This document shows, one piece after another, positions 1-64,000 of a stretch of DNA of 64,000 nucleotides. The translations under genes and the position numbers were made by a program. Position 1 is the stretch's first letter. Each line of letters starts with the position of its first letter. The notes beneath the pieces were generated by a model. The model did no database searches, was not told where the DNA came from, and worked only from the letters and a program-made list of their open reading frames with translations. The DNA lies in the NCBI GenBank assembly GCA_937997485.1, contig CALKTH010000004.1, positions 1 through 64,000 on the forward strand, given 5' to 3'. This DNA is from an uncultured Acidimicrobiales bacterium. Lineage in GTDB: Bacteria > Actinomycetota > Acidimicrobiia > Acidimicrobiales > SZUA-35.

Positions 1-252
<252 letters not shown>

Positions 253-401
253 TTTATTACAGCTCGTGCTCGCTGTGGAATTCTTGAGTCGACCGCTAGG
301 TCGTCGATGAAAACCTCACCAATTGAATAGAGAGATCTTTGCATAACACTGCAAACCGATCGGCCCCGGACACCTAGGTGTCGTGTGTGGCCGGCGTAAG
401 G
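253..401 (+). other. 23S-5S internal transcribed spacer
   Basis: This non-coding spacer holds short inverted repeats that probably guide rRNA processing: TCGAC near 287 with GTCGTCGA near 300, and CGGCC at 361 with GGCCG near 389 enclosing ACACCTAGGTGT. No tRNA gene is seen in it. Confidence 0.6.
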
Positions 402-519
<118 letters not shown>

Positions 520-527
520 TTCTCACT

Positions 528-584
528 GAATGCCCGTTGATTCTCGAGTCCACCTCGATCGAGTCGGCGGGCATTCTTCGTTTT
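528..584 (+). terminator. rRNA operon terminator
   Basis: A long stem-loop starts with GAATGCCCG at 528-536 and closes with CGGGCATTC at 568-576. G-U pairs and CTCGA/TCGAG extend the stem inwards, and TTCGTTTT follows. It ends the rRNA operon 18 nt before the next gene. Confidence 0.8.
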
Positions 585-589
585 GGCCC

Positions 590-595
590 TAGCCT
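590..595 (+). promoter_or_regulatory. -10 element, leaderless start at 602
   Basis: TAGCCT ends 6 nt before the GTG start. No Shine-Dalgarno sequence is possible in the gap, and no clear -35 is seen because the upstream DNA is the rRNA terminator. Confidence 0.5.
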
Positions 596-601
596 TATCT
601 G

Positions 602-1363
602 GTGCCTCAGAAGAAGCGGGTTCCCCCGCCCCCCGTCATGCGAGACCAGGTCCGCATCGAGCGCGTCGAAGACGAACTGGCCCCCGCCAGTGGTCCTCCC
701 GCGGCCAAGGGCGGCGGGAAGAAGCGTCGTCGCGGAGGGGCTTCCGTCGATGTCAGCGACGTCCAGTTCAAGGTTCCGAGCCCGGAGACTGAACGCAAAC
801 TCCAACGGCGTCTCATTGAAGCGGCCGGGGCCTTTGAAGCCGAGCGGTTCGCCGACGCGCATCGCTTGCTGAACTCGATTGACTCCCTGGCACCCGGAGT
901 CGCTGAGGTTCTTGAGTTGCGAGGCTTGGCCAGCTACCGCATGGGCAAGTGGCGACAAGCTGAGAAGGATCTCGAGGCCTTCGCAGAGGTCTCCGGCACA
1001 GTGGAACAGCACCCGGTGCTTGCCGATTGCGCCCGAGCGCAGTCTCACTGGGGCCGGGTTGACGAACTGTGGCGCGAGCTTGGCGAGGCATCCCCTTCAC
1101 CTGAGCTGGTGGAAGAGGGTCGCATCGTCATGGCTGGCTCGCTTGCCGATCAACGCAAGTTCGCCGACGGTATTCGGCTCCTCGAACAAGCGCCTCGAGC
1201 TCCCCGTAAGCCAAAGGTCCAACACCTGCGGCGCTGGTACGCCCTGGCCGATCTCTACGAACGGGCGGGAGAGATTCCCAAGGCTCGTCGTCTCTTCGCC
1301 GAGATCAATACGCTCGATCCCACCTTCGGAGACGCTGGCCAGCGGGCCAAGCTGCTTCGCTGA
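602..1363 (+). CDS. TPR-like repeat protein (Rv1691-type)
   Basis: A 253-residue protein starting at GTG. Residues 1-60 are basic and disordered, with a Gly/Lys/Arg cluster near 37-45. The rest is a run of helical pairs of tetratricopeptide type; ALA-Y-x-x-G-like spacing is seen around residues 105-125 and 205-230. No catalytic motif is present, so a scaffold or partner-binding role is inferred. Its place at the head of the tlyA-nadK-recN block matches the TPR protein Rv1691 of M. tuberculosis, whose exact function is not established. The terminator just upstream isolates it from the rRNA operon. Confidence 0.75.
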   Translation: MPQKKRVPPPPVMRDQVRIERVEDELAPASGPPAAKGGGKKRRRGGASVDVSDVQFKVPSPETERKLQRRLIEAAGAFEAERFADAHRLLNSIDSLAPGVAEVLELRGLASYRMGKWRQAEKDLEAFAEVSGTVEQHPVLADCARAQSHWGRVDELWRELGEASPSPELVEEGRIVMAGSLADQRKFADGIRLLEQAPRAPRKPKVQHLRRWYALADLYERAGEIPKARRLFAEINTLDPTFGDAGQRAKLLR

Positions 1364-1364
1364 T

Positions 1365-1396
1365 CGATCTTCCCCCACAACGATCTTCCCCCAACA
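1365..1396 (+). repeat. Tandem 16-bp near-duplication
   Basis: CGATCTTCCCCCACAA at 1365-1380 is followed directly by CGATCTTCCCCCAACA. It starts 2 nt after the TPR gene stop codon and precedes the SSB-like gene. It looks like a local slippage duplication; no function is apparent. Confidence 0.6.
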
Positions 1397-1427
1397 GCTG
1401 AAATCAACCACCCGAGGAGGTGGGGCG

Positions 1428-1773
1428 ATGAACATCGCCGTTGTCGTGGGAACGCTCCGGGTCATACCGGAAATGAAGCCGGTCGCCCGGCGAGGAGGTC
1501 CTCGTCGTGTTCGACGTTGACGTCTTCGACGAGTCTGGCCGTAAGAGCACCGTGCCGGTGAGCTGGCGAGGGCTGCAAGGGGACATGCCGCCGGAGTTGT
1601 TGGATCTTGACATTGGAGACGACGTTGTGGTTTCCGGGGTCATGGGGCGTCGCTTCATTGGGGCATCCGGATTCCTTGTCGATGTCCGAGCCGACGAGGT
1701 CGTTGGTGGTGGCAAGGTCCGGCGGCGAAACGCTGTGAAGCGCGTGCTGACCGCAGCCCTGGACGCTGCCTGA
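1428..1773 (+). CDS. SSB-like OB-fold protein split by an apparent +1 frameshift
   Basis: An ATG at 1428 has a strong Shine-Dalgarno (GAGGAGGTGG) and begins MNIAVVVGTL, the typical amino end of small actinobacterial single-stranded-DNA-binding proteins. That frame stops at 1520. The family continuation, beginning PGEEVLVVFDV and running through TVPVSW and GRRF, is in the next frame and ends at 1773. Skipping one base near 1482 joins the two into an uninterrupted OB-fold protein of about 114 residues. Options are a true inactivating mutation, an assembly or sequencing error, programmed frameshifting, or restart at the in-frame GTG 1507, which has a GGAGGT 8 nt upstream. Expected role: binding single-stranded DNA, as an accessory SSB paralogue. 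Confidence 0.65.
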
Positions 1774-1810
1774 GGCATCGGAACGCCGAAGAACACACGA
1801 CCCAACACGC

Positions 1811-1851
1811 GAAGGGGCCGAACCATCTCTGGTTCGGCCCCTTCGTCGTTT
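1811..1851. terminator. Bidirectional terminator between SSB-like gene and aldolase
   Basis: GAAGGGGCCGAACC at 1811-1824 and its perfect complement at 1831-1844 form a 14-bp stem with a 6-nt loop. GTCGTTTGT follows on the + strand. It sits between convergent genes and can serve both. Confidence 0.75.
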
Positions 1852-1895
1852 GTGTCTTGCTGGTCCGGTGGGTCGAAGCCGAGCTCCGAAGAGGA

Positions 1896-2972
1896 CTAGG
1901 CGAGGGTGTTCACGTTGCCCAGCTCGGTGAACGCTTGTTCGAGACGGGTCACAAAGCTCTCTTCGCCGACGCGAAGCCAGCCGCGGGGGTCGTACTTCTT
2001 CTTGTTGGGAGCGTCGGGTCCCGTGGGGTTGCCGATCTGGCCCTGCAGGTAGTCGTGGTTCTCTGCTTCGTAGCCACGAATGCCGTCCCAGAACGCCCAC
2101 TGGAGATCGGTGTCGATGTTCATCTTGATGACGCCGTAGCTGATGGCTTCTTCGATCTCTGCGGCCGAGGAGCCAGAGCCTCCGTGGAAGACGAAGTCGA
2201 CGGGCTTGGCCTCGGTGTTGTGCTTCTCCTGGATGAACTTCTGGGAGTTGTCGAGAATCTTGGGGGTGAGGACCACGTTGCCCGGCTTGTACACACCGTG
2301 GACATTGCCGAAGGCGGCGGCGATCGTGAACTTGTCGCTGACCTCGGAGAGCCGTTCGTAGGCGTAGCTCACTTCTTCGGGCTTGGAGTAGAGGTCTTCG
2401 GGCTTCACGTCGGAGTTGTCGACACCATCTTCTTCACCGCCGGTGATGCCGAGTTCGATCTCGAGCGTCATGCCCATCTTCGACATGCGCTTGAGGTAGT
2501 CCACGCAAATGTCGATGTTCTCCTCCATCGGCTCCTCGGAGAGGTCGAGCATGTGGGAGCTGAAGAGCGGCTCGCCGTGGATCTCGAAGTAGGCCTCGCT
2601 CGCCTCGAGCATGCCGTCGACCCAGGGGAGCAGCTTCTTTGCCGCATGGTCGGAGTGGAGAATGACGCGGGCGCCGTAGTGCTCGGCCAGGTTCCGCACG
2701 TGATGGGCTCCAGCCACCGCTCCGAGGATGGATGCCCGGATGTCGCTCCCCAGACCCTTGCCGGCGTTGAAGGCGGCGCCCCCGTTCGAGAATTGGAGCA
2801 CGACGGGGGCATTGAGCTTGGCCGCTGTTTCCATGACGCCGTTCATGCTGTTGCTGCCGATGCAGTTCGCTGCCGGCAAGGCGAAGTTGTTCGCCTTCGC
2901 CAATGCAAAGACTTCGGAGACCGCGTCTCCGGTCAAGACGCCAGCAGGAAAATCGTTGCGCAAATCAGCCAT
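1896..2972 (-). CDS. fbaA: Class II fructose-bisphosphate aldolase
   Basis: A 358-residue cytoplasmic enzyme that interconverts fructose 1,6-bisphosphate with dihydroxyacetone phosphate and glyceraldehyde 3-phosphate in glycolysis and gluconeogenesis. Length and motifs fit the E. coli FbaA type: HSDHAAKK with the metal and catalytic residues in the first third, the metal-binding His in VHGVYKPG, and FHGGSGSS towards the carboxyl end for phosphate binding. It is transcribed alone, divergent from the HAD phosphatase gene and convergent with the SSB-like gene. The start follows a -10 hexamer at 7 nt and has no Shine-Dalgarno. Confidence 0.95.
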   Translation of the reverse strand: MADLRNDFPAGVLTGDAVSEVFALAKANNFALPAANCIGSNSMNGVMETAAKLNAPVVLQFSNGGAAFNAGKGLGSDIRASILGAVAGAHHVRNLAEHYGARVILHSDHAAKKLLPWVDGMLEASEAYFEIHGEPLFSSHMLDLSEEPMEENIDICVDYLKRMSKMGMTLEIELGITGGEEDGVDNSDVKPEDLYSKPEEVSYAYERLSEVSDKFTIAAAFGNVHGVYKPGNVVLTPKILDNSQKFIQEKHNTEAKPVDFVFHGGSGSSAAEIEEAISYGVIKMNIDTDLQWAFWDGIRGYEAENHDYLQGQIGNPTGPDAPNKKKYDPRGWLRVGEESFVTRLEQAFTELGNVNTLA

Positions 2973-2979
2973 GCGGCGA

Positions 2980-2985
2980 ATCGTA
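2980..2985 (-). promoter_or_regulatory. -10 element of fbaA (leaderless)
   Basis: TACGAT on the minus strand lies 7 nt upstream of the ATG at 2972. It faces the divergent -10 at 2998-3003, only 12 bp away. Confidence 0.55.
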
Positions 2986-2997
2986 ATGCGTGGGTCA

Positions 2998-3003
2998 TAG
3001 TCT
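2998..3003 (+). promoter_or_regulatory. -10 element, leaderless start at 3010
   Basis: TAGTCT lies 6 nt upstream of the ATG, back to back with the fbaA promoter. Confidence 0.55.
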
Positions 3004-3009
3004 CGGGCA

Positions 3010-3828
3010 ATGAGTCACAACTCCTCGGACTCCGGTTCCTCCGACCCAGGCTCGTTGGCGGGACAATCACGTCGAACCTGGGCCCTCGATTTGGACGGCG
3101 TGATCTGGACAGGGACCGATGCCATCCCGGGGGCAGCCGAAGCAGTCGGCCTGTTGCTTGATGCAGGTCAGGACGTCGTCTTCGTCACGAACAACTCGTT
3201 TTCGACCGAAGCTCAGCAAGAAGAAAAGCTCGCCTCGTTCGGGATCGACGCCGAGGGCCGCGTCATTACCTCGGCCATGGCCGGTGCCTCGCTGGTTCAA
3301 CCTGGGGAGCGGATCCGCATTCTTGGTGGCCCTGGCGTTCACGAGGCGGCTGGTCGAAGAGGCGTCGAGGTTCTTGGCGATGCAGACGCGGGGCAACCCG
3401 ATGCCGTGCTCGTTGGCCTGGACTGGGATCTCAGCTACGACCGACTCCGCGTCGCGGTGCAAGCGATCCTTGGCGGCGCCCGGTTCATCGCGACCAACAC
3501 CGACTCGACGTATCCAACCGAGCGTGGGCTGTTCCCCGGGGCGGGAGCGATCGTGGCAGCTGTCGCCACGGCCACCGGCACGACTCCCACCGTGGCTGGC
3601 AAGCCTGAGGTTCCCATTGCTGAGCTCGTCCGCACCCGTTTCGGTGACAGCGGGATCATGGTGGGCGATCGGCCTGATACCGACGGTCTCTTTGCTCGCA
3701 CGCTGGGTTACGAGTTCGGCCTGGTCTTCAGCGGGGTGACCCAGCGGGCGGACCTCCCCACGGATCCTCCGGCGGACTGCGTCGCTGATGATCTGCTGCA
3801 GTTGGTGCAGCAAACGTTGTCGAGCTGA
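3010..3828 (+). CDS. HAD-superfamily IIA (NagD-type) phosphatase
   Basis: A 272-residue soluble phosphatase. Motif I LDLDGVIW is at about residues 26-33 with the nucleophilic Asp, TNN follows near 60, the AGKPE lysine lies in the last third, and GDRPDTD gives the metal-binding acidic pair. The layout with a C2 cap between motifs I and III is that of NagD / 4-nitrophenylphosphatase-like enzymes. Its position before the H1-like gene and tlyA matches Rv1692, described as a glycerol-3-phosphate phosphatase; that substrate is a reasonable guess, not shown here. Residues 1-23 are Ser/Gly-rich and probably disordered. Confidence 0.85.
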   Translation: MSHNSSDSGSSDPGSLAGQSRRTWALDLDGVIWTGTDAIPGAAEAVGLLLDAGQDVVFVTNNSFSTEAQQEEKLASFGIDAEGRVITSAMAGASLVQPGERIRILGGPGVHEAAGRRGVEVLGDADAGQPDAVLVGLDWDLSYDRLRVAVQAILGGARFIATNTDSTYPTERGLFPGAGAIVAAVATATGTTPTVAGKPEVPIAELVRTRFGDSGIMVGDRPDTDGLFARTLGYEFGLVFSGVTQRADLPTDPPADCVADDLLQLVQQTLSS

Positions 3829-3884
3829 ACGGGCAGCTCGCGGTCGCCGCGGCGCGGTGCCCGTGACGTGACCAATGCAACAGT

Positions 3885-3921
3885 GCTAACTCTTGCAAGC
3901 ACGTGTTAGCGGGCGTATCAT
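3885..3921 (+). promoter_or_regulatory. Promoter with overlapping inverted repeat, H1-like gene
   Basis: TTGCAA at 3893-3898, a 17-bp spacer and TATCAT at 3916-3921 make a near-consensus housekeeping promoter. It is bracketed by GCTAAC (3885-3890) and its complement GTTAGC (3905-3910), separated by 14 bp, a candidate operator across the -35 and spacer. The ATG follows 7 nt after the -10, so the mRNA should be leaderless. Confidence 0.65.
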
Positions 3922-3928
3922 TCTCAAC

Positions 3929-4468
3929 ATGATCACGACCCAGACCATCACCTCTCAGATCGATCGCCTCCGTGAGATCGACGTCGTCGCTGAGGTCAAA
4001 AAGCTTGACCTTCGAGACGTCGACTTCGGGCAGCTCGACCTTCGCAACCTCGATGTCAAGAACCTGGACATCCGCAACCTCGACCTCGAAGCACTCAAGT
4101 CCTTCGACGTGAACAGCCTTGATGTGTTCGACCTGCGCGACAACCTTGACGACGCCGTCAAGAACATCGATGAGGCTCGCAAGAACCTCGAGGGTGACCT
4201 GAACGACGCTCGGGCCCGCCTCGAGACCATCGCTCGCGAGCTCTTCGCTCTTGCCGCAGGTTTCGCTCCGGCCACCCGTCGCGACATCGAGGGCCTCGCC
4301 CAGAAGCTCGCCGACGTCGAGAAGGCCGCCTCGAAGCCGGCTCCGAAGAAGGCTGCCGCTGCTCGCAAGCCCGCCGCCAAGAAGACCACCGCCAAGAAGG
4401 CCACGGCTCGCAAGGCTCCGGCCAAGAAGGCCACGGCGAAGAAGGCTGCCGCCAGCAAGGCCAGCTGA
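3929..4468 (+). CDS. Histone-H1/HBHA-like protein with pentapeptide-type repeats
   Basis: A 179-residue protein in three parts. Residues about 17-60 carry five-residue units of the form L-D-[LVI]-[RK]-N, resembling the pentapeptide-repeat beta helix. Residues 65-115 form a charged amphipathic helix, probably coiled coil. Residues from about 130 are an Ala/Lys/Pro tail of PAKKA/TAKKA units, as in bacterial H1-like proteins and in the heparin-binding haemagglutinin of mycobacteria. The tail should bind nucleic acid or acidic polymer. The ATG at 3929 is preferred over an upstream in-frame start at 3893, which lies inside the promoter. It occupies the Rv1693 position but is far larger. A nucleoid role is likely; a surface role cannot be excluded. 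Confidence 0.7.
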   Translation: MITTQTITSQIDRLREIDVVAEVKKLDLRDVDFGQLDLRNLDVKNLDIRNLDLEALKSFDVNSLDVFDLRDNLDDAVKNIDEARKNLEGDLNDARARLETIARELFALAAGFAPATRRDIEGLAQKLADVEKAASKPAPKKAAAARKPAAKKTTAKKATARKAPAKKATAKKAAASKAS

Positions 4469-4576
4469 ACCGAGGGCTCCTGATTCTCAGGACTCTGGCG
4501 GTCGGGCGGCACTGCTGCTCACGCTCCCTCTCGGGACTCTCCCTGGTATGGAGGGAGTGCCCGGTCGTCGAGGCAA

Positions 4577-4582
4577 TACCCT
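4577..4582 (+). promoter_or_regulatory. -10 element of tlyA (leaderless)
   Basis: TACCCT lies 7 nt before ATG 4590. Upstream, CTCCCT and AGGGAG (about 4539-4557) form a small inverted repeat near the -35 area. Confidence 0.5.
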
Positions 4583-4589
4583 CTGGCTC

Positions 4590-5333
4590 ATGGCTCGGAG
4601 GCGTCTTGATGCAGAACTGGTCCGTCGGGGACTGCTGCCCAGCCGGGAAGCAGCCCGACGTGAGATTGAAGCCGGCAAGGTCGTCGTGGGCGGAGCCCCG
4701 GCAACCAAGCCGGCTCGTCTCGTTTTGCCCGGCGACGACGTCCGCCTTCTTGGTCCGCCGCCGAAGTTCGTGAGTCGCGCTGGTCGGAAGCTCGAGTCCG
4801 CCCTCGATGGCTACGGCGTCGACCCGCGCGGCCTCACCGTGCTCGATGCTGGCTCGAGCACGGGAGGATTCACTGATTGCCTCCTGCAACGAGGGGCAGC
4901 GAAGGTCTTCGCCGTTGACGTCGGCACGCACCAGCTCCACGAAAAGATGCGGGTACACGAGCGCGTCGACGTGCGGGAGCAGACGGATGTGCGCTCGCTC
5001 ACCACCGAACAACTCGGTGGGCCCGTCGATCTGGTGGTGGGTGACCTCTCCTTCATCTCCCTGACCAAGGTGCTCGAAGCGCTGGTCGGCGTGGTGGTTC
5101 CCGGCGGGTCGATGCTGTTGCTGATCAAGCCGCAATTCGAGGCGGGCCGGCAGGAAGCGGCGAAGGGGCGTGGTGTCATCACCGACCCCGCCATCTGGGA
5201 ACGAGTCATTGCCGAAGTGGAAGCCGCGGCGCTGTCTCATGGAGCTGCCATGCTGGGGACCATGCAGTCGCCGATCACTGGCTCGTCGGGCAACGTCGAG
5301 TTCATCGCTCACTTCAAGACCGCCCTCGCATGA
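4590..5333 (+). CDS. tlyA: TlyA-family rRNA 2'-O-methyltransferase
   Basis: A 247-residue protein. In mycobacteria TlyA methylates the 2'-O of C1409 in 16S and C1920 in 23S rRNA using S-adenosylmethionine, and its loss gives capreomycin resistance. Residues 1-60 are an S4 RNA-binding domain (RLDAELVRRG). The rest is an FtsJ/RrmJ-type Rossmann methyltransferase, with KFVSRAGRKL, the SAM loop LDAGSSTGGFTD, GDLSFISL and IKPQFE. The ATG at 4590 fits the family start; an in-frame ATG at 4548 would add 14 unneeded residues. It overlaps nadK by 4 nt (ATGA), so translation is coupled. Confidence 0.92.
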   Translation: MARRRLDAELVRRGLLPSREAARREIEAGKVVVGGAPATKPARLVLPGDDVRLLGPPPKFVSRAGRKLESALDGYGVDPRGLTVLDAGSSTGGFTDCLLQRGAAKVFAVDVGTHQLHEKMRVHERVDVREQTDVRSLTTEQLGGPVDLVVGDLSFISLTKVLEALVGVVVPGGSMLLLIKPQFEAGRQEAAKGRGVITDPAIWERVIAEVEAAALSHGAAMLGTMQSPITGSSGNVEFIAHFKTALA

Positions 5334-6181
5334 GCGTCAATTTGGGGCTCGTCGTCCACCAGCACCGGCCCGAGGTCGTCGACCTCGCACGCGAGGCTCT
5401 GGAATGGTGCGGCGCGCACGGCATCACGCCGTCGATGCCTGAGCCCGACGCCGCGCTGGTCGGCCGCTCTGATCTTGCCGTGGCCGCAGCGACCTTTGGT
5501 GCCAGCCTCGATCTCATCCTGAGCTTGGGCGGCGACGGCACGATGCTGCGAGCCGTGCAGTTCGCCGCACACCACGACGTGCCCATCATCGGCGTGAACG
5601 CCGGACAGCTCGGCTACCTGACTGAGGTGGATCCCAGCCAAATGGGAGCGGTGCTCGAAGCGTGGCACGCCGACGAGCTCGTCGTGGAGGAGCGCATGTT
5701 GCTCCGCATCGACTTTGAGGGCGTGGACCATCCTCCGGAATACGCCCTCAACGAAGTGGTGCTCGAACGAGCCGACCCCGGGCACATCGTTGCCGTTGAG
5801 GCGGGAATCGGGGGCCAGCACTTCACGAACTACATGGCCGACGGGGTCATCGTCGGAACACCGACCGGTTCGACCGCGTACTCGATGTCGGCCGGCGGCC
5901 CCATCGTCGAGCCGAACTTCGAAGGTTTGTTGCTCACTCCGGTGGCTCCGCACAACCTGTTCGATCGCTCGCTCGTGCTGAAGCCAAGCACGCCGGTCCA
6001 GCTCACCGTGTCCGGCTATCGAAACGGCGTCATCACGGTTGACGGACGCCAGATTCTTGAACTCGAACCGGGCCAGTCGGTGCTGTGTCGCGCCGCTGAA
6101 CGCCGCGTCCGCATGCTCACCCGGGGTGAGCGGAACTTCCACTCGATCTTGAAGGACAAGTTCGGTCTGACCGACCGCTGA
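5330..6181 (+). CDS. nadK: NAD kinase
   Basis: A 283-residue ATP- or polyphosphate-dependent kinase that makes NADP from NAD. The GGDGTML catalytic motif is at about residues 65-71, followed by GVNAGQLGYLTE, NEVVLE, and the NAD-binding GTPTGSTAYSMSAGGP near 180-195. Length is normal for bacterial NadK. It sits between tlyA (4-nt overlap) and recN (5-nt gap), the order found in M. tuberculosis Rv1694-Rv1696, so the three are probably one transcript. Confidence 0.95.
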   Translation: MSVNLGLVVHQHRPEVVDLAREALEWCGAHGITPSMPEPDAALVGRSDLAVAAATFGASLDLILSLGGDGTMLRAVQFAAHHDVPIIGVNAGQLGYLTEVDPSQMGAVLEAWHADELVVEERMLLRIDFEGVDHPPEYALNEVVLERADPGHIVAVEAGIGGQHFTNYMADGVIVGTPTGSTAYSMSAGGPIVEPNFEGLLLTPVAPHNLFDRSLVLKPSTPVQLTVSGYRNGVITVDGRQILELEPGQSVLCRAAERRVRMLTRGERNFHSILKDKFGLTDR

Positions 6182-6186
6182 TCGTC

Positions 6187-7779
6187 ATGCTGCTGGAACT
6201 CGTTGTTGAAAATCTCGGAGTCATCGACCGGCTGTCGTTGCGACTGCCCGCCGGCATGTTGGCCCTTACCGGCGAGACAGGAGCCGGCAAGACGCTCATG
6301 GTCGATGCCATCAACCTGCTGGTCGGCGGCCGGGCGGATCCGGGGTTGGTCAAGGCCGGAACCGAAGAGGCGATCGTCGATGGTCGCTTCGAGCTCGATG
6401 GCGAGGAGTTGGTGCTCACCCGGGTGATCCCCGCCGAGGGGCGTTCCCGGGCCTACATCAACGGACGACCTGCGACCGCTCACGCCCTGGCCGAGGTGGG
6501 GGAGCGATTGGTCGATCTGCACGGTCAACACGCCCACCAATCTCTACTCGGCGTCGATGCACAACGCTCTGCCTTGGACCTCTACGGCTCGGTGGATCTC
6601 GAGCGACTCACGGCGGCAAAGGCCCGCATGACTGAGCTCGATCGGTTGCTGAACGAACTGGGTGGAGACGAACGTTCACGGGCGAGAGAGCTCGATGTCC
6701 TCCGCTTTCAAGTCGAAGAGTTGGATGCCGCGAACATCGAAGATCCGGCCGAGGAAGATCGGCTCCGAGATCGACAAGACGTGCTCTCGAACGCCGAAGC
6801 ACACGAAGAGTCCGCAGAGCGAGCCATCGCAGACCTCGTCGAGGACGACGGAGCGCGCGACAAGCTCTCCCAAGCCTTGAGCCGGATCGACCAACGCCCA
6901 CCGTTCGCCGATGAAGTTCGCCGACTCCGTGACACGCTCGCCGAGGTGGATGACATCGCCGACGGCCTTCGGAGCGGGACCGCCTCGATCGAGCGCGATC
7001 CTGAGTCGCTGGCCGCGGTGCAGACCCGGCTGACCGAGCTGCAGCAGATGCGCCGCAAGTACGGCGACGATCTGGCGGCGGTGATGGCAGAGCACCGCTC
7101 ACTCGCCGAACGCCTCGCCGAACTCGAAGACCACGATGCCCGAGCTGCCCGGCTCGACGGTGACCTCGCTGAGGCTCAAGCAGAGCTGCGGGCCGCTCAG
7201 GCCGAGGTTCGGTCGGCCCGAGAAGCGGCGGCACCCGCCCTGGCCAGCGCCATCGAGGCTCACCTTCCCGATCTGGCCATGCCAAAGGCCACCGTTGGTA
7301 TCGAGGTCGATGGCGACGACGGCGGACAGGTGTCGTTCCAGCTCTCGGCCAACCCGGGGTCGCCGATGCAACCATTGGCCAAGGTGGCCTCTGGTGGCGA
7401 GCTTGCCCGCACGATGCTGGCACTGCGAAGCGTGCTGAGCGAAGCGCCGCCGATTCTCGTGTTCGACGAGGTCGACGCTGGCATCGGTGGCGAAGCTGGC
7501 TTCGCAGTGGGTCGATCACTGTCCGATCTCGGCGATCGGCACCAGGTCTTGGTGGTGACCCACCTCCCGCAAGTTGCGGCCTTCGCGGACGCGCACCTCG
7601 CTGTCGAGAAGAAACAGGGCGAAGACGACACCGTGTCCGAGGTCCGCATTCTCGGGAAGCAAGATCGCGTCACCGAGGTCGCCCGGATGCTGTCCGGCCA
7701 GCCCGATTCGAAGACTGCCCGGAAGCACGCCCGAGAACTCATGGCTGAGGCCGACGCACAGAAACAGGATCGAACATGA
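6187..7779 (+). CDS. recN: DNA repair protein RecN
   Basis: A 530-residue SMC-like ATPase acting in double-strand-break repair with RecA. Walker A GETGAGKT is near residues 29-36. A long charged coiled-coil region covers about 150-350. The ABC signature lies around VASGGELAR and Walker B is VFDEVDAGIGG near 425-435, followed by a THLPQVA switch His. The protein is slightly shorter than E. coli RecN (553). It starts 5 nt after nadK and overlaps the next gene by 4 nt. Confidence 0.95.
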   Translation: MLLELVVENLGVIDRLSLRLPAGMLALTGETGAGKTLMVDAINLLVGGRADPGLVKAGTEEAIVDGRFELDGEELVLTRVIPAEGRSRAYINGRPATAHALAEVGERLVDLHGQHAHQSLLGVDAQRSALDLYGSVDLERLTAAKARMTELDRLLNELGGDERSRARELDVLRFQVEELDAANIEDPAEEDRLRDRQDVLSNAEAHEESAERAIADLVEDDGARDKLSQALSRIDQRPPFADEVRRLRDTLAEVDDIADGLRSGTASIERDPESLAAVQTRLTELQQMRRKYGDDLAAVMAEHRSLAERLAELEDHDARAARLDGDLAEAQAELRAAQAEVRSAREAAAPALASAIEAHLPDLAMPKATVGIEVDGDDGGQVSFQLSANPGSPMQPLAKVASGGELARTMLALRSVLSEAPPILVFDEVDAGIGGEAGFAVGRSLSDLGDRHQVLVVTHLPQVAAFADAHLAVEKKQGEDDTVSEVRILGKQDRVTEVARMLSGQPDSKTARKHARELMAEADAQKQDRT

Positions 7780-8372
7780 ACGAGCTTCTCGTCATTCGCC
7801 ACGGCGAGACCGAGTGGTCCAAGACCGGAAAGCACACGGGGCGGACCGACATCCCGATCACCGAGAAGGGTCGAGGCGAGGCGGTCGCCGCCGGTCGGAC
7901 CCTCGAGGACTGGCAGATCGACCACGTCTTTTCCAGCCCCCTCATTCGAGCCCACGAGACGGCTCAACTCGTGGATCTCGATCCTGAGATTCAGCTCGAC
8001 GACGATCTCATGGAATGGGACTACGGCGTCTACGAGGGCATCCGCACCGCCGAGACGCGAGAAGAGATTCCGCTCTGGTCGGTGTGGACGCACGAGATCT
8101 TCGAGGGAGAGAGCGTCGATACGGTCGGGGCTCGCGCCGATGCGTTCCTCGAGCGAATCGATGCGCTCGAGGGAAACGTTGCCGTCTTTGCTCACGGTCA
8201 CTACCTCGCCATTCTCATCGCCCGGTGGTGCGGGCTGCCCGCCATTGAAGGCAGGCGCTTCGCTCTGGCGACGGCGACCGTCAGCTTGCTCGGGTCCCAT
8301 CGTGAAGACCGTGTCGTGCGAGCACTCAACCATCGTTGTGGGGATGCGCTCCATCCCCCGAAACGAACCTGA
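7776..8372 (+). CDS. Histidine phosphatase family protein (phosphoglycerate-mutase-like)
   Basis: A 198-residue protein with the RHGETEW active-site motif at residues 8-14, SSPLIRAHETA with the second Arg, and a carboxyl-terminal AHGHYLAI with the second catalytic His. This is the cobC/phosphatase branch of the family rather than a true glycolytic mutase, which would be longer. The substrate is unknown. It overlaps recN by 4 nt (ATGA) and may be co-transcribed with it, although mycobacteria lack it at this place. Confidence 0.85.
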   Translation: MNELLVIRHGETEWSKTGKHTGRTDIPITEKGRGEAVAAGRTLEDWQIDHVFSSPLIRAHETAQLVDLDPEIQLDDDLMEWDYGVYEGIRTAETREEIPLWSVWTHEIFEGESVDTVGARADAFLERIDALEGNVAVFAHGHYLAILIARWCGLPAIEGRRFALATATVSLLGSHREDRVVRALNHRCGDALHPPKRT

Positions 8373-8390
8373 CCGGTCGGTGCGTGAGCC

Positions 8391-8816
8391 GTGGGACTCG
8401 GCGGACTGCGATTTCTCTACGTTCCGGCCGCCGATCTCGAGCGCGCTCGCGAGTTCTACACAGATCTCGTCGGTCTCGACGAGATCCACCATGCCGACGG
8501 CTTGCTTGCGTACGACTGCGAGGGCTTTCAATTCACGATCTTTCAAGCCGAGCGTGACACCGCGCCCGTGGCTGGATCGCCGGAGGCCGGTGCGTCATGG
8601 GCCACCCAACCCGGATGGCAGCGCCCGGGCACGACCGCTGCCATCAGCTGGTCAGTCGAACTCGACCTGTCATCGTTCGACGAGGCGGTGGCTCGCTTGC
8701 AAGGGTCGGCCGGGGTGACTGCACTGCACGAGGAGCCAACGTGGGTCGGCTATCAGAGCTTCCCGGTCTTGGATCCGATGGGGAACACGGTCGAGCTCAC
8801 GTGCCCGGAGCGCTGA
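8391..8816 (+). CDS. VOC (glyoxalase/bleomycin-resistance-like) protein
   Basis: A 141-residue protein that begins at GTG 8391. It has paired beta-alpha-beta-beta-beta modules: FLYVPAADLERAREFYTDLVGL in the first half and YQSFPVLDPMGNTVEL in the second. Such proteins bind a divalent metal and act as isomerases, dioxygenases or drug-binding proteins. The terminal Glu of the TVEL motif is a usual metal ligand; the His ligand of the first half is not obvious. Function unknown. It follows the phosphatase gene by 18 nt and its end overlaps the convergent gene by 20 nt. Confidence 0.75.
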   Translation: MGLGGLRFLYVPAADLERAREFYTDLVGLDEIHHADGLLAYDCEGFQFTIFQAERDTAPVAGSPEAGASWATQPGWQRPGTTAAISWSVELDLSSFDEAVARLQGSAGVTALHEEPTWVGYQSFPVLDPMGNTVELTCPER

Positions 8817-9453
8817 CATCCCGAATCAGGTCGGACATCAGCTCGTCGACACCGCTCAGGAGTCGTTCATGCTCGGCATCCAAGCAGGCGGCTGCGGCAG
8901 CGACCTGATCAGCGTCAAAGGCCAGACGAGGGCGGCGGCGAAGGATCCGATGAAGGCGTTGGGCAACTGCGTGAGGGTCGTGGTGATCCGGCGGCGAAGG
9001 ATGGCCGGCCACCGAGGCGAGGTGTTCGATCCAGTCCGTTGCCATGTCCGGCGAGACGAGCGACCGGAGACGCGCTCGAAGCTCGGGCTCGTCGAGAAGC
9101 CGGATGGTTGTATCGACCGCATCGGTCTGCCCAGGTCGGCGGAGTAGTTCACCATCCAGAAGAAGCTCGGGCCCCACGTGGGCGATGGCCCGCGCCGCGC
9201 CGCGATCCAGACCTGCCTCTTTCAACGACGCTCGGAGCCTCGACATCAACCCGGTGAACCACGGGTGGCTGTGGAACACGTCGTCGGTCCGGTGATGCAT
9301 GGCAATGCCCCGTGTCACCTCTGGGTCAGGAGTCGACCCGAGAAGGCGGAATCGGCCCATCGCTCCCAGATCCGGCAGCGCAGCGCCCAGCCAGACCACT
9401 GGTTCTTCGGGGGCGACGCTGGCTGCCACCACGATGTGTCCTCCGACATTCAC
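8797..9453 (-). CDS. ACP-phosphodiesterase-like (AcpH-type) protein
   Basis: A 218-residue protein starting at GTG. The opening MNVGGHIVVA, the G-x-x-x-PD segment near 28-33, and GIAMHHRTDDVFHSHPWF at about 50-67 follow the pattern of acyl-carrier-protein phosphodiesterase (AcpH), an HD-like metal enzyme that removes phosphopantetheine from ACP. The carboxyl half is weakly conserved, so activity is uncertain. It lies 33 nt downstream of the serine hydrolase gene and probably shares its transcript. Confidence 0.55.
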   Translation of the reverse strand: MNVGGHIVVAASVAPEEPVVWLGAALPDLGAMGRFRLLGSTPDPEVTRGIAMHHRTDDVFHSHPWFTGLMSRLRASLKEAGLDRGAARAIAHVGPELLLDGELLRRPGQTDAVDTTIRLLDEPELRARLRSLVSPDMATDWIEHLASVAGHPSPPDHHDPHAVAQRLHRILRRRPRLAFDADQVAAAAACLDAEHERLLSGVDELMSDLIRDVSAPGT

Positions 9454-9486
9454 TCCGCCAGTGAAGCAGCGGGACGGGGCGTTTGA

Positions 9487-10707
9487 TCAGTCGACGAGGG
9501 CGCCATAGATCTGCGGCTTCAGCTCCTGCCGGATTGGATAGGCCGAGGAGGGCATGAGCTGGGTGAGTCCGATGACGATGAGTTCTTCTGCCGGATCGAT
9601 CCAGAACAGGGTGGAGGCGGCGCCGCCCCAGGCATAGGAACCCTCGCTCCCGATGACGGCGCTGCGGGCCGCGTCCATGACTACGGAGAAGCCGAGCCCG
9701 AAGCCGGTGCCTTCGTAGTTCGTTTCGCTGAACACCGGCTGTCCCATCGAGGCGAGATCGCCGCCGCTGCCCAGGTGATTGCGGGTGGCGTACTCGATGG
9801 TCTTGCGGCCGAGGATGCGCTCACCATTGAACTCTCCGCCGTTCAGGAGCATCGAGCAGAACCGGTGATAGTCGTCGAGCGTGGAAACGAGTCCGCCTCC
9901 TCCGCTCAGGAAGACCGGCTTCGAGCGGTAGCCCGTACCGGGCGAGCCGTCGTCGAACATCACCATGTCATCGCCCTCGGCTCCGTCAGGAACCCCAAAG
10001 GGGCTGAGTGACGGAACCGTGTAGTTCGACGTGAAGCGGTCGGCTTTGTCCTCGTCGACCCAGAAGCTGGTATCGGTCATGCCCAACGGCTCGAAGATGT
10101 TCTGGGCGAAGAACTCGTCGAGCGGCTTGCCACCGATGATTTCGACCAGCCGTCCACACACGTCCGTCGCCACGCTGTAGCTCCACTCCGTGCCAGGGCT
10201 GAACAGGAGAGGGAGTTCAGCCAGGGAATCGCACATCGCCTCCAGAGTGTTGCCAGCTAGACGGTCGACGCCCTTGCGGCGATACATGGCGTCGACTGGG
10301 TGGCGGTGCATCCAGCTGTACGTCAGCCCAGCAGTGTGGCTGAGGAGGTCGCGCACCTGCATGGGTCGCTCACACGGCTTGGTGAGATAGTTCGCCGGCG
10401 TTCCGTCAACGAACACTTCCAGGCCGGCCCAGGAAGGAATGAAATCGCTGACCGGATCATCAAGCTGGAACAAGCCCTGCTCGTACAGCGAAAGCAATGC
10501 CACCGACGTGATGGGCTTGGACATCGAGTAGATCCTGAAGATCGCGTCGTCCGAGTAGTTCTGGTGTGACTCATGCGTGATCTCGCCCCCGCGGCTGACC
10601 AAGAGCGAGAAACCAGGAAACTTGCTGGTGTCCAGGTAGCGATCAGCAATGAACCCGGGGATTCGAGCGAGGCGGTCGGTGTCCATTCCGGCGATGACGT
10701 TCGGCAT
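9487..10707 (-). CDS. Serine hydrolase, beta-lactamase class C fold
   Basis: A 406-residue protein counted from ATG 10707; the open frame extends further upstream without family similarity. The S-x-x-K motif is SMSK within YSMSKPITS near residue 70. YSV, in the sequence WSYSVATDV, serves as the Y-x-N-like second motif. HLG or the GGGG stretch may replace the KTG box. These features fit the esterase / penicillin-binding-protein-like branch (EstB type) more than a real beta-lactamase. No signal peptide is seen, so it is probably a cytoplasmic esterase. It is divergent from the PaiB-like gene. Confidence 0.8.
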   Translation of the reverse strand: MPNVIAGMDTDRLARIPGFIADRYLDTSKFPGFSLLVSRGGEITHESHQNYSDDAIFRIYSMSKPITSVALLSLYEQGLFQLDDPVSDFIPSWAGLEVFVDGTPANYLTKPCERPMQVRDLLSHTAGLTYSWMHRHPVDAMYRRKGVDRLAGNTLEAMCDSLAELPLLFSPGTEWSYSVATDVCGRLVEIIGGKPLDEFFAQNIFEPLGMTDTSFWVDEDKADRFTSNYTVPSLSPFGVPDGAEGDDMVMFDDGSPGTGYRSKPVFLSGGGGLVSTLDDYHRFCSMLLNGGEFNGERILGRKTIEYATRNHLGSGGDLASMGQPVFSETNYEGTGFGLGFSVVMDAARSAVIGSEGSYAWGGAASTLFWIDPAEELIVIGLTQLMPSSAYPIRQELKPQIYGALVD

Positions 10708-10765
10708 CCGCTCATCCTGCCGTCTCTCTAGCCTGGCGTCGAAACCGGCAGACATCGAGGCGCTC

Positions 10766-11416
10766 ATGTACATCCCCACCCACTTCTCTGTCGGCGACGG
10801 TTCGATGGAAGCCGGCGCCGAACTGCTCACGGCTCTGATCACTTCCCAACGAGTGGGCACGCTGAGCAGCGTCATCGATGGTCGGATTCAGGCAACGGTC
10901 CTCCCGCTCCTGATCCGCACTGAGCCGGTGCTCAGCATCGTTGGCCACCTCGCAGCGGCGAACGTGCAGTCGAAGACGATCGGCGAGACCGATGAGGCGT
11001 TGATCAGCCTGCAAGGACCGGATGCCTACGTTTCACCGTCGTTCTATGCGACCAAGGCCGAGACGGAGAAGGTCGTGCCAACCTGGAACTACTCCGCCGT
11101 TCACGCCTATGGGCAGCTCGTGCTGCACTACGACGCAGCCTGGAAACTCGAGGTGGTGCAGGCGCTGACCAACGCTCACGAGGCACACAGAGACAATCCC
11201 TGGTCAGTCGACGACGCTCCCGAGCCCTACATCCAGGCGCGCCTGAAGGGCATTGTGGGCGTTGAGCTCATCGTCTCTGAACTACAGGCCAAGGAGAAGC
11301 TCAGCCAGGACAAACCAGCGACGGATCGCCAGGGCGTCGTATCGGGATTGGGTGAGGGGTCATCTGCTGATCGAGCGGTCGGCGAGCGTGTCGCCGACCG
11401 GCTCAACCAGTCTTGA
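10766..11416 (+). CDS. PaiB-family FMN-binding protein
   Basis: A 216-residue protein starting MYIPTHFS, the family signature. AYVSPSFYATK and VPTWNYSAVHAYG lie in the middle, and KLSQDKP near the carboxyl end. PaiB of Bacillus was described as a negative regulator of sporulation and protease genes; the family has a split-barrel flavin-binding fold and may be an enzyme. The ATG at 10766 was chosen over upstream in-frame starts that overlap the divergent gene. It converges with the AcuI-like gene, 4 nt apart. Confidence 0.85.
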   Translation: MYIPTHFSVGDGSMEAGAELLTALITSQRVGTLSSVIDGRIQATVLPLLIRTEPVLSIVGHLAAANVQSKTIGETDEALISLQGPDAYVSPSFYATKAETEKVVPTWNYSAVHAYGQLVLHYDAAWKLEVVQALTNAHEAHRDNPWSVDDAPEPYIQARLKGIVGVELIVSELQAKEKLSQDKPATDRQGVVSGLGEGSSADRAVGERVADRLNQS

Positions 11417-11420
11417 GCTC

Positions 11421-12419
11421 TCAGCCGCCGGTGACGACCACGGTGCGGCCCTTGACCTGGCCAGCCAGAATGTCGCCGGCCATCGATGCGATGTCAGCGA
11501 GGGGGACGTCAGTGGTGAGCGATTCCAGCTTGTCGGCAACGCCGGGAGCGTCGAGCACATCGGCCATGCGGGCCCAGATGCGTTGGCGCTCCGGGCCGGG
11601 GCACATCACCGAGTCGATGCCGAGCAGGTTGACGCCCCGTAGCAAGAACGGGATGACGGTGGTGCTCAAGCCATTGCCGCCAGCCAGGCCACACGCTGCC
11701 ACCGAACCCTTGTAGGCCATCTCGGCCAGCACGTGCGCCAGCGTGTCGCCGCCGACGGCGTCTACGCAGCCAGCCCAGCGCTCGGCCAAAAGCGGGCGAC
11801 TTGGGTTGTCGGCAATCTCGTTCCGGTCGATCACATCGGCCGCCCCGAGGGCTCGGAGCTCGTCGCTGTTCTCGGGGCGGCCGGTCGAGGCCACCATCTG
11901 ATGGCCGAGTGCTCCGCCCCACAGGAGTGCGGAGGAGCCAACACCTCCCGACGCCCCTGTGACGAGAATGGGCTGACCCTTCTCGAGGCCCTGCTGTTCG
12001 AGCGCATCAATTGCTTGCATCGCGGTGAATCCCGCCGTGCCGATGGCCATCGCCTGCCGGTTGGAGATGCCTTCTGGCACCGCGACCAACCAGTCGCCCT
12101 TCACTCGGGCTTTCGTCGCGTATCCGCCCCACCACATCTCGCCGACCCTCCAGCCGGTGAGGACCACACGGTCTCCGGGAGTCCACCGCTCGTCGTCGCT
12201 GGACTCCACAACACCGGCGAGGTCGACGCCTGGGATATGGGGGTAGGTCCGGACCAAACGACCGATGCCCTGCAGGATCATCCCGTCCTTGTAGTTCAAG
12301 GACGAATACTCGACCCGGAGGGTGACATCGCCCTCGGGAAGACGGTCCTCGTCGAGTTCGGTCAGCTCGGCGGAGACAGCTCCGTCGTTCTCGGAAAGCA
12401 GAAGTGCCTGGAAGGTCAT
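11421..12419 (-). CDS. acuI: AcuI/YhdH-type NADPH-dependent MDR reductase
   Basis: A 332-residue zinc-free medium-chain dehydrogenase/reductase. It begins MTFQALLL, continues with SSLNYKDG and PHIPGVDLAG, and has the nucleotide-binding GASGGVGSSAL near residue 155. The YhdH/AcuI family reduces acrylyl-CoA to propionyl-CoA and detoxifies acrylate, for example during DMSP breakdown in marine bacteria. No other DMSP gene is seen here, so the physiological substrate is open. An open frame runs 165 nt further upstream but enters pyrG; the ATG at 12419 has a TANNNT element 6 nt away. Confidence 0.85.
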   Translation of the reverse strand: MTFQALLLSENDGAVSAELTELDEDRLPEGDVTLRVEYSSLNYKDGMILQGIGRLVRTYPHIPGVDLAGVVESSDDERWTPGDRVVLTGWRVGEMWWGGYATKARVKGDWLVAVPEGISNRQAMAIGTAGFTAMQAIDALEQQGLEKGQPILVTGASGGVGSSALLWGGALGHQMVASTGRPENSDELRALGAADVIDRNEIADNPSRPLLAERWAGCVDAVGGDTLAHVLAEMAYKGSVAACGLAGGNGLSTTVIPFLLRGVNLLGIDSVMCPGPERQRIWARMADVLDAPGVADKLESLTTDVPLADIASMAGDILAGQVKGRTVVVTGG

Positions 12420-12425
12420 GAGCGG

Positions 12426-12431
12426 AACGTA
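12426..12431 (-). promoter_or_regulatory. -10 element of acuI-like gene (leaderless)
   Basis: TACGTT on the minus strand lies 6 nt before ATG 12419. Confidence 0.5.
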
Positions 12432-12474
12432 GTCGGCTCCGCTAGCTTTGCCGAACGGAGATGAAGGGGCTTTT

Positions 12475-14142
12475 GTGACTAAGCACATTTTCGTGACCGG
12501 TGGGGTGGTGAGTTCGCTCGGCAAGGGCTTGACGGCCTCGTCGTTGGGGCGACTCTTGAAGCAGCAAGGCCTCCGGGTCACCATGCAGAAGCTCGACCCT
12601 TACCTGAACGTGGATCCGGGGACGATGAACCCCTTCGAGCACGGTGAGGTCTATGTGACCGACGATGGGGGAGAGACAGACCTCGATCTTGGTCACTACG
12701 AGCGCTTCATCGATGAGTCGCTCACACAATCGTCCAATGCGACCACAGGCTCGATCTACTCGTCAGTGATCGCGGCAGAGCGCCGGGGTGACTACTTGGG
12801 CAAGACCGTTCAGGTCATCCCGCACATCACCGACGAGATCAAGAAGCGCATCAGCACTCTCGCCCACGACGACGTTGACGTCGTCATCACCGAGGTCGGT
12901 GGCACGGTCGGTGACATCGAGATCCTGCCGTTCCTGGAAGCGATCCGTCAGTTCCGACTCGACGTTGGCCGCCAGAACGTTTGCTACGTCCATGTCACGC
13001 TCGTGCCGTTCATCGGTCCGGCCGGAGAACAAAAGACCAAGCCCACGCAGCACTCGGTCACCGAGCTGCGCAGCCGAGGCATTCAGCCCGACGTCATCGT
13101 CTGCCGTTCGGATCGTCCGATCTCCGACGGCTTACGGAGCAAGATCTCGAACCTGTGCGACGTTCCCGTCGACGGTGTGATCAATGCTCCGGACGCGTCG
13201 AGCCTCTACGAAATTCCGCTCACCATGCACGAGGCTGGCCTCGACAGCTATGTCTGCGACATCCTGAATATCGGTGGCACCGTCCCGGACCTCACCGAAT
13301 GGCGAGAACTTGTCGAGCGTGTCGAGCGTGGTTGGAAGCCGCTCACCATCGGCATCGTGGGCAAGTACGTCTCGCTGCCTGACGCCTACCTCTCCGTCGC
13401 CGAGTCCCTCCGCCACGCGGCGATCTTCCACGAAGTGGATCTCACCATCGAATGGGTGATGTCGGATCACGTCGAGGGTTTGCTGGTCGAGGAGAAGCTG
13501 TCGCACCTCGACGGGATTGTGCTTCCCGGCGGGTTCGGTGAACGAGGTGTAGAAGGCAAAGTCGAGGCCGCACGATTCGCTCGAGAGAACGGTCAGCCGT
13601 GCCTTGGCCTCTGCCTGGGCATGCAGGTCATGACCATTGAATACGCCCGCAACGTCCTTGGACTCTCCGGTGCCAACTCCAGTGAGTTCGACACTCAGGA
13701 CGGCGAGACGCCCTACCCGGTCATCGATCTCATGGACTCCCAGCGAGACGTCACCGACATGGGTGGCACGATGCGGCTAGGCGCCTACGTGGCGGTACTT
13801 GATGAGGGCTCGCAGGTTCGAGACATCTACGGCGAGGCAGTGGTGAAGGAACGTCACCGGCACCGCTACGAGTTCAACCCTCGCTTCCTGAGTCGTTTCG
13901 ACGACGGATCCTTCAAGTGCTCGGGCAAGTCTCCGGACGGTCGTCTGGTCGAGTTCATCGAGCTTGCTGACCACCCGTTCTGGGTTGGCACGCAGGCTCA
14001 CCCTGAGCTCAAGAGCCGTCCCAACCGGCCGGCACCGCTGTTCCGCTCCTTCATCGAGGCTTCGCTGGCCAAGGCAGAAGCGAATGATCCGGCCCGTTTC
14101 GAGCGGGCGGCGGCTGCGAATCCGTCCGTCCTGGTCGACTGA
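12475..14142 (+). CDS. pyrG: CTP synthase
   Basis: A 555-residue enzyme that aminates UTP to CTP with glutamine and ATP. The synthetase domain opens [17 protein letters not shown] with its P-loop and reaches about residue 265. The glutamine amidotransferase domain has GGFGERG, the nucleophile Cys in CLGLCLGMQ, and the HPE of AHPELKSRP. The GTG at 12475 is preferred over an in-frame upstream GTG because a good Shine-Dalgarno (GAAGGGG) lies 5 nt upstream and homologues begin here. A TAGCTT -10 at 12443-12448 would give a leader of about 20 nt. The Nudix gene follows after 5 nt. Confidence 0.97.
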
Positions 14143-14147
14143 GTTCC

Positions 14148-14717
14148 GTGGCTGACCCCGTCGAGCACGACCCCGATCACTCCCCGTTCTCCCACGTTCG
14201 CGACGAGCTGGCCCATCAGGGCCAAGTTGTTGCGATGTACGACAGCTTCTTCGTCGGGCCTGACGGCGAAGAGTTCCGCCGCGACGTCGTACGGCACCCC
14301 GGGGCCGTGTCGATCGTTGCCCTCGATGGCGACGATCTCTTCCTCGTCCGCCAATACCGGGCGCCGATCGACGACGACCTCTGGGAGATCCCGGCCGGCA
14401 AACGAGACGTATCCGGCGAGCCGCCGGAGCTCACCGCAGCTCGCGAGCTCCACGAAGAAGTGGGCATGGTTGCGGGTCATATGGAACACCTGCTGGATCT
14501 CCATCACTCGCCGGGGTTCTGCGACGAACTCCAGCACATCTTCCTTGCCACTGAGCTGCGCGAGGTGGAACGCCAAGTCGACGGTCTCGAGGAAGAACAC
14601 ATGATCGTCGCCCGTGTCCCGTTTGACAGCGCAATCACGATGGCCATCGACGGGTCGATCACCGACGGCAAGTCCATCGCTGGCATTCTGGCCGCGGCTC
14701 GCCGTCTCGGCCGCTGA
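14148..14717 (+). CDS. Nudix hydrolase, probable ADP-ribose pyrophosphatase
   Basis: A 189-residue protein starting at GTG. The Nudix box runs from the Gly of IPAGKRD to REL-x-EEVG near residues 83-107, with one extra residue before the first Glu as in Rv1700 of M. tuberculosis. Preceding WEIPAG and QYRAP suit the ADP-ribose diphosphatase group, which cleaves ADP-ribose to AMP and ribose 5-phosphate. The placement right after pyrG matches Rv1699-Rv1700 and supports orthology. Confidence 0.88.
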   Translation: MADPVEHDPDHSPFSHVRDELAHQGQVVAMYDSFFVGPDGEEFRRDVVRHPGAVSIVALDGDDLFLVRQYRAPIDDDLWEIPAGKRDVSGEPPELTAARELHEEVGMVAGHMEHLLDLHHSPGFCDELQHIFLATELREVERQVDGLEEEHMIVARVPFDSAITMAIDGSITDGKSIAGILAAARRLGR

Positions 14718-14734
14718 TCACCGGGGACGCTTCA

Positions 14735-15265
14735 GTGGGCAGTGCGTTCACAGAGGCAGCGCACCTCGTTCGCCGGTTCTTCGGCGCGATCCGGCCCGGT
14801 CCGCCCGCAGCAGCGGACGCCGCCTGGGCACTGCAACACCTGACCGCCGACGAGCGGGCCCTCTGGCATCGCATGTCGCGGCCCGATCAGCGTCACGCCG
14901 TGCAAGTCGCTCGTGATGTTGAAGCCGTCCTCGGTCCCGACACGACCACGCCGGTCATCGTTGCCGCACTGATGCACGACGTCGGCAAGGTCGTCAGCGA
15001 GCTGCGAACGCCATCACGCGTCGCTGCCACGCTGGTGTGGGCTGTCGTTCCTGATCAGCAGGCGGATGCCTGGCTTGCCGGCCCACCGGTGCGCCGAGCC
15101 CTCGCGCTGTACCGGAGACATCCCGAAATTGGCGAGGAGCTCCTGCGGGCCGCCGGCGCTCCGGAGATCGCAGCGACATGGGCCGCCGATCACCACAAGC
15201 CCGCGGACCGATGGCGAGTCGATCGGCGCCTGGGGCAGGTCCTCAAAGACTGCGACGACGACTAG
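14735..15265 (+). CDS. HD-domain protein (predicted metal-dependent phosphohydrolase)
   Basis: A 176-residue protein starting at GTG, 17 nt after the Nudix gene. The HD signature is LMHDVGK near residues 79-85, with a His at about 57 in RHAVQVA, then HPEIGEELL and AADHHKPAD supplying further metal ligands. Such domains hydrolyse nucleotides or cyclic nucleotides; the substrate here is unknown. The gene ends 4 nt inside the convergent alpha/beta hydrolase gene. A role alongside the Nudix protein in nucleotide clean-up is only suggested by adjacency. Confidence 0.75.
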   Translation: MGSAFTEAAHLVRRFFGAIRPGPPAAADAAWALQHLTADERALWHRMSRPDQRHAVQVARDVEAVLGPDTTTPVIVAALMHDVGKVVSELRTPSRVAATLVWAVVPDQQADAWLAGPPVRRALALYRRHPEIGEELLRAAGAPEIAATWAADHHKPADRWRVDRRLGQVLKDCDDD

Positions 15266-15963
15266 CGACCGCTCTCGGCGCCGGCAGTGAAGTCCCTGAT
15301 CGCCGCGGCGAGTCCGGTCGGGTCTTCGAGCATCGGGAGATGGCCCGTCGGCAGAGTGGTCTCCCACGAGGGGTCGAGGGCGTCGTGGAATCGCCGCTGC
15401 AGTTTCGCTGGAAGCTCTCGGTCATTGGTCGAGGTGACATAGCCGCGACGTGACGGTCGGTCGGTGCGAGCCACGGCCGTCCTGAAGAGCAGCGGAGAGT
15501 CAGGCTCGAACTCCTCGACAAGCCGGTCGACCACCGTGTCATCGAGCCCCGCCCCGAGCGATGTTCTGATGGCTTTGTCCGGTGGGCGGGTGCCGCCAAC
15601 TCGCATGGCAATGTTGAGAATCCATCGATTCGGGCGCGGCATCGCGGAGAGGAAGGAGCCAGCTCCTTCCGGGACGACGCCGGCAACGGCGATCAGCCCT
15701 TCCGCCCGGTCGAGAGCGGTGTCAGCGACGGCGAGCCCAGTGATCGCACCCAGAGAGTGCGCAACAATGGTGAATTGCTCCGCCGGTGCCGCTTCCAATG
15801 CGTGTTCCACGTAGGCACTGAGCGGGCGGTTGGCCCCCACTGGACGAGGGGCAACGGCGGTTCGTGTGCCGAGAGGGAGTTCGGCGACGACGTCGTCCCA
15901 GATCCATGGCGGGAGTCCCGCGCCGCTGATGAAGAGGAGAGCGTCGCTTTGGTCTGCGGTCAT
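15262..15963 (-). CDS. Alpha/beta-fold hydrolase
   Basis: A 233-residue hydrolase with nucleophile elbow AHSLG near residue 74 (Ala replaces the first Gly of G-x-S-x-G), an oxyanion-type SGAGLPPW near 13-20, and the catalytic His in TGHLPML near 208. This resembles small esterase/lactonase-like proteins; the substrate is unknown. The start at 15963 has a strong AAGGAGG 11 nt upstream. An in-frame GTG at 15993 is possible. It is divergent from the WYL regulator, which might control it. Confidence 0.75.
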   Translation of the reverse strand: MTADQSDALLFISGAGLPPWIWDDVVAELPLGTRTAVAPRPVGANRPLSAYVEHALEAAPAEQFTIVAHSLGAITGLAVADTALDRAEGLIAVAGVVPEGAGSFLSAMPRPNRWILNIAMRVGGTRPPDKAIRTSLGAGLDDTVVDRLVEEFEPDSPLLFRTAVARTDRPSRRGYVTSTNDRELPAKLQRRFHDALDPSWETTLPTGHLPMLEDPTGLAAAIRDFTAGAESGR

Positions 15964-16028
15964 GAACGCATCATCCTCCTTGGTCGATGTCACTAGGCTG
16001 TCACCAATTCTGAGGATTATGGAACAGT

Positions 16029-16739
16029 ATGAACCGCACGGAACGTCTCTATGCGATCGCCGAGCAGCTTCGCCGGACGGGCACCGCCGGCGTCACTGCC
16101 GCCGATCTCGCGACACTCCTCGAGGTGAGCACTCGGACGATCAAGCGTGACATCTCGGCGTTACAGCAGTCCGGCCTTCCGATCTGGGCCGAGACAGGGC
16201 CCAGTGGTGGCTACTTTCTCGCCGAGTCGGCCTCGCTTCCCCCGATCAACTTCACCGCGTCCCAAGCCGTGGCCCTGTCGGTGTCGTTGGCGGTGATGCC
16301 ACCGGGAAGTCCGTTCGGCGTCGACGGTGCAGCAGCGGCTCGCAAGATCCACGATGCACTCGGTCCCCGAGCGAGCGAGGCGGCCGTCCAGCTGGCCGAG
16401 CGAGTATGGGTACAACCGCGAGAAAGCGAGCCGGGAGGGACGTCGCTGCAAGTGCTTCGTGCCGTCGAGCAGTCGTTGACGGAACGGCGAGTCCTGACGA
16501 TGAACTACGTGAGGGTGGATGGCGACGCGACGCGGCGAACGGTCGAACCGATCATCCTCGCTTGGGCCAACCAGCGCTGGTACCTGGTCGCTCACTGTCA
16601 ACATCGAGACGACACACGGTGGTTTCGACTCGATCGGATCGAACGGGCGGATCTCACCAAGATGGAGTACGTGGCGCGCTCGGTGAATGACCTCGGCGTG
16701 CCGCCGCCCACCGCCCGTTCGGTCGCCGCTCGAGCCTGA
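16029..16739 (+). CDS. YafY-type transcriptional regulator (HTH + WYL)
   Basis: A 236-residue DNA-binding protein. Residues 1-55 form a DeoR-like winged helix (TAADLATLLEVSTRTIKRDI). The carboxyl half is a WYL domain, with ANQRWYLVAHC near 185-195 and TRWFRLDRIERADL near 203-216. WYL domains sense nucleic acid or small ligands, and the family commonly regulates a neighbouring gene. It is divergent from the alpha/beta hydrolase gene across a 65-bp gap, so local or autogenous control is plausible. It converges with trpS, 11 nt apart. Confidence 0.85.
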   Translation: MNRTERLYAIAEQLRRTGTAGVTAADLATLLEVSTRTIKRDISALQQSGLPIWAETGPSGGYFLAESASLPPINFTASQAVALSVSLAVMPPGSPFGVDGAAAARKIHDALGPRASEAAVQLAERVWVQPRESEPGGTSLQVLRAVEQSLTERRVLTMNYVRVDGDATRRTVEPIILAWANQRWYLVAHCQHRDDTRWFRLDRIERADLTKMEYVARSVNDLGVPPPTARSVAARA

Positions 16740-16750
16740 CGTTCAGCCCG

Positions 16751-17752
16751 CTAGGGGAGGAGGCCGATGGCGTTGCGGGCCCGCTCCATGACCGGAACTG
16801 CGACCTCCCGAGCCTTGTCGGCGCCGCGGTGCAAAATCTCGGCCGCATCGGCATCGTCGATCTCGGCGAGTCGTTGCTGGATCGGCTCGATCACCGAAAG
16901 GACAGCTGCTGCCGTATCAGCCTTCAAGGGGCCGTACTGGCTGTAGTTCTTCGCGAGCTCAGCGGGCTCCTCGCCCGTGCAGCCGGCCAGAATGTCGAGC
17001 AGATTCGACACACCAGGCTTCGCTTCCCGGTCGTATCGGACCTCCCCGTCATTGTCGGTCACGGCGCGCTTGAACTTCTTCTCGATCGCCTTCGGCTCAT
17101 CGAGCATGCCGATCGTGCCCTGAGGCGAATCGATCGACTTGGACATCTTGTTTTCCGGGTGCTGAAGGTCCATCACTCGTGCTCCGGCCGCAGGAATGCG
17201 ATGCTCGGGCACAACGAAGGTGTCGCCGTAGCGGCTGTTGAACCGAATCGCCGCGTCGCGGCTCAACTCGAGATGCTGACGCTGATCGTCACCGACCGGC
17301 ACCACGTTCGTGTCGTACAACAAGATGTCCGCCGCTTGGAGGGCCGGATAGGAGAACAGCGCCGAGGAAACGAACTTCGACGATCGCTCCGACTTGTCCT
17401 TGAACTGCGTCATCCGGCTCAGCTCGCCGAACGACGTGACCGTCTGCATGAGCCATCCCAGCTCGGCGTGCTCCCGCACATGGCTTTGCACGAAGAGCGT
17501 GGAGCGTTCCGGGTCGATCCCGACCGCCAGCAGCATTTTGGCGATGTCCAAGGTGCCCCGAGTGACCTCACCCGGCTCCTTGGGGAGCGTCAAGGCGTGC
17601 AAATCCACGATGCAATAGACCGCGTCGTGATCATCTTGGAGCGCTTCCCAGTTCTTGAGGGCTCCGAGGTAGTTGCCCAGATGGGTAGACCCAGTGGGCT
17701 GGATCCCGCTGAAGATGCGGGGACGGCCAGACGGCTGCGCGGTGCTCGACAT
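16751..17752 (-). CDS. trpS: Tryptophanyl-tRNA synthetase
   Basis: A 333-residue class I synthetase charging tRNA-Trp. The HIGH-like motif is THLGNY near residues 23-28, GIQPTGS precedes it, and KMSKS lies near 197-201. Other family segments are AADILLY and VGDDQRQHLEL. Length is normal. It is transcribed alone and divergent from scpA. No T-box or leader-peptide attenuator fits in the 57-bp gap. Confidence 0.96.
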   Translation of the reverse strand: MSSTAQPSGRPRIFSGIQPTGSTHLGNYLGALKNWEALQDDHDAVYCIVDLHALTLPKEPGEVTRGTLDIAKMLLAVGIDPERSTLFVQSHVREHAELGWLMQTVTSFGELSRMTQFKDKSERSSKFVSSALFSYPALQAADILLYDTNVVPVGDDQRQHLELSRDAAIRFNSRYGDTFVVPEHRIPAAGARVMDLQHPENKMSKSIDSPQGTIGMLDEPKAIEKKFKRAVTDNDGEVRYDREAKPGVSNLLDILAGCTGEEPAELAKNYSQYGPLKADTAAAVLSVIEPIQQRLAEIDDADAAEILHRGADKAREVAVPVMERARNAIGLLP

Positions 17753-17760
17753 GGCGTGAA

Positions 17761-17766
17761 AGGCTA
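17761..17766 (-). promoter_or_regulatory. -10 element of trpS
   Basis: TAGCCT on the minus strand lies 8 nt before ATG 17752. Confidence 0.45.
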
Positions 17767-17796
17767 GGCCACAGTGCGGAAACCGCTGCGATGATT

Positions 17797-17802
17797 TAGA
17801 AT
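17797..17802 (+). promoter_or_regulatory. -10 element of scpA (leaderless)
   Basis: TAGAAT lies 7 nt before ATG 17810, 30 bp from the divergent trpS -10. Confidence 0.6.
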
Positions 17803-17809
17803 CACACGC

Positions 17810-18760
17810 ATGTCATTCGTCGAGGCTGTTCCCGCGCCCACCTCTGGGCTGGCGTCAGAGCCAGAGGTGGTCATCTCGCCTCGGGCGGCGGAGGCGTACG
17901 CCGGTAGCAACGCTGTACGGGTGCGGACCGAGTCGTTCGAGGGCCCATTCGATCTGCTGCTCCACCTGATTCTCAAGGACGAGGTCGAGCTCTACGAGGT
18001 CAACCTCTCGGTCATCGTCGACGCATATCTGGCCGAGATCGAGCGCATCGACACGTGCGACCTCGAATTGGCCACCGAGTTCCTGCTCATCGCCGCCACG
18101 CTCGTTGAGCTGAAGTGTCGCCGCCTCCTGCCCATGGACGACGACATCGATCTCGATGACGAACTCGGCTTGTGGGAAGAGCGAGACCTTCTGCTTTCCC
18201 GCTTGCTGGAGTGCAAGACCTTCAAGGATGCAGCCAAGGTTCTCGATCAGCTGGCTGCTCTCGCCTCGCTCACGGCGCCTCGTCGGGTCGGGCTCGAAGA
18301 CCGATTTCTTGATCTCACGCCAGATCTGCTGGCCAACGTCGAAGCCGATGACCTCCGCAAGGCATTCCTCAAGGCCGTGGCGCCGAAGCCCAAGCCGGAG
18401 GTCAATCTCTTTCACGTCACCGATGTGCGCGTCAGCGTCGGCGATGCCATCGACGAGCTGATCGACGAACTGCCCCGACTCACCGGACCCGTTTCGTTCC
18501 GATCACTCACCAGCGGCCTGGTCGAGAAGCTCGAGGTGATCGTGCGATTCCTCGCCGTGCTGGAGCTGTTCAAGCAGGGCCTGGTCGAGATCGACCAACC
18601 CGTGGTTCTCGTTCCCAGCGTGGCTCCAACCGCAGAAGAAGATCGCGATCGGCTGCAGGTCGAGCAGCGGCGAGTCGTGGGCGACCTGACCGTCGAATGG
18701 GTCGGCGGCGACAGCGACGGCGCCCTCGCGCTCATGGGCGCCGACCTCTACGAGGGCTGA
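17810..18760 (+). CDS. scpA: Segregation and condensation protein A
   Basis: A 316-residue kleisin that bridges the SMC heads and binds ScpB to compact and segregate the chromosome. The amino domain has the family segment SFEGPFDLLLHLI near residues 42-54, then EFLLIAATLVELKCRRLLP near 103-121. The carboxyl winged helix is around 210-250 (FRSLTSGLVEKLEVIVRFLAVLEL). Length is usual for actinobacteria. It leads the scpA-scpB-rluB-aroH-tyrA series and is separated from scpB by 1 nt. Confidence 0.93.
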   Translation: MSFVEAVPAPTSGLASEPEVVISPRAAEAYAGSNAVRVRTESFEGPFDLLLHLILKDEVELYEVNLSVIVDAYLAEIERIDTCDLELATEFLLIAATLVELKCRRLLPMDDDIDLDDELGLWEERDLLLSRLLECKTFKDAAKVLDQLAALASLTAPRRVGLEDRFLDLTPDLLANVEADDLRKAFLKAVAPKPKPEVNLFHVTDVRVSVGDAIDELIDELPRLTGPVSFRSLTSGLVEKLEVIVRFLAVLELFKQGLVEIDQPVVLVPSVAPTAEEDRDRLQVEQRRVVGDLTVEWVGGDSDGALALMGADLYEG

Positions 18761-18761
18761 G

Positions 18762-19757
18762 ATGTCGGAACATCCCGAGGGCGGCGAAGAGCCTCGCCCA
18801 GACGCGACTCCCGCATCAAGCGGCGAACCGGTCGACGAACAGGCAGCCTCCGAGCAAGCCGAGGGCGAGACTGCCGTGTCCGAGACCGTCGAATCGCCCG
18901 GCAAGCGAGAACACTCCGGCCCTCCATCGCGGGAAGCACTGCAAGCCGCCAAGCGAGCGATCGAGGCCATCGTGCTCGTGGCCACCGATCCGATCGAGGA
19001 TCAGCTTCTCGCCCAGTTGCTGGAGCTGCCGGTCCCTGTGGTGCGAGTGCTGTGCGGTGAACTGGCGGAGAGCTACAAGATCGAGAATCGCGGCTTCCAG
19101 TTCGTCGAAGTCGCCGGCGGCTGGCGCTATCAGACCCACCCAGAGATGGCGCCCTACGTGGAGCGGTACGTGCTCGAGGGCCAGACGGCCCGGCTGTCGA
19201 GCGCCGCACTCGAGACACTTTCCATCGTGGCGTACAAGCAGCCGGTTTCCCGTGCCCAGGTCAGCGCGATCCGTGGCGTCAACGTCGATGGCGTTCTCCG
19301 CACGCTGGTCCAGAAGGGCTACGTGGAGGAAAAGGGCAAGGACGTGGGCCCCGGTCAAGCGACGTTGTTTGGTACGACGCAACTCTTCCTGGAGCGGCTG
19401 GGCCTCGGTTCGATCAGTGATCTGCCGCCCCTGGGCGAGTTCGTGCCTGACGCCGACATCGTCGAAGCGCTGGAGATGACCCTGCGGGTCGCTCCAGAAG
19501 AACCACAACTCCCGCTCGACGGCGATCCCGCCGACAACGGCAACCCCTCGAGCGGGAGCGCTCTGCCTGTCGGCAACGAACCGGCCGAGACCGACACCAG
19601 CGGCATGGCCTCACCGGAACCGATTGCCGCTACTGGACTGGCCGACGACTCCATCATCGACCTGGCTGGCACCCTCGATGATCCCTTGGAAGAAGCACGC
19701 GACATCGACATCGAGGACCTTGGGGTCGGCGACTCGGACGAACCAGATCCAACATGA
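18762..19757 (+). CDS. scpB: Segregation and condensation protein B, acidic extensions
   Basis: A 331-residue ScpB. The conserved tandem winged-helix core is about residues 65-235 (EAIVLVATDPI, GWRYQTHPEMAPYVE, LETLSIVAYKQPVSRAQV, FGTTQLFLERLGL). Flanking it are a 60-residue Glu/Ala/Ser-rich amino extension and a 95-residue acidic, Pro/Gly/Asp-rich tail. Typical ScpB is near 200-250 residues, so both tails are additions, presumably disordered. It binds ScpA in the SMC complex. Its end overlaps rluB by 4 nt. Confidence 0.93.
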   Translation: MSEHPEGGEEPRPDATPASSGEPVDEQAASEQAEGETAVSETVESPGKREHSGPPSREALQAAKRAIEAIVLVATDPIEDQLLAQLLELPVPVVRVLCGELAESYKIENRGFQFVEVAGGWRYQTHPEMAPYVERYVLEGQTARLSSAALETLSIVAYKQPVSRAQVSAIRGVNVDGVLRTLVQKGYVEEKGKDVGPGQATLFGTTQLFLERLGLGSISDLPPLGEFVPDADIVEALEMTLRVAPEEPQLPLDGDPADNGNPSSGSALPVGNEPAETDTSGMASPEPIAATGLADDSIIDLAGTLDDPLEEARDIDIEDLGVGDSDEPDPT

Positions 19758-20494
19758 CCGTTCCCTTCCTCGATGAGCCATCGGACGAGGGCGAACGTCT
19801 GCAAAAAGTCATGGCCCGGATGGGGATCGGCAGCAGACGAGTCAACGAGGAATTGATCGAAGCTCGCCGTGTCCGCGTGAATGGCGAGGTTGCCGTGCTC
19901 GGCGCTCGCGTCAAGCCGGAGGAGGACGAGATTGCTGTCGACGGCGTCGTCTATTCGTCGCTTCCAGACACGGTCACGTACCTGCTGAACAAACCGTCGG
20001 GTGTCATCACCTCGGCGTCAGACCCCGAAGGCCGCCCCACCGTGGTCAGCCTCGTTCCCGACGAGCCACGCGTCTTCAGCGTCGGCCGGCTCGATTTCGA
20101 CACCGAGGGTCTGCTGCTCATGACGAATGACGGCACGTTGGCCCACCGACTCACGCACCCGAGTTTCGGTATTGAGAAGGAATATCTGGCCCACATCCAG
20201 GGCAATCCGTCGCGAGGTGTGCTCCGGCAGCTGCGGGAGGGCATTGAGCTCGAGGATGGGATCACGGCCCCGGCCCAAGCCTCACTGTTGGGTCCTGGGC
20301 TCCTCAAGCTCACCATTCACGAAGGACGCAATCGGCAGGTTCGTCGGATGTGTGCCGCTGTCGGCCACGACGTGCAACGACTCGTCCGGACGAGGATCGG
20401 CCCGCTCGTGGACCCCCAGCTTGCACCGGGCGCTTGGCGCCCGCTCGAACAGGCGGAAGTTCTCGAACTTCAGCGCGCCGTTCGAACCGGATAG
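19754..20494 (+). CDS. rluB: Ribosomal large-subunit pseudouridine synthase, RluB family
   Basis: A 246-residue enzyme. An S4 RNA-binding domain covers residues 15-75 (RLQKVMARMGIGSRR), and an RsuA/RluB catalytic domain follows with the catalytic Asp in VGRLDFDTEGLLLMTNDG near 110-127 and GRNRQVRRM near 190. It is expected to convert a uridine of 23S rRNA to pseudouridine. It overlaps scpB by 4 nt (ATGA), as in other actinobacteria (Rv1710-Rv1711). Confidence 0.9.
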   Translation: MTVPFLDEPSDEGERLQKVMARMGIGSRRVNEELIEARRVRVNGEVAVLGARVKPEEDEIAVDGVVYSSLPDTVTYLLNKPSGVITSASDPEGRPTVVSLVPDEPRVFSVGRLDFDTEGLLLMTNDGTLAHRLTHPSFGIEKEYLAHIQGNPSRGVLRQLREGIELEDGITAPAQASLLGPGLLKLTIHEGRNRQVRRMCAAVGHDVQRLVRTRIGPLVDPQLAPGAWRPLEQAEVLELQRAVRTG

Positions 20495-20497
20495 ATT
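20492..20497 (+). promoter_or_regulatory. Possible -10 element before aroH
   Basis: TAGATT overlaps the rluB stop region and lies 8 nt before ATG 20506. It could give an internal leaderless transcript within the cluster. Confidence 0.4.
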
Positions 20498-20505
20498 CTC
20501 CCGCC

Positions 20506-20880
20506 ATGCCCATCCGAGCCCTCCGTGGAGCGATCACCGTCGACGCCGATTCTCGCGACGAAGTGCTCGCTCGCACCACCGAACTCATTTCTGAGCTCTA
20601 CGCCCGAAACGAGCTCGAGAACGACGATGTGATCAGCATCTTGTTCACTGCGACCTCCGATATTGCCAGCGTCGCTCCGGCCGTGGCCGCACGGCATTTG
20701 GGGATTACCGACGCGCCGCTTTTGTGCGCGCAGGAGATGGCCGTGATCGGCTCGTTGCCGCTGTGTGTCAGGCTCATGCTCCACATCGAGACCGACACGC
20801 CCCGGGATGAGTTGCGTCATGTGTTCTTGCGTGGCGCCACGGTGTTGCGGCCTGACCTCGCGGACCCGGATCGTCCGTGA
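20506..20880 (+). CDS. aroH: Chorismate mutase, AroH class
   Basis: A 124-residue monofunctional chorismate mutase of the Bacillus AroH trimer type. It begins MPIRALRGAIT with the active-site Arg, then SILFTATSDI, and MLHIETD with the carboxyl-terminal strand. It converts chorismate to prephenate, the substrate of the next gene, tyrA, which it overlaps by 4 nt (GTGA). An open frame extends 156 nt upstream into rluB but the conserved start is at 20506. Confidence 0.92.
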   Translation: MPIRALRGAITVDADSRDEVLARTTELISELYARNELENDDVISILFTATSDIASVAPAVAARHLGITDAPLLCAQEMAVIGSLPLCVRLMLHIETDTPRDELRHVFLRGATVLRPDLADPDRP

Positions 20881-21977
20881 CGGCCAACGACTCGATGGAG
20901 CCCGCAGCGGCCGCCGCTCTCGAGAAGCGAGCGAACGTCATTGGTGTTGGTCTTATCGGGGGATCGGTGGGCATGGCCTTGCGTTCGCAAGGCTGGCATG
21001 TCTCCGCCACCGACGCTGACAGCGAGGTCTCCGCCCTCGCAGTGACCGTCGGCGCAGCCGACGCCGCCGGGTTTGATGAAGCGGCGGCGCTGACCGTGGT
21101 GGCGGTTCCGGTCGGTCAGATCTCGGAGATCGCCGCTGACGCTCTGCGTCGAACCGCCGGCGTGGTCACCGATGTTGGGTCCACCAAACTCGATATCGCT
21201 CGTGCCGTTGACGATCCCCGGTTCGTCGGGGGTCACCCGATGGCGGGATCGGAACACGATGGACTCGTGGGGAGCCGGGCCAACCTCTTCGAGGGAGCGA
21301 TGTGGGTGTTGACGCCGACCGAGGACACCGACGAGGGCAGCTTTCAACTCGTCCGCTCGGTCGTGCGAAGCTTCGGTGCGGAAACGATCGCCCTGCATCC
21401 ACGTATGCACGACCAGATGGTGGCCCAGGTCTCCCACGTACCCCATCTCACGGCGGCTTCATTGATGTGTCTCGCCGATGACAGCTCCATCGAGCACCGA
21501 GCGTTGCTCCGGCTTGCCGCCGGCGGATTCCGAGACATGACTCGCATTTCGGCCGGTCGACCCTCGATCTGGCCCGACATCTGCGTCGCCAACAAAACGG
21601 CCATCACGAAGGGCCTGGATGACCTGATTGAACGACTGCAGTCGGTTCGCGGCGCCGTGGCGAACCAGGACCGGGGTGCATTGCTCGAGCTGCTTCATCA
21701 GGCCCGTGTCGCCCGCGTGAACCTTCCGACGGGCTTCGGCTTGGCCGACAACATGGCGGAAGTGACGGTGCCCGTTCCTGATCGACCGGGTGAAATCGCA
21801 GCCATCACGACACTGGCGGCTGAGCTCGACGTCAATATCTTCGACCTCGATCTCACGCACTCGGGCGAGGGACGCAAGGGCGTCATGCGTCTCATGATCG
21901 ATGCGACGATGAGCGAACGGTTGACCGGCGGCCTCGTGGCTCGTGGCTACCGCCCTCGCGTTCGCAGTCTCGAATAG
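20877..21977 (+). CDS. tyrA: Prephenate dehydrogenase with ACT domain
   Basis: A 366-residue enzyme that oxidatively decarboxylates prephenate to 4-hydroxyphenylpyruvate for tyrosine. The NAD-binding Rossmann motif GVGLIGGSVG is near residues 23-32, the catalytic region has DVGSTK and GGHPMAGSEHDG, and QVSHVPHLTAA provides another active-site His. Residues 290-366 form an ACT domain (VPDRPGEIAAI), predicting feedback control, probably by tyrosine. Translation is coupled to aroH, so the two form a chorismate-to-tyrosine unit. Confidence 0.93.
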   Translation: MTANDSMEPAAAAALEKRANVIGVGLIGGSVGMALRSQGWHVSATDADSEVSALAVTVGAADAAGFDEAAALTVVAVPVGQISEIAADALRRTAGVVTDVGSTKLDIARAVDDPRFVGGHPMAGSEHDGLVGSRANLFEGAMWVLTPTEDTDEGSFQLVRSVVRSFGAETIALHPRMHDQMVAQVSHVPHLTAASLMCLADDSSIEHRALLRLAAGGFRDMTRISAGRPSIWPDICVANKTAITKGLDDLIERLQSVRGAVANQDRGALLELLHQARVARVNLPTGFGLADNMAEVTVPVPDRPGEIAAITTLAAELDVNIFDLDLTHSGEGRKGVMRLMIDATMSERLTGGLVARGYRPRVRSLE

Positions 21978-21987
21978 CAGCTTGGGG

Positions 21988-22656
21988 TCACCGATCGAAG
22001 GAGACCAGCACCCCTGCTGAGTTTGATCCGCCGGGCGCAGTGATGAGATCAGTCAAACCACGGTCGTCGATCGTGCTCAGGAGGCCGAGCGCAAGGACGC
22101 CGATCAACAGTGCGATGAGCGGGGCTCGGAGGGAGGGGACGTGCCTCGGGCGTAGGAAGTCTGCTCGCCCAGCGACGAGGGCCCGAGGGTTCGGCAACTT
22201 GACATCTGGCATGGTGATGTTCAGGAGCCAGAGATCGGGCACATCAACCGAGGGGAGACGGGGGGCGGGCCAGAGCCGACGATCATCGAGGTTTGCGAGC
22301 GTGAAGGCCGTCCGCTGCCACCACATCTCGGCACCACCCGCCCGGCGAATGGACGCCAGGGCGCGAGTTGCGGTGAGAAAGAGCAGAGCCATCAGGCCAG
22401 CAGTGAGTGTGGCGATGAGCGCCAGCGAAACATACGCCGCTCGCTGCATCAGGGCAGCCTGACACTCCAGCGCAACACCGTCGCTGAGGATCCGGTCGAG
22501 GCCGACTCCTGAACCGTTTCGGGGGGCGAACAGCGAGCCGCACACCGGAGCGTTTGCCCCGGACGGCGCCGCCGCAGAGACAGGGGCGTGGCCGAGTAGC
22601 ACGGCGCAGACGACGAAGATGATGGCGAAGACACTGGCTGTTCGGGGTGCGCTCAT
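21988..22656 (-). CDS. Membrane protein of unknown function
   Basis: A 222-residue protein counted from ATG 22656. Residues 8-30 form a hydrophobic signal or first membrane helix ending in VSAAAPS. A second helix is near 75-100 (LALIATLTAGLMALLFL) and a third near 175-195 (LIALLIGVLALGLL). Two Cys in the short outer loop (PVCGSLF and LECQAAL) could form a disulfide. The central loop, with WWQRTAFTLANLDDRRLWP, is probably cytoplasmic. I do not recognise the family. It is convergent with tyrA (10 nt) and divergent from cmk. Confidence 0.65.
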   Translation of the reverse strand: MSAPRTASVFAIIFVVCAVLLGHAPVSAAAPSGANAPVCGSLFAPRNGSGVGLDRILSDGVALECQAALMQRAAYVSLALIATLTAGLMALLFLTATRALASIRRAGGAEMWWQRTAFTLANLDDRRLWPAPRLPSVDVPDLWLLNITMPDVKLPNPRALVAGRADFLRPRHVPSLRAPLIALLIGVLALGLLSTIDDRGLTDLITAPGGSNSAGVLVSFDR

Positions 22657-22775
22657 GGATCGGCAAATCCTCTGATGGCCACTCCGCCCGAAAGACAAGT
22701 GTAGATGGTTGGCCACGCAGGATCCATACCCAGCGGCGGTTCGTGTTCGGAGGGTGTGCTCACGCCCGCGGGCAC

Positions 22776-22781
22776 TAGCGT
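22776..22781 (+). promoter_or_regulatory. -10 element of cmk (leaderless)
   Basis: TAGCGT lies 7 nt before GTG 22789 and decides that start over in-frame upstream codons. Confidence 0.55.
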
Positions 22782-22788
22782 GCTCGGC

Positions 22789-23490
22789 GTGTCGGATTCA
22801 CCTCTTGTCATTGCCATCGACGGGCCCGCCGGGTCGGGCAAGTCCACGGTCGCCAAGCTGTTGGCCCAGGCCTTGGGCCTGGAGTACCTGGACACCGGAG
22901 CCATGTATCGCTCGGTCACCTTCGCCACGCTGGCTCGCGGGATCGATCCCGACGACGTCGACGATGTCGCGGCCTTGGTGAAGGATCTCGATTTCACGAT
23001 CGACGGAGACGGCACCGTGATTGTCGATGGCGTGGATGCCACGACGCAGATCCGCGGCCCAGAGGTCACCCGCGCTGTCTCGTCTGTTGCCGCGAACCCG
23101 GCGGTGCGGGCAGAACTCGTCAGCCGCCAGCGGGAATGGGCCCACCGCCGAGGCGGCGGCGTGCTCGAAGGCCGTGACATCGGCAGCGTGGTCTTTCCCG
23201 ATGCCCGCCTGAAGGTGTACCTCAACGCTCGGCCGGAGGTGCGAGCCGCTCGGCGCGCCGGTGAGGTGCAAGACCTCGACTACGACACCGTTGCCGCTGA
23301 TCTCGCTCGTCGTGATGCGCTCGACAGCGGTCGCCAGCACGATCCGCTGGTGTTGGCCGACGGCGCACTCGATGTTGACACGAGCGATCTGTCGATCACT
23401 GAGGTGGTGGCCCTCCTCGCCCGTGAGATCGAGCGGGCAGAGCGAACAGTCTCCGGCGATTCCGACACCCCATCCTTGAGCGATGGCTGA
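22789..23490 (+). CDS. cmk: Cytidylate kinase
   Basis: A 233-residue kinase phosphorylating CMP and dCMP. The P-loop IAIDGPAGSGKST is near residues 8-20. YLDTGAMYRS binds the acceptor nucleotide, and GRDIGSVVFPDA plus a lid with RRAGEVQDLDY follow. The open frame begins 84 nt further upstream, but the GTG at 22789 gives MSDSPLVIAIDG, the family amino end. It overlaps plsC by 8 nt. Confidence 0.94.
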   Translation: MSDSPLVIAIDGPAGSGKSTVAKLLAQALGLEYLDTGAMYRSVTFATLARGIDPDDVDDVAALVKDLDFTIDGDGTVIVDGVDATTQIRGPEVTRAVSSVAANPAVRAELVSRQREWAHRRGGGVLEGRDIGSVVFPDARLKVYLNARPEVRAARRAGEVQDLDYDTVAADLARRDALDSGRQHDPLVLADGALDVDTSDLSITEVVALLAREIERAERTVSGDSDTPSLSDG

Positions 23491-24172
23491 TCTCGCTGAT
23501 CGAGGATTCCAAGGGCCGCTGTCGCCGGCATCGCGCCGCTTCTATCGCGTGGTGCGTGTTGTCTTCATGGCCTTCTTCCGCCTCTGGCTTCGGCTCGACG
23601 TGAAGGGAATCGAGAACGCACCGACCGAAGGAGCGTTCATCCTCGCTCCCGGGGGCCACCGCTCGATTTTGGATACCGGCGTCGTCGCAGGATCGACCCG
23701 ACGCACCCTGCGGTACATGGGTGCTGAAACGTACTTTGCTGCTCCCGGACTGGGTTGGTTTCTGCGATCCGTTGGCGGCTTCCCGGTCGAACGGGGTACC
23801 AGCGACCGCGATGCACTGCGCCTCTCCGAGGAAGTTCTGGCCCGAGGTGAACCGCTCGTGATCTTCCCCGAAGGCACTCGCTACTCCGGACCCGTTGTCC
23901 AACCGCTCCAGCAGGGCGCAGCCTTCCTGGCCTGCCGGACCCAGGTTCCGATCGTGCCGTTGGGTATGGGGGGCACCGAACGGGCCTGGCCGAAGGGCTC
24001 GAAGTTCATCCGCCCGACGAAGGTGGCACTGGTGGTCGGTCAGCCGATGATGCCGCCCGTTCCCGAAGACGGCAAGCGCGTGAAGCGGTCCGCGGTGAGC
24101 GCTTTCAATGATGAATTGCACGCCGAGATCCAGCGTTTGTTCGACGAGGCGCAAGCTCGCGTTGGCGTCTGA
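23483..24172 (+). CDS. plsC: 1-acyl-sn-glycerol-3-phosphate acyltransferase
   Basis: A 229-residue membrane-associated acyltransferase making phosphatidic acid. The H-x4-D motif is GHRSILD near residues 53-59 (a Gly replaces the usual Asn before the His), the second block GGFPVERG is near 94, the third is FPEGTRYSG near 128-136, and VPIVPLGM is block IV. Residues 20-40 form a hydrophobic anchor. It lies in the cmk-plsC order common in actinobacteria, coupled to cmk (8-nt overlap) and to the next gene (1-nt overlap). Confidence 0.9.
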   Translation: MADLADRGFQGPLSPASRRFYRVVRVVFMAFFRLWLRLDVKGIENAPTEGAFILAPGGHRSILDTGVVAGSTRRTLRYMGAETYFAAPGLGWFLRSVGGFPVERGTSDRDALRLSEEVLARGEPLVIFPEGTRYSGPVVQPLQQGAAFLACRTQVPIVPLGMGGTERAWPKGSKFIRPTKVALVVGQPMMPPVPEDGKRVKRSAVSAFNDELHAEIQRLFDEAQARVGV

Positions 24173-25395
24173 TGGCTTGCCTGCCGGGCGTTGGTTTCGA
24201 CCTGGCCCTTCACCCGCCGACGTCGAACCGATCGCTCCGGGCCTGGGATGCCGCCGACGAGTACCTGCTTCGGCACTGCATCGAAGATTCACTGCTGAGC
24301 AGCGGGGGCCCGGCGCTCGTGGTCAACGACGAACACGGTGCCTTGGCTCTCGGGCTCGTCCGCAACGGCTGGGCGGGTTCGGTCACCTCGTGGAACGACA
24401 GCTGGCTCGCTCATCAATCGCTCGCGGCAAACGCATCTCGCGGTGGCCTCGATCCAACGTCGATCCGCGCACTGGCCAGTACGGCGGCACCAGCATCCGG
24501 TCCCGAACACGCCGGCGCACACGAGGCCCAGGCGAGTTCGACCTCCTGGGCGTTGGTTCTGATCAAGGTCCCAAAGACGTTGGCGCTGTTGGAGGATCAG
24601 CTGGTGCGCCTTCGCCCTCACCTTTCCACGTCGTCGACGGTGGTCGGCGCCGGGATGGTGAAGCACGTGCATCGCAGCACGCTTGGCTTGTTCGAGCGGT
24701 GCCTCGGTCCTACGACCACGTCATTGGCCAGAAAGAAGGCCCGGCTGATCCATCCGATGCTCGACATCGAACTCGAGCCCATGGTCGATCCGCCTCATCC
24801 GTCGGATCGAATCGAGGAGAACGGCGTGCGGCTGGTGGAGTTCGCTGGGATCTTCGCGCAGGGCCGCCTCGACGTCGGCACCCGTTTCCTTCTTGACCAT
24901 CTGCCTCGTCCAACGGGCGGCGCCGATGTCGTCGACCTGGGCTGCGGTAACGGGATCTTGGGGATCACGCTGGCGCGGAACGCGCTTGCCGACGGGCGAC
25001 CGCTCGGGTCTGTGCACTTCACCGACGTCTCTCACCATGCGGTGGCAAGCGCCCGTGCCTCATGGGCTCGCAACGAAGGCTTCGGCTCGGAAGGCACGGC
25101 AGTAGCTGGCGCGGTCGCGTTCTCGGTGGCTGATGGGCTCGTGGAGACGGCCTCAGACAGCGCCGATCTGATTCTCAACAATCCGCCGTTCCACGAGCAG
25201 CAGCGGTTGGGGGACGACACCGTGTGGCGAATGTTCACGCACGCGCACCGGGTGCTGCGGACCAACGGCCGCCTCCGCGTTGTCGCGAACCGGCATCTCG
25301 GGCACCACGTGAAGCTCCGAAAGATCTTTGGGCAGTGCGCGGTCGTGGCCAGCAACAACAAGTTCGTCGTGCTGGAAGCCGTCAGGTCGGAATGA
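24172..25395 (+). CDS. RlmG/RsmC-like rRNA guanine methyltransferase
   Basis: A 407-residue protein of two halves, as in RsmC and RlmG. The first half (about 1-200) is a degenerate methyltransferase-like domain used for RNA binding. The second is active, with the SAM loop DLGCGNGILG near residues 258-267 and catalytic NNPPFHEQ near 330, where N-x-P-P-F binds the target guanine. RlmG makes m2G1835 in 23S rRNA and RsmC m2G1207 in 16S; which is made here cannot be told by eye. It starts on the last base of plsC's stop codon and converges with the reductase (14-nt overlap). Confidence 0.8.
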   Translation: MACLPGVGFDLALHPPTSNRSLRAWDAADEYLLRHCIEDSLLSSGGPALVVNDEHGALALGLVRNGWAGSVTSWNDSWLAHQSLAANASRGGLDPTSIRALASTAAPASGPEHAGAHEAQASSTSWALVLIKVPKTLALLEDQLVRLRPHLSTSSTVVGAGMVKHVHRSTLGLFERCLGPTTTSLARKKARLIHPMLDIELEPMVDPPHPSDRIEENGVRLVEFAGIFAQGRLDVGTRFLLDHLPRPTGGADVVDLGCGNGILGITLARNALADGRPLGSVHFTDVSHHAVASARASWARNEGFGSEGTAVAGAVAFSVADGLVETASDSADLILNNPPFHEQQRLGDDTVWRMFTHAHRVLRTNGRLRVVANRHLGHHVKLRKIFGQCAVVASNNKFVVLEAVRSE

Positions 25396-26404
25396 TCCCG
25401 TTTGGGTCCCAGAGGTCTTGCCAGTCCTGGCCTTCACGCCAGAGGAAGACCTGACCCTTGATGAGCCGGCAGTCTCGGTCCGCCGCTGTGATGCTCGCCA
25501 TCTCGTCGCTCGAGAGCACGGGGCCGATGCTGGCCAACAAGTTCGAGTGGTAGTTCCGCTGTGTCGTCGAGAACGGGATGGGAATCTGTCCTCGTTGAAC
25601 CGCCCAACGAATGGCGATGGTGGCCGGATGAACTCCATGGGCCTTTGCGATGTCGGTGATGATCGGATCGTCCAGGGGAGCGGAGTCCTCGTCGGTGCGG
25701 TCTCGTTCGGGGCGGGCCGGCGAGCCCAATGGCGAGTAGCCGATGGGGACGATTCCTGCCTGGGTCACGGTGTCGAAGAGGTCGGGCTGCTGGAAGTGAG
25801 GATGCAGCTCCATCTCGTTTGCAGCCGGAGCGATCGTGGCGTCCCGCAGCACGAGCTCCAGCTTCGGCACGGTCATATTCGAAGTTCCGATGTGCCGGAC
25901 GAGGCCACGGTCAACGAGCCGTTCCATCTGGGCCCACGTTTCCATGTAGCGCTCGTGCACGTAGGGCTGGGCATCGGCATGGCGGGCTTCGACCGACACG
26001 CCAGGATCGTGGTGGTTCGGGAACGGCCAGTGGACGAGGAAGAGGTCAAGGTGATCGAGCTGGAGATCACGAAGTGACGCTTCGCAGGACGCTTCGACCT
26101 CGTGATGGCGGTCATTCCATACTTTCGACGTGACCCAGAGCTCGTCTCGAGCCACGCCGCGCGTCTGAGCCTCGTTGAGCACCTGCCCGATCTCGGCTTC
26201 GTTCCCGTAGACGGCGGCGCAGTCGATATGGCGGTAGCCCACCTGAATGGCGTCGCTGACAGCGGTTGCGATCTGTGCCGCCGTGATGTGGTCGGACCCG
26301 AACGTCCCGAGACCAATGGCTGGAATCGAGTCGCCGGTCTGGCCGATCAGCTGGCGCGGGACGAGGGCAGGATCCACCGGTTCGATCATGGAGTGGTCCG
26401 TCAT
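25382..26404 (-). CDS. Aldo/keto reductase
   Basis: A 340-residue NADPH-dependent oxidoreductase with the full catalytic tetrad: Asp in YRHIDCAAVYGNE, Tyr in the same motif, Lys in TSKVWN and His in LVHWPF. The family signature GTSNMTV near residue 180 follows, and the cofactor-binding end has IPIPFSTTQ. The substrate is unknown. It lies 2 nt after ispH on the same strand and is presumably expressed with it. Confidence 0.88.
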   Translation of the reverse strand: MTDHSMIEPVDPALVPRQLIGQTGDSIPAIGLGTFGSDHITAAQIATAVSDAIQVGYRHIDCAAVYGNEAEIGQVLNEAQTRGVARDELWVTSKVWNDRHHEVEASCEASLRDLQLDHLDLFLVHWPFPNHHDPGVSVEARHADAQPYVHERYMETWAQMERLVDRGLVRHIGTSNMTVPKLELVLRDATIAPAANEMELHPHFQQPDLFDTVTQAGIVPIGYSPLGSPARPERDRTDEDSAPLDDPIITDIAKAHGVHPATIAIRWAVQRGQIPIPFSTTQRNYHSNLLASIGPVLSSDEMASITAADRDCRLIKGQVFLWREGQDWQDLWDPNGIIPT

Positions 26405-26406
26405 CT

Positions 26407-27531
26407 TCAGAGCGTGACCAAGACGTCAGAGGCACCGATCTGGCGATCATTCAGCTCTGGTCGACGAGCGACCGACCCGCCAAGGCCGAGTGTGGCGATG
26501 GTGTCGATGGCGCTGAGTAGCTCTCGGAGGTTCCTCGGCGGAGGGAAGTACTCGTCCTCGTCGGTGATGCGGATCTCCTGAACTCCTTGCGCCGGATTCA
26601 GGAATGAGATGACGGCCTGAACGACGTCTTCGGGGGCGGACGCTCCCGCCGTCACGCCAACCGTGCCGGCCAGCCCCGCTGGCAGCTCATTCGGTCCGTT
26701 GACCCGGAAGACTCGGGAGCAGCCGGCTTCGGTGGCGAGCTTGGCGAGCGCATTCGTATTGGAGCTGTTCGCCGAACCGATCACCACGATCGCGTCGCAC
26801 CGCTCGGCGATGGACATGAGCGCTGATTGCCGGTTGGTCGTAGCGAAGCACAAGTCGGAGCGGCCAGGTTGCCAGAGATCGGGGAACCGCTTCTTGGCGG
26901 CGTCGGCGACGGCGCTCCAGTCTCGATGCGAGAGCGTTGTCTGGGCGAGAAGCGCCGTGGGCTCCTCGAAGTCGGGGAGCGCGGCCACCTCGTCGATGGA
27001 CTCCACTCGGCTGATGGCATCCGGAGCGACCGCCATGGTGCCGACCGCTTCCTCGTGACCATCGTGGCCGACGTAAATCACCCGGTAGCCCTTCTTGGCT
27101 CTCACCTTCACCTCGTGGTGGACCTTCGTCACGAGCGGACACACGGCGTCCACGACGTAGCTACCGCGAGCCCGGGCAGCAGCGACGACCTCGGGTGCCG
27201 ATCCGTGGGCGGACAGCATGATCGGCCGGCCCTCGGGCACTTCGTCGATCTCGTCGACGAACACGACGCCGAGCTCCTCGAAGCGGTCCACAACGAGCTT
27301 GTTGTGCACGATCTCGTGGTAGCAGTAGACGGGAGCCTCAAAGGCTCGCACCATCCAACTCAGCGCTTTGATGGCCATTTCGACGCCCGCACAAAACCCA
27401 CGCGGAGCGCACAAAAGCACTTCGTCAACCCCGCTGCCGGACTCAACCGCGCCGACGGACCCAACGCTGTCGTCGGCTTGGCTCGCGGGGTCGTTCCCCG
27501 TCGGTGCAGGTGTCATCGGCTCAGTCGGCAT
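26407..27531 (-). CDS. ispH: 4-hydroxy-3-methylbut-2-enyl diphosphate reductase
   Basis: A 374-residue iron-sulfur enzyme, the last step of the MEP pathway, giving isopentenyl and dimethylallyl diphosphate. The three [4Fe-4S] cysteines are in APRGFCAGV near residue 47, DAVCPLVTK near 130 and DLCFATTNRQ near 228. Substrate His residues lie in HEIVHNK, and VIGSANSSNTN is the terminal phosphate loop. A disordered amino extension of about 35 residues is longer than usual. The start has its own -10 element. Confidence 0.95.
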   Translation of the reverse strand: MPTEPMTPAPTGNDPASQADDSVGSVGAVESGSGVDEVLLCAPRGFCAGVEMAIKALSWMVRAFEAPVYCYHEIVHNKLVVDRFEELGVVFVDEIDEVPEGRPIMLSAHGSAPEVVAAARARGSYVVDAVCPLVTKVHHEVKVRAKKGYRVIYVGHDGHEEAVGTMAVAPDAISRVESIDEVAALPDFEEPTALLAQTTLSHRDWSAVADAAKKRFPDLWQPGRSDLCFATTNRQSALMSIAERCDAIVVIGSANSSNTNALAKLATEAGCSRVFRVNGPNELPAGLAGTVGVTAGASAPEDVVQAVISFLNPAQGVQEIRITDEDEYFPPPRNLRELLSAIDTIATLGLGGSVARRPELNDRQIGASDVLVTL

Positions 27532-27537
27532 CCGGTC

Positions 27538-27543
27538 ATCGTA
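27538..27543 (-). promoter_or_regulatory. -10 element of ispH (leaderless)
   Basis: TACGAT on the minus strand lies 6 nt before ATG 27531. Confidence 0.55.
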
Positions 27544-27583
27544 CCGATGCCATTGCCTCAGAGTTGGACCCGGTGGGGCTCCC

Positions 27584-28357
27584 TCAGGGGCGCACGAACG
27601 AGGGCTGAATGAACGCCTTGGCAGTTGACTTCAGCGTCCCATACGCCGCGTTGAACAGGACGCTTCCCAATGAGACTCGAACACCGAGTGCGGCCAGCGT
27701 CGCCAGCTCTGGTGTTCCGGGAATGGCAAGCACGTTGACCGGACCACCGACCTCGCTGAGCACGCGCTGAATCGAGGCAGCGTCGGACAGACCTGGCGCA
27801 TACACACAACCGGCGCCTGCCTCCCGATAGAGGGTCAGCCGGCGAAGTGTGTCCTCCACGTCGGTGCCGCCGTACAAGTGGCTCTCACAACGAGCGGTCA
27901 GCACGATGCCGTGCTCCGCACACGCACGTGCCGCTTCGCTCACGGCCTGGACAGCGGCATCGGCGTCGACGATGGCTTCTGCGGAGGGGTCGTAGTCCTC
28001 GATGGAGCAGCCGCTGGCCCCAGCCTCAGCCAGCAGCCTCACCGTCTCGGTGATACCGCCGGGTTGATCCGGGAACAGCATCTCGCTGTCGACGTTGAGC
28101 GGCACGCCGATCTGGTCGACGAGATCGGCCACGTGATGGACCAGCTCGTCCCGGCTGACCTCTTGGTCGTCCTTGCCAATGGCTCGGCCGAAGCCAGCGC
28201 TCGTTGTCGCCAGGGCGGCGAAGCCCAGTTCCTCGAGCATCCGGGCCGAGCCGCGATCCCACGGATTCGGCATGACGAAGAACCCACCAGCATGAAGGTC
28301 TCGGAAACGAGCACGGAGCTCATCGATGGTGGTGTCAGAAGTTGCGTGTGAGCTCAT
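27584..28357 (-). CDS. Isocitrate lyase/PEP mutase superfamily enzyme
   Basis: A 257-residue TIM-barrel enzyme. MPNPWDRGSARMLEELGFAA opens the barrel, NVDSEMLFPD supplies metal-binding Asp/Glu, SIEDYD is the second metal site, and LTARCESHLYGG contains the ICL-type catalytic region with Cys as in methylisocitrate lyases and PEP-mutase relatives. Close relatives include oxaloacetate-decarboxylase-like and carboxyphosphonoenolpyruvate mutase-like proteins; the reaction is undetermined. GGAGA lies 6 nt upstream of the start. It precedes ispH by 52 nt. Confidence 0.8.
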   Translation of the reverse strand: MSSHATSDTTIDELRARFRDLHAGGFFVMPNPWDRGSARMLEELGFAALATTSAGFGRAIGKDDQEVSRDELVHHVADLVDQIGVPLNVDSEMLFPDQPGGITETVRLLAEAGASGCSIEDYDPSAEAIVDADAAVQAVSEAARACAEHGIVLTARCESHLYGGTDVEDTLRRLTLYREAGAGCVYAPGLSDAASIQRVLSEVGGPVNVLAIPGTPELATLAALGVRVSLGSVLFNAAYGTLKSTAKAFIQPSFVRP

Positions 28358-28433
28358 GAGGTCTCCAGGGCAAGGTGGGCTGGATCCAATCGTACGCGAG
28401 CAACGTTTCGGGGACCGCCGAAACGTCAGGTCC

Positions 28434-28439
28434 TACGGT
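28434..28439 (+). promoter_or_regulatory. -10 element, leaderless start at 28446
   Basis: TACGGT lies 6 nt before the ATG. Confidence 0.5.
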
Positions 28440-28445
28440 GCTTGC

Positions 28446-29234
28446 ATGCCCTCGACGAACGATGTGCTCCTCAACGGTGCGGCCCTCGTTGGCTTCGTAC
28501 CAGACCCCGGACGACCGCTTCACCAGGTGCAGGCCGTCATGGCTCGCTTCAGCGATGGCACAGACCATCAGCGCCGACGAGCTGTGGCCGTCGATGCCCT
28601 CCGACGGCTTGACGTGGAAGCTGCACGGCAGCGTTCGTATGACATGGCGGCGAGGGCGCTCCGGTCGGAAGAGACGGTCGACTTGGCGCCGCTGGCTCGA
28701 ACAGTCCCCACCTCGGTGCTGTGCGAGCTGATGGGGTTGTCTCCCGCCATCGTTGTTCCGACGATCGATGCGCTTTGTCGAGCTCTCGCTCCGATGGGGG
28801 GAGTTGTCGACCGGCCCGATGATGAGGCTGTGATGGCTGGCCTCCACGAGGCATTCGGCGACATGGACGAGGTCGTTGTCAATCGACTGTCGCTGCTGTT
28901 CCAGGCCATGGACGCCACCTCATCGCTCATCAGCCTTGAGGTCATCCGCTGGGCTGATGCGCGGGCCACCCGGCGTCCTGCTGTGAGCGAGACGCGACGG
29001 ACTGTTGACGGCGAAACTGTGGTGGTGAGGTTCGAGCATCCCGGCGAGGAGTTCGGACGGGGCGCTCACGCCTGCCCGGGTCAGGGCTTGGCCGAGGCGA
29101 TGGTGAGGGGCTTTCTCGACGCAGTTCGGGCCAGCGGGAGAACACTGACGCTCCGCGTCGAGGAGATCAGCTTCGAAGACCGACCGAACCTGCGGGTGGC
29201 CGTTGCCTTGCCGACGCGACGGCTTGCTCGCTAG
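28446..29234 (+). CDS. Miniature cytochrome-P450-like protein
   Basis: A 262-residue protein against about 400 for ordinary bacterial P450s. The heme-ligand signature FGRGAHACPG is at residues 203-212 with Cys210 as expected thiolate. An I-helix-like QAMDATSS lies at 153-160 and an ExxR-like EVIR at 165-168, followed by ATRR. The stretch that normally joins ExxR to the heme loop (the ANRDP meander) is largely missing, and the amino region before residue 35 is short. It may be a compact heme protein or a degenerate paralogue. No ferredoxin or reductase gene is adjacent. It converges with the CFA-synthase-like gene (4-nt overlap). Confidence 0.65.
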   Translation: MPSTNDVLLNGAALVGFVPDPGRPLHQVQAVMARFSDGTDHQRRRAVAVDALRRLDVEAARQRSYDMAARALRSEETVDLAPLARTVPTSVLCELMGLSPAIVVPTIDALCRALAPMGGVVDRPDDEAVMAGLHEAFGDMDEVVVNRLSLLFQAMDATSSLISLEVIRWADARATRRPAVSETRRTVDGETVVVRFEHPGEEFGRGAHACPGQGLAEAMVRGFLDAVRASGRTLTLRVEEISFEDRPNLRVAVALPTRRLAR

Positions 29235-30586
29235 TCCCGAATGAGCGCAAGACCGTCGGGCCGCCAGTGCTTGCCAGCAAAAACGATCTGATTGACGGTG
29301 CAGTGCCGCTCGAGGAATCCGGCTTCGCAGTACGCCAGATAGAAGCGCCACAGACGGCAGAACCGGTCGTCCAGTCCCAGCGCTTTCACGTCGTCGATGC
29401 GTTCGTCGAACTTCATCCGCCAGCGACGAAGTGTCTCTGCGTAGTGAGCGCTCATGTCCTCGACATCGATGACCTGCATCTGTGTGGCGCTCGACACTGA
29501 CTTGGTGATCGCACCAATCGACGGCAGGAATCCGCCGGGGAAGATGAAACGACGGATGAAGTCCTCGGTGTTCTTCGTGCGTTCGTAGCGACGGTCCGGC
29601 ACACATATGGCTTGGATCGCGGCCAGTCCGTCATCGGCCAGGCATCGCTCGATGGTGGCGAAGAAGCGGTCGTAGTCCCGCCAGTCGACCGCTTCGATCA
29701 TCTCGATGCTGACAACCCGATCAAAGGTGCCGTCCAGGTCCCGCCAGTCGCTGTCCAACAGGGTGACCTCGCGAGACTGATTCGCCAGACCGACACGTCG
29801 AGTCGCTTCTTTGAGCTGCTCGGAGGAGATCGTGGTAGTGGTCACACGGCAACCAGCGGTGTCGACAGCACGCAGAGCAAAGCCGCCCCATCCGGTGCCG
29901 ATCTCCAGCACAGAGTGCTCGGAGGAGACACCGAGCTTGTCCAGCAGCCGGTCGTACTTGTGTTGGCTACCTTCGGCCAACGCCGCCTCGGCGCTGGGAA
30001 AGACAGCCGAAGAGTATGTCAGTGTTTCGTCGAGGAAGATCCGGAAGAAGTCGTTGCCGAGGTCGTAGTGACTGGCGATGTCCTCCTTGTTGCGACTCTT
30101 GGATCGGGCGGGCAACGCCGCCCTGACTCGGTCGGTCGCCCACCCTGTCGCGTTGGATACGCGGTTGCGGAGTTCGTCGATGTGTTCGATGTTGCGGATG
30201 ATCACTCGTACGGTTGCGACTGGATCCTCGCTGTGCCACCACTCCTCGAAGTAGCCGCGGCCCAGCCCGATAGATCCCTCCTTGACGAGAGCGGTCCACG
30301 CTCGGTTGTCGAGGATGTGGAGGGTTGCGGTGAGGCTGCTCGAATCGTCCACATCGAGGCTGCCATAGGCGGTGGTCACGGGGGCGCCGGTGGTGTGGTC
30401 GACGACGATCAGCTGATCCCGTCGCATCCTGGACAGCAACGTGGTGACGACGGATCGAGCCACCTTGACCGAGAGCCCGTTGGCCTCATCGGGAGTGCCG
30501 CCAGCGTGTCGGAGCAGTCGGTCCGGGCTGACGGTTGCTTCCTCAGCGGAGTGATCGTGGTTGGTGGGGTGCGCGGTCGAGGTCAT
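29231..30586 (-). CDS. cfa: Cyclopropane-fatty-acyl-phospholipid synthase family methyltransferase
   Basis: A 451-residue SAM-dependent enzyme that modifies the double bond of phospholipid acyl chains. Signatures are IASHYDLGNDFF near residue 175, LTYSSAVF, the SAM motif LEIGTGWGGFA near 230, and IEMIEAVDWRDYD near 300. The amino third is the usual CFA non-catalytic domain. Its start lies 44 nt inside the DUF1365 gene, and no alternative start fits. With the two upstream genes it forms a lipid-modification operon. The product could be cyclopropane, methyl-branched or furan-type acyl chains. Confidence 0.88.
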   Translation of the reverse strand: MTSTAHPTNHDHSAEEATVSPDRLLRHAGGTPDEANGLSVKVARSVVTTLLSRMRRDQLIVVDHTTGAPVTTAYGSLDVDDSSSLTATLHILDNRAWTALVKEGSIGLGRGYFEEWWHSEDPVATVRVIIRNIEHIDELRNRVSNATGWATDRVRAALPARSKSRNKEDIASHYDLGNDFFRIFLDETLTYSSAVFPSAEAALAEGSQHKYDRLLDKLGVSSEHSVLEIGTGWGGFALRAVDTAGCRVTTTTISSEQLKEATRRVGLANQSREVTLLDSDWRDLDGTFDRVVSIEMIEAVDWRDYDRFFATIERCLADDGLAAIQAICVPDRRYERTKNTEDFIRRFIFPGGFLPSIGAITKSVSSATQMQVIDVEDMSAHYAETLRRWRMKFDERIDDVKALGLDDRFCRLWRFYLAYCEAGFLERHCTVNQIVFAGKHWRPDGLALIRD

Positions 30587-31397
30587 GGCGGAGTACGTCC
30601 GTTCTGGAGGGGCGGGTTCGTTTGTCGGGATGGGAGATGAAGGGCACACGTTTGGCCCAAAGGCGAGCCGCCTGGGCATGGATTCCGACGCTCACCCGAT
30701 GGGTGGGAAACGGTGTCTGGCGCAGCGACTTCGACAGGCTCGAGCGGGAGGCCGGGACGCGGTGGAGCTGGAGCGTGGTGTTGACGACGGGGACAGGCGG
30801 CGCATCGGTTGTGGGTGGCTCCTCGTGGGGAACGACATCGAGGGAGAAGTGCACCTGATCGTCGCGATCCTGGAGACGCAGCGCGTAGTCGTAGGCCTCG
30901 TCGAGAAACGGAGAAACGTGGAGGGTCTTGGGGAAGCGGGCGTGGAACACGCCGTCAGTGCGGACGAGCGGGACGGCGTATCGGTGGCGTTCCTTCCACG
31001 GCGTATTGGTGACTTCCAACACGGCGCCTTGCGGCGTTGTCGCGTCATGCTCATCCCAGACGACGAAGAGGGTGATGGGGTTGAAGAGCCAGCCCCAACG
31101 ACGGAGCTGGGTGAGCATGCGAACCGGACCACGGGGTGGAGAGGGCAACACGTCAGCCAGGTCGGCGCGGGCGGCGTTTGCCAGTGAGCCGGCGGGCTGG
31201 GATCCGTAGTCTTCACGGCGGAACCGGACCGGTGCGGGGCGAGATGCGGACCAGGCCGGATGGAGGCGACACAGGGCCTCCGGCTCGTCGGGATCGATCC
31301 AGACTTGGGAGACGTCATAGGTGAAGGCATGCTCGGCTGGTGCGTTGCGCCGATGCCACACGACGCCGTCGCAGACCGCCGGCGGTCCCGGCCTCAT
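30543..31397 (-). CDS. DUF1365 family protein
   Basis: A 284-residue protein of the DUF1365 family, whose members nearly always sit between an FAD oxidoreductase and a CFA synthase. Recognisable parts are GVVWHRRNAPAEHAFTYDV near the start, GWLFNPITLFVVWD near 115-130 and HVSPFLDEAYDY. The function is not established; a role in acyl-chain modification is inferred from context. ATG 31397, with AAAGGG 7 nt upstream, was chosen; the open frame extends 234 nt into the upstream gene without family similarity. Confidence 0.85.
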   Translation of the reverse strand: MRPGPPAVCDGVVWHRRNAPAEHAFTYDVSQVWIDPDEPEALCRLHPAWSASRPAPVRFRREDYGSQPAGSLANAARADLADVLPSPPRGPVRMLTQLRRWGWLFNPITLFVVWDEHDATTPQGAVLEVTNTPWKERHRYAVPLVRTDGVFHARFPKTLHVSPFLDEAYDYALRLQDRDDQVHFSLDVVPHEEPPTTDAPPVPVVNTTLQLHRVPASRSSLSKSLRQTPFPTHRVSVGIHAQAARLWAKRVPFISHPDKRTRPSRTDVLRHDLDRAPHQPRSLR

Positions 31398-31416
31398 CGG
31401 GCGGCCCTTTTGCGTG

Positions 31417-32700
31417 TCAGCCCCATGGCACTCCAAGCCGTTCGCAGACCCGGCGACCGGACGCAATGCCGTCCTCGTGAAAGCCGTAGGACCAATAGGC
31501 GCCGCAAAAGTGCGTGCGGTTTGCACCGTCGATGTCGGCGAATCTCGCTTGGGCGGCGATCGCTGGACCATCGAAGACCGGATGCGCGTAGCGGTACCGG
31601 CCGAGGACCTGAGCCGGATCGATGCGGTCATCCGAATTGAGACTCACGAGATAGCGGCGGGAACCAGGCAAGCGCTGCAGATCGGTCATGTCGTACGTCA
31701 GCGTGGCGCGACCCTCACCGGCTGGTCGGTCGTAGTTCCAGGCTGACCAGGCCGAGCGCACCGGCGAAAGGACGGAGGTGTCGGTGTGCAAGGTCGCGTC
31801 GTTGGGCTGATAGCGAATCGCTCCAAGGACCTCCTTCTCGGCGGGCGAGGCATCCTCCAGCATCCCCAGAGCTTGATCCGAGTGGCAAGCGAGAATCACG
31901 CGATCGAACGTCTCGGTTGTTGCCGAACCGTGTGTGGTGAAGTCGATGCGAACGTCGGCATCGCTTCGGACGATCGATGTGACGGGAGAGCTGAGCCGGA
32001 CCTCCCCTGGGAACCTGTCGATCAGTGCATCGACATAGGTGCGACTGCCGCCGGTGACGGTTCGCCATTGCGGCCGATTGCCGACACCCAAGAGACCATG
32101 GTTCGACAGGAAACGCAGCAGGCTGATCAGTGGGAATGCATCGAACGTGGCCGGATCAGCCGACCACACCGAGGCGCCCATCGGAATCAGATGCAGGTCG
32201 ATGAAGGCTCGGGAGTAGCGGCCTTCCCGAAGAAAGTCGCCCAGACTCTGGTCGTCGAGCCGATTGCGAGCGCTGTCGTCGGCGGCGAGCAGCTTGTTCG
32301 CCGCTCGATAGAAGCGTGCGATGTCAATGAGCATGCGCCACATCTCCGGGCGCACGATGTTGCGGCGGTCGCCGAAGAGCGTGGCCAGACTGGTGGCCCG
32401 ATAGGTGAAGGGGGCGCCGCTGCGTTGACGATCGGTGACACCGAAGCTCATTTCTGTGTCCTGCACCGGAACATCAAGTTCGTCGAACAGGCGCACCAGG
32501 TTCGGGTAGTTGCGGTCGTTGTGGACGATGAACCCAGTGTCGATCGCTAGTGACCCAGCGAGTGGATCCTCTACCTGCACGGTGTTTGCGTGTCCACCAA
32601 GGCGCTCGTCGGCCTCGAAGAGCACGACGTCGTGATGAGGGCCCAGCACGTGGGCACAGGTGAGACCGGCAATGCCGGAGCCAATGATGGCGATGCGCAT
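31417..32700 (-). CDS. FAD-dependent oxidoreductase of the amine-oxidase/desaturase type
   Basis: A 427-residue flavoprotein. The amino end IAIIGSGIAGLTCAHVL is the FAD Rossmann motif, followed by EADERLGGHANTV and DTGFIVHNDRNYPNL, characteristic of the group that pairs with DUF1365. The carboxyl end FCGAYWSYGFHEDGIASG is the second FAD contact. The cytosolic enzyme probably oxidises or desaturates a lipid-linked substrate before or after methylation by the downstream CFA-type enzyme. It is first in the operon; 19 nt separate it from DUF1365. Confidence 0.88.
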   Translation of the reverse strand: MRIAIIGSGIAGLTCAHVLGPHHDVVLFEADERLGGHANTVQVEDPLAGSLAIDTGFIVHNDRNYPNLVRLFDELDVPVQDTEMSFGVTDRQRSGAPFTYRATSLATLFGDRRNIVRPEMWRMLIDIARFYRAANKLLAADDSARNRLDDQSLGDFLREGRYSRAFIDLHLIPMGASVWSADPATFDAFPLISLLRFLSNHGLLGVGNRPQWRTVTGGSRTYVDALIDRFPGEVRLSSPVTSIVRSDADVRIDFTTHGSATTETFDRVILACHSDQALGMLEDASPAEKEVLGAIRYQPNDATLHTDTSVLSPVRSAWSAWNYDRPAGEGRATLTYDMTDLQRLPGSRRYLVSLNSDDRIDPAQVLGRYRYAHPVFDGPAIAAQARFADIDGANRTHFCGAYWSYGFHEDGIASGRRVCERLGVPWG

Positions 32701-32857
32701 GAATGGTGTTTCGTGGCAGAGGGGCGGGAGGGATGCACCGAGTGTGCGGCTCTATCCCACCACGGTCGGACTGCGAACGTGGCTCCCTCCCCGGATGTGT
32801 CCCCGCTCGGGGATGACGGCGACTCCCACCGCATCGGACTTCGCGCCGCCCCAACCG

Positions 32858-32942
32858 CTCGTGACCCCCGTGTTCTCGTGGCACCGTTACTTGCCGCCAG
32901 AGCGACAAGTAACGGTGCCACCAGAACGTGGGAGTCAACGAG
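32858..32942. repeat. Long near-perfect inverted repeat (hairpin element)
   Basis: Two arms of about 36 nt, at 32858-32893 and 32906-32942, are complementary with few mismatches around a 12-nt loop. The inner 15 bp, GGCACCGTTACTTG-type on the left and its complement on the right, are perfect. It lies between divergent promoters, so it is not a terminator of a flanking gene. A smaller related pair, GACTCCCAC at 32821 and GTGGGAGTC at 32928, adds to the symmetry. It could be a REP/MITE-like element. Confidence 0.8.
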
Positions 32943-33062
32943 GGCCTGGGGTGTGGTGTGGGTGTGGTGTGGAGACGAAAGACGAGAAGAGGGGAAGAAC
33001 CAAGGAAAAGCGAGGTGTGACGACAGAACGGCCGGTCCGGCTCTGCACTGGTGTGTGGCCCG

Positions 33063-33068
33063 TAGACT
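33063..33068 (+). promoter_or_regulatory. -10 element, leaderless start at 33075
   Basis: TAGACT lies 6 nt before the GTG start. Confidence 0.5.
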
Positions 33069-33074
33069 CTGTCG

Positions 33075-34487
33075 GTGGCTCTTCCCACCGTGATCGCCGT
33101 TCAGCCAGACTCACCAGCCGCCGCGGCTGGTGTGCTCGTTGGCGACGTCCTGCGCATGGTCAATGGTGAGCAGCCCCGAGACGTCATCCAGTATCAGCTG
33201 CTGGTCGACGAAGCCGAGGTGACGCTCGAGATCGAGCGGAGCGGGCTCGAGTACACGGTCGACATCTCGAAGAGTGAAGGAGCGAACCTCGGCATCGAGG
33301 TGCAGTCGTCGCTCTTCGACCAGGTACGAACCTGCGACAACCACTGCTCCTTCTGCTTCATCTATCAGTTGCCGGAGGGCATGCGGAAGAGCCTGTACCT
33401 CAAGGACGACGATTTCCGACTGTCCTTCCTCTACGGCAACTTCACCACGCTCACCCGCTTCACCGAGGCCGATCTCGAGCGTGTGATCACCGAAGGTCTT
33501 TCACCGCTGTACGTGAGCATTCATGCCACCGATCCCGAGTTGCGGAACCACATGTTGCGCAATCGACGCGGTGCCACCAGTTTGCGCTGGCTCCGAGCGT
33601 TGCTCGACCACGGCGTCGAGGTTCATGGCCAGGTGGTCGTGTGTCCCGGAGTCAACGACGGGGCAGCGCTCGACCACACCCTGGCCGATGTTCTGGCCGA
33701 GTATCCCGAGTTGGCCTCCGTGGCCATCGTTCCACTAGGTGTCAGCGACCACTCGGACGAGCCTGAAATGCGGCCCCACACCGTCGAAGAGGCCCGAGCA
33801 GTTGTCGACATCGTCGAGCGGTGGCAGGCGACCTTCGCCGAACTTCTCGGCCACCGCCTCGTGTTCGCTGCCGACGAGTACTACCTGCTCGCGGAGCGGC
33901 CGTTTCCGGTTCCCGACACGTACGAAGGATTCCCGATGCACGAAGACGGCATCGGAATGGCCCGAACGTTCGAGCTCGAGTTCAGCGGGCAGGTGGAGAG
34001 CGCGACCGGCACGCAATCTGGCTTCTTCGCCTGGGTCGATGGCGCACCAGCCGAGGGCTATCGGGCCCCTCGCCTGGCCGCTTCATCGTCGACAGCCGAG
34101 GACGGATCGCCTCTTCTCCAGATCCGCCCCTCTGCGAGTGCGCCCATCGGCGTGATCACCAGCGAGTACGGGGCGAAGATCCTCGGTCCGCTCCTGGCCG
34201 AGACCGGTCGCTCCGACATCCGTCTCGTCGTGATCGACAACCAGTTCTTTGGCGGCAACATCGCCGTGACCGGCCTGATGGTCGGTACTGACATTGCCCG
34301 GGTGCTCGCCAACGAGCCCGCAGGCCACCGCTACCTCCTTCCCGACGTCTGCCTCTCCGGCGGTACCTTCCTCGACGGCACGTCCGTCGAGGATCTGCCT
34401 CGTCCGGTCGAAATCGTTGCCACCGACGGCATCGCCCTCCGTGAGGCCCTCGGCCTCTCCACATCTTCAGATCTGGTATCCGCATGA
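33075..34487 (+). CDS. DUF512 radical-SAM-like protein with PDZ domain
   Basis: A 470-residue protein. Residues 3-60 resemble a PDZ domain (VIAVQPDSPAAAAGVLVGDVL). Next is the cysteine motif CDNHCSFCF near 88-96, a C-x3-C-x2-C cluster expected to bind [4Fe-4S] and SAM. The long carboxyl half is the DUF512 domain (GTQSGFFAWVDG, LVVIDNQFFGGNIAVTGLM, LPDVCLSGGTFLDG). The reaction is unknown. It overlaps der by 4 nt, a pairing seen in many Gram-positive genomes, which hints at ribosome-related work. Confidence 0.85.
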   Translation: MALPTVIAVQPDSPAAAAGVLVGDVLRMVNGEQPRDVIQYQLLVDEAEVTLEIERSGLEYTVDISKSEGANLGIEVQSSLFDQVRTCDNHCSFCFIYQLPEGMRKSLYLKDDDFRLSFLYGNFTTLTRFTEADLERVITEGLSPLYVSIHATDPELRNHMLRNRRGATSLRWLRALLDHGVEVHGQVVVCPGVNDGAALDHTLADVLAEYPELASVAIVPLGVSDHSDEPEMRPHTVEEARAVVDIVERWQATFAELLGHRLVFAADEYYLLAERPFPVPDTYEGFPMHEDGIGMARTFELEFSGQVESATGTQSGFFAWVDGAPAEGYRAPRLAASSSTAEDGSPLLQIRPSASAPIGVITSEYGAKILGPLLAETGRSDIRLVVIDNQFFGGNIAVTGLMVGTDIARVLANEPAGHRYLLPDVCLSGGTFLDGTSVEDLPRPVEIVATDGIALREALGLSTSSDLVSA

Positions 34488-35812
34488 GCTCGTCCACATC
34501 CAACATCACGGCATCCGCTCTCCCTTCGGTGGTGATCGTCGGACGGCCAAACGTGGGCAAGTCCACGCTCATGAACCGGATCCTCGGTCGCCGGGAAGCC
34601 ATCGTGGAAGAGCGCCCTGGCGTGACCCGCGATCGCAAGGAAGTCGAGGCCGAGTGGCAGGGGCATGAGTTCCGGCTCATCGACACCGGCGGTTGGATGG
34701 TCAAGGGCAACGCTATCGACGACAAAGTGTCGCGCCAGGCCGAAGAAGCAATGAAGCAAGCCGACGTGCTGCTCTTCGTCGTCGACGCGAGCATCGGTGT
34801 CACCGAGGAAGACGATCAGGCGGTCCGCGCGGTGCGAGGCGCCGGCGTTCCCGTGCTCCTCGTGGCTAACAAGATCGACGATGCGACCCACCAAGATCAG
34901 GTGTGGGAGCTCGTGTCCCTCGGTCTCGGCGAGGCCTTCCCGGTCAGCTCACTCCACGGCCGGGGTATTGGTGACCTGCTCGACGCACTCATCGGGCACC
35001 TTCCCGAGGTGGAGTTGACCCCTGAAGAGCAGGAAGAAGAGAAAGTCTTCTCGATTGCGCTGGTGGGTCGCCCGAACGTGGGGAAGTCCACGCTCTTCAA
35101 CCGCCTCGTGGGGGAGGAGCGCTCGATCACCCATGACATGGCGGGAACGACTCGCGACACCATCGACACCGTCATCGACACGCCAAACGGCCCCGTCCGT
35201 TTCCTCGATACCGCAGGAATGCGCCGCCGGAGCAGGATCGAAGAGGACACCGAGTACTACTCCGTGGTCCGCGCGTTGAAGGCTGTCGACACCGCAGATG
35301 TCGCATTGCTGATCATCGATTCGACCGAGGGAGTCACCCACCAGGATCAACGGCTCGCCGAGCGCGTTGACGCTGCAGGCTGCCCGATCGTCCTTGTGTT
35401 GAACAAGTGGGATCTGCTCTCGACGGAACAACGTGAGGGTCTGGGGCTCATGATCGAAAGAAAGTTGAACTTTCTCCCCGACGTCCCCGTCCATCGAATT
35501 TCAGCTCTCACCGGGCGCCAAGTCGACCGTCTCTTGCCGTCCCTCGACATCGCAATCGACGCCTATCAGACCCGGGCACCGACCCGAAAGGTCAACGACG
35601 TCATCAAGCAGGCACAGCAGATGCAGCCTGCTCCACACGGTGCTCGGGTGCTCTACGCCACACAAGGTGCGGCCCAACCGCCGACGTTCACCCTCTTCAG
35701 CAACAAGGACATTCCGGCCCACTATCTGCGGTATCTGGAGCGCAAGCTGCGGGACGATCTCGAACTCGGCCCGACCCCGATCAAGATGAGGGTGCGGAAG
35801 CGCACCGACTAG
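34484..35812 (+). CDS. der: Ribosome-associated GTPase Der (EngA)
   Basis: A 442-residue protein with two tandem GTPase domains, required for 50S assembly. G1 of domain 1 is GRPNVGKSTLMN near residues 21-32, with DTGG and NKID. G1 of domain 2 is GRPNVGKSTLFN near 192-203, with DTAGM and NKWD. A carboxyl KH-like domain ends the protein at about 360-442. Length is standard. It matches Rv1713, the last gene of the cmk cluster in mycobacteria, here displaced from cmk by about 11 kb of inserted genes. Confidence 0.96.
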   Translation: MSSSTSNITASALPSVVIVGRPNVGKSTLMNRILGRREAIVEERPGVTRDRKEVEAEWQGHEFRLIDTGGWMVKGNAIDDKVSRQAEEAMKQADVLLFVVDASIGVTEEDDQAVRAVRGAGVPVLLVANKIDDATHQDQVWELVSLGLGEAFPVSSLHGRGIGDLLDALIGHLPEVELTPEEQEEEKVFSIALVGRPNVGKSTLFNRLVGEERSITHDMAGTTRDTIDTVIDTPNGPVRFLDTAGMRRRSRIEEDTEYYSVVRALKAVDTADVALLIIDSTEGVTHQDQRLAERVDAAGCPIVLVLNKWDLLSTEQREGLGLMIERKLNFLPDVPVHRISALTGRQVDRLLPSLDIAIDAYQTRAPTRKVNDVIKQAQQMQPAPHGARVLYATQGAAQPPTFTLFSNKDIPAHYLRYLERKLRDDLELGPTPIKMRVRKRTD

Positions 35813-35818
35813 GAGCGC

Positions 35819-35824
35819 TACCCT
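35819..35824 (+). promoter_or_regulatory. -10 element, leaderless start at 35831
   Basis: TACCCT lies 6 nt before ATG 35831, immediately after the der stop codon. Confidence 0.5.
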
Positions 35825-35830
35825 GTCGAG

Positions 35831-36910
35831 ATGGAACGGGTCCTCCCAGCCATAGCTGCGCTTGTCTGCGCCAGCGCGGCCGTGGTGTGGATCCGCTCAA
35901 CGGTTTTCCGCCATCAGGTCTCTCGCCGTCTCCAGGGCGAGCAGATCGATCCGGATCTCTGGCGCCTGGCCGACGAGGAGTACCGCCGAGACTTCCAGTC
36001 CTCGGTGTTCGCCGTCATTGCGGCTGTCGTGCTCGGCTTTCTCGCCGTGCGCCCCATCGACACGCTTTCGGCGGTCATTGCATCATCGCTCGCGGTGCCG
36101 CCCCTCATCACACTGATCCGGCGCCGCCGACTGAGCGAAGTCGCTCGCATCGCTGCCGACCGCAGTGAAGTGGAGAAGAAGGCCCGCGAGGTGCTGACCC
36201 AGGAAGAGCTGGCCCCGCTGCAGTGGGCAGCCCGGCTCGCTCCCTCGGACTTCCCCGACCTGCCCGGCTTCGAAATCGGGCAGGCGTACCAGGCCGGAAG
36301 CGGCGTCATGGCGGGAGACTTCTACGACGTCTTCAAGATCGACGACCATCGTGTTGGCGCGGTCATCGGCGATGTCACCGGCCACGGCATCGAGCCGTCG
36401 ATCACGGCGCTGCAAGCCAAGTACCTCCTCCGCACCTTCCTCATTCAGTTCAGGGATCCGGGACAGGCCGTGGAAGAACTCAACGCCCAGCTGTCGGAGT
36501 TGGTGAGGGGCGACGAGTTCATCTCACTCTGTGTCTTGGTGTTCGACACCGACGCAGAGACGCTGCGCTACGCCTCGGCGGGTCACCCTGCAGCGTTCGT
36601 CTGGCACCAGAGCGAAGTCCGGCCCCTGGGAGCCACCGGGCCACTGCTGATGCTCGATCCCAAAGGCACGTATCACTCTCGAGAGCTCGAATGGGAGCAA
36701 GACGATGTTGCGGTGCTGTACACCGACGGTCTGGCGGAAGCCCGCAACGGCGATGCGCTGTTCGGCGAAGACGGCGTGGCCAGCATGATCCGCCGAGACC
36801 CCACCGCCTCTCCCGACGTCTTGACGAAGGTGCTCGTCGAGGCCGCTCGTGACTTCGCTGGCGGTCCGATTGGTGATGATGTCGCCGTGTTGGTGCTTCG
36901 GCGAGTCTGA
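35831..36910 (+). CDS. Membrane-anchored PP2C/SpoIIE-type phosphatase
   Basis: A 359-residue protein. Hydrophobic segments lie near residues 4-22 and 58-98, making an amino-terminal membrane module. A linker helix rich in Glu/Lys follows at about 105-130, and a SpoIIE/RsbU-type catalytic domain covers about 150-358. Metal-binding motifs are AGDFYDVF, IGDVTGHGIEPS, YTDGLAEARN and GDDVAVLVL. Such phosphatases dephosphorylate anti-anti-sigma factors. No anti-sigma partner is in this window. The stop overlaps the next gene by 1 nt. Confidence 0.85.
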   Translation: MERVLPAIAALVCASAAVVWIRSTVFRHQVSRRLQGEQIDPDLWRLADEEYRRDFQSSVFAVIAAVVLGFLAVRPIDTLSAVIASSLAVPPLITLIRRRRLSEVARIAADRSEVEKKAREVLTQEELAPLQWAARLAPSDFPDLPGFEIGQAYQAGSGVMAGDFYDVFKIDDHRVGAVIGDVTGHGIEPSITALQAKYLLRTFLIQFRDPGQAVEELNAQLSELVRGDEFISLCVLVFDTDAETLRYASAGHPAAFVWHQSEVRPLGATGPLLMLDPKGTYHSRELEWEQDDVAVLYTDGLAEARNGDALFGEDGVASMIRRDPTASPDVLTKVLVEAARDFAGGPIGDDVAVLVLRRV

Positions 36911-37128
36911 TGCCCTGGTGTGACTCGTGTGACGCCTATCGGGCGCCCACCGTGCTGACCGAGAACGGACACTGCTCGACCTGCGATAGCGAGGTCGACG
37001 TTTCCGATGTGAAGGTGACCGCACCAACGAAGGCCCCGTGGCACTTTTGGCTGATGGTGATCGCCCTCGTGCTGTATTTGGGATGGCGTCTCATCGAGGG
37101 ATTCCTCTGGCTCTTTGCCCAGTTCTGA
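36910..37128 (+). CDS. Zinc-ribbon membrane microprotein
   Basis: A 72-residue protein. Residues 4-25 hold two C-x2-C pairs (CDSC and CSTC), a probable zinc ribbon. Residues 45-70 are a single transmembrane helix (FWLMVIALVLYLGWRLIEGFLWLF). It begins on the last base of the phosphatase stop codon, so the two are translationally coupled and may interact at the membrane. I know no established function for it. Confidence 0.7.
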   Translation: MPWCDSCDAYRAPTVLTENGHCSTCDSEVDVSDVKVTAPTKAPWHFWLMVIALVLYLGWRLIEGFLWLFAQF

Positions 37129-37258
37129 AGCGGATGTCGATCGCTACCAAACTGGCGTAGGCAATGACATGATCGATATTGCCCATCAACCGACCAGACA
37201 ATTCGCTCGATAACTCAACCCAAGGACGGCGCTACGGATCAACGGAACGGATCTTGGT
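37129..37258 (+). promoter_or_regulatory. Upstream region of XRE gene with inverted repeat
   Basis: A relatively A/T-rich gap. GGCAAT at 37160-37165 and ATTGCC at 37178-37183 form a 6-bp inverted repeat with a 12-bp centre containing ATGATCGAT. This is a possible operator for the downstream helix-turn-helix protein. No clear -10/-35 pair was found. Confidence 0.35.
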
Positions 37259-37825
37259 GTGATCGAGAGATATGCGAACGTCCCTCTGGCACGGGTGCTC
37301 AAGCGTGGCCGACAGTGGGCGAACATCGAACAGGAAGAGGCAGCGGATCGAGCGGACATGAGCCGCGAGCATCTGCAGGAGATCGAGAGCGGTGTGCTCC
37401 ATCCGGAGCAACACGAAGTCGATCGCCTTGCGACCAATTACGGGCTCGACATCCGTCGAGTCGGCTACGGGGTCAACGTGTTGACCAGCGTGCCTGAACT
37501 CGACCGAGCGGCACGGACCCTCTGGATTGAGTGGTTGCCGATTCATCTCGGCGAGATGCCCTCCAACGAAGAGGTGATGCATCGAGTTGCGGTGGGTCTT
37601 CGCTTCTTGCGAGACCTTCCTCGTCTTGATCCCATCCGGATGCGCAGCGACGAGTTCGACATGTTGATCTCCGCACTCGACGTCGACGATCCCGAACTCA
37701 TGGTGCAGGGTGCCCGTGCCTTTCGCCTTCCCTGGGAAGAAGCCCGAGTGCTCTTCCGTCCGGCCCGAGTGCGGCGCAAGGAACTCGACGTCACCAGCCG
37801 AGTTCGTGGGTTGATGCAGGCGTAG
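37259..37825 (+). CDS. XRE-family helix-turn-helix regulator
   Basis: A 188-residue protein starting at GTG. Residues 12-65 form a helix-turn-helix of the lambda-Cro/XRE type (EEAADRADMSREHLQEIESG). The carboxyl 120 residues are helical with no recognised ligand domain. LDIRRVGYGVNVLT links the two parts. The target is unknown. The next feature is a tRNA gene 36 nt downstream. Orthology cannot be assigned by eye. Confidence 0.7.
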   Translation: MIERYANVPLARVLKRGRQWANIEQEEAADRADMSREHLQEIESGVLHPEQHEVDRLATNYGLDIRRVGYGVNVLTSVPELDRAARTLWIEWLPIHLGEMPSNEEVMHRVAVGLRFLRDLPRLDPIRMRSDEFDMLISALDVDDPELMVQGARAFRLPWEEARVLFRPARVRRKELDVTSRVRGLMQA

Positions 37826-37861
37826 TCGCCTCCTCCACCCGCTAACCTCTTCCCTTCGCCA

Positions 37862-37935
37862 CGGGCTGTGGCGCAGCCTGGTAGCGCACCTGACTGGGGG
37901 TCAGGGGGTCGTGAGTTCAAATCTCGCCAGCCCGA
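37862..37935 (+). tRNA. tRNA-Pro (anticodon GGG)
   Basis: A 74-nt cloverleaf. The acceptor stem pairs CGGGCTG with CAGCCCG, the D arm contains AGCCTGGTAGC, the anticodon stem CCTGA/TCAGG encloses CTGGGGG with anticodon GGG, and the T arm has GAGTTCAAATCTC. The discriminator base is A. CCA is not encoded, so it must be added enzymatically. A stem-loop terminator follows. Confidence 0.95.
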
Positions 37936-37941
37936 CAAGTG

Positions 37942-37994
37942 AAGGTCCCGGTCAGCAGCTTTCGAGCTGAAGACCAGGACCTTTCTTGGTTTTG
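37942..37994 (+). terminator. Terminator of tRNA-Pro
   Basis: AAGGTCC at 37942 pairs with GGACCTT at 37977. GGTC/GACC and CAGCT/AGCTG extend the stem inwards around a short loop, and TCTTGGTTTT follows. Confidence 0.75.
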
Positions 37995-38078
37995 GTCGGG
38001 AAGCGCCTGCGAGCCGAGAGCGGGCGCGCCAGAACCTCGATTGGAGGTACAACCGAGGCTCAGGCACTCTCTTGGGGA

Positions 38079-38111
38079 GAAACAACGGGCCGGTTCCCAC
38101 CGCCGGCCCGT
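38079..38111 (-). terminator. Terminator of the Crp/Fnr gene at 38128
   Basis: ACGGGCCGG (38085-38093) and CCGGCCCGT (38103-38111) form a 9-bp G/C stem. On the minus strand it is followed by TTGTTT, which fits intrinsic termination 17 nt after the stop codon. Confidence 0.7.
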
Positions 38112-38127
38112 CAGAACAATGATGAGC

Positions 38128-38799
38128 TCAGGCGTTCATCGCCGAGAAGCGCTCAGGAGCGATGAGCTGCACGGCACCCCGCTGCAGTTCGACGATGCCG
38201 GACTCCTCCCAGAGCCTCAGCGTCTTGTTGACGGACTCACGGGTGACACCCATTCGATCGGCCAACATCTGTTGGGTGGCCCGTACGACCAGGCGGCCTC
38301 GGGCATCGGCCTGGCCCTCACGAACGAGGTGGTCGGCGAGGCGGGGAGCGAGGGGAGCGAAGGCGCGCTGCTCAACCCGAGTGGATTCTCGTCTCAGCGA
38401 TTCGGCTGCCGCTCGGGCGAGGGCCATGGCCAGGGAGGCGTGTCGAGTCGCGAGCGAAAGGAAGGCCGGCCGGCCAATGACGTACAGCGTGGCGGGCGTC
38501 GCTGCCCGCACAGACGCGGTGCGAGGGGTCGCATCGATGATCGCAGCCTCACCGATGGTGTCGCCGGGCCCCTTGACCGTGAAGACGAGCTCCTTCCCTT
38601 CGATGCTCGATGCCTGGATCTCCAGCTTCCCTTCGACGACGACGAAAAAGCGGTCGGTCACGCTGCCCTTGAGGAACAAGAACTCGTCGGCTTGCAGCCG
38701 AATGGTGTGCATCCCGGCCGCAAGGTCGGCGGCGGTTTCAGGCGAAAGCTCGAGCGATGTGTCGAGGAGGAACGTCGCAATCTCAGAGGGGTCAGGCAT
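38128..38799 (-). CDS. Crp/Fnr-family transcriptional regulator (copy 1)
   Basis: A 223-residue protein. The cyclic-nucleotide-binding-type beta roll is at about 10-125, with GKLEIQASSIEGKELVFTV and GDTIGEAAIIDATPRTASVRA in the phosphate-binding cassette position. A winged helix follows at about 150-220 with recognition helix GVTRESVNKT, close to the R-E-T-V-G-R helix of E. coli CRP. It pairs with the paralogue at 39229: both share GKLE and SIEGKELVFT. The start at 38799 lies 8 nt inside the preceding 99-aa gene, so translation is coupled. The sequence predicts recognition of TGTGA half-sites. Confidence 0.88.
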   Translation of the reverse strand: MPDPSEIATFLLDTSLELSPETAADLAAGMHTIRLQADEFLFLKGSVTDRFFVVVEGKLEIQASSIEGKELVFTVKGPGDTIGEAAIIDATPRTASVRAATPATLYVIGRPAFLSLATRHASLAMALARAAAESLRRESTRVEQRAFAPLAPRLADHLVREGQADARGRLVVRATQQMLADRMGVTRESVNKTLRLWEESGIVELQRGAVQLIAPERFSAMNA

Positions 38800-39091
38800 G
38801 GAGGGCACGCTCTTGGTAGGCGGCGTCACGAGACCGCTTTTCGGCGGCGACGATGCGGGGAGCGTCGGGCCGTAGGTCCCGACGTTGGAGATAGAGCGGT
38901 GAAAGGCGCCGGGTCTGGTCGATGAAGCGAAGGAAGCCGTCGGCGTCGTAGACCGCAGCGTGGAGAAGACCATCATCTGCGGTCAGAACGCCCTCCAGGC
39001 CGGGGGCGAGATGGCCGCCGGTGCGAAGCGCTTCGCTGTAGGCCTCAGCGGTGGCAAAGTCGAGCAGCGCTGGAACATCGGTTGCAGGCAT
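38792..39091 (-). CDS. Uncharacterised 99-aa protein coupled to Crp copy 1
   Basis: A small acidic-to-neutral protein beginning MPATDVPALLDFATAEAYSE, with no Cys and no membrane segment; SPLYLQRRDLRPDAPRIVAAEKR near the end is basic. A strong GAGGAGG lies 6 nt upstream of the ATG, so this gene uses a leadered mRNA. It overlaps the Crp copy 1 start by 8 nt. The perfect CRP-type box lies about 100 bp upstream. I do not recognise the family; a regulator-associated protein is plausible from coupling alone. Confidence 0.6.
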   Translation of the reverse strand: MPATDVPALLDFATAEAYSEALRTGGHLAPGLEGVLTADDGLLHAAVYDADGFLRFIDQTRRLSPLYLQRRDLRPDAPRIVAAEKRSRDAAYQERALHA

Positions 39092-39189
39092 GTCGAACCT
39101 CCTCGGGCGGGCGAGTGACAGTGGGCGGCGGCGTCCGGTGGGTGACCGGCTGAATGAGGCTCAGTGTCTTCCGTTCGCATCCGTGCTTC

Positions 39190-39205
39190 TGTGAACGCGT
39201 TCACA
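39190..39205. promoter_or_regulatory. Perfect CRP-type operator
   Basis: TGTGAACGCGTTCACA is an exact match to TGTGA-N6-TCACA and fully palindromic. It lies between the two Crp/Fnr genes, about 100 bp upstream of the 99-aa gene that leads copy 1 and 24 bp beyond the stop codon of copy 2. Binding by one or both paralogues and autoregulation are inferred. Confidence 0.75.
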
Positions 39206-39228
39206 CAACGGGAAGAAATCGGCAGAGA

Positions 39229-39900
39229 TCAGCGGGATCGGATGAGGAGGTGAGGCGCGGTCACCACGATCCGGCCCCTTCGTAGTTCGACCAGCCCCTC
39301 ATCGGCCCACGCTCCCAGGTACTTGTTCACCGACTCTCGAGTGACCCCCAGGCGGTCGGCGAGGGCCTGTTGGGTGACCTTCACCTCGACGCTTCCGCCG
39401 ACGTTGTGCTCGCCGCCGAGCGAAATGACGAGTCGGGCAAGACGAGTTTCGATGTCGACAAAGGTGTCGTCCTCGACGCGCGACGAGAGTCGCCGAAGCG
39501 TTTCCGCCGCCAAGCGGGCGAGGGCCAGCGAAATGCCGGCGTGGGTGTGTGCCAGCTCGAGGAAGGGGCCGCGAGCGATGCTGAGAACCTCAGCCTTTCG
39601 CGGAGCGTAGATGGCTGCGCTCCGCGCCGACCCGTCCACGATCGTGGCCTCGCCGATCGGCGCACCCGGTTCCAGCGTGGTGAAGACGAGTTCCTTGCCC
39701 TCAATGCTCGTCGCTCGGACCTCGAGCTTGCCTCGATAGAGGACATGGAAAGAACTCGTGGGATCGCCCTGGTGAAAGAGGTACTCACCCGCTTGCAGAC
39801 TGGCGGGCCACATCTCGGCGGCCAGGGCCGAGGCTGCAACCGCGTTGAGCTGGAGCGCGCTTGTGCAGAGAAAGCTGGCGAACTCGGGGTTGGCGGGCAC
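39229..39900 (-). CDS. Crp/Fnr-family transcriptional regulator (copy 2)
   Basis: A 223-residue protein starting at GTG. It has the same architecture as copy 1: a sensor domain at about 10-125 (YRGKLEVRATSIEGKELVFTT, GAPIGEATIVDGSARSAAI) and a winged helix with recognition helix GVTRESVNKYL. The shared recognition residues R-E-S-V-N-K suggest both copies read the same DNA site, whereas the sensor-pocket residues differ, so the signals may differ. The start follows a TAACCT -10 by 6 nt, and the -10 overlaps the stop codon of the metallophosphoesterase gene. Confidence 0.88.
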   Translation of the reverse strand: MPANPEFASFLCTSALQLNAVAASALAAEMWPASLQAGEYLFHQGDPTSSFHVLYRGKLEVRATSIEGKELVFTTLEPGAPIGEATIVDGSARSAAIYAPRKAEVLSIARGPFLELAHTHAGISLALARLAAETLRRLSSRVEDDTFVDIETRLARLVISLGGEHNVGGSVEVKVTQQALADRLGVTRESVNKYLGAWADEGLVELRRGRIVVTAPHLLIRSR

Positions 39901-39906
39901 GGCCGC

Positions 39907-39912
39907 AGGTTA
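39907..39912 (-). promoter_or_regulatory. -10 element of Crp copy 2 (leaderless)
   Basis: TAACCT on the minus strand ends 6 nt before GTG 39900 and overlaps the stop codon of the upstream gene. Confidence 0.5.
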
Positions 39913-41454
39913 GGGCGAGAGCTGCACGAAAAGCGGATGCCCGATGCGGCGCACGTCGTTTTGCTCACCCCACGGGCTGTGACCGGATCGGGCGATGAAC
40001 GGAACCGTGGCCCGACAGCGATTCGGGAAGAGGCCGGTGGGGCACGACAGATCGATGCGGAGCGATCGGCCATCGTCGGCGGAGTAGAGCACTTCGGCTC
40101 CCGACCCGAAAGGACCAAGGTCGTCCTTCACCCAGATCCGTACGCGCTGCCCGACCGAGATGGTCTCTGGCGGGTGATGGACGAATCGCCCGGAGGTCGC
40201 CTCAGCTGACTCCAACCGCAGATCTGACGTGCCGCGTCGGTTGTCGATCTCGAGATAGCACGAAAAGTCCATCGCGCCCGCTTGGACGATCGCTTCGGTC
40301 GGGGCCTCCGTCGGGACGCAGCGGAGAACGCCGCCATCATCCTCGACCGTCCAGACCGAACCCGAGAGCTCGCTCTCCGGATCGGTCGCATCTCCAACAT
40401 CGATCACGGCGAAGGTGACCGGCCGCTCCGAGGCGTCAGCCGAAGAGGGGCACTCGAAGCCGGCGTTCAGATAGTGCGTGAATGGGTTGTCGAGATCGCT
40501 GACGGCGCCGTGGGTGTGTCCCATCACCACCAGATCGGCGTGGGTGCGCACGGCGTCTGACTGGGCAAACCATGCGAGCTGTTCCATGGCGTCGCCCCAC
40601 GTGGCTCGCATCGCTTCAACCGCACCGTGATTGCCGCCGCCTTCGCTGTCAGCCCACCGCTGCCAGACGTCGCGGTAGCTCTCTCGAGCCTCGGCCAACG
40701 TGGACAGCGAACCGTCGGGCATGGTGATGGCGTCGGCTGCGTCGACATCGAGTGACCCTTCGAGATAGTCGAACAGCAGCCCCACGATGCCATCGCCCCC
40801 GGTGCCAGCGAGCGCGGTCGCAATGCCTTGCAGGTCCAGCCCATTGGGAGCGCCTTGGCCGGGAAGGTCGGCCACAGTCAGACCGTCGGGGAGGTTCCGG
40901 TGCCAATGTTCGGCGACGGCCCGCGTGACGAAGTGGCCGCTGGGAAGATCCTGCCAGCGGCTTGTTTCGTCGATGGCATTGAACAGCGTGTGGGCATGGC
41001 CGTGAGACATGAGCAGTCGGGTGTCCGGTGAAAGCGGCTGATATTCAAGGCCCTCGAGAAGACGGAGCGGGTGACCGTCACCGCCGACGACGAGGGCGGC
41101 CTCCTCCGCCTCGATACCCATGTCGTGGTTGCCAGGAACCCACGTCACCGCACCGTCGAGCGCGTCAAGCACCTGAGGAATCGCACCACCTGGTCCAAAG
41201 ATGGAGGGATTCGCCGCTGCGACTTCGGCAAAGCTCGGGGGTTGTTGCTGGAACGGATACGTCCAGAGATCGACGACATCGCCGAGCAACACTAGTTCGC
41301 GCACCTCGTCGGCGTGCTCCTTCACCCAGTCGAGAATGGCGAACAGGTAGCGCTCGTGAACGTCAGGTTGGTACCAGCATGTTGGTCCTCCATCCCCGAT
41401 GTGAATGTCGCTCAGCGCGACGATCAGTCGCTTCGAGGGGTGGATTGTCGGCAT
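39910..41454 (-). CDS. Metallophosphoesterase with aegerolysin-like carboxyl domain
   Basis: A 514-residue protein. Residues 10-345 are a calcineurin-like phosphoesterase with all metal motifs: DIHIGD, GDVVDLW, PGNHDMG, SHGHAH and GHTHG. Residues about 395-514 look like a small beta sandwich of aegerolysin type: LEIDNRRGTSDLRL, a Gly-rich GPFGSGAEVLY and LSCPTGLFPN. Such domains bind membranes or lipids. No signal peptide is seen. The ATG at 41454 with GAGGA upstream was chosen; ATG 41490 is an alternative. The substrate is unknown; a phosphodiester lipid is one possibility. Confidence 0.7.
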   Translation of the reverse strand: MPTIHPSKRLIVALSDIHIGDGGPTCWYQPDVHERYLFAILDWVKEHADEVRELVLLGDVVDLWTYPFQQQPPSFAEVAAANPSIFGPGGAIPQVLDALDGAVTWVPGNHDMGIEAEEAALVVGGDGHPLRLLEGLEYQPLSPDTRLLMSHGHAHTLFNAIDETSRWQDLPSGHFVTRAVAEHWHRNLPDGLTVADLPGQGAPNGLDLQGIATALAGTGGDGIVGLLFDYLEGSLDVDAADAITMPDGSLSTLAEARESYRDVWQRWADSEGGGNHGAVEAMRATWGDAMEQLAWFAQSDAVRTHADLVVMGHTHGAVSDLDNPFTHYLNAGFECPSSADASERPVTFAVIDVGDATDPESELSGSVWTVEDDGGVLRCVPTEAPTEAIVQAGAMDFSCYLEIDNRRGTSDLRLESAEATSGRFVHHPPETISVGQRVRIWVKDDLGPFGSGAEVLYSADDGRSLRIDLSCPTGLFPNRCRATVPFIARSGHSPWGEQNDVRRIGHPLFVQLSP

Positions 41455-41513
41455 GTGGTCGTTCCTCATTGGCTCGTGGGATCTTCTCATCTTCCCCTAC
41501 GATCCAGCCTCCC

Positions 41514-44500
41514 GTGGCGTACCGAACGATTCTCTTTGTCGACCAGGTTGGATCGACGCAACTGCTGGCCGAGATCGGCGATGAGGCAATGTTGGTCATG
41601 CGACAGCAGCTGTGGCACGTCATCAACGCGGCCGTCGACGATCAACAGGGTCGTGTCTTTAGCGACGAGGGTGACGGCGGTGCAGCAGTTTTTGAAGGTA
41701 CCGAGGCTGCCGCCATCGCCGCTCATCAGATGCTCCGGGGCGCACGGACCCACGATCTTGAGATTCGCATCGGCCTGCATGCAGGCACGGTCATTGCCAA
41801 CGGCGACGGTTTCGTCGGCCTCGCCGTGCACGTCGCGGCGCGCTTGTGCGACGAGGCTCCGACGGGCCGAGTCGTCACCAGCGCCGAGACTGGGCGCGAG
41901 TTCGCTGACACGCGTTGGCAATTGGCGCCGTTCGGGCAGCGGGCCATCAAGGGTCTCGCCACGCCCATCGACGTCGCCCTCCTGACCGATGCGCCGGTGT
42001 CGAATGAGGAGCTCGATGTCCTCCGAGCACCGCAAACCTGGGACCCGCTTCCATCCTCGCCTCGGCTTCAGCAACGGCCCCCGCTCTCGATCGGACGCTC
42101 GCCGGAGCGAGCTCGGCTCCGTCAGCGGGCCGACGCTGCGCTCTCTGGCACGGCCCAGTTGGTGCTGCTCGAAGGCAACCCTGGCGCCGGCAAGTCGACA
42201 CTGGCGGTTGATGTGGCCAGCGAGCTGTCAGCTGAAGGCGCCATGTGCGTGCTCGGTCGCGCCGATGAGGCGTTCGACGACCCCCTCCACGAAGTCATCG
42301 AGATGCTCCGGCACGTGATCGAGCACGCCCCGACCCAGCTTCTCGCTGACCACGTGCTCCGCCACGGCGACCTGTTGACCCGACTTCTTCCCGGTCTCGC
42401 CGATCGGGTTCCCTCTGCCTCGAGGCGCCGGGATGACGTCGCCCTCGTGCCCGATCGAGCATTGCTCTTCGAGGCGGCGGCAGACCTGATCGCCTCGGTG
42501 TCCCGATTCCAGCCCGTCGTTCTTGTGCTCGAGGATATTCACTGGACCTCTGACCCCACGTTGGACTTCCTCCGCTTCTCGCTCCGCCGGTTTGAGCACT
42601 CGGCGGTCTTCATCATCGCCACCTATCGAGGAATCGAGGCGGTTCCAGAGTCGGCGGTTGCTCAGTTCATCAACCGGATGCTCGATCAGCCACGCTCCAC
42701 CACCATTTCGCTTCGCTCATTCGCACCGGCCGAACTCGATGCGCTCTTCGGAGTCATGCTCCCGAGCCTGGACGGCGAAGAACGATTGCGTACGGCGCTC
42801 GCCGATCACATTGCATCGCAGTCCGGCGGTAACCCGCTGTTCAGCGTCGAGTTGCTCCGTGGCCTGGCGACGGACCTTGACTCCGGAGTCGTTGATCCTC
42901 GGCGTTGGTCAGTCTCCGAACTGATCGAGCGCATCCCGGTTCCCGATTCAGTGCAAGACCTCGCTCGAGCTCGTGCCGATCGGCTCGGGCCGGCAATCGT
43001 CGATGTGCTGACCCAGGCCGCGGTCTTGGGTGAAAGCTTCTCCACAGACGAGCTACGGGAGATGACGAGCTTCGGCAGCAGCGCGAGCGACTCGGTCCCT
43101 GACGTGCTCGACGCGCTCGACGCCGCTGAAAGGTTCGGCCTTGTTCGCCCCGAAGACGAGGGCGGACGCCGATTTTCGTTCGGTCACGCACTCATGCAGG
43201 CTGCGCTCTACGGACAGTTGACAACGTCGGAGCGAATCCGCCGGCACCGGGCAGCTGCCAACATGATCGGAGCTCGGATCGAGCGAGCTGAGGCCACCTT
43301 CACCACGACTCGGTGGTCGTCGACGACCTCCCGCGCCGCCGACATGTTGCGACACTTGCAGTCATCCGGCGTGTTGGCTGAGCCAGCGGAGATCGCCCGG
43401 TACGGGGCACAGGCTGCTGTCGATGCCGCCGACCGGTTGGCGCTCGTTGACGTCGTACGGTTTCGCCAGATCGTGGTCGAAGCCACCCTCGGTGACCTCC
43501 AGACTTCGAACACTCAGCGGGCCGAGGCGCTCGCTGCGCTCGGGCGAGCGCAAACTGCTGCTGGTCAGCACGCGGGCAAGCAATCGATGGTCGAGGCTGC
43601 GGCCCACGCCCGACGAGCGAGGGCGTGGGCGCTGTTCGCGGAGATTGCGGCCGACTACGGCGGCGACATCAAAGAGAACCAAGCCGTCTACGCGGTGGAA
43701 GAACCGATCGCCTTGATCGAGGAAGCGCTGGTGCATCATGCCGAACCGACGGCGATGCGGTCGCGGCTGCTCATCACACTCGCTCTTTGGAAGCGTCAAC
43801 ACACTCCGTACCTCGAACGTCGTCCATTCGTCGATGAAGCGATTTCGATTGCTCGGTCGCTCGGGGACGAGGAGGCGTTGACGACGGTGCTGGCGCTCCA
43901 TCACCGGGCGTTGCACGGTCCAAACATCACCGAGGAGGCGTTGAGCAACGCCGCCGAATTGGAGGCGACGGGATCCGCTCGTCAAGACGACGCGTTGATC
44001 TTCCAAGCGCTGAACGTGCGCTTGATCGCGTCGGTCGAGTCGGGGGATTGGCCACTCGCTGTTCGTACGGGTGAGGAGCTTGCCCAGACCGGTGAGCAGC
44101 TCCAGCACATCGAAGGGCGCAGGCTGACGCTGATGTGGCGCACGGTGCTGGCCCACACCGTCGGTGACAACGACGAGGGCCGTCGGCTCACCGGCGAAGT
44201 CAAGCGTTTGCTGGTCGGCTACCCGGACGATGACTTGCGGCGCTTTCTTTCCGCGCTCACGCTCGCCAATGCGTGGCTTTCGGGTCAGGCGGCGGCCATG
44301 TACAAGGTGTCGGCCTCGGTGACCGCACCGCCAACGTCGCTGGCCTGGTTTGCGGCCGAAGCTGGGCTCGTGGCCGAGTACAACCACGCAATGGAGCGGA
44401 CCGGCGGGGTCGACCGTCTCAACACACAGATGGACTACCTGTGGTGGCACGACGCCGTGGCGCTCACTCGCGTGGCGAGAGTGGGCGGCGATGCGGACAC

Positions 44501-44837
44501 CGCCGAGGAGTTGTACGAGTCGATGCTCCCGTACCGGGACCGCAACGCCACGATGGGGCTCGTTGCGTTCCTTGGCGCGGCCGAACACCATCTCGGCACG
44601 CTGGCCGAAGTGTGTGGCAAGACGGACACAGCAATTGCGCACTTCGAAGCCGGCCTTGCCCGTCATGAGGCCATGGGAGCACGTCCATTTGTCGCCCTCT
44701 CTCAAGCGGAACTGGCTCTTGCCCTCGAACGCCGGGGGCATGAAGCCGACCTCGCCCGAGCATCCGATCTGCGCGACATGGCAACCTCCGCTGCCGACGA
44801 ACTGGGAGCGGAACTCATCCACCAGCTACTGCGCTGA
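41514..44837 (+). CDS. Class III nucleotide cyclase-domain / AAA ATPase, large regulator
   Basis: A 1107-residue protein starting at GTG 41514, where the domain begins. Residues 1-165 are a class III cyclase homology domain with both metal Asp (FVDQVGST and EGDGG), but the usual transition-state Asn is His (GLAVHVAARL). Residues about 190-420 are a STAND-like ATPase with P-loop GNPGAGKST and Walker B LVLEDIHW. The remaining 650 residues are TPR-like helices. No DNA-binding end is visible. This suits a signalling ATPase whose cyclase domain may bind rather than make cyclic nucleotide. A TACGAT sits 10 nt upstream, looser than at other starts. Confidence 0.8.
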   Translation: MAYRTILFVDQVGSTQLLAEIGDEAMLVMRQQLWHVINAAVDDQQGRVFSDEGDGGAAVFEGTEAAAIAAHQMLRGARTHDLEIRIGLHAGTVIANGDGFVGLAVHVAARLCDEAPTGRVVTSAETGREFADTRWQLAPFGQRAIKGLATPIDVALLTDAPVSNEELDVLRAPQTWDPLPSSPRLQQRPPLSIGRSPERARLRQRADAALSGTAQLVLLEGNPGAGKSTLAVDVASELSAEGAMCVLGRADEAFDDPLHEVIEMLRHVIEHAPTQLLADHVLRHGDLLTRLLPGLADRVPSASRRRDDVALVPDRALLFEAAADLIASVSRFQPVVLVLEDIHWTSDPTLDFLRFSLRRFEHSAVFIIATYRGIEAVPESAVAQFINRMLDQPRSTTISLRSFAPAELDALFGVMLPSLDGEERLRTALADHIASQSGGNPLFSVELLRGLATDLDSGVVDPRRWSVSELIERIPVPDSVQDLARARADRLGPAIVDVLTQAAVLGESFSTDELREMTSFGSSASDSVPDVLDALDAAERFGLVRPEDEGGRRFSFGHALMQAALYGQLTTSERIRRHRAAANMIGARIERAEATFTTTRWSSTTSRAADMLRHLQSSGVLAEPAEIARYGAQAAVDAADRLALVDVVRFRQIVVEATLGDLQTSNTQRAEALAALGRAQTAAGQHAGKQSMVEAAAHARRARAWALFAEIAADYGGDIKENQAVYAVEEPIALIEEALVHHAEPTAMRSRLLITLALWKRQHTPYLERRPFVDEAISIARSLGDEEALTTVLALHHRALHGPNITEEALSNAAELEATGSARQDDALIFQALNVRLIASVESGDWPLAVRTGEELAQTGEQLQHIEGRRLTLMWRTVLAHTVGDNDEGRRLTGEVKRLLVGYPDDDLRRFLSALTLANAWLSGQAAAMYKVSASVTAPPTSLAWFAAEAGLVAEYNHAMERTGGVDRLNTQMDYLWWHDAVALTRVARVGGDADTAEELYESMLPYRDRNATMGLVAFLGAAEHHLGTLAEVCGKTDTAIAHFEAGLARHEAMGARPFVALSQAELALALERRGHEADLARASDLRDMATSAADELGAELIHQLLR

Positions 44838-44913
44838 CACCCGCGACCCGCCATCCCGATCCGACCCTGGGGCCCGGAGCCTCCGTGTTGGCTTGCTCAG
44901 CCGTGTTGACCTC
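44838..44913. other. Convergent gap
   Basis: 76 bp between two convergent large genes. GGGGCCCGG near 44870 is the only symmetric element, and no convincing terminator with a T-run was found. Confidence 0.4.
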
Positions 44914-47900
44914 TCAGCCGGTCGCACTCGAGCGGTCGGACGTTGGCGCGTTGAAGCGGTCGAGGTGAGCGATCACGCTCGGGTACACGTCTGTTGCAGC
45001 GTTCGTACCGACGATGCCGTCGAGGTGGGCGTACTCCTCGAGGTGAAGGAGCTCGAACAGCGAATCGTCATGGTGGCGGCGTAGCCACGCGAGCGTCTTG
45101 GCCATACCACCCGGCTTGAAGATGTAGTTCCGCTCGCCCTGAAGAAAAAGCGTCGGTACAGCAAGTCGTTCCACGTTGGGCAGGTACACATCCTGACCCC
45201 GATGATCGAGCGCCCGTCCCTTCCGCAACATCAAGCCGAGGTGGCGCAACGGCCGAACTTCGCCGACGCCGAACGCAGCCGTGAATGACTCGTGGGTGGC
45301 GGCGTTGATCTGATCGTGGGTATGGGTGAGGCCGAATATTGCATTGAGCCAGCGACAGACCGGGACCTGGCAGGCTTCGCCATCCGGCACCGGCAGCAGG
45401 CCAGCAGCGAGATCCGTTGCTCGGTCTCGGAAGGTTCGGCCGATACTCGGCTCGAGCCGGCGAATACCCAGCAGGTGGAACAGCTCAACAGCACGGATGG
45501 CGTTCTTGAATCGATTGAGCTTCGACGTTTCGGTGTAGACGGTGAACTGCGAACACACGGCGCTGCGGACGCCCTCCAGCCCGGCCAACAGGGCCATCAT
45601 GATCGAAACCGAGCCCACGCAGTGACCGAAGACTTGAACGGACTCGGCGCCTGTTTGCCGCCGAACTTCAGCAACAGCGCGGGGCCAGTCGAGCGTGGCG
45701 ATGTCGTCGATGGTGAAGGACGTGCGGGACGATGGCAGCGCGATGCTGGCCCGGTAGTCGAACAGCCAGACGTCGTAGCCGGCCTCAACCAGGGCTTCGG
45801 TCAGCGTGGTCTTGGTCGTTGGCTCGGCGAAGGAGTTCGCCCGCATGCTGAAGCCAGCGGCGAGAAGCACCGGTCCCTTCTCGCCTCCCTGGAAGCGGGT
45901 GAGCATGAGCTCGGCATCGCCGGGAGCGTTGGTGAGGATCGGTGATCCGTTCGCCCGCAGCTGCTCCGGAGCCGACCGTTCGGCCTCGCGCTGCGCCTCT
46001 CGTTCCAACGTCTTCCATCCCAGACTGGGACTGAAGACCGACACTGCTGCCGTCGGAAGGCGAAGGGCTCGAAGCCCGCTGAAGGGTTGGTGGTCAGCAC
46101 GATCGCCCTCGGCCAGGAGGCCTCCGTAGATGGGCAGGAAGGCTCCGGTGAACGCACGCGCGAATCGATACTTGATGCGCTGCCTTCGAATGAGCCCCAC
46201 GCCGGGGGCATCGATCGTCCACAACTGACGAAGTAGGTCGGGGACGGTGATGCGAAGCACGCCTCGCCCAATCACGGGAGGGCTGTCGATGGCTCCTTCG
46301 TTCGCGTCTTCGGACAGAGTGATGAACAGTGTTGTCGTGTCCTTCCAACCACGGAGCATGGAGCCGGTCTTGACCACCTTGTGACCTTCGAATCGGAACG
46401 CTCGGCCCTCGGTCGTGGTCAACCGCATGCGGTAGGACATGTTCCACTCCTCAGCGCTCGAGGCAACGCGCCCGAGAAGGCGGAACTCGCCGTCGCTCAC
46501 CATGAGTGGTTCGGTTGACAGTCGCGGGGCATCGACGGTCCCGGTGAACCGGTGGACCGAGCTCGGGTCGTTCGCCAGAGCGTCGACGTCAGCGATGGCG
46601 ATGGTCAGCACGAACGAGAAGGGGGACGCGTCGGCCTGGCCCCGACGGACGCCGCTTTCGTAGTCGTCGGCGTCGAGCCCAAGCCAGCCCACCATGCGCT
46701 CGGTGAACACCACGCCGTTGGTCCGGCCAGCGACTTGGAGCGCCGCATCGATGGGCGCAGTCGCATCAGAAACGTCGAGCGGCCATCCGCGTTCGGCTGC
46801 GATCTTGTCGACCGCCCGCTCGGTCAGGGCGGAGATCGTGAGCGAGGGATTGGTGTCCACAGGTCGAGGGAGGACCGAGCCGTCCATCACATGGAGGCCA
46901 GCGTGGGTTTCGGTGCCAGTTCGGCCTGAGAACACTTCACAGTGATCGTTGACGACGCCTGACTCGGCGGTGTCAGCCATCACGCAACCACCGAGTGGAT
47001 GCACCGTGATCAGCTGATGGCCCGATGCAGCGGTGTACCAGAGCTCCGGTGCGTACTGCGCTCCAATAGCCGGCGACACCTTTTCCAGCAGGGCGTTGTT
47101 GCGCTTGACGTAGATGTCCTTCGGGCCTTCGGGCCAGTTGACCGCCACGCGATCACCCACAAGTTCAAGCCGCCCGCTGGCATCGTCGTTGCTCATCACG
47201 AGGTAGGTGAGGGTGTGGCGCGCAGCGCGTCGCCACGAACGCAGGATCATGCGAATCTTCTCCCGCCACGGAGCGTTGCTCGCCGTCAGTGCCGTGAAGA
47301 GCAGCGTCAACGGAAGAATCCTGTCGAGCATGCCGGGAATGGCCCCCTCCTCGATGACGAGGTCGTCGCGGCCGAGCCCCGGTGTCGTGCCATCAGTGGC
47401 TCTTTCCGCCGATGCGTCGTTGACGAAGACAGCGCCGCTGATCGTGGGCCCGACGGGTGGGTGCGTCTGTTGCTTCGCCGCGGCCATCGGACCTGTCCAA
47501 CCAATGGCGTTGACATCCTGGTCGGAGTCGTACCCGAATCCGAGCACATCGCCGTTTCCGTTGAATCGCTCACCGAGTTGGTCCGACATCGTCAGTCCTT
47601 TGGCCCGCGAGCGAAGCAGGATCTCGGTTGAGCCCAACGTGCCAGCAGCCAGAACAACCAGGTCGGCCTGCACCGTCTGCCGCGGTGCGTCAAAGAACCG
47701 GCGGCCACTCGCGACCTCGTGAAAGGTCACCTCCCAGCGTCGGCCACCCACTGGTGCGTGGCTCACGGAGTCGACAGACCGCTCGGTGAAGATGGCAGCG
47801 CCGTGCTGCACGGCATCCGGCAGGTAGTTCATCAGCACGGTGTTCTTGGCGCCGACGTTGCAGCCGGACACACAGTTGCCGCAGCCGTTGCACGCGGGCT

Positions 47901-48468
47901 GACTGACGCCAGCAGCGTTGATGGCCTCGCCGAAGGTGACGTTGACCGGTGCTCGTCGCAGCGGCGCTCCCAAGTGGTCAGCCACCGTGTTGAGGGCATC
48001 GAGCTTGGCGAGACGTGGAGCGGCGTCGGGGTACGCGTTTGAGCCGAGCCATTGCTCGGCAAGGGCGAAATATCGCTCGAGGTCGTGCTTGTTGTCGCCA
48101 CGAAGCGCTTCGGGCCAACGTCGATCGTCGAAGACTTCGGGAATGGGGCGAAGCGCCACGTTGGCGTTGATGAGCGACGTGCCGCCAAGGCCACAGCCGA
48201 CGAGGACGTTGACTTCATCGTCGAAGCGGATATCGAAGAGAGCCGTTCGGGATCCGTAGTGCCGTTTCTCGGTCTGAAGTTGGCTGTTTCGAACCGCGGC
48301 GCGGAGCGTTTCCGGGTAGGAACCCGGCCAGCGCTCTGAGCCCCGCTCCAGGACACACACGCTTTGGCCAGCCCGGGCGAAACGCGATGCGGCGATGGCG
48401 CCGCCGTACCCGGAGCCGACCACGATCACGTCGTAGGTCGGTTGCAGCGTTCCCTCTTCAGCCAACAT
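44914..48468 (-). CDS. GMC oxidoreductase fused to alpha/beta hydrolase
   Basis: A 1184-residue fusion. Residues 1-560 are a cholesterol-oxidase-like GMC flavoprotein, with the FAD motif VVGSGYGG at residues 16-23, a Cys-rich CNGCGNCVSGCNVG near 195-208 that could hold an iron-sulfur cluster, and HPLGGCVM plus DGSVLPRP near 495-535. Residues 560-790 form an MRP-like beta-rich insert. Residues about 840-1184 are an alpha/beta hydrolase whose nucleophile elbow is GHCVG, with Cys in the Ser position, and whose His lies in EEYAHLDG. Sterol or other lipid alcohol oxidation coupled to acyl transfer or hydrolysis is inferred. The start is set by a -10 at 7 nt. Confidence 0.82.
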   Translation of the reverse strand: MLAEEGTLQPTYDVIVVGSGYGGAIAASRFARAGQSVCVLERGSERWPGSYPETLRAAVRNSQLQTEKRHYGSRTALFDIRFDDEVNVLVGCGLGGTSLINANVALRPIPEVFDDRRWPEALRGDNKHDLERYFALAEQWLGSNAYPDAAPRLAKLDALNTVADHLGAPLRRAPVNVTFGEAINAAGVSQPACNGCGNCVSGCNVGAKNTVLMNYLPDAVQHGAAIFTERSVDSVSHAPVGGRRWEVTFHEVASGRRFFDAPRQTVQADLVVLAAGTLGSTEILLRSRAKGLTMSDQLGERFNGNGDVLGFGYDSDQDVNAIGWTGPMAAAKQQTHPPVGPTISGAVFVNDASAERATDGTTPGLGRDDLVIEEGAIPGMLDRILPLTLLFTALTASNAPWREKIRMILRSWRRAARHTLTYLVMSNDDASGRLELVGDRVAVNWPEGPKDIYVKRNNALLEKVSPAIGAQYAPELWYTAASGHQLITVHPLGGCVMADTAESGVVNDHCEVFSGRTGTETHAGLHVMDGSVLPRPVDTNPSLTISALTERAVDKIAAERGWPLDVSDATAPIDAALQVAGRTNGVVFTERMVGWLGLDADDYESGVRRGQADASPFSFVLTIAIADVDALANDPSSVHRFTGTVDAPRLSTEPLMVSDGEFRLLGRVASSAEEWNMSYRMRLTTTEGRAFRFEGHKVVKTGSMLRGWKDTTTLFITLSEDANEGAIDSPPVIGRGVLRITVPDLLRQLWTIDAPGVGLIRRQRIKYRFARAFTGAFLPIYGGLLAEGDRADHQPFSGLRALRLPTAAVSVFSPSLGWKTLEREAQREAERSAPEQLRANGSPILTNAPGDAELMLTRFQGGEKGPVLLAAGFSMRANSFAEPTTKTTLTEALVEAGYDVWLFDYRASIALPSSRTSFTIDDIATLDWPRAVAEVRRQTGAESVQVFGHCVGSVSIMMALLAGLEGVRSAVCSQFTVYTETSKLNRFKNAIRAVELFHLLGIRRLEPSIGRTFRDRATDLAAGLLPVPDGEACQVPVCRWLNAIFGLTHTHDQINAATHESFTAAFGVGEVRPLRHLGLMLRKGRALDHRGQDVYLPNVERLAVPTLFLQGERNYIFKPGGMAKTLAWLRRHHDDSLFELLHLEEYAHLDGIVGTNAATDVYPSVIAHLDRFNAPTSDRSSATG

Positions 48469-48475
48469 GGCGCGC

Positions 48476-48481
48476 AATCTA
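48476..48481 (-). promoter_or_regulatory. -10 element of GMC fusion gene (leaderless)
   Basis: TAGATT on the minus strand lies 7 nt before ATG 48468. Confidence 0.55.
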
Positions 48482-48524
48482 GTGCGGCGTCGGACAACCG
48501 GGGCCTTCGAACGGGTGCAAGCCG

Positions 48525-50198
48525 TCAGCCGGCGGCCGGACGCTCGAGAACTCGAACCGTGCCCGCTGTCGGGTCGATCTCCACTCGGTCGCCGCTGGCG
48601 ATGTGCTCGATGCAGCCCCTGGCGCCGATCACGGCAGGAAGGCCGAGCTCTCGGGCGAGCACGGCCGCATGACTCATCGGCCCGCCGTCTGCGGTGACAA
48701 TGCCGCCAGCGATGGAGAGGGCAAGGTTGAACGCAGGCGACGTCACTCGGGTGACAAGGATTTCGCCATCCTCGAGCTCGCTGAGAGCTTGCTCGGCCGT
48801 GACAGCGTTGCGGGCGATGCCGGTGAATGACTCGGCACCGATGCCGGCGCCGCGCATCATGTCGACCGAACCGGCGACAGCCTCCGGCAACTCCTCGACG
48901 GACAGCATGCCGAGTTCCTCGGTGATTGCGTTGACCATGCGAATCAACTGAGCGGGCGCATCCGGCAAGGCGTCGAGCGGCGGAGGCGGTTGCAGAGGCC
49001 CCAGCCGGACGGGCGGATCCAACTGTCGGTTGGCTGCACGAGCGGAAGCCCGATCGGCGAACTCATCAGCCGTCGGCCCCGAACCGTCACGAATGAGCTC
49101 CGGCACCTCGTCCGCTGTTGCTTCGAAGATGTGTTCGGCATCGTGCAGCCGCGTTGACGCCACCAGACGGGAGCCGGCTTCCAGCATTGCGAGCCGAAGC
49201 AGACCCGCCGGCCACTCGACAGTGATCGGCCCGTTGTCGTCCCGCATGTCCATCGCCGCTCGGGCATTGGCAAGAAGTTCGTCGAACTCGGCATGGTCTG
49301 TGGACGCGAGCTGAGCCCGCAACGACTGAGCGAGTTCCTCGGACACCGTCATCGTGTCTCGTGGCGGCGCGGCGTTGAGGACCGAGCTGACGAACACGTC
49401 TGGCCGCTCTCGCAGCGTGGGTGTGTCGAGGTCGTACCCGGCGAACAACACCGAGCCGTGACGAGCCAAGTAACGATCGGCGAGTTCTGCGGCCCGGGGA
49501 GAGTGGGCACGTAGATCTTCCAGTGACGCAGGGACGGCGCCATCGAGCTCCTGCTGAATCGCGAAGAGGTCGTGGAGCGGTTCCGTCGTCGATGGTGAGG
49601 CGCCGACGAGCGTGGCGAGGATCTGCGAGGTGTCGAATCCCCAGTCCTTGCCGGCAACAACGAACTGGCCGAGAGGGCCCAAGTCGTAGCCGTGGAGGCG
49701 GTGGTGTTCCTGGAAGTTCGTGCGGAGGTGCTGGACGAGGCGGGCGAGGTGGTCAGCCAGTGCCTGGTCATCGATCGCTCCGAGATCAACGTCTTGCAGG
49801 GCCGTGTTGGCGGCAACGAGTCGGGGCTTGATGGATGATCGCCACTCCTCGACGACCTCGGCGAAGCCCGGGTCAGCCAGCGTCGCTTCGGCTCGCTTCG
49901 TCCGTCGTCGGAACTCAGGATGCACATGAGCGATGAGCTTGATGAGCAAGGCGGGTGGTGTTCGTGTGGAGTTGCTGTCGGCCCCCAGAAGAGGCCGCAC
50001 GCGGGTGTAGGTGAAGCCGTTCACGGCCCGCATCTCGACGGTGTCGGCGGGGACACCCATCTCAGCGAACAGTCTGCGGTAGGCATCGGCCGTGCCAACG
50101 CGCATCAACTCCTCGCTGATCGGCGTGATGCCACCCGGGTAGTGGGAGCGGTCCAGATCCCACTGACCTGGCCCGGGCGCCTCGAAGCTTGAGTTCAT
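48525..50198 (-). CDS. PEP-utiliser mobile-domain protein without ATP-grasp module
   Basis: A 557-residue protein. The amino 400 residues are helical and start with PGQWDLDRSHYPGGIT, a motif of PEP-synthase and rifampicin-phosphotransferase relatives. The carboxyl 80 residues are the swivelling phosphohistidine domain, with TADGGPMSHAAVLARELGLP, where the His is the phospho-acceptor. A nucleotide-binding ATP-grasp domain is not visible, so it either works with another protein or has lost phosphotransfer. GGGAG 9 nt upstream supports ATG 50198. The GMC fusion gene follows after 56 nt. Confidence 0.75.
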   Translation of the reverse strand: MNSSFEAPGPGQWDLDRSHYPGGITPISEELMRVGTADAYRRLFAEMGVPADTVEMRAVNGFTYTRVRPLLGADSNSTRTPPALLIKLIAHVHPEFRRRTKRAEATLADPGFAEVVEEWRSSIKPRLVAANTALQDVDLGAIDDQALADHLARLVQHLRTNFQEHHRLHGYDLGPLGQFVVAGKDWGFDTSQILATLVGASPSTTEPLHDLFAIQQELDGAVPASLEDLRAHSPRAAELADRYLARHGSVLFAGYDLDTPTLRERPDVFVSSVLNAAPPRDTMTVSEELAQSLRAQLASTDHAEFDELLANARAAMDMRDDNGPITVEWPAGLLRLAMLEAGSRLVASTRLHDAEHIFEATADEVPELIRDGSGPTADEFADRASARAANRQLDPPVRLGPLQPPPPLDALPDAPAQLIRMVNAITEELGMLSVEELPEAVAGSVDMMRGAGIGAESFTGIARNAVTAEQALSELEDGEILVTRVTSPAFNLALSIAGGIVTADGGPMSHAAVLARELGLPAVIGARGCIEHIASGDRVEIDPTAGTVRVLERPAAG

Positions 50199-50322
50199 CG
50201 TGCGATGCTCCCACCGTTGGAGCCCCTTGAACAAGGGGGCGTTGACGTTCTCGCGGTGTCGAGCCCGTGTCGATGCAGTGTCGAGCGATCGGCTTGTGCG
50301 CAGTTGCCTGATCAGGCCCGAC

Positions 50323-50328
50323 TACCGT
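50323..50328 (+). promoter_or_regulatory. -10 element of SRAP gene (leaderless)
   Basis: TACCGT lies 7 nt before ATG 50336. This fixes Cys2 as the residue after the initiator Met. Confidence 0.6.
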
Positions 50329-50335
50329 GACGTGC

Positions 50336-51043
50336 ATGTGTGGCCGGTTCGTCTCAACGCAGACAACAGACGACCTCGCCCAGTACTTCAGCGCTGAAGT
50401 ACCGGAGCAGGCGTTGGAGGAGAACTTCAACGTCGCGCCGACGCAGCCGGTGTACGCCGTTCGCGCAGCAGCGGGAAACCGCTCGATCGCCTCACTTCGG
50501 TGGGGCTTGGTCCCGTTCTGGGCCAAAGACATCAAGGTCGGCTCCCGGATGATCAACGCCCGGTCAGAGACGGCGCCAGACAAACCAGCGTTCCGACGTG
50601 CGTTCACCAAGCGACGATGCTTGATTCCGGCGGACGGGTTCTACGAGTGGCAGAAGATTGAGGGGCAGAAGCAGAAGCAGCCCTTCTTCATCCATCGGGC
50701 CGACGAGGAACCCCTCGTGTTCGCTGGTCTTTGGGAACGATGGATGCCGAAGGACGAGGACGGACAGGGCATCCCGGATGCCACTCCCATCGATACCTGC
50801 ACCATTCTCACGACGGCGGCCAACGAAACAATGGCGCCAGTTCATGACCGAATGCCTGTGTTCATTCCCCCCACGATGTGGGACGACTGGCTGGATCCCG
50901 AGACCGACCCAGCTCGCATGCGGGATCTCATGGTCCCCGCTCCCGAGGGTCTGCTCACGATGTACCCCATCACGACGGCCGTGAATAGCGTGCGCAACAA
51001 CGGCGCCGAACTGCTCGCTCCGGTTCGGCGAGACGAGTCGTGA
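50336..51043 (+). CDS. SRAP/YedK (HMCES-type) abasic-site DNA-crosslinking protein
   Basis: A 235-residue protein that covalently shields abasic sites in single-stranded DNA. The amino end is MCGRF; after Met removal Cys2 forms the thiazolidine link. The other active-site residues are present: Asn32 in NFNVAPTQ, Glu104 in ADGFYEWQ and His170 in PVHDRMP. An in-frame GTG at 50327 would bury Cys2 and is rejected. It overlaps the DUF2079 gene by 4 nt. Confidence 0.93.
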   Translation: MCGRFVSTQTTDDLAQYFSAEVPEQALEENFNVAPTQPVYAVRAAAGNRSIASLRWGLVPFWAKDIKVGSRMINARSETAPDKPAFRRAFTKRRCLIPADGFYEWQKIEGQKQKQPFFIHRADEEPLVFAGLWERWMPKDEDGQGIPDATPIDTCTILTTAANETMAPVHDRMPVFIPPTMWDDWLDPETDPARMRDLMVPAPEGLLTMYPITTAVNSVRNNGAELLAPVRRDES

Positions 51044-52524
51044 GCGATCTCACGATCCAGCGTCGCACCCAACGACGCATCGTCAAGTTCCAATCTCGCC
51101 TCGAGGCGGGTGCCGGTGATCGTTGGATTCCACTGCTGGTCGGTGCGGCGTTGGCCGCCGTGTTGGTCTGGCTGAGCCTGGGGCGAGTCGACAGCTTCGA
51201 GTCCGGAGGTGACCTTCCCGGTTACGCCCAGGCGATCTGGCTCATCGGGCAAGGGTTCACACCCGAAGCCACCCTGTTCGGCGACGACGTGCACCTGCTT
51301 GAGCGGCATTGGTCCGGCATCCTGTACGCGTTGGTGCCGTTCACCTGGCTGTTCTCCGCTGCTCGGGTGCTGGTGGTGGCGCAGGCTCTCGCGCTCGGGC
51401 TCGCCGTCGTTCCGCTCTGGCGCATCGCACGCCGGGTGGCCAAGCTTCGAGTCGGCGCGGCCTCCGCCCTCGTGCTGGCCTACGCCTTGCATCCGGCCAC
51501 GCACCGGCTGGGTGTCACCGACTTTCACCCCGAGTCGCTGGCCATTCCCGGCATTCTGTTCCTGGCCTACTTCGGCGCCACCAAGCGCTGGGTTTGGTAT
51601 TGGGTGGCCGTCGCTGTGGTGTTGCTTTGCCGTGCCGATCTCGGGCTCGCCGTCGGGCTGTGGGGCTTCGTGCTCCTCGGGGATGGTGAACGGCGAGCAG
51701 GCCTGTGGACCCTCGGGGTCGGCTTGCTGTGGGCGCTCGGTCTTCTGCTCGTGGTGCAGCCCCTCGTTGGCGAGGCGTCGCTGATCGGTGGGCAGTACGG
51801 CTCGTATGGCGACAGCCTCGGCGAAGTGCTGCTCAACGTGGTCAGCAATCCGATCGAACTGCTGCGAGATCTCACGGCCCAAGCGAATGTCAACCTGCTG
51901 GTGAGCTTGTTGGCACCGGTGCTCTTCTTGCCACTGCTGTCTATTCGGTATCTCCTTCCCGCAGTGCCATTGGCTGGGCTCTTCCTCATCGCCAATATCG
52001 ACGGCACGGGCGAGTTCGGCGAACGCACGGCGCTGCTGCTGGCCTTCATGTTCGTGGCCGCACCCCATGCGCTTGACCGCCTCGGCAACATGGGGGTGAA
52101 TCGGGTGTTCGTCGATGTGCGGTTGCTGACCACGATCGCCGCTGCCGCAGCGTTGTCGTTCGTCAGCACGTCGCCCACGTCTCTGTACCAACAACCATGG
52201 CAATGGGGCACACCTGATGCCACCGAGCAAGCGATCATTGATGCCGCTGCCCAACTCGACACCGATGTCGCGGTGCGAGCGTCACCGAGCGCTCTTGTCG
52301 AACTGGCGGAACGCACCTGGCTCTACCCGCTCGAGACCAGCCGCCCGCCCACGGTCCAATTCGATGCCATTGGCGTTCGAGCGCTGCTGATCGTCGATCG
52401 GGACATTCCCGAGCGTACGGCACAAGAACGCGACGACTTCACGCGGAGCATGGCGGAGCGGGCCGGCTTCGATTTGATCATCGACGACCGAGAGAACGGC
52501 GTGGCGCTGTTCTTCCGGCCGTGA
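51040..52524 (+). CDS. DUF2079 polytopic membrane protein
   Basis: A 494-residue integral membrane protein with about nine to eleven hydrophobic helices: the first near residues 30-47, others clustered at 95-135, 160-240 and 285-375. The family motif region GGDLPGYAQAIWLIGQG near 55-72 and VTDFHPESLAIPG near 155-168 fit DUF2079, which resembles GT-C glycosyltransferases. Acidic residues at the first outer loop (FGDDVHLLERH) may act in catalysis. Substrate unknown. Coupled to the SRAP gene by a GTGA overlap. Confidence 0.8.
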   Translation: MSDLTIQRRTQRRIVKFQSRLEAGAGDRWIPLLVGAALAAVLVWLSLGRVDSFESGGDLPGYAQAIWLIGQGFTPEATLFGDDVHLLERHWSGILYALVPFTWLFSAARVLVVAQALALGLAVVPLWRIARRVAKLRVGAASALVLAYALHPATHRLGVTDFHPESLAIPGILFLAYFGATKRWVWYWVAVAVVLLCRADLGLAVGLWGFVLLGDGERRAGLWTLGVGLLWALGLLLVVQPLVGEASLIGGQYGSYGDSLGEVLLNVVSNPIELLRDLTAQANVNLLVSLLAPVLFLPLLSIRYLLPAVPLAGLFLIANIDGTGEFGERTALLLAFMFVAAPHALDRLGNMGVNRVFVDVRLLTTIAAAAALSFVSTSPTSLYQQPWQWGTPDATEQAIIDAAAQLDTDVAVRASPSALVELAERTWLYPLETSRPPTVQFDAIGVRALLIVDRDIPERTAQERDDFTRSMAERAGFDLIIDDRENGVALFFRP

Positions 52525-52537
52525 ACGAGCGGACAGC

Positions 52538-53155
52538 ATGAGCGGACGCATTCCTTCCTCCCCCTCAATCAAATCCTCGGACTTCCGCTACAGCCGCGCT
52601 GACATCATGACGGTGCCGAACCTCATCACGTTCGTGCGTCTGCTCTTCATCCCGGTGTTTCTGTACTTCCTCTTCGCTCGGGACAACCGGGCCGCAGCAG
52701 CCTGGATCCTTGGCGGACTCGGGGCCACCGACTGGGTGGATGGATCGATCGCTCGACGGTTCGGCATGGTCTCGGAGTTCGGAAAGATCTTCGACCCGGC
52801 CGTCGATCGCCTCATGTTCTTCATCGCCATTCCAGCGATTCTCATCGATGGTGCGGTTCCTCTCTGGGTTGCTGGATCGGCGCTCTTGCGCGAGCTGCTG
52901 GTCGCCGTCCTCGCCATTCGGTTGGCGTCGGTAGGGGAGCGGCTCGAAGTCACGTGGGAAGGCAAGACCGCCGCATTCCTCCTCATGTTCGCCTTCCCGT
53001 TGTTCTTGGGGGCGCAGAGCACACTGTCCTATGCCGGGGTGCTGGAGTGGTTGGCCTGGATCACCGCGATCCCGGGTCTCGGCTACGGCTACTGGTCCTT
53101 GCTCATGCAATACCTACCAACCGCTCGACGAGCGCTGTCAGCGGCGCCGGAGTGA
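52538..53155 (+). CDS. pgsA: CDP-alcohol phosphatidyltransferase (PgsA-like)
   Basis: A 205-residue membrane enzyme. The CDP-OH-P motif is complete: D-W-V-D-G-S-I-A-R near residues 65-73, then G and the two Asp of FDPAVD near 86-91. It starts the membrane part with MTVPNLITFVRLLFIPVFLYFLF. It probably makes phosphatidylglycerol phosphate from CDP-diacylglycerol, though other head groups are possible. It precedes gcvH, as pgsA2 (Rv1822) does more loosely in mycobacteria. Confidence 0.85.
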   Translation: MSGRIPSSPSIKSSDFRYSRADIMTVPNLITFVRLLFIPVFLYFLFARDNRAAAAWILGGLGATDWVDGSIARRFGMVSEFGKIFDPAVDRLMFFIAIPAILIDGAVPLWVAGSALLRELLVAVLAIRLASVGERLEVTWEGKTAAFLLMFAFPLFLGAQSTLSYAGVLEWLAWITAIPGLGYGYWSLLMQYLPTARRALSAAPE

Positions 53156-53157
53156 TG

Positions 53158-53163
53158 TACCGT
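53158..53163 (+). promoter_or_regulatory. -10 element of gcvH (leaderless)
   Basis: TACCGT overlaps the end of pgsA and lies 7 nt before ATG 53171. The 15-nt gap cannot hold a glycine riboswitch. Confidence 0.55.
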
Positions 53164-53170
53164 TCCCGAG

Positions 53171-53554
53171 ATGAACGTTCCTGAGGACCTTCGATACTCG
53201 AGCGACCACGAATGGCTTCGACTCGAGGACGGTAACAAGGTGCGAATCGGCATCACCGACTACGCACAAGACGCGCTCGGCGATGTGGTCTTTGTTGAGC
53301 TTCCCGAAGTCGGTGCCGTGGTCTCCGGTGGCGGCGCGATGAGCGAGGTGGAGTCCACCAAGTCGGTGTCGGACGTCTATGCCCCGGTTGCTGGCACCGT
53401 TGTTGATGCCAACGCCGATCTCGGTGATGCGCCGGAGCGTCTCAACGAGGATCCCTACGGTGAAGGCTGGATCTGCGTGATCGAGATGGCCGAGGGCGTG
53501 ACGCTCGAGGAGTTCATGGACGCGGCGGCGTACCGGGAGCTCACCGAGGGATGA
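53171..53554 (+). CDS. gcvH: Glycine cleavage system H protein
   Basis: A 127-residue lipoyl carrier that shuttles the aminomethyl group among the P, T and L proteins. The lipoylated Lys is Lys64 in VESTKSVSDV, SSDHEWLRLE marks the amino end, and NEDPYGEGWICVIE the carboxyl end. No other glycine-cleavage gene is near. The next gene, an FHA protein, overlaps by 4 nt (ATGA), the order of Rv1826-Rv1827. Confidence 0.96.
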   Translation: MNVPEDLRYSSDHEWLRLEDGNKVRIGITDYAQDALGDVVFVELPEVGAVVSGGGAMSEVESTKSVSDVYAPVAGTVVDANADLGDAPERLNEDPYGEGWICVIEMAEGVTLEEFMDAAAYRELTEG

Positions 53555-54081
53555 GCGAGAACGCGTGCGCCTCGTGCGGGTATCACAACCCACTGGGCGC
53601 CAACTTCTGCACGTCGTGTGGGCATCAGCTCATGGATCGTTCAGACAGTTCCACCGAGATGCTCGACCCGACGCTGTCGACACCGCTCGCTGCCCCCACA
53701 GCCGAGTCAGTTGCTGTGGCCGGCCTCGGGATGTTCATCGTGCGGCAGGGTTCCAAGCGCGGCAGCCGTATGGCCTTGGATGCTCCGACGGTGTCGATCG
53801 GTCGACACCCAGACTCTGACATCTTCCTGGATGACATCACGGTGTCCCGCCGCCATGCAACGGTGTCGATCACCCCGAACGGGCACCAGGTGGCCGACGC
53901 CGGGAGCTTGAATGGCACCTATGTGAACAAGGAGCGCGTCGATGACGCGCTGCTCCACGACGGTGATGAAGTGCAGGTCGGCAAGTTCAAGCTTGTGTAC
54001 GTAGCCTTGGGTTCTGATCTCGAGGCCGCAGACTCCGATGAAGCACCGGACGAAGAAGCGAGCAGCGACACTGATGCATGA
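53551..54081 (+). CDS. FHA-domain protein, GarA-like, with zinc ribbon
   Basis: A 176-residue protein. Residues 5-25 are a zinc ribbon with two C-x2-C pairs (CASC and CTSC). Residues about 60-155 form the FHA domain, with GRHPDSDIFLDD, SRRHATV and LNGTYVN binding phosphothreonine. The tail is acidic. GarA of mycobacteria (Rv1827), in the same place, is phosphorylated on an amino-terminal Thr and controls glutamate metabolism enzymes. The ETTSVF motif of GarA is not seen here; STEMLDPT is the nearest candidate phosphosite. Confidence 0.85.
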   Translation: MSENACASCGYHNPLGANFCTSCGHQLMDRSDSSTEMLDPTLSTPLAAPTAESVAVAGLGMFIVRQGSKRGSRMALDAPTVSIGRHPDSDIFLDDITVSRRHATVSITPNGHQVADAGSLNGTYVNKERVDDALLHDGDEVQVGKFKLVYVALGSDLEAADSDEAPDEEASSDTDA

Positions 54082-54159
54082 AGTGCGGCCAGCACGCCGC
54101 ACGACGGTGAACAGCATGATCTCGGGACACATGATGGGGACGATGGGTATGGGGGCGGC

Positions 54160-55395
54160 GTGACACAGCGACACAACTACTGGTCGATCGGTGAAGTCCT
54201 TTCGCTGCTTCAGGATGAGTTCCCCGAAGTCACGATCTCCAAGATTCGGTTTCTCGAAAGTCAGGGTCTGATCGATCCCGAGCGAACCCCGTCCGGCTAT
54301 CGCCGGTTCTACCAATCCGACTTCGATCGTCTGCAGTGGATTCTCACCCAGCAGCGCGATCACTATCTGCCGCTGAAGGTGATTCGCGACCGTCTCGATG
54401 CGGGTGAAGAACCGTTCCTCACCGATGAGGCCCGGGCCCAAGACGCGGCCCGCGCCGAGGGCGCAGCCGACGATGGCCAGATGGACGGCCAGATGACGCT
54501 CCTGGCTGATGTGATCGACATTCGCAGCACGGCTGGCGCCGACGTCGTTTCCGACATCGCTGAGACGCCGGCCGCAGGCCCGGCGGCGGCAGGATCTGCG
54601 GTTGCTGCTGCATCCAGCCAGAGCCCGGCGAGCGTCTCACCCGCACCTGCCGATGTCGGCGCATCCGCCCCGTCCGAGGGCTCGGCCGAATCAGCAGTGT
54701 CGCCGGCGTCGCCTGAACTTCCTTCCTCAGTGGGAGCCCACGACGCCGTGCGGGCGGCAGCCACAGAGACGAGTGCAAGCCCTTCCGAGGCGTCCGGGGC
54801 CGGATCGAATCGGAGTGCTGAGACCACCTCGGGCGACGCACGCCTGGAGCCGGACGAATCCGAGAGCCAGGTTGAGGTCGCATCGAACGGTCCCAGCGGT
54901 TCGGAGAGTTCAGCCGCCGCTGACGCTGCGGAGGCGCTCGGCGCCGTGCCATCCCGTTCCGGTGCGCCAGCGCCCCGGAGCTCGTCCCAGGCCATGGCTG
55001 ACACCGACCCCAGTCTGGCGCTCACCCTCGACGAACTGGCCGAGGCGTCGGGGTGCGACGTTGCCATGATTCGAGAGCTGGAGCGATTCGGCTTGGTCGC
55101 CGGTCGAACGGTTGGCCCGACGGTGTTGTACGACGGCGAGACCCTCATGGTTGCTCGCCACGCAGCCCAGTTCCGGTCCTTCGGACTGGATCCCCGCCAC
55201 CTTCGCACCTTTCGCGTCGGCGCCGAGCGAGAGGTGGCGCTGCTGGCGCAGGTCGTCGAGCCGCTGCGACACCGCCGAGACCCAGAAACCCGACGAAAGT
55301 CGGTCGAAACGATGGAAGATCTCACCGATCTGGCCGCGTCGTTGCGGGCAATTCTGATGCGCCAAATCACACGCGAGCAGCTCCCTCCGATGTGA
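54160..55395 (+). CDS. MerR-family regulator, FtsR-like, with long linker
   Basis: A 411-residue protein starting at GTG. Residues 5-80 are a MerR winged helix ([25 protein letters not shown]). Residues about 120-285 are a low-complexity Ala/Ser/Pro/Glu stretch. Residues 288-400 contain a second MerR-like segment ([25 protein letters not shown]) and a helical end. The order garA-merR-DUF151-merR matches Rv1827-Rv1830, where Rv1828 is the FtsR-type regulator linked to cell division. Typical orthologues are near 250 residues, so the linker is an expansion. Confidence 0.83.
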
Positions 55396-55464
55396 TCCCT
55401 CCGTTCCGCGGGAGCATGCTCAGAAGAGTCCGCTTCTCGTCGGGTCACACGGACTGAATCCGAC

Positions 55465-55470
55465 TACGGT
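55465..55470 (+). promoter_or_regulatory. -10 element of DUF151 gene (leaderless)
   Basis: TACGGT lies 7 nt before ATG 55478. It overlaps an in-frame GTG at 55469, which is therefore unlikely to be the start. Confidence 0.55.
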
Positions 55471-55477
55471 GACGCAG

Positions 55478-55975
55478 ATGACAGTCGAAATGGAGTTGGT
55501 CGGCGTCAGAGTGCAGATGCCTGCGAACGCACCCATTCTCCTCCTTCGGGAGACGAGCGGGTCCAAGCGAACCGTGCCGATCTACATCGGTGGACCCGAA
55601 GCGCACGCCATCGATCTCGCTCTTTCTGAGACCAAGATGGCACGGCCCATGACCCACGATCTGGTCGTGCTGTTGCTGGAGCAGCTTGGAGCGAAGTTGG
55701 AGCGGGTGGTGATCACCGAACTCCGTCAGGGAACGTTCTACGCCGACATCTTTCTGCGTGATCGTGGCGGAGAGGTGTCCACACTCTCGGTCCGGCCGAG
55801 TGACGCTGTGGCCCTCGCGGCGCGCACGGGAACGCCGATCTTTGCCGAGGAAGCCTTGGTGGAAGATGCTGGTATCGAAGACGACGATCCGGAAGACGTG
55901 GCCAACGAGGAAGAGATCGTGGAGGAACTCAGGCGCTTCCTCGACGACGTGAACCCCGACGACTTCAAGTCCTAA
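55478..55975 (+). CDS. DUF151 bifunctional nuclease family protein
   Basis: A 165-residue protein of the family that includes a plant nuclease with both RNase and DNase activity. Key segments are MELVGVRVQ at the start, LPIYIGGPEAHAI-like VPIYIGGPEAHAIDLAL near 32-48, RPMTHDLVVLLLEQLG near 55-70, and SVRPSDAVALAARTGTPIF near 105-123. It matches Rv1829. The carboxyl tail is acidic. Catalytic activity in bacteria is not established. It converges with the APH-like gene. Confidence 0.88.
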   Translation: MTVEMELVGVRVQMPANAPILLLRETSGSKRTVPIYIGGPEAHAIDLALSETKMARPMTHDLVVLLLEQLGAKLERVVITELRQGTFYADIFLRDRGGEVSTLSVRPSDAVALAARTGTPIFAEEALVEDAGIEDDDPEDVANEEEIVEELRRFLDDVNPDDFKS

Positions 55976-55985
55976 CCAAGCGGCC

Positions 55986-57065
55986 TCAACGCGGGGTAAC
56001 GATCTCAGACACGGCCAAGTCGTTGACGGCGGTGGCGATGCGAGCAACGCTCGTCGTGACGAAACGCTCAACGCTGGGGTTCGATCGCTGACGCTGGGCG
56101 AGGAGCAGGACCGCAAGCCCTGGCAGCACCATGCCCAAGCGATAGCGGTGCCAGGTCGTTGCTGCGTCTTGGCCCCGAGCAAGGCCGTACTCGGCCACCA
56201 CGGCCGCTTCGATCTCGCGCCGGCGATTCGGCACGACGCTGGTCGCCATCATCCAGGCAAGATCGGCCTCGCCGAATTGCACCGCGATCTGCTGCCAGTC
56301 GAACAGGACGGCTCGCGCCATTTGGCCGGAGCGAGGGCGAACGCCGCTCTCCGGCGCCTTCTCGAAACAGAGATTGTCGGCTCGTGGGTCGCCGTGGCAG
56401 AGGGTCGAGCCGGGCTCGGCGATGAAGGCAGCAACCAGGCGGTCCCTTGCCGCAGCGAGATCCCGAAGGGCATCGAGCGGAGCGGACTGGAGGGCGCGCA
56501 GCCCTTCGAGTTCTGCGATGGCGGCGAGCCCTCGCTCGAGTCCGGCAACGGGGAGGTGGCGTGGCGTGTGGTGGCGTAGCGAGATGTGTGCGAGGTCTGG
56601 ATGGTCGAGAGCATCGCCCCTCCAGGCATCGTGGAGCGCTGCGAGCTCGGCGGTCACAGCGAGAACGTCTGCGGGCTCGAGGCCATCCATCTGGTCGACC
56701 CAGCGTTGGGCTGACAGGTCTTCGAGCACGGCATCGACGGAGCCGTCAGCGTTGGTTCGCTCCCCGAACCAGTGGGCATGACGGACCTGTGGTGACCGAG
56801 GGAGGAGGTGTTGGTAGGCGAGCGTCTCCCTTGCCACCGCTCCGCTTTGCACGGCGGAGCGGCCGTTGGCGTCGGATCGGGTGGACTTGATGGCCACGCT
56901 CCGGAGCGGCGTCGGGTGCCCCGGTGGTGCGAACGGCTCGGCGAAGGTGGCTCGAAAAACCGTGCTGAAGACACCACGGTCGGCGTCGACGCCGGAGGTC
57001 TTGACCACCACCGGCGGGTTCGGCCAGACCGTCGCCAGCACAGCGTGTGCCTCGTCAACGTTCAT
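55986..57065 (-). CDS. Aminoglycoside-phosphotransferase-like kinase
   Basis: A 359-residue kinase-fold protein. Brenner's motif LCHGDPRADNLCF near residue 235 has the catalytic Asp and Asn, and LFDWQQIAVQFGEADLAW near 265 the metal-binding Asp. VAIKS near 60 holds the ATP-binding Lys. Such APH/choline-kinase-like enzymes act on many small molecules; antibiotic resistance should not be assumed. It is inserted between DUF151 and MerR, interrupting the conserved Rv1829-Rv1830 order. GGGGAG 5 nt upstream supports ATG 57065. Confidence 0.82.
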   Translation of the reverse strand: MNVDEAHAVLATVWPNPPVVVKTSGVDADRGVFSTVFRATFAEPFAPPGHPTPLRSVAIKSTRSDANGRSAVQSGAVARETLAYQHLLPRSPQVRHAHWFGERTNADGSVDAVLEDLSAQRWVDQMDGLEPADVLAVTAELAALHDAWRGDALDHPDLAHISLRHHTPRHLPVAGLERGLAAIAELEGLRALQSAPLDALRDLAAARDRLVAAFIAEPGSTLCHGDPRADNLCFEKAPESGVRPRSGQMARAVLFDWQQIAVQFGEADLAWMMATSVVPNRRREIEAAVVAEYGLARGQDAATTWHRYRLGMVLPGLAVLLLAQRQRSNPSVERFVTTSVARIATAVNDLAVSEIVTPR

Positions 57066-57139
57066 CGGCGCTCCCCATCCATCCGACGAGTGTGCCCCGT
57101 CTCGGCCCATTGTGACGATTGTGTGTCGCAATCGCGCGC

Positions 57140-57170
57140 TGCGCGCGCAGTCGTTGACTCGGCGCGCGCA
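57140..57170 (+). repeat. Direct repeats flanking the -35 of the second merR
   Basis: GCGCGCGCAG occurs at 57140-57149 and again at 57161-57170, 21 bp apart, or two helical turns, on either side of TTGACT. Both are alternating purine-pyrimidine. They may be activator or repressor sites or Z-DNA-prone tracts. Confidence 0.55.
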
Positions 57171-57181
57171 GGACCGTAGGT
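57153..57181 (+). promoter_or_regulatory. Promoter of second merR gene
   Basis: TTGACT (57153-57158), a 17-bp spacer and TAGGTT (57176-57181) form a near-consensus sigma-70-type promoter. It gives a leader of about 60 nt, unlike the leaderless genes around it. Confidence 0.65.
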
Positions 57182-57195
57182 TTCCTTGCGTCGGT

Positions 57196-57217
57196 GTAAT
57201 TACTGCCGAATAATTAC
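57196..57217 (+). promoter_or_regulatory. Palindrome in the merR leader
   Basis: GTAATTA (57196-57202) and TAATTAC (57211-57217) form a perfect 7-bp inverted repeat with an 8-bp centre, an A/T island in G/C-rich DNA. It lies just downstream of the predicted transcription start and is a candidate autoregulatory operator. Confidence 0.55.
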
Positions 57218-57247
57218 CTGGATGTTCGCTGCGTGAGGACGAATGCC

Positions 57248-57721
57248 ATGCCCAAGAATGCACAATCGCTGACGGCGAGCTATAGCGGAAAACGAACCGC
57301 TGAGATCGTCGGCATCACCTACCGCCAACTCGACTACTGGGCGCGCACGGATCTCGTGCGCCCCTCAGTCACCGATGCCTCGGGCAGCGGAACGCGCCGG
57401 AAGTACAGCTACCAGGACCTGCTCGAGCTCAAGGTCATCAAGACGCTGCTCGACTCCGGTATTCGGTTGGAGTCGGTGCGCGAAGCGTTCAACTACTTCC
57501 GTGACCACCTGGGTGATGACATTGCGTCAGCGAACCTGGTGATCAACGGTGCCAAATCCGTCGTGACGAACAGCGGCCAGGAACTCGTCGACATCCTCCA
57601 GCAGGGCCAGGGTGTGCTGAACATTCTTCCGCTTGCTGGCGTGAAGGATGAGATCGACGCCGCGATCATTGAGCTCTTCCCCGGAGAGAAGAACGCAACC
57701 GCCACTCGCGTGGCGGGCTGA
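57248..57721 (+). CDS. MerR-family regulator (Rv1830-like)
   Basis: A 157-residue protein counted from ATG 57248. Residues 10-80 form the MerR winged helix (GKRTAEIVGITYRQLDYWARTDLV, RRKYSYQDLLELKVIK). The carboxyl part is a helix that dimerises (VREAFNYFRDHL) and a short effector region with no metal-binding Cys. It matches Rv1830, reported in mycobacteria to affect cell division. GAGG lies 9 nt upstream of ATG 57248; GTG 57233 is an alternative. Confidence 0.85.
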   Translation: MPKNAQSLTASYSGKRTAEIVGITYRQLDYWARTDLVRPSVTDASGSGTRRKYSYQDLLELKVIKTLLDSGIRLESVREAFNYFRDHLGDDIASANLVINGAKSVVTNSGQELVDILQQGQGVLNILPLAGVKDEIDAAIIELFPGEKNATATRVAG

Positions 57722-57753
57722 ACTCGCTCCGAGCCGGTCGAGCCCGGTCGAGT

Positions 57754-57790
57754 CTGACCAGTCGAAACTGGTCGAATCGAGACTGGTCAG
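57754..57790. terminator. Bidirectional terminator
   Basis: CTGACCAGTC (57754-57763) and GACTGGTCAG (57781-57790) form a 10-bp perfect stem, and GGTCGA recurs several times in the gap. It lies between two convergent genes and overlaps the stop codon of the aldolase/adducin gene. No T-run is present, so efficiency is uncertain. Confidence 0.55.
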
Positions 57791-58590
57791 TCGAAGAGGT
57801 CTGGCTCTTCTTTGGTGATCCAGTCCCACAGGGGCTGGAAGCTGAACCAGCCGGCGCTGTGCGAGCCCACCTGGGTTGAGGTGTGCTTCGCCATCTCGGA
57901 CTCGATCAACACGGGCTCCATGCCCTGCACTTGCGCCACCTGGAGCTGCGCCTGGCAGGTGCGCTCCATCGTGATGAACCAGAACGCCGCCTCATCGACC
58001 GAATGGCCAACGGTGAGGTTGCCGTGGTTGCTGAGAATCGCAGCCTTCCGATGGCCCAGGGCGTCGGCGATGCGGTCACCTTCGCCGAGATCAAGCACCA
58101 CACCGGTGGAGTCGTCGAACACGGCGTGATCGTCGTAGAACGCACAAGCATCTTGTGTCAGCGGTTGCAGCGGCTGGCGGAATGATGACCAGGCCTTGCC
58201 GTAGATCGAGTGGGCGTGGGCTGCAGCGACCACGTCGGGCCGAGCGGCATGGATGCGGGAGTGAATAGCGAACGCAGCCCCGTTGACCGGCCGGTCACCA
58301 ACCACCACCTCGCCATCGTGATCCACACAGATGAGGTCAGATACACGGATGTGCTTGAAGTTCATCCCGAACGGGTTGACCCAGAAGCGGTCGGGGTCTT
58401 CAGGATCTCGAGCGGTGATGTGGCCAGCCACACCTTCATCGAAGCCAAAGCGGCCGAACAGGCGGAAGGCAGCGGCGAGGCGTTCCTTGCGGTGCTGGCG
58501 CTCTGCCTCGAGGTCATCAAACACCGGCGGTCGAGGGACCTTCATGGTCTCCGGTGCAGGTGCGGCGGGTGCGGTGTCCAGATCAGTCAT
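57787..58590 (-). CDS. Class II aldolase/adducin family protein
   Basis: A 267-residue protein of the fuculose-phosphate-aldolase fold. GVAGHITARDPEDP near 50-63, the metal-ligand HAHSIYGKAW near 118-127, and LSNHGNLTVGHSVDEAAF near 185-202 with another His are present. Members of this subgroup are annotated loosely; it may be an aldolase, a dehydratase or a decarboxylase. AGGGGA upstream supports ATG 58590, with a TAGCGT -10 about 33 nt upstream. It is convergent with the second merR gene. Confidence 0.82.
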   Translation of the reverse strand: MTDLDTAPAAPAPETMKVPRPPVFDDLEAERQHRKERLAAAFRLFGRFGFDEGVAGHITARDPEDPDRFWVNPFGMNFKHIRVSDLICVDHDGEVVVGDRPVNGAAFAIHSRIHAARPDVVAAAHAHSIYGKAWSSFRQPLQPLTQDACAFYDDHAVFDDSTGVVLDLGEGDRIADALGHRKAAILSNHGNLTVGHSVDEAAFWFITMERTCQAQLQVAQVQGMEPVLIESEMAKHTSTQVGSHSAGWFSFQPLWDWITKEEPDLFD

Positions 58591-58695
58591 GCGTGTCCCC
58601 TGAGAACGTCGTTCTGCCCACGCTAGACCGAGCGAGGTCCGTCGACGAAACGCCCAGCATGGAAACATGGCGGCGGCCCACGGTCGCTGTGGCGG

Positions 58696-60189
58696 CTATG
58701 CCTCAGGCTCGGCGCTTGGCGGCCCTGTGGCGCTGCCCTTTGGCCAGGCACCCTCGTCGTCAGCGTCCATCCAGAGAACGGCCTGGTTCTTGCCCTTGGC
58801 TTTTGCGGTGTAAAGCGCTCGGTCCGAGCGCTCGAAGGTTCGCTCGCTCGGATCACCGGCGCGATGAAGGGCAACCCCAGCGCTGAGGGTCGTTCCCGTC
58901 GAACGATCCGCCCAACCGACGAGCACACGATCAGCAACGGCGAGCGGATCGGCATGCGCACGCCGAGCCACGATGAGGAACTCGTCGCCACCGAGCCGGG
59001 CCGAGGTGTCGGAGTCGCGAAGACAATCGTGCAGGTGAGCGCTGAGGTCCTGTAGCACCGCATCGCCAGCGGCATGGCCCTGGGTGTCGTTCACGCTCTT
59101 GAAGCCATCGAGGGCGAGCACGATCAGTGCATCGCCTGGCGCAAGCGACTTGAGCAGCGCGTCGGCGTGCTTGCGATTGCCCATGCCCGTCAGTTCGTCA
59201 CGAGTGTTGGCCCGTGAGAGCTCATCGATCACGAAGAGGTGTTCGATCGCAATGCCGATCTGGACGCCGAAGAGGCGAGCGAGATCGAGCGTGAATTCCG
59301 GGTCGTTCGTCGGCACCGGGTACACGAGCACCGCACCGGCCGGTGCTTCGGCGGCGGGGAGGGGAAGGACGAGCATCGTGCCGTTGGTGCCGGTTGGGAC
59401 CATTCGAGGTTCGTCACCGTTGATGGTCTCGCTGACCAGCCGGGCGACGGCCGGGGCCGGTTCCTTGTCGTTCGTCGGGCCGAGGCTGACGGGCAAGAGA
59501 TTGCCCAGAGAGTCGCGCAGCACCACAGTGGAGCGTTCGACGTCGAAGATTTCCCGGGCCGCAACCGCGACCTGGTTTGCTGCCTGCTGGAGCGAGCCAG
59601 GACGGCGGAAGCGGCGGAGCACTTCCTCGAGACGAGCCAGCCGTTCGAGACGTTCTTGACCCTGGCTGTCAGCGGTGCGCGAGCGGTCGACCAAAGCGGA
59701 GACGAGCTCGGCAACGAGGGCGGCAATCGGGACCGCGACGAGGGGCAGAGCGAGGGAGATGCGGTCCGGCGCCCGCTGCTGGGCGATGAGGAGCACCACC
59801 AGCACGATGGGCGCCAGCACCAAGGGGAGCCCGGGTGAGAGGGCGATCCCTACGTAGGTGAGAATGAGCACAGCAACCAGGACAAGGCCGATCGAGGCAT
59901 CGATCGAGGCCTGGGCGATGTCAGCTTGAAGCACCGCGAGCAGGAGTGCGGCCGCCACGATGGCGGCCGGGAGTGACCGTTTCGGCGCCTCCCATGACTC
60001 GATGGGCGTGCGCAGGCTTACCGCACCCAGGGCCAGGAGGACGAAGGTGAGCGAGGCCATGATCGCCGTGGCCGCCGTCGTTCCGCCGGCGGGGCGGGTC
60101 ACCCAGTCCAGGAGCGCGAGGAAGCCAGCACTGGCGAAGAGGACGGCAGCAGACGCCCGATATGTCCTTGACCAGAGAAACTCCGCCAT
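58696..60189 (-). CDS. Membrane-bound diguanylate cyclase (GGDEF)
   Basis: A 497-residue protein. Six or so hydrophobic helices cover about residues 10-165, followed by a short coiled coil (ERLERLARLEEVLRRF) and a GAF-like domain at about 195-320. The GGDEF domain occupies the last 160 residues, with ARLGGDEFLIV as active site and an RxxD inhibitory site (RDSD) five residues before it, so product feedback is expected. It should make cyclic di-GMP from GTP. No EAL domain is visible. ATG 60189 is the probable start, with a weak AGAAAG upstream. Confidence 0.85.
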   Translation of the reverse strand: MAEFLWSRTYRASAAVLFASAGFLALLDWVTRPAGGTTAATAIMASLTFVLLALGAVSLRTPIESWEAPKRSLPAAIVAAALLLAVLQADIAQASIDASIGLVLVAVLILTYVGIALSPGLPLVLAPIVLVVLLIAQQRAPDRISLALPLVAVPIAALVAELVSALVDRSRTADSQGQERLERLARLEEVLRRFRRPGSLQQAANQVAVAAREIFDVERSTVVLRDSLGNLLPVSLGPTNDKEPAPAVARLVSETINGDEPRMVPTGTNGTMLVLPLPAAEAPAGAVLVYPVPTNDPEFTLDLARLFGVQIGIAIEHLFVIDELSRANTRDELTGMGNRKHADALLKSLAPGDALIVLALDGFKSVNDTQGHAAGDAVLQDLSAHLHDCLRDSDTSARLGGDEFLIVARRAHADPLAVADRVLVGWADRSTGTTLSAGVALHRAGDPSERTFERSDRALYTAKAKGKNQAVLWMDADDEGAWPKGSATGPPSAEPEA

Positions 60190-60344
60190 CGCAACTTTCT
60201 GTGTGTCGTCGACGAACGGCAATTCGTCGGACGACTCACGTCTCCCGCATGACCACACAACGTGCGAGCAAAGGTACCGCGGGTGGTTTCCGGGGGGAAG
60301 AATGGTTGATAGGTCGATATCTGGTCCTGTGACGTTGCACGTCG

Positions 60345-60350
60345 TACCCT
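60345..60350 (+). promoter_or_regulatory. -10 element, start at 60359
   Basis: TACCCT lies 8 nt before ATG 60359, one base more than most other starts here. Confidence 0.4.
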
Positions 60351-60358
60351 CCCGAGCC

Positions 60359-61072
60359 ATGCGTGTGCATCTCGAATCCAGCGACCCATCTGCGGACGGC
60401 TCTGCGCCGGCCATCGTGTTCCTTCACGGCGTCGGCTCATCGGCCGCCACATGGCAGAACGTGATGGCGTTGCTCGACGACCGCTACGCAGTTGCTGCGT
60501 TTGACCTTCTGGGACACGGCAGCTCCCCGGTTTTGGACGACCCGGCGGAGTACACCCGGGACCGAGCACTCGATGACCTGGACGAGGTCATCGCGTCGCT
60601 GCGGACCAGCGGACGTGGGCCCGTCGTCTTGGTCGGACACTCTCTGGGTGGCTACCTGTCGCTCGCTCACGCTGCGACGCGAACGTGGGGCAACGACGAG
60701 CGGGCGGCGCGGGGCGTCATCGTGCTGAACACCGGCCCTGGTTTCCGAGACCCGGAGAAGCGCGCGGCATGGAACGAACGGTCACGACGCAATGCGCACC
60801 GGTTCGGCGTGCCTGAGCAGGCGGCCGAACTGAACATCCAGGAAGACGGCGTCGTGATGGAGCGCTTGGCCGAGATGACCGTGCCAACCCTCGTCTTGGC
60901 CGGCGATGCCGACCGACCGGAGTACAGCGGCGCCGGTCAGTACCTGGAACGCAAGATGCCGAACGGAGCCTTCATCTCCGTCGCCGGTGGCGAGCACGCC
61001 ATGCACGAGGAATCTCACGCGCAGGAAGTGGCCGACATCATCGACGAGTTCGTCCAATCCCTTCAAGGCTGA
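60359..61072 (+). CDS. Alpha/beta-fold hydrolase
   Basis: A 237-residue hydrolase with the oxyanion loop FLHGVGSS near 23-30, the nucleophile elbow VGHSLGGYLS near 97-106, catalytic Asp in LAGDADRP near 183, and His in GGEHAMHEE near 212. This is the common esterase/epoxide-hydrolase/haloperoxidase-like group; the substrate is unknown. It is divergent from the diguanylate cyclase gene. The open frame extends 400 nt upstream across that gene and is not coding there. Confidence 0.85.
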   Translation: MRVHLESSDPSADGSAPAIVFLHGVGSSAATWQNVMALLDDRYAVAAFDLLGHGSSPVLDDPAEYTRDRALDDLDEVIASLRTSGRGPVVLVGHSLGGYLSLAHAATRTWGNDERAARGVIVLNTGPGFRDPEKRAAWNERSRRNAHRFGVPEQAAELNIQEDGVVMERLAEMTVPTLVLAGDADRPEYSGAGQYLERKMPNGAFISVAGGEHAMHEESHAQEVADIIDEFVQSLQG

Positions 61073-61120
61073 TGGGGTTGCGAGCCTGCGCCGATCGTTC
61101 GGGGAAACCGATCTGTCCGG

Positions 61121-61816
61121 TCAGTCAGGCGGCGGCGTATCGGCCGTGAGCGGGCCGGTGTGTGCCGCATCATTGAACGAGCGCACGACCCACCCCTCGT
61201 CGGTAACGACGAGATGGCTGATGGCGCCGTTGCGTGAGCCCATCGTCCGGAACATGTTGATCCTGAAGGCATGGCCCAACAGCGCGCCGATCACGCCACC
61301 GTGGCAAAACACCGCCACCATCTCGTCGGGGTGTGCCGCCGCAATCTTCTGGATTGCCCCAACAGTGCGGGCCTCGAAAATGGCGTTGGTTTCGGCGCCC
61401 TCGATCTCGCCCCACTCCAGATTGGCCCGCATGGCGAGCGCCTGCGGGTGCCCTTCCGCTGACATCTTGCGGAACGTGCCGCCCTCGCCAACACCCAGGT
61501 ACACCTCTCGGACATCCGGCTCGATGCGGACCTCGAGCCCGGTGTGTGCCGCAAGGGGAGCAGCGGTTTGCTGGGTTCGAGTCAACGTGGATGCGTAGAT
61601 CGCAGAGATCGGCTCGTCCTTGAGGCGTTCGCCGACGCAGTCCGCCTGATAGAGCCCGAGCGGCGACAGGGGTGGATCGCCATGGCCATCCACGAGGGTA
61701 AAGGGTTGCCCCTCGAGATACGGGGCCGACTGCCCGTGACGCACCAGCACGATCTGGCAGGCGCCCGGTGGCGGTTCGAAGAAGGTCTGCGGGTAGCTCT
61801 TGGGAGTGTCGCTCAT
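61121..61816 (-). CDS. Histidine phosphatase family protein
   Basis: A 231-residue protein with the RHGQSAPYL active-site motif at residues 27-35, ASTLTRTQQTA near 75-85, and the second His in FCHGGVIGALLG near 170-181. A 19-residue Pro-rich amino extension precedes the fold. It differs from the phosphatase at 7776 in both active-site context and length. The substrate is unknown. It is divergent from the S9 peptidase gene across 40 bp. Confidence 0.85.
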   Translation of the reverse strand: MSDTPKSYPQTFFEPPPGACQIVLVRHGQSAPYLEGQPFTLVDGHGDPPLSPLGLYQADCVGERLKDEPISAIYASTLTRTQQTAAPLAAHTGLEVRIEPDVREVYLGVGEGGTFRKMSAEGHPQALAMRANLEWGEIEGAETNAIFEARTVGAIQKIAAAHPDEMVAVFCHGGVIGALLGHAFRINMFRTMGSRNGAISHLVVTDEGWVVRSFNDAAHTGPLTADTPPPD

Positions 61817-61842
61817 CGGGAACGGAACGTAGTGGACGTGCG

Positions 61843-61848
61843 TAGCAT
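61843..61848 (+). promoter_or_regulatory. -10 element, start at 61857
   Basis: TAGCAT lies 8 nt before ATG 61857 in the 40-bp divergent gap. Confidence 0.4.
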
Positions 61849-61856
61849 CGGCAGCA

Positions 61857-63971
61857 ATGAATGCTGAAGCGATGGGTTTTGGAGACGTTCCCGCACCACC
61901 GACACTCCCCGAGGTCGATCACGAACCGGTCGTTCGAGAACTCTGGGGGGAGACGGTCGTCGATGAGCTGGCCTGGCTGCGAGAGAGCGACGATCCCGCG
62001 GTGCTCGCCCTGCTCGAGGAAGAGAACGCCCACGTGGATGCGGTGCTGTCGTCCCACGCAGACCTGCCTGACACGATCTTCGGTGAGTTCAAGAACCGGA
62101 TCAAAGAGACGGATCTTTCCGTGCCTGTCGAAAAGGATGGGTGGTCCTACTACGCCCGGACTGAAGAGGGCTTGGAGTACACGATTCACTGCCGCAAGCC
62201 AGTCCCGGTCGGAACCGTCGGCCCGGTGGCAGACGTCAGCGAGAACGCCGCACAAGAGCACATCCTGTTGGACGAGAACGTCGAGTCCGCTCCGCACGAC
62301 TTCTTCGAGCTCGGTGTCTTCGAGCTTTCGCCTGATCACCAGCTCCTCCTCTGGGGAAGCGACACCACCGGCGAGGAACGCTTCCGGGCGGTGGTTCGAG
62401 ATCTTTCCTCCGGGAAGGAACTGAGTGACGAGCTGTTCGACCTCAGCTACGGATCGGCGTGGGCCCTCGACAACCGCACCTTTTTCTATATCCGCCCTGA
62501 CGACGCCAATCGGCCGTACCAGGTCTGGCGGCACGAGCTTGGCACGTCACAAGCGGACGACGTCCTGGTGTTCGAGGAGTCAGACGAGGCGTACTTCGTC
62601 GGCGTGGGACGAGAGCGGGACGACTCCTACATCCAGATCTCTGTTGGCTCTGCGGTCACGGATGAGACGTGGCTGATTCCAGCCGACGTGCCCGATGCAG
62701 CGCCGCGCTGCCTGCAGCCACGTCGGCACGGAATCGAATACGCCGCCTCTCACCAGGGCGATCGATTCATCATCCATACGAACGAGAACGCCGAGAACTT
62801 CAAACTCGTCGAGGCACCCGAAGCGACGCCAGGGAGTGAGCACTGGGTCGACCTCATCCCGCACCGGCCAGACGTCAATCTCGCAGGCTTCGATGCGCTC
62901 CGAGACCACCTGGTGCTGTTCGAACGCGTCGACGCGACGATGCGCATGCGAGTTCGGGCATGGGAGACGGGTGATGAACACATCGTCGAGCAGGCCGAAC
63001 CCGTGTCGAGCGTGTGGGCAGGCGCGAACCCCACGGCTGACACGTCCGTCTATCGCTACGGCTACAGCAGCATGGTCTCTCCGGCCGCGGTCATGCTCTA
63101 CGACCTCGAGACACGAGAGCGCACGGTCTTGAAGGAGACCGAAGTCCTGGGCGGATTCGACGCGTCGGATTACGAGACAAAACGAGAGTGGGCGGTGGCG
63201 GACGACGGCACCCGCGTGCCAATGAGTCTCGTCTGGAAGAAGGATCGTCCCGCCGGTCCCGGCCCGGCGGTCATCGGCGCGTACGGCGCCTACGAGATCT
63301 CAAGTGATCCCACGTTCTCGGCCGCACGCCTCTCGTTGCTCGATCGAGGCTTCGTCGTTGCCATTGCCCACGTGCGAGGCGGCGGCGAGATGGGACGGCC
63401 CTGGTATCTGGACGGAAAGTTCGAGCACAAGCCCAACACGTTCTCCGACACCGTTGCCTGTGCGCGCCATCTGATTGACGAAGGCTGGACCACTCCAGCG
63501 CAGCTTGGTGTGCGGGGAGGCTCGGCCGGCGGGCTCCTCGTCGGCGCCACGATCAATCTTGCTCCCGAGCTCTTCGGCGCTGCCGTCGCTCAGGTCGCGT
63601 TCGTCGACTCCCTCAACACGATCCTCGATCCGAGCTTGCCGCTCACGGTCACTGAGTGGGAGGAGTGGGGCAATCCCGCCGAGTCGGAAGAGATTTATCG
63701 GGTCATGCGCTCGTACACGCCTTACGAGAACGTGCAGGCAGCGCCCTATCCCGCCATTTACGCCTCGGGTGGTTTGAACGACTCCCGGGTCGGCTACTGG
63801 GAACCGGCGAAGTGGGTCCACCGTCTGCGGGAGGTCACCACGGGGAACAAGCCGATCGTGCTCCACACTGACCTTGGTGCGGGCCATGGGGGACCGTCGG
63901 GCCGCTATGAGTCCTGGCGAGACGAAGCACGGGTCCTGACCTTCCTCCTCATCGCCCTTGGTGCGGCGTAG
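61857..63971 (+). CDS. Prolyl oligopeptidase family serine peptidase (S9A, oligopeptidase-B-like)
   Basis: A 704-residue cytoplasmic peptidase. Residues about 70-420 are the seven-bladed beta propeller that gates access. The carboxyl 270 residues are the alpha/beta hydrolase domain, with the catalytic Ser in RGGSAGGLLVG near 560, Asp in GLNDSRVGYWEP near 640, and His in GAGHGGPSGR near 678. HVRGGGEMGRPWY and EEWGNP are typical of oligopeptidase B, which cuts after Arg or Lys. The gene is complete, ending 29 nt before the window edge. Confidence 0.92.
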   Translation: MNAEAMGFGDVPAPPTLPEVDHEPVVRELWGETVVDELAWLRESDDPAVLALLEEENAHVDAVLSSHADLPDTIFGEFKNRIKETDLSVPVEKDGWSYYARTEEGLEYTIHCRKPVPVGTVGPVADVSENAAQEHILLDENVESAPHDFFELGVFELSPDHQLLLWGSDTTGEERFRAVVRDLSSGKELSDELFDLSYGSAWALDNRTFFYIRPDDANRPYQVWRHELGTSQADDVLVFEESDEAYFVGVGRERDDSYIQISVGSAVTDETWLIPADVPDAAPRCLQPRRHGIEYAASHQGDRFIIHTNENAENFKLVEAPEATPGSEHWVDLIPHRPDVNLAGFDALRDHLVLFERVDATMRMRVRAWETGDEHIVEQAEPVSSVWAGANPTADTSVYRYGYSSMVSPAAVMLYDLETRERTVLKETEVLGGFDASDYETKREWAVADDGTRVPMSLVWKKDRPAGPGPAVIGAYGAYEISSDPTFSAARLSLLDRGFVVAIAHVRGGGEMGRPWYLDGKFEHKPNTFSDTVACARHLIDEGWTTPAQLGVRGGSAGGLLVGATINLAPELFGAAVAQVAFVDSLNTILDPSLPLTVTEWEEWGNPAESEEIYRVMRSYTPYENVQAAPYPAIYASGGLNDSRVGYWEPAKWVHRLREVTTGNKPIVLHTDLGAGHGGPSGRYESWRDEARVLTFLLIALGAA

Positions 63972-64000
63972 ATCGATGGCTTGAGCGACCACTGGGGGGA

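Follow-up and report, generated by a model that had tools for sequence, protein, structure and literature searches.

A long hairpin between divergent genes of an Acidimicrobiales bacterium: a likely member of a dispersed, REP-like palindromic repeat family

The closest described systems are the REPs. According to the excerpted text of PMC3733652, most of these belong to one of two tag classes, and a single mobilising enzyme is known for them. The GTAG class has stems of 5–13 bp and the CGTC class, for which no transposase is known, stems of 8–9 bp; REPs adjoin convergent genes at their 3′ ends, and REP dimers are mostly head-to-head (PMC3733652). Predicted REP counts for an Acidimicrobium are given in PMC12306157, the excerpted text of which describes no family such as the one reported here, and no description of this family was found in open-licence full text.

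The window analysed here is a stretch of 64,000 nt, in which the hairpin and its two gene neighbours are arranged as follows.

31417–32700, minus strand: left neighbour gene, FAD-dependent amine oxidase-like, starting 177 nt left of the core.
32858–32877, no strand assigned: left outer arm, locus-specific and C-rich, complementary to 32922–32942.
32878–32921, minus strand: family core, an imperfect palindrome with a 4-nt loop, one of 48 copies in the genome.
32922–32942, no strand assigned: right outer arm, locus-specific and G-rich.
33075–34487, plus strand: right neighbour gene, PDZ/radical SAM/DUF512, starting 153 nt right of the core.

Examination of the window confirmed the inverted repeat at 32858–32942 and the divergent neighbours described in the initial annotation, with arms at 32862–32897 and 32902–32937 (36 nt, 86% complementary, 4 nt apart), and the shift to G/T-rich and then purine-rich sequence was also seen, at about 32948–33015. 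The 12-nt loop proposed there corresponds to the stretch between CTTG and CAAG, but an additional CGC/GCG pairing reduces it to 4 nt, and the perfect inner stem comprises 16 bp rather than 15 (GTGGCACCGTTACTTG/CAAGTAACGGTGCCAC). The predicted RNA fold of 32840–32960 had a free energy of −82.5 kcal/mol (z −9.98), which none of 200 shuffles equalled, and in a mismatch-tolerant scan of 464 kb of the same genome the window hairpin ranked top of 15 long hairpins, scoring 23.5 with the next at 16.5; one shuffled window gave no hairpin. Between 32650 and 33150, a sigma-70 scan yielded no promoter-like site and no terminator composed of a hairpin and a T-tract was found, while Rfam matched only rRNA and a tRNA in the window and nothing at the hairpin.

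The core of this hairpin is dispersed in its own genome, as had been expected of a REP/MITE-like candidate, and its copy number rules out a single-copy regulatory hairpin. A search with the 91-bp element gave 86 strand-wise matches and 55 candidates, 40 of which were scored, and 48 copies of the 44-bp core were collected from fetched DNA of this genome, a count that includes the copy in L048 and leaves out one in L023 split by an IS30-family element. As the assembly (93% complete) is in 158 contigs, copies at contig breaks may be missed. The half-arm GTGGCACCGTTNNTTGTCGC had 46 occurrences in this genome, split evenly between the strands (23 each), and was found neither in 60 relatives nor in a reversed control. 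The core, GTGGCACCGTTACTTGTCGC-TCTG-GCG(A/T)CA(A/C)(G/T)TAACGGTGCCAC, is conserved over its whole length among these copies, which adjoin unrelated genes, and copies can be oriented because variation is greater in one arm than in the other; no covariation was detected within this family. The family edge lies approximately 3 to 5 bp outside the core, giving a repeat of about 50 bp with edges included, beyond which there is no positional homology; a longer element with homologous flanks was rejected since flank alignments were no better than those of shuffled flanks. The window copy accordingly has only the inner 44 bp in common with the others, its outer arms being locus-specific. Most copies do not have the TTC end found in the sister families described below; in the window copy, GTTCT was seen by eye two bases further out.

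At eight loci, two copies stand 61–63 bp apart, with spacers of 17–19 nt, and in all eight of these doublets both copies have the same, head-to-tail orientation. The spacers are mostly unrelated, except in L018, where the spacer recurs after the second copy. Cores differed at a mean of 3.1 sites within doublets versus 6.4 between loci (none of 20,000 permutations was as low), and as cores are thus more alike within pairs than between loci, doublets probably arise by local duplication or conversion. In L023 (1501–2771) the IS30-family element lies between two half copies and seems to have inserted into a copy rather than to be a parent element. Judged by eye, L023 has the left flank of L004 and the right flank of L025, which makes an assembly chimera at this contig end possible.

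Placement relative to genes was assessed with the calls of a simple self-trained gene finder. The copies are mainly extragenic, 5 of 47 falling in predicted genes, two of which end at the core. The 36 occupied gaps comprised 17 convergent, 15 co-directional and four divergent ones, the window gap among the last, versus 8, 34 and 16, respectively, of 58 empty gaps of at least 40 bp in the same sequence; convergent gaps were thereby enriched (Fisher p = 6e-4) and divergent ones depleted (p = 0.07). For 40 copies, a stop codon directed at the copy lay no more than 400 nt away, the median distance being 33 nt, and T-tracts (five or more T in 8) were present at 2 of 96 strand-ends of copies. The view that the hairpin is sited where no terminator is needed thus holds for the window copy but is atypical of the family, most copies of which lie at gene 3′ ends. 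In L020 (1501–1544) and L029 (1505–1548) the stop codon of a gene lies inside the repeat, which supplies the C-terminus of the protein.

Of 32 single copies, 29 had a left flank in which C outnumbered G, and 29 had a right flank in which G outnumbered C. This switch is centred on the hairpin in every gene context (e.g. 32780–33020 in the window), fades over about 100 bp and recurs in sister families (22 and 23 of 25; 23 and 24 of 28, the two sets overlapping), and was near zero in 172 element-free gaps. It may reflect a target preference, or possibly C-rich Rho-type leaders on both strands. General complementarity of the flanks was rejected, since the score of own versus mixed flanks was matched in 2059 of 5000 permutations; individual values at or under 5% were obtained for 4 of 32 copies including the window copy, whose outer arms were more complementary than any of 62 flank pairs mixed from other copies.

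Beyond this genome, a covariance model gave weak matches in 5 of 147 relatives, four of them hairpins of the same build with other arms and one, in G012, unconvincing. The sister families have the frame TGGCACC-N28-GGTGCCA in common, usually within TTCTGG-N36-CCAGAA. Searches with a free gap of 16–36 nt and, over 397 genomes of the order, with the gap fixed at 28 nt found four or more copies in only nine genomes, in scattered families (G000, 41; G017, 32; G046, 19; G092, 11; G140, 11; G041, 6; G050, 5; G105, 4; G060, 4), the reversed control giving at most 2 per genome. Seven more genomes had a single copy, poorly paired inside in six of them (4–8 of 12) and fully paired in G002, and none was found in G001, the sole congener of the own genome that was compared, or in G009. 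With the gap left free at 32–40 nt, TTCTGG…CCAGAA copies measured 48 nt in 24 of 28 cases and 47 nt in four. The TTC/GAA end, although no part of the first search pattern, was carried by 17 and 18 of 26 frames; six chance-like frames all lacked it. A named-genome scan returned four lone matches, none with a hairpin; viral scans returned no match to the sister ends and one to the own pattern, which by eye is coding and has no palindrome.

Across these families the inner arms vary from genome to genome, with pairing maintained by compensatory change, which was strong. In the inner 12 pairs of 40 chosen frames, 157 two-sided cells were counted versus 45 in shuffles, and this count, the cells paired, the pair types and the covariation score were each reached by none of 500 shuffles; the number of pairs with two-sided change was not above that of shuffles (222 of 500 reached it). 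The seven outer pairs are invariant by search design and carry no covariation information. Some G017 copies keep the ends yet pair poorly inside (4 and 6 of 12), which counts against a strict hairpin requirement.

At one sister-family site in G050, the TTCTGGCACC hairpin directly follows a gene, and the same place in G105, a congener with 84% identity across 1.1 kb of alignment, carries a perfect 22-bp hairpin of unrelated sequence, itself repeated in G105. Designation of this site as convergent is unsure, resting on stop codons and one gene-call run, another run having missed the left-pointing neighbour. At a second site, the G017 hairpin is absent in the congener G009 (70% identity). Clean empty sites were found in none of the congeners compared, which at 70–84% identity are too distant to show an insertion event. 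The initial annotation had named lack of conservation at orthologous sites among the findings that would refute it; such lack was indeed observed at these two sites, but a mobile repeat predicts the same. At the window site, synteny is broken in G001 and the upstream neighbour differs. Upstream of the DUF512 gene of G001 (L167, reverse complement of about 1125–1480), about three tandem units of about 115 bp, full of small palindromes, were seen by eye.

The Y1_Tnp family is present in 36 of 148 genomes, but in only one of the nine rich genomes, four of which are 70–86% complete. The only Y1 transposase-like protein of the own genome (L041, 2622–3590; 322 aa, with a weak DnaA-like C-terminal match) scored 48.7 bits versus a REP-transposase cut-off of 80, and no copy of the repeat lies in the 7 kb around its gene. 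These findings make the usual REP enzyme unlikely. An autonomous parent element was likewise rejected, as no recurrent transposase was found in 72 neighbour proteins, judged from the 25 most frequent of 109 families. The genes enclosed by copies some 0.8 and 1.1 kb apart look ordinary. Target-site duplication gave no signal, either in the own family (1.94 versus 1.81 for mixed flanks, sd 0.29) or in the sister families (0.64 versus 0.87).

Compared with GTAG REPs and their RAYT enzymes as excerpted in PMC3733652, the repeat is alike in being a short extragenic palindrome with species-specific arms, many copies, dimers and a preference for 3′ ends and convergent gaps. It differs in having no GTAG tag (within 10 nt of 1 of 48 copies versus 4.8 expected from shuffling), in its stem of about 20 bp versus 5–13 bp (PMC3733652), and in that the RAYT family is found in one of nine rich genomes and the own Y1 gene is not flanked by repeats. 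With CGTC REPs it has in common, in the same excerpts, loops of 4–5 nt, the placement and the want of a known dedicated transposase, whereas CGTC occurs near its ends at about chance frequency (9 of 48 versus 6.8 in shuffles), and its stem is longer than the 8–9 bp of that class; its doublets are all head-to-tail (8 of 8), unlike the mostly head-to-head dimers of REPs (PMC3733652). Like a MITE, the repeat is non-coding and dispersed with inverted (palindromic) ends, but it is much shorter, the entire element is one hairpin, and neither a target-duplication signal nor a parent was found. Intrinsic bidirectional terminators resemble it as GC-rich hairpins between convergent genes, but the repeat has hardly any T-tracts, consists of one sequence genome-wide and occupies other placements as well. 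As the placement agrees while tags, stem length and dimer orientation do not, we regard it as REP-like and in neither tagged class. The want of either tag, the longer, near-fixed stems, the head-to-tail doublets and an enzyme family that is mostly missing raise the question of what copies the repeat.

The 48 dispersed copies, the fixed frame, the paired sister families, the different repeated hairpin found in an orthologous gap of a congener, the 3′-end preference and the absence from congeners lead us to consider it likely that the window hairpin is a copy of a lineage-specific, non-coding, REP-like palindromic repeat that spreads in trans and persists near stop codons. From such sequence comparisons the family is probably mobile. 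Copies would spread as DNA hairpins, handled in trans by a putative recombinase or transposase that might read the stem base (TTCTGG/TGGCACC). They would persist mainly beside stop codons, a position that spares both genes and promoters, and may in addition contribute to defining transcript 3′ ends. The window copy would then be a rare survivor between divergent genes, and a regulatory role for it finds no support in the evidence. Against this reading count the failure to find a clean empty site, a target duplication or an enzyme, the poorly paired G017 copies and the lack of the TTC end in most copies of the own family.

The main rival, which is compatible with mobility, is a selected role at 3′ ends: the hairpins would be bidirectional modules that either halt polymerase with no U-tract or undergo cleavage or trimming (by RNase III, or by Rho and an exonuclease), forming the 3′ ends of both convergent transcripts and being selected for that, with any family serving. 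The stop codons pointing at 40 copies from a median of 33 nt and the enrichment of convergent gaps agree with this, as do the orthologous convergent gap that retains a long hairpin while its sequence changes and the flanks, since on either strand the sequence upstream of the hairpin is rich in C and poor in G, as is that of rut-like leaders. However, only 17 convergent gaps were found to use the repeat in a genome of 4.9 Mb, and all 19 convergent gaps of at least 60 bp in the 464-kb background do without it; T-tracts are confined to 2 of 96 strand-ends, four of the 36 gaps with copies, among them that of the window hairpin, are divergent, termination does not need near-identical copies, and the family is absent from congeners. 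We hold this explanation to be unlikely as the primary one.

A binding site of fixed geometry, for a nucleoid protein, gyrase or a regulator, appears more improbable still. Two TGGCACC half-sites would together span 42 bp, equivalent to about four helical turns, and doublets would be spaced at 62 bp, or about six turns, and the nearly constant frame length although the gap was left free, the 61–63-bp spacing and uniform orientation of the eight doublets, and the G017 copies that keep their ends without inner pairing would all suit such a site; compensatory pairing of the inner arms across families is not needed by a protein reading two half-sites, and the conservation of the core end to end within the genome and the sporadic presence in the order also speak against it. 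Least credible of all, and hardly to be expected, is that the window copy acts as a structured small RNA, one of the candidates of the initial annotation, or as a cis-regulator of the two divergent genes, for the very stable fold that favours it is set against the negative Rfam and promoter scans and the recurrence of the same core beside unrelated genes. The small-RNA candidate was dropped on these grounds and for want of covariation within the family, and neither an ordinary intrinsic terminator, T-tracts being rare, nor a conserved small RNA or riboswitch, Rfam and covariation being negative, was supported.

Only tentatively can the REP-like reading be widened to an undescribed superfamily of palindromic cassettes, TTCTGG-N36-CCAGAA, of 47–48 bp with a 21–22-bp stem and a tetraloop, an extension that we judge doubtful. 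Its spread through genomes of the order would be independent of Y1/RAYT enzymes. A single machinery would read the stem base, which is invariant, and the inner arms would meanwhile diversify through compensatory changes; at gene ends, one cassette would take the place of another, all being interchangeable bidirectional 3′-end modules. The nine carrier genomes form a ready set for an enzyme search by gene co-occurrence, and the exchange of one repeated hairpin for another at an orthologous gene gap allows a test of whether selfish hairpins turn into gene-end signals.

In the G105 stretches L205–L224, which were picked partly for known matches and so do not reflect the average hairpin density of the genome, 30 long hairpins were counted in 212 kb, forming several families by eye. 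Some share CGTTCTGG ends (TGGCACC, TGGTCC and TGGCAGCC types) and others have unrelated ends (GTCCCGAGTACATAG, GAACTTGCGTACGAATCGCGC, CGAAGTGTGCGGAGTTGGGGC). In the own genome, two hairpins of otherwise unrelated sequence, at 1810–1845 of the window and at 12463–12498 of L172, have the ends CGAAGGGG…CCCCTTCG in common.
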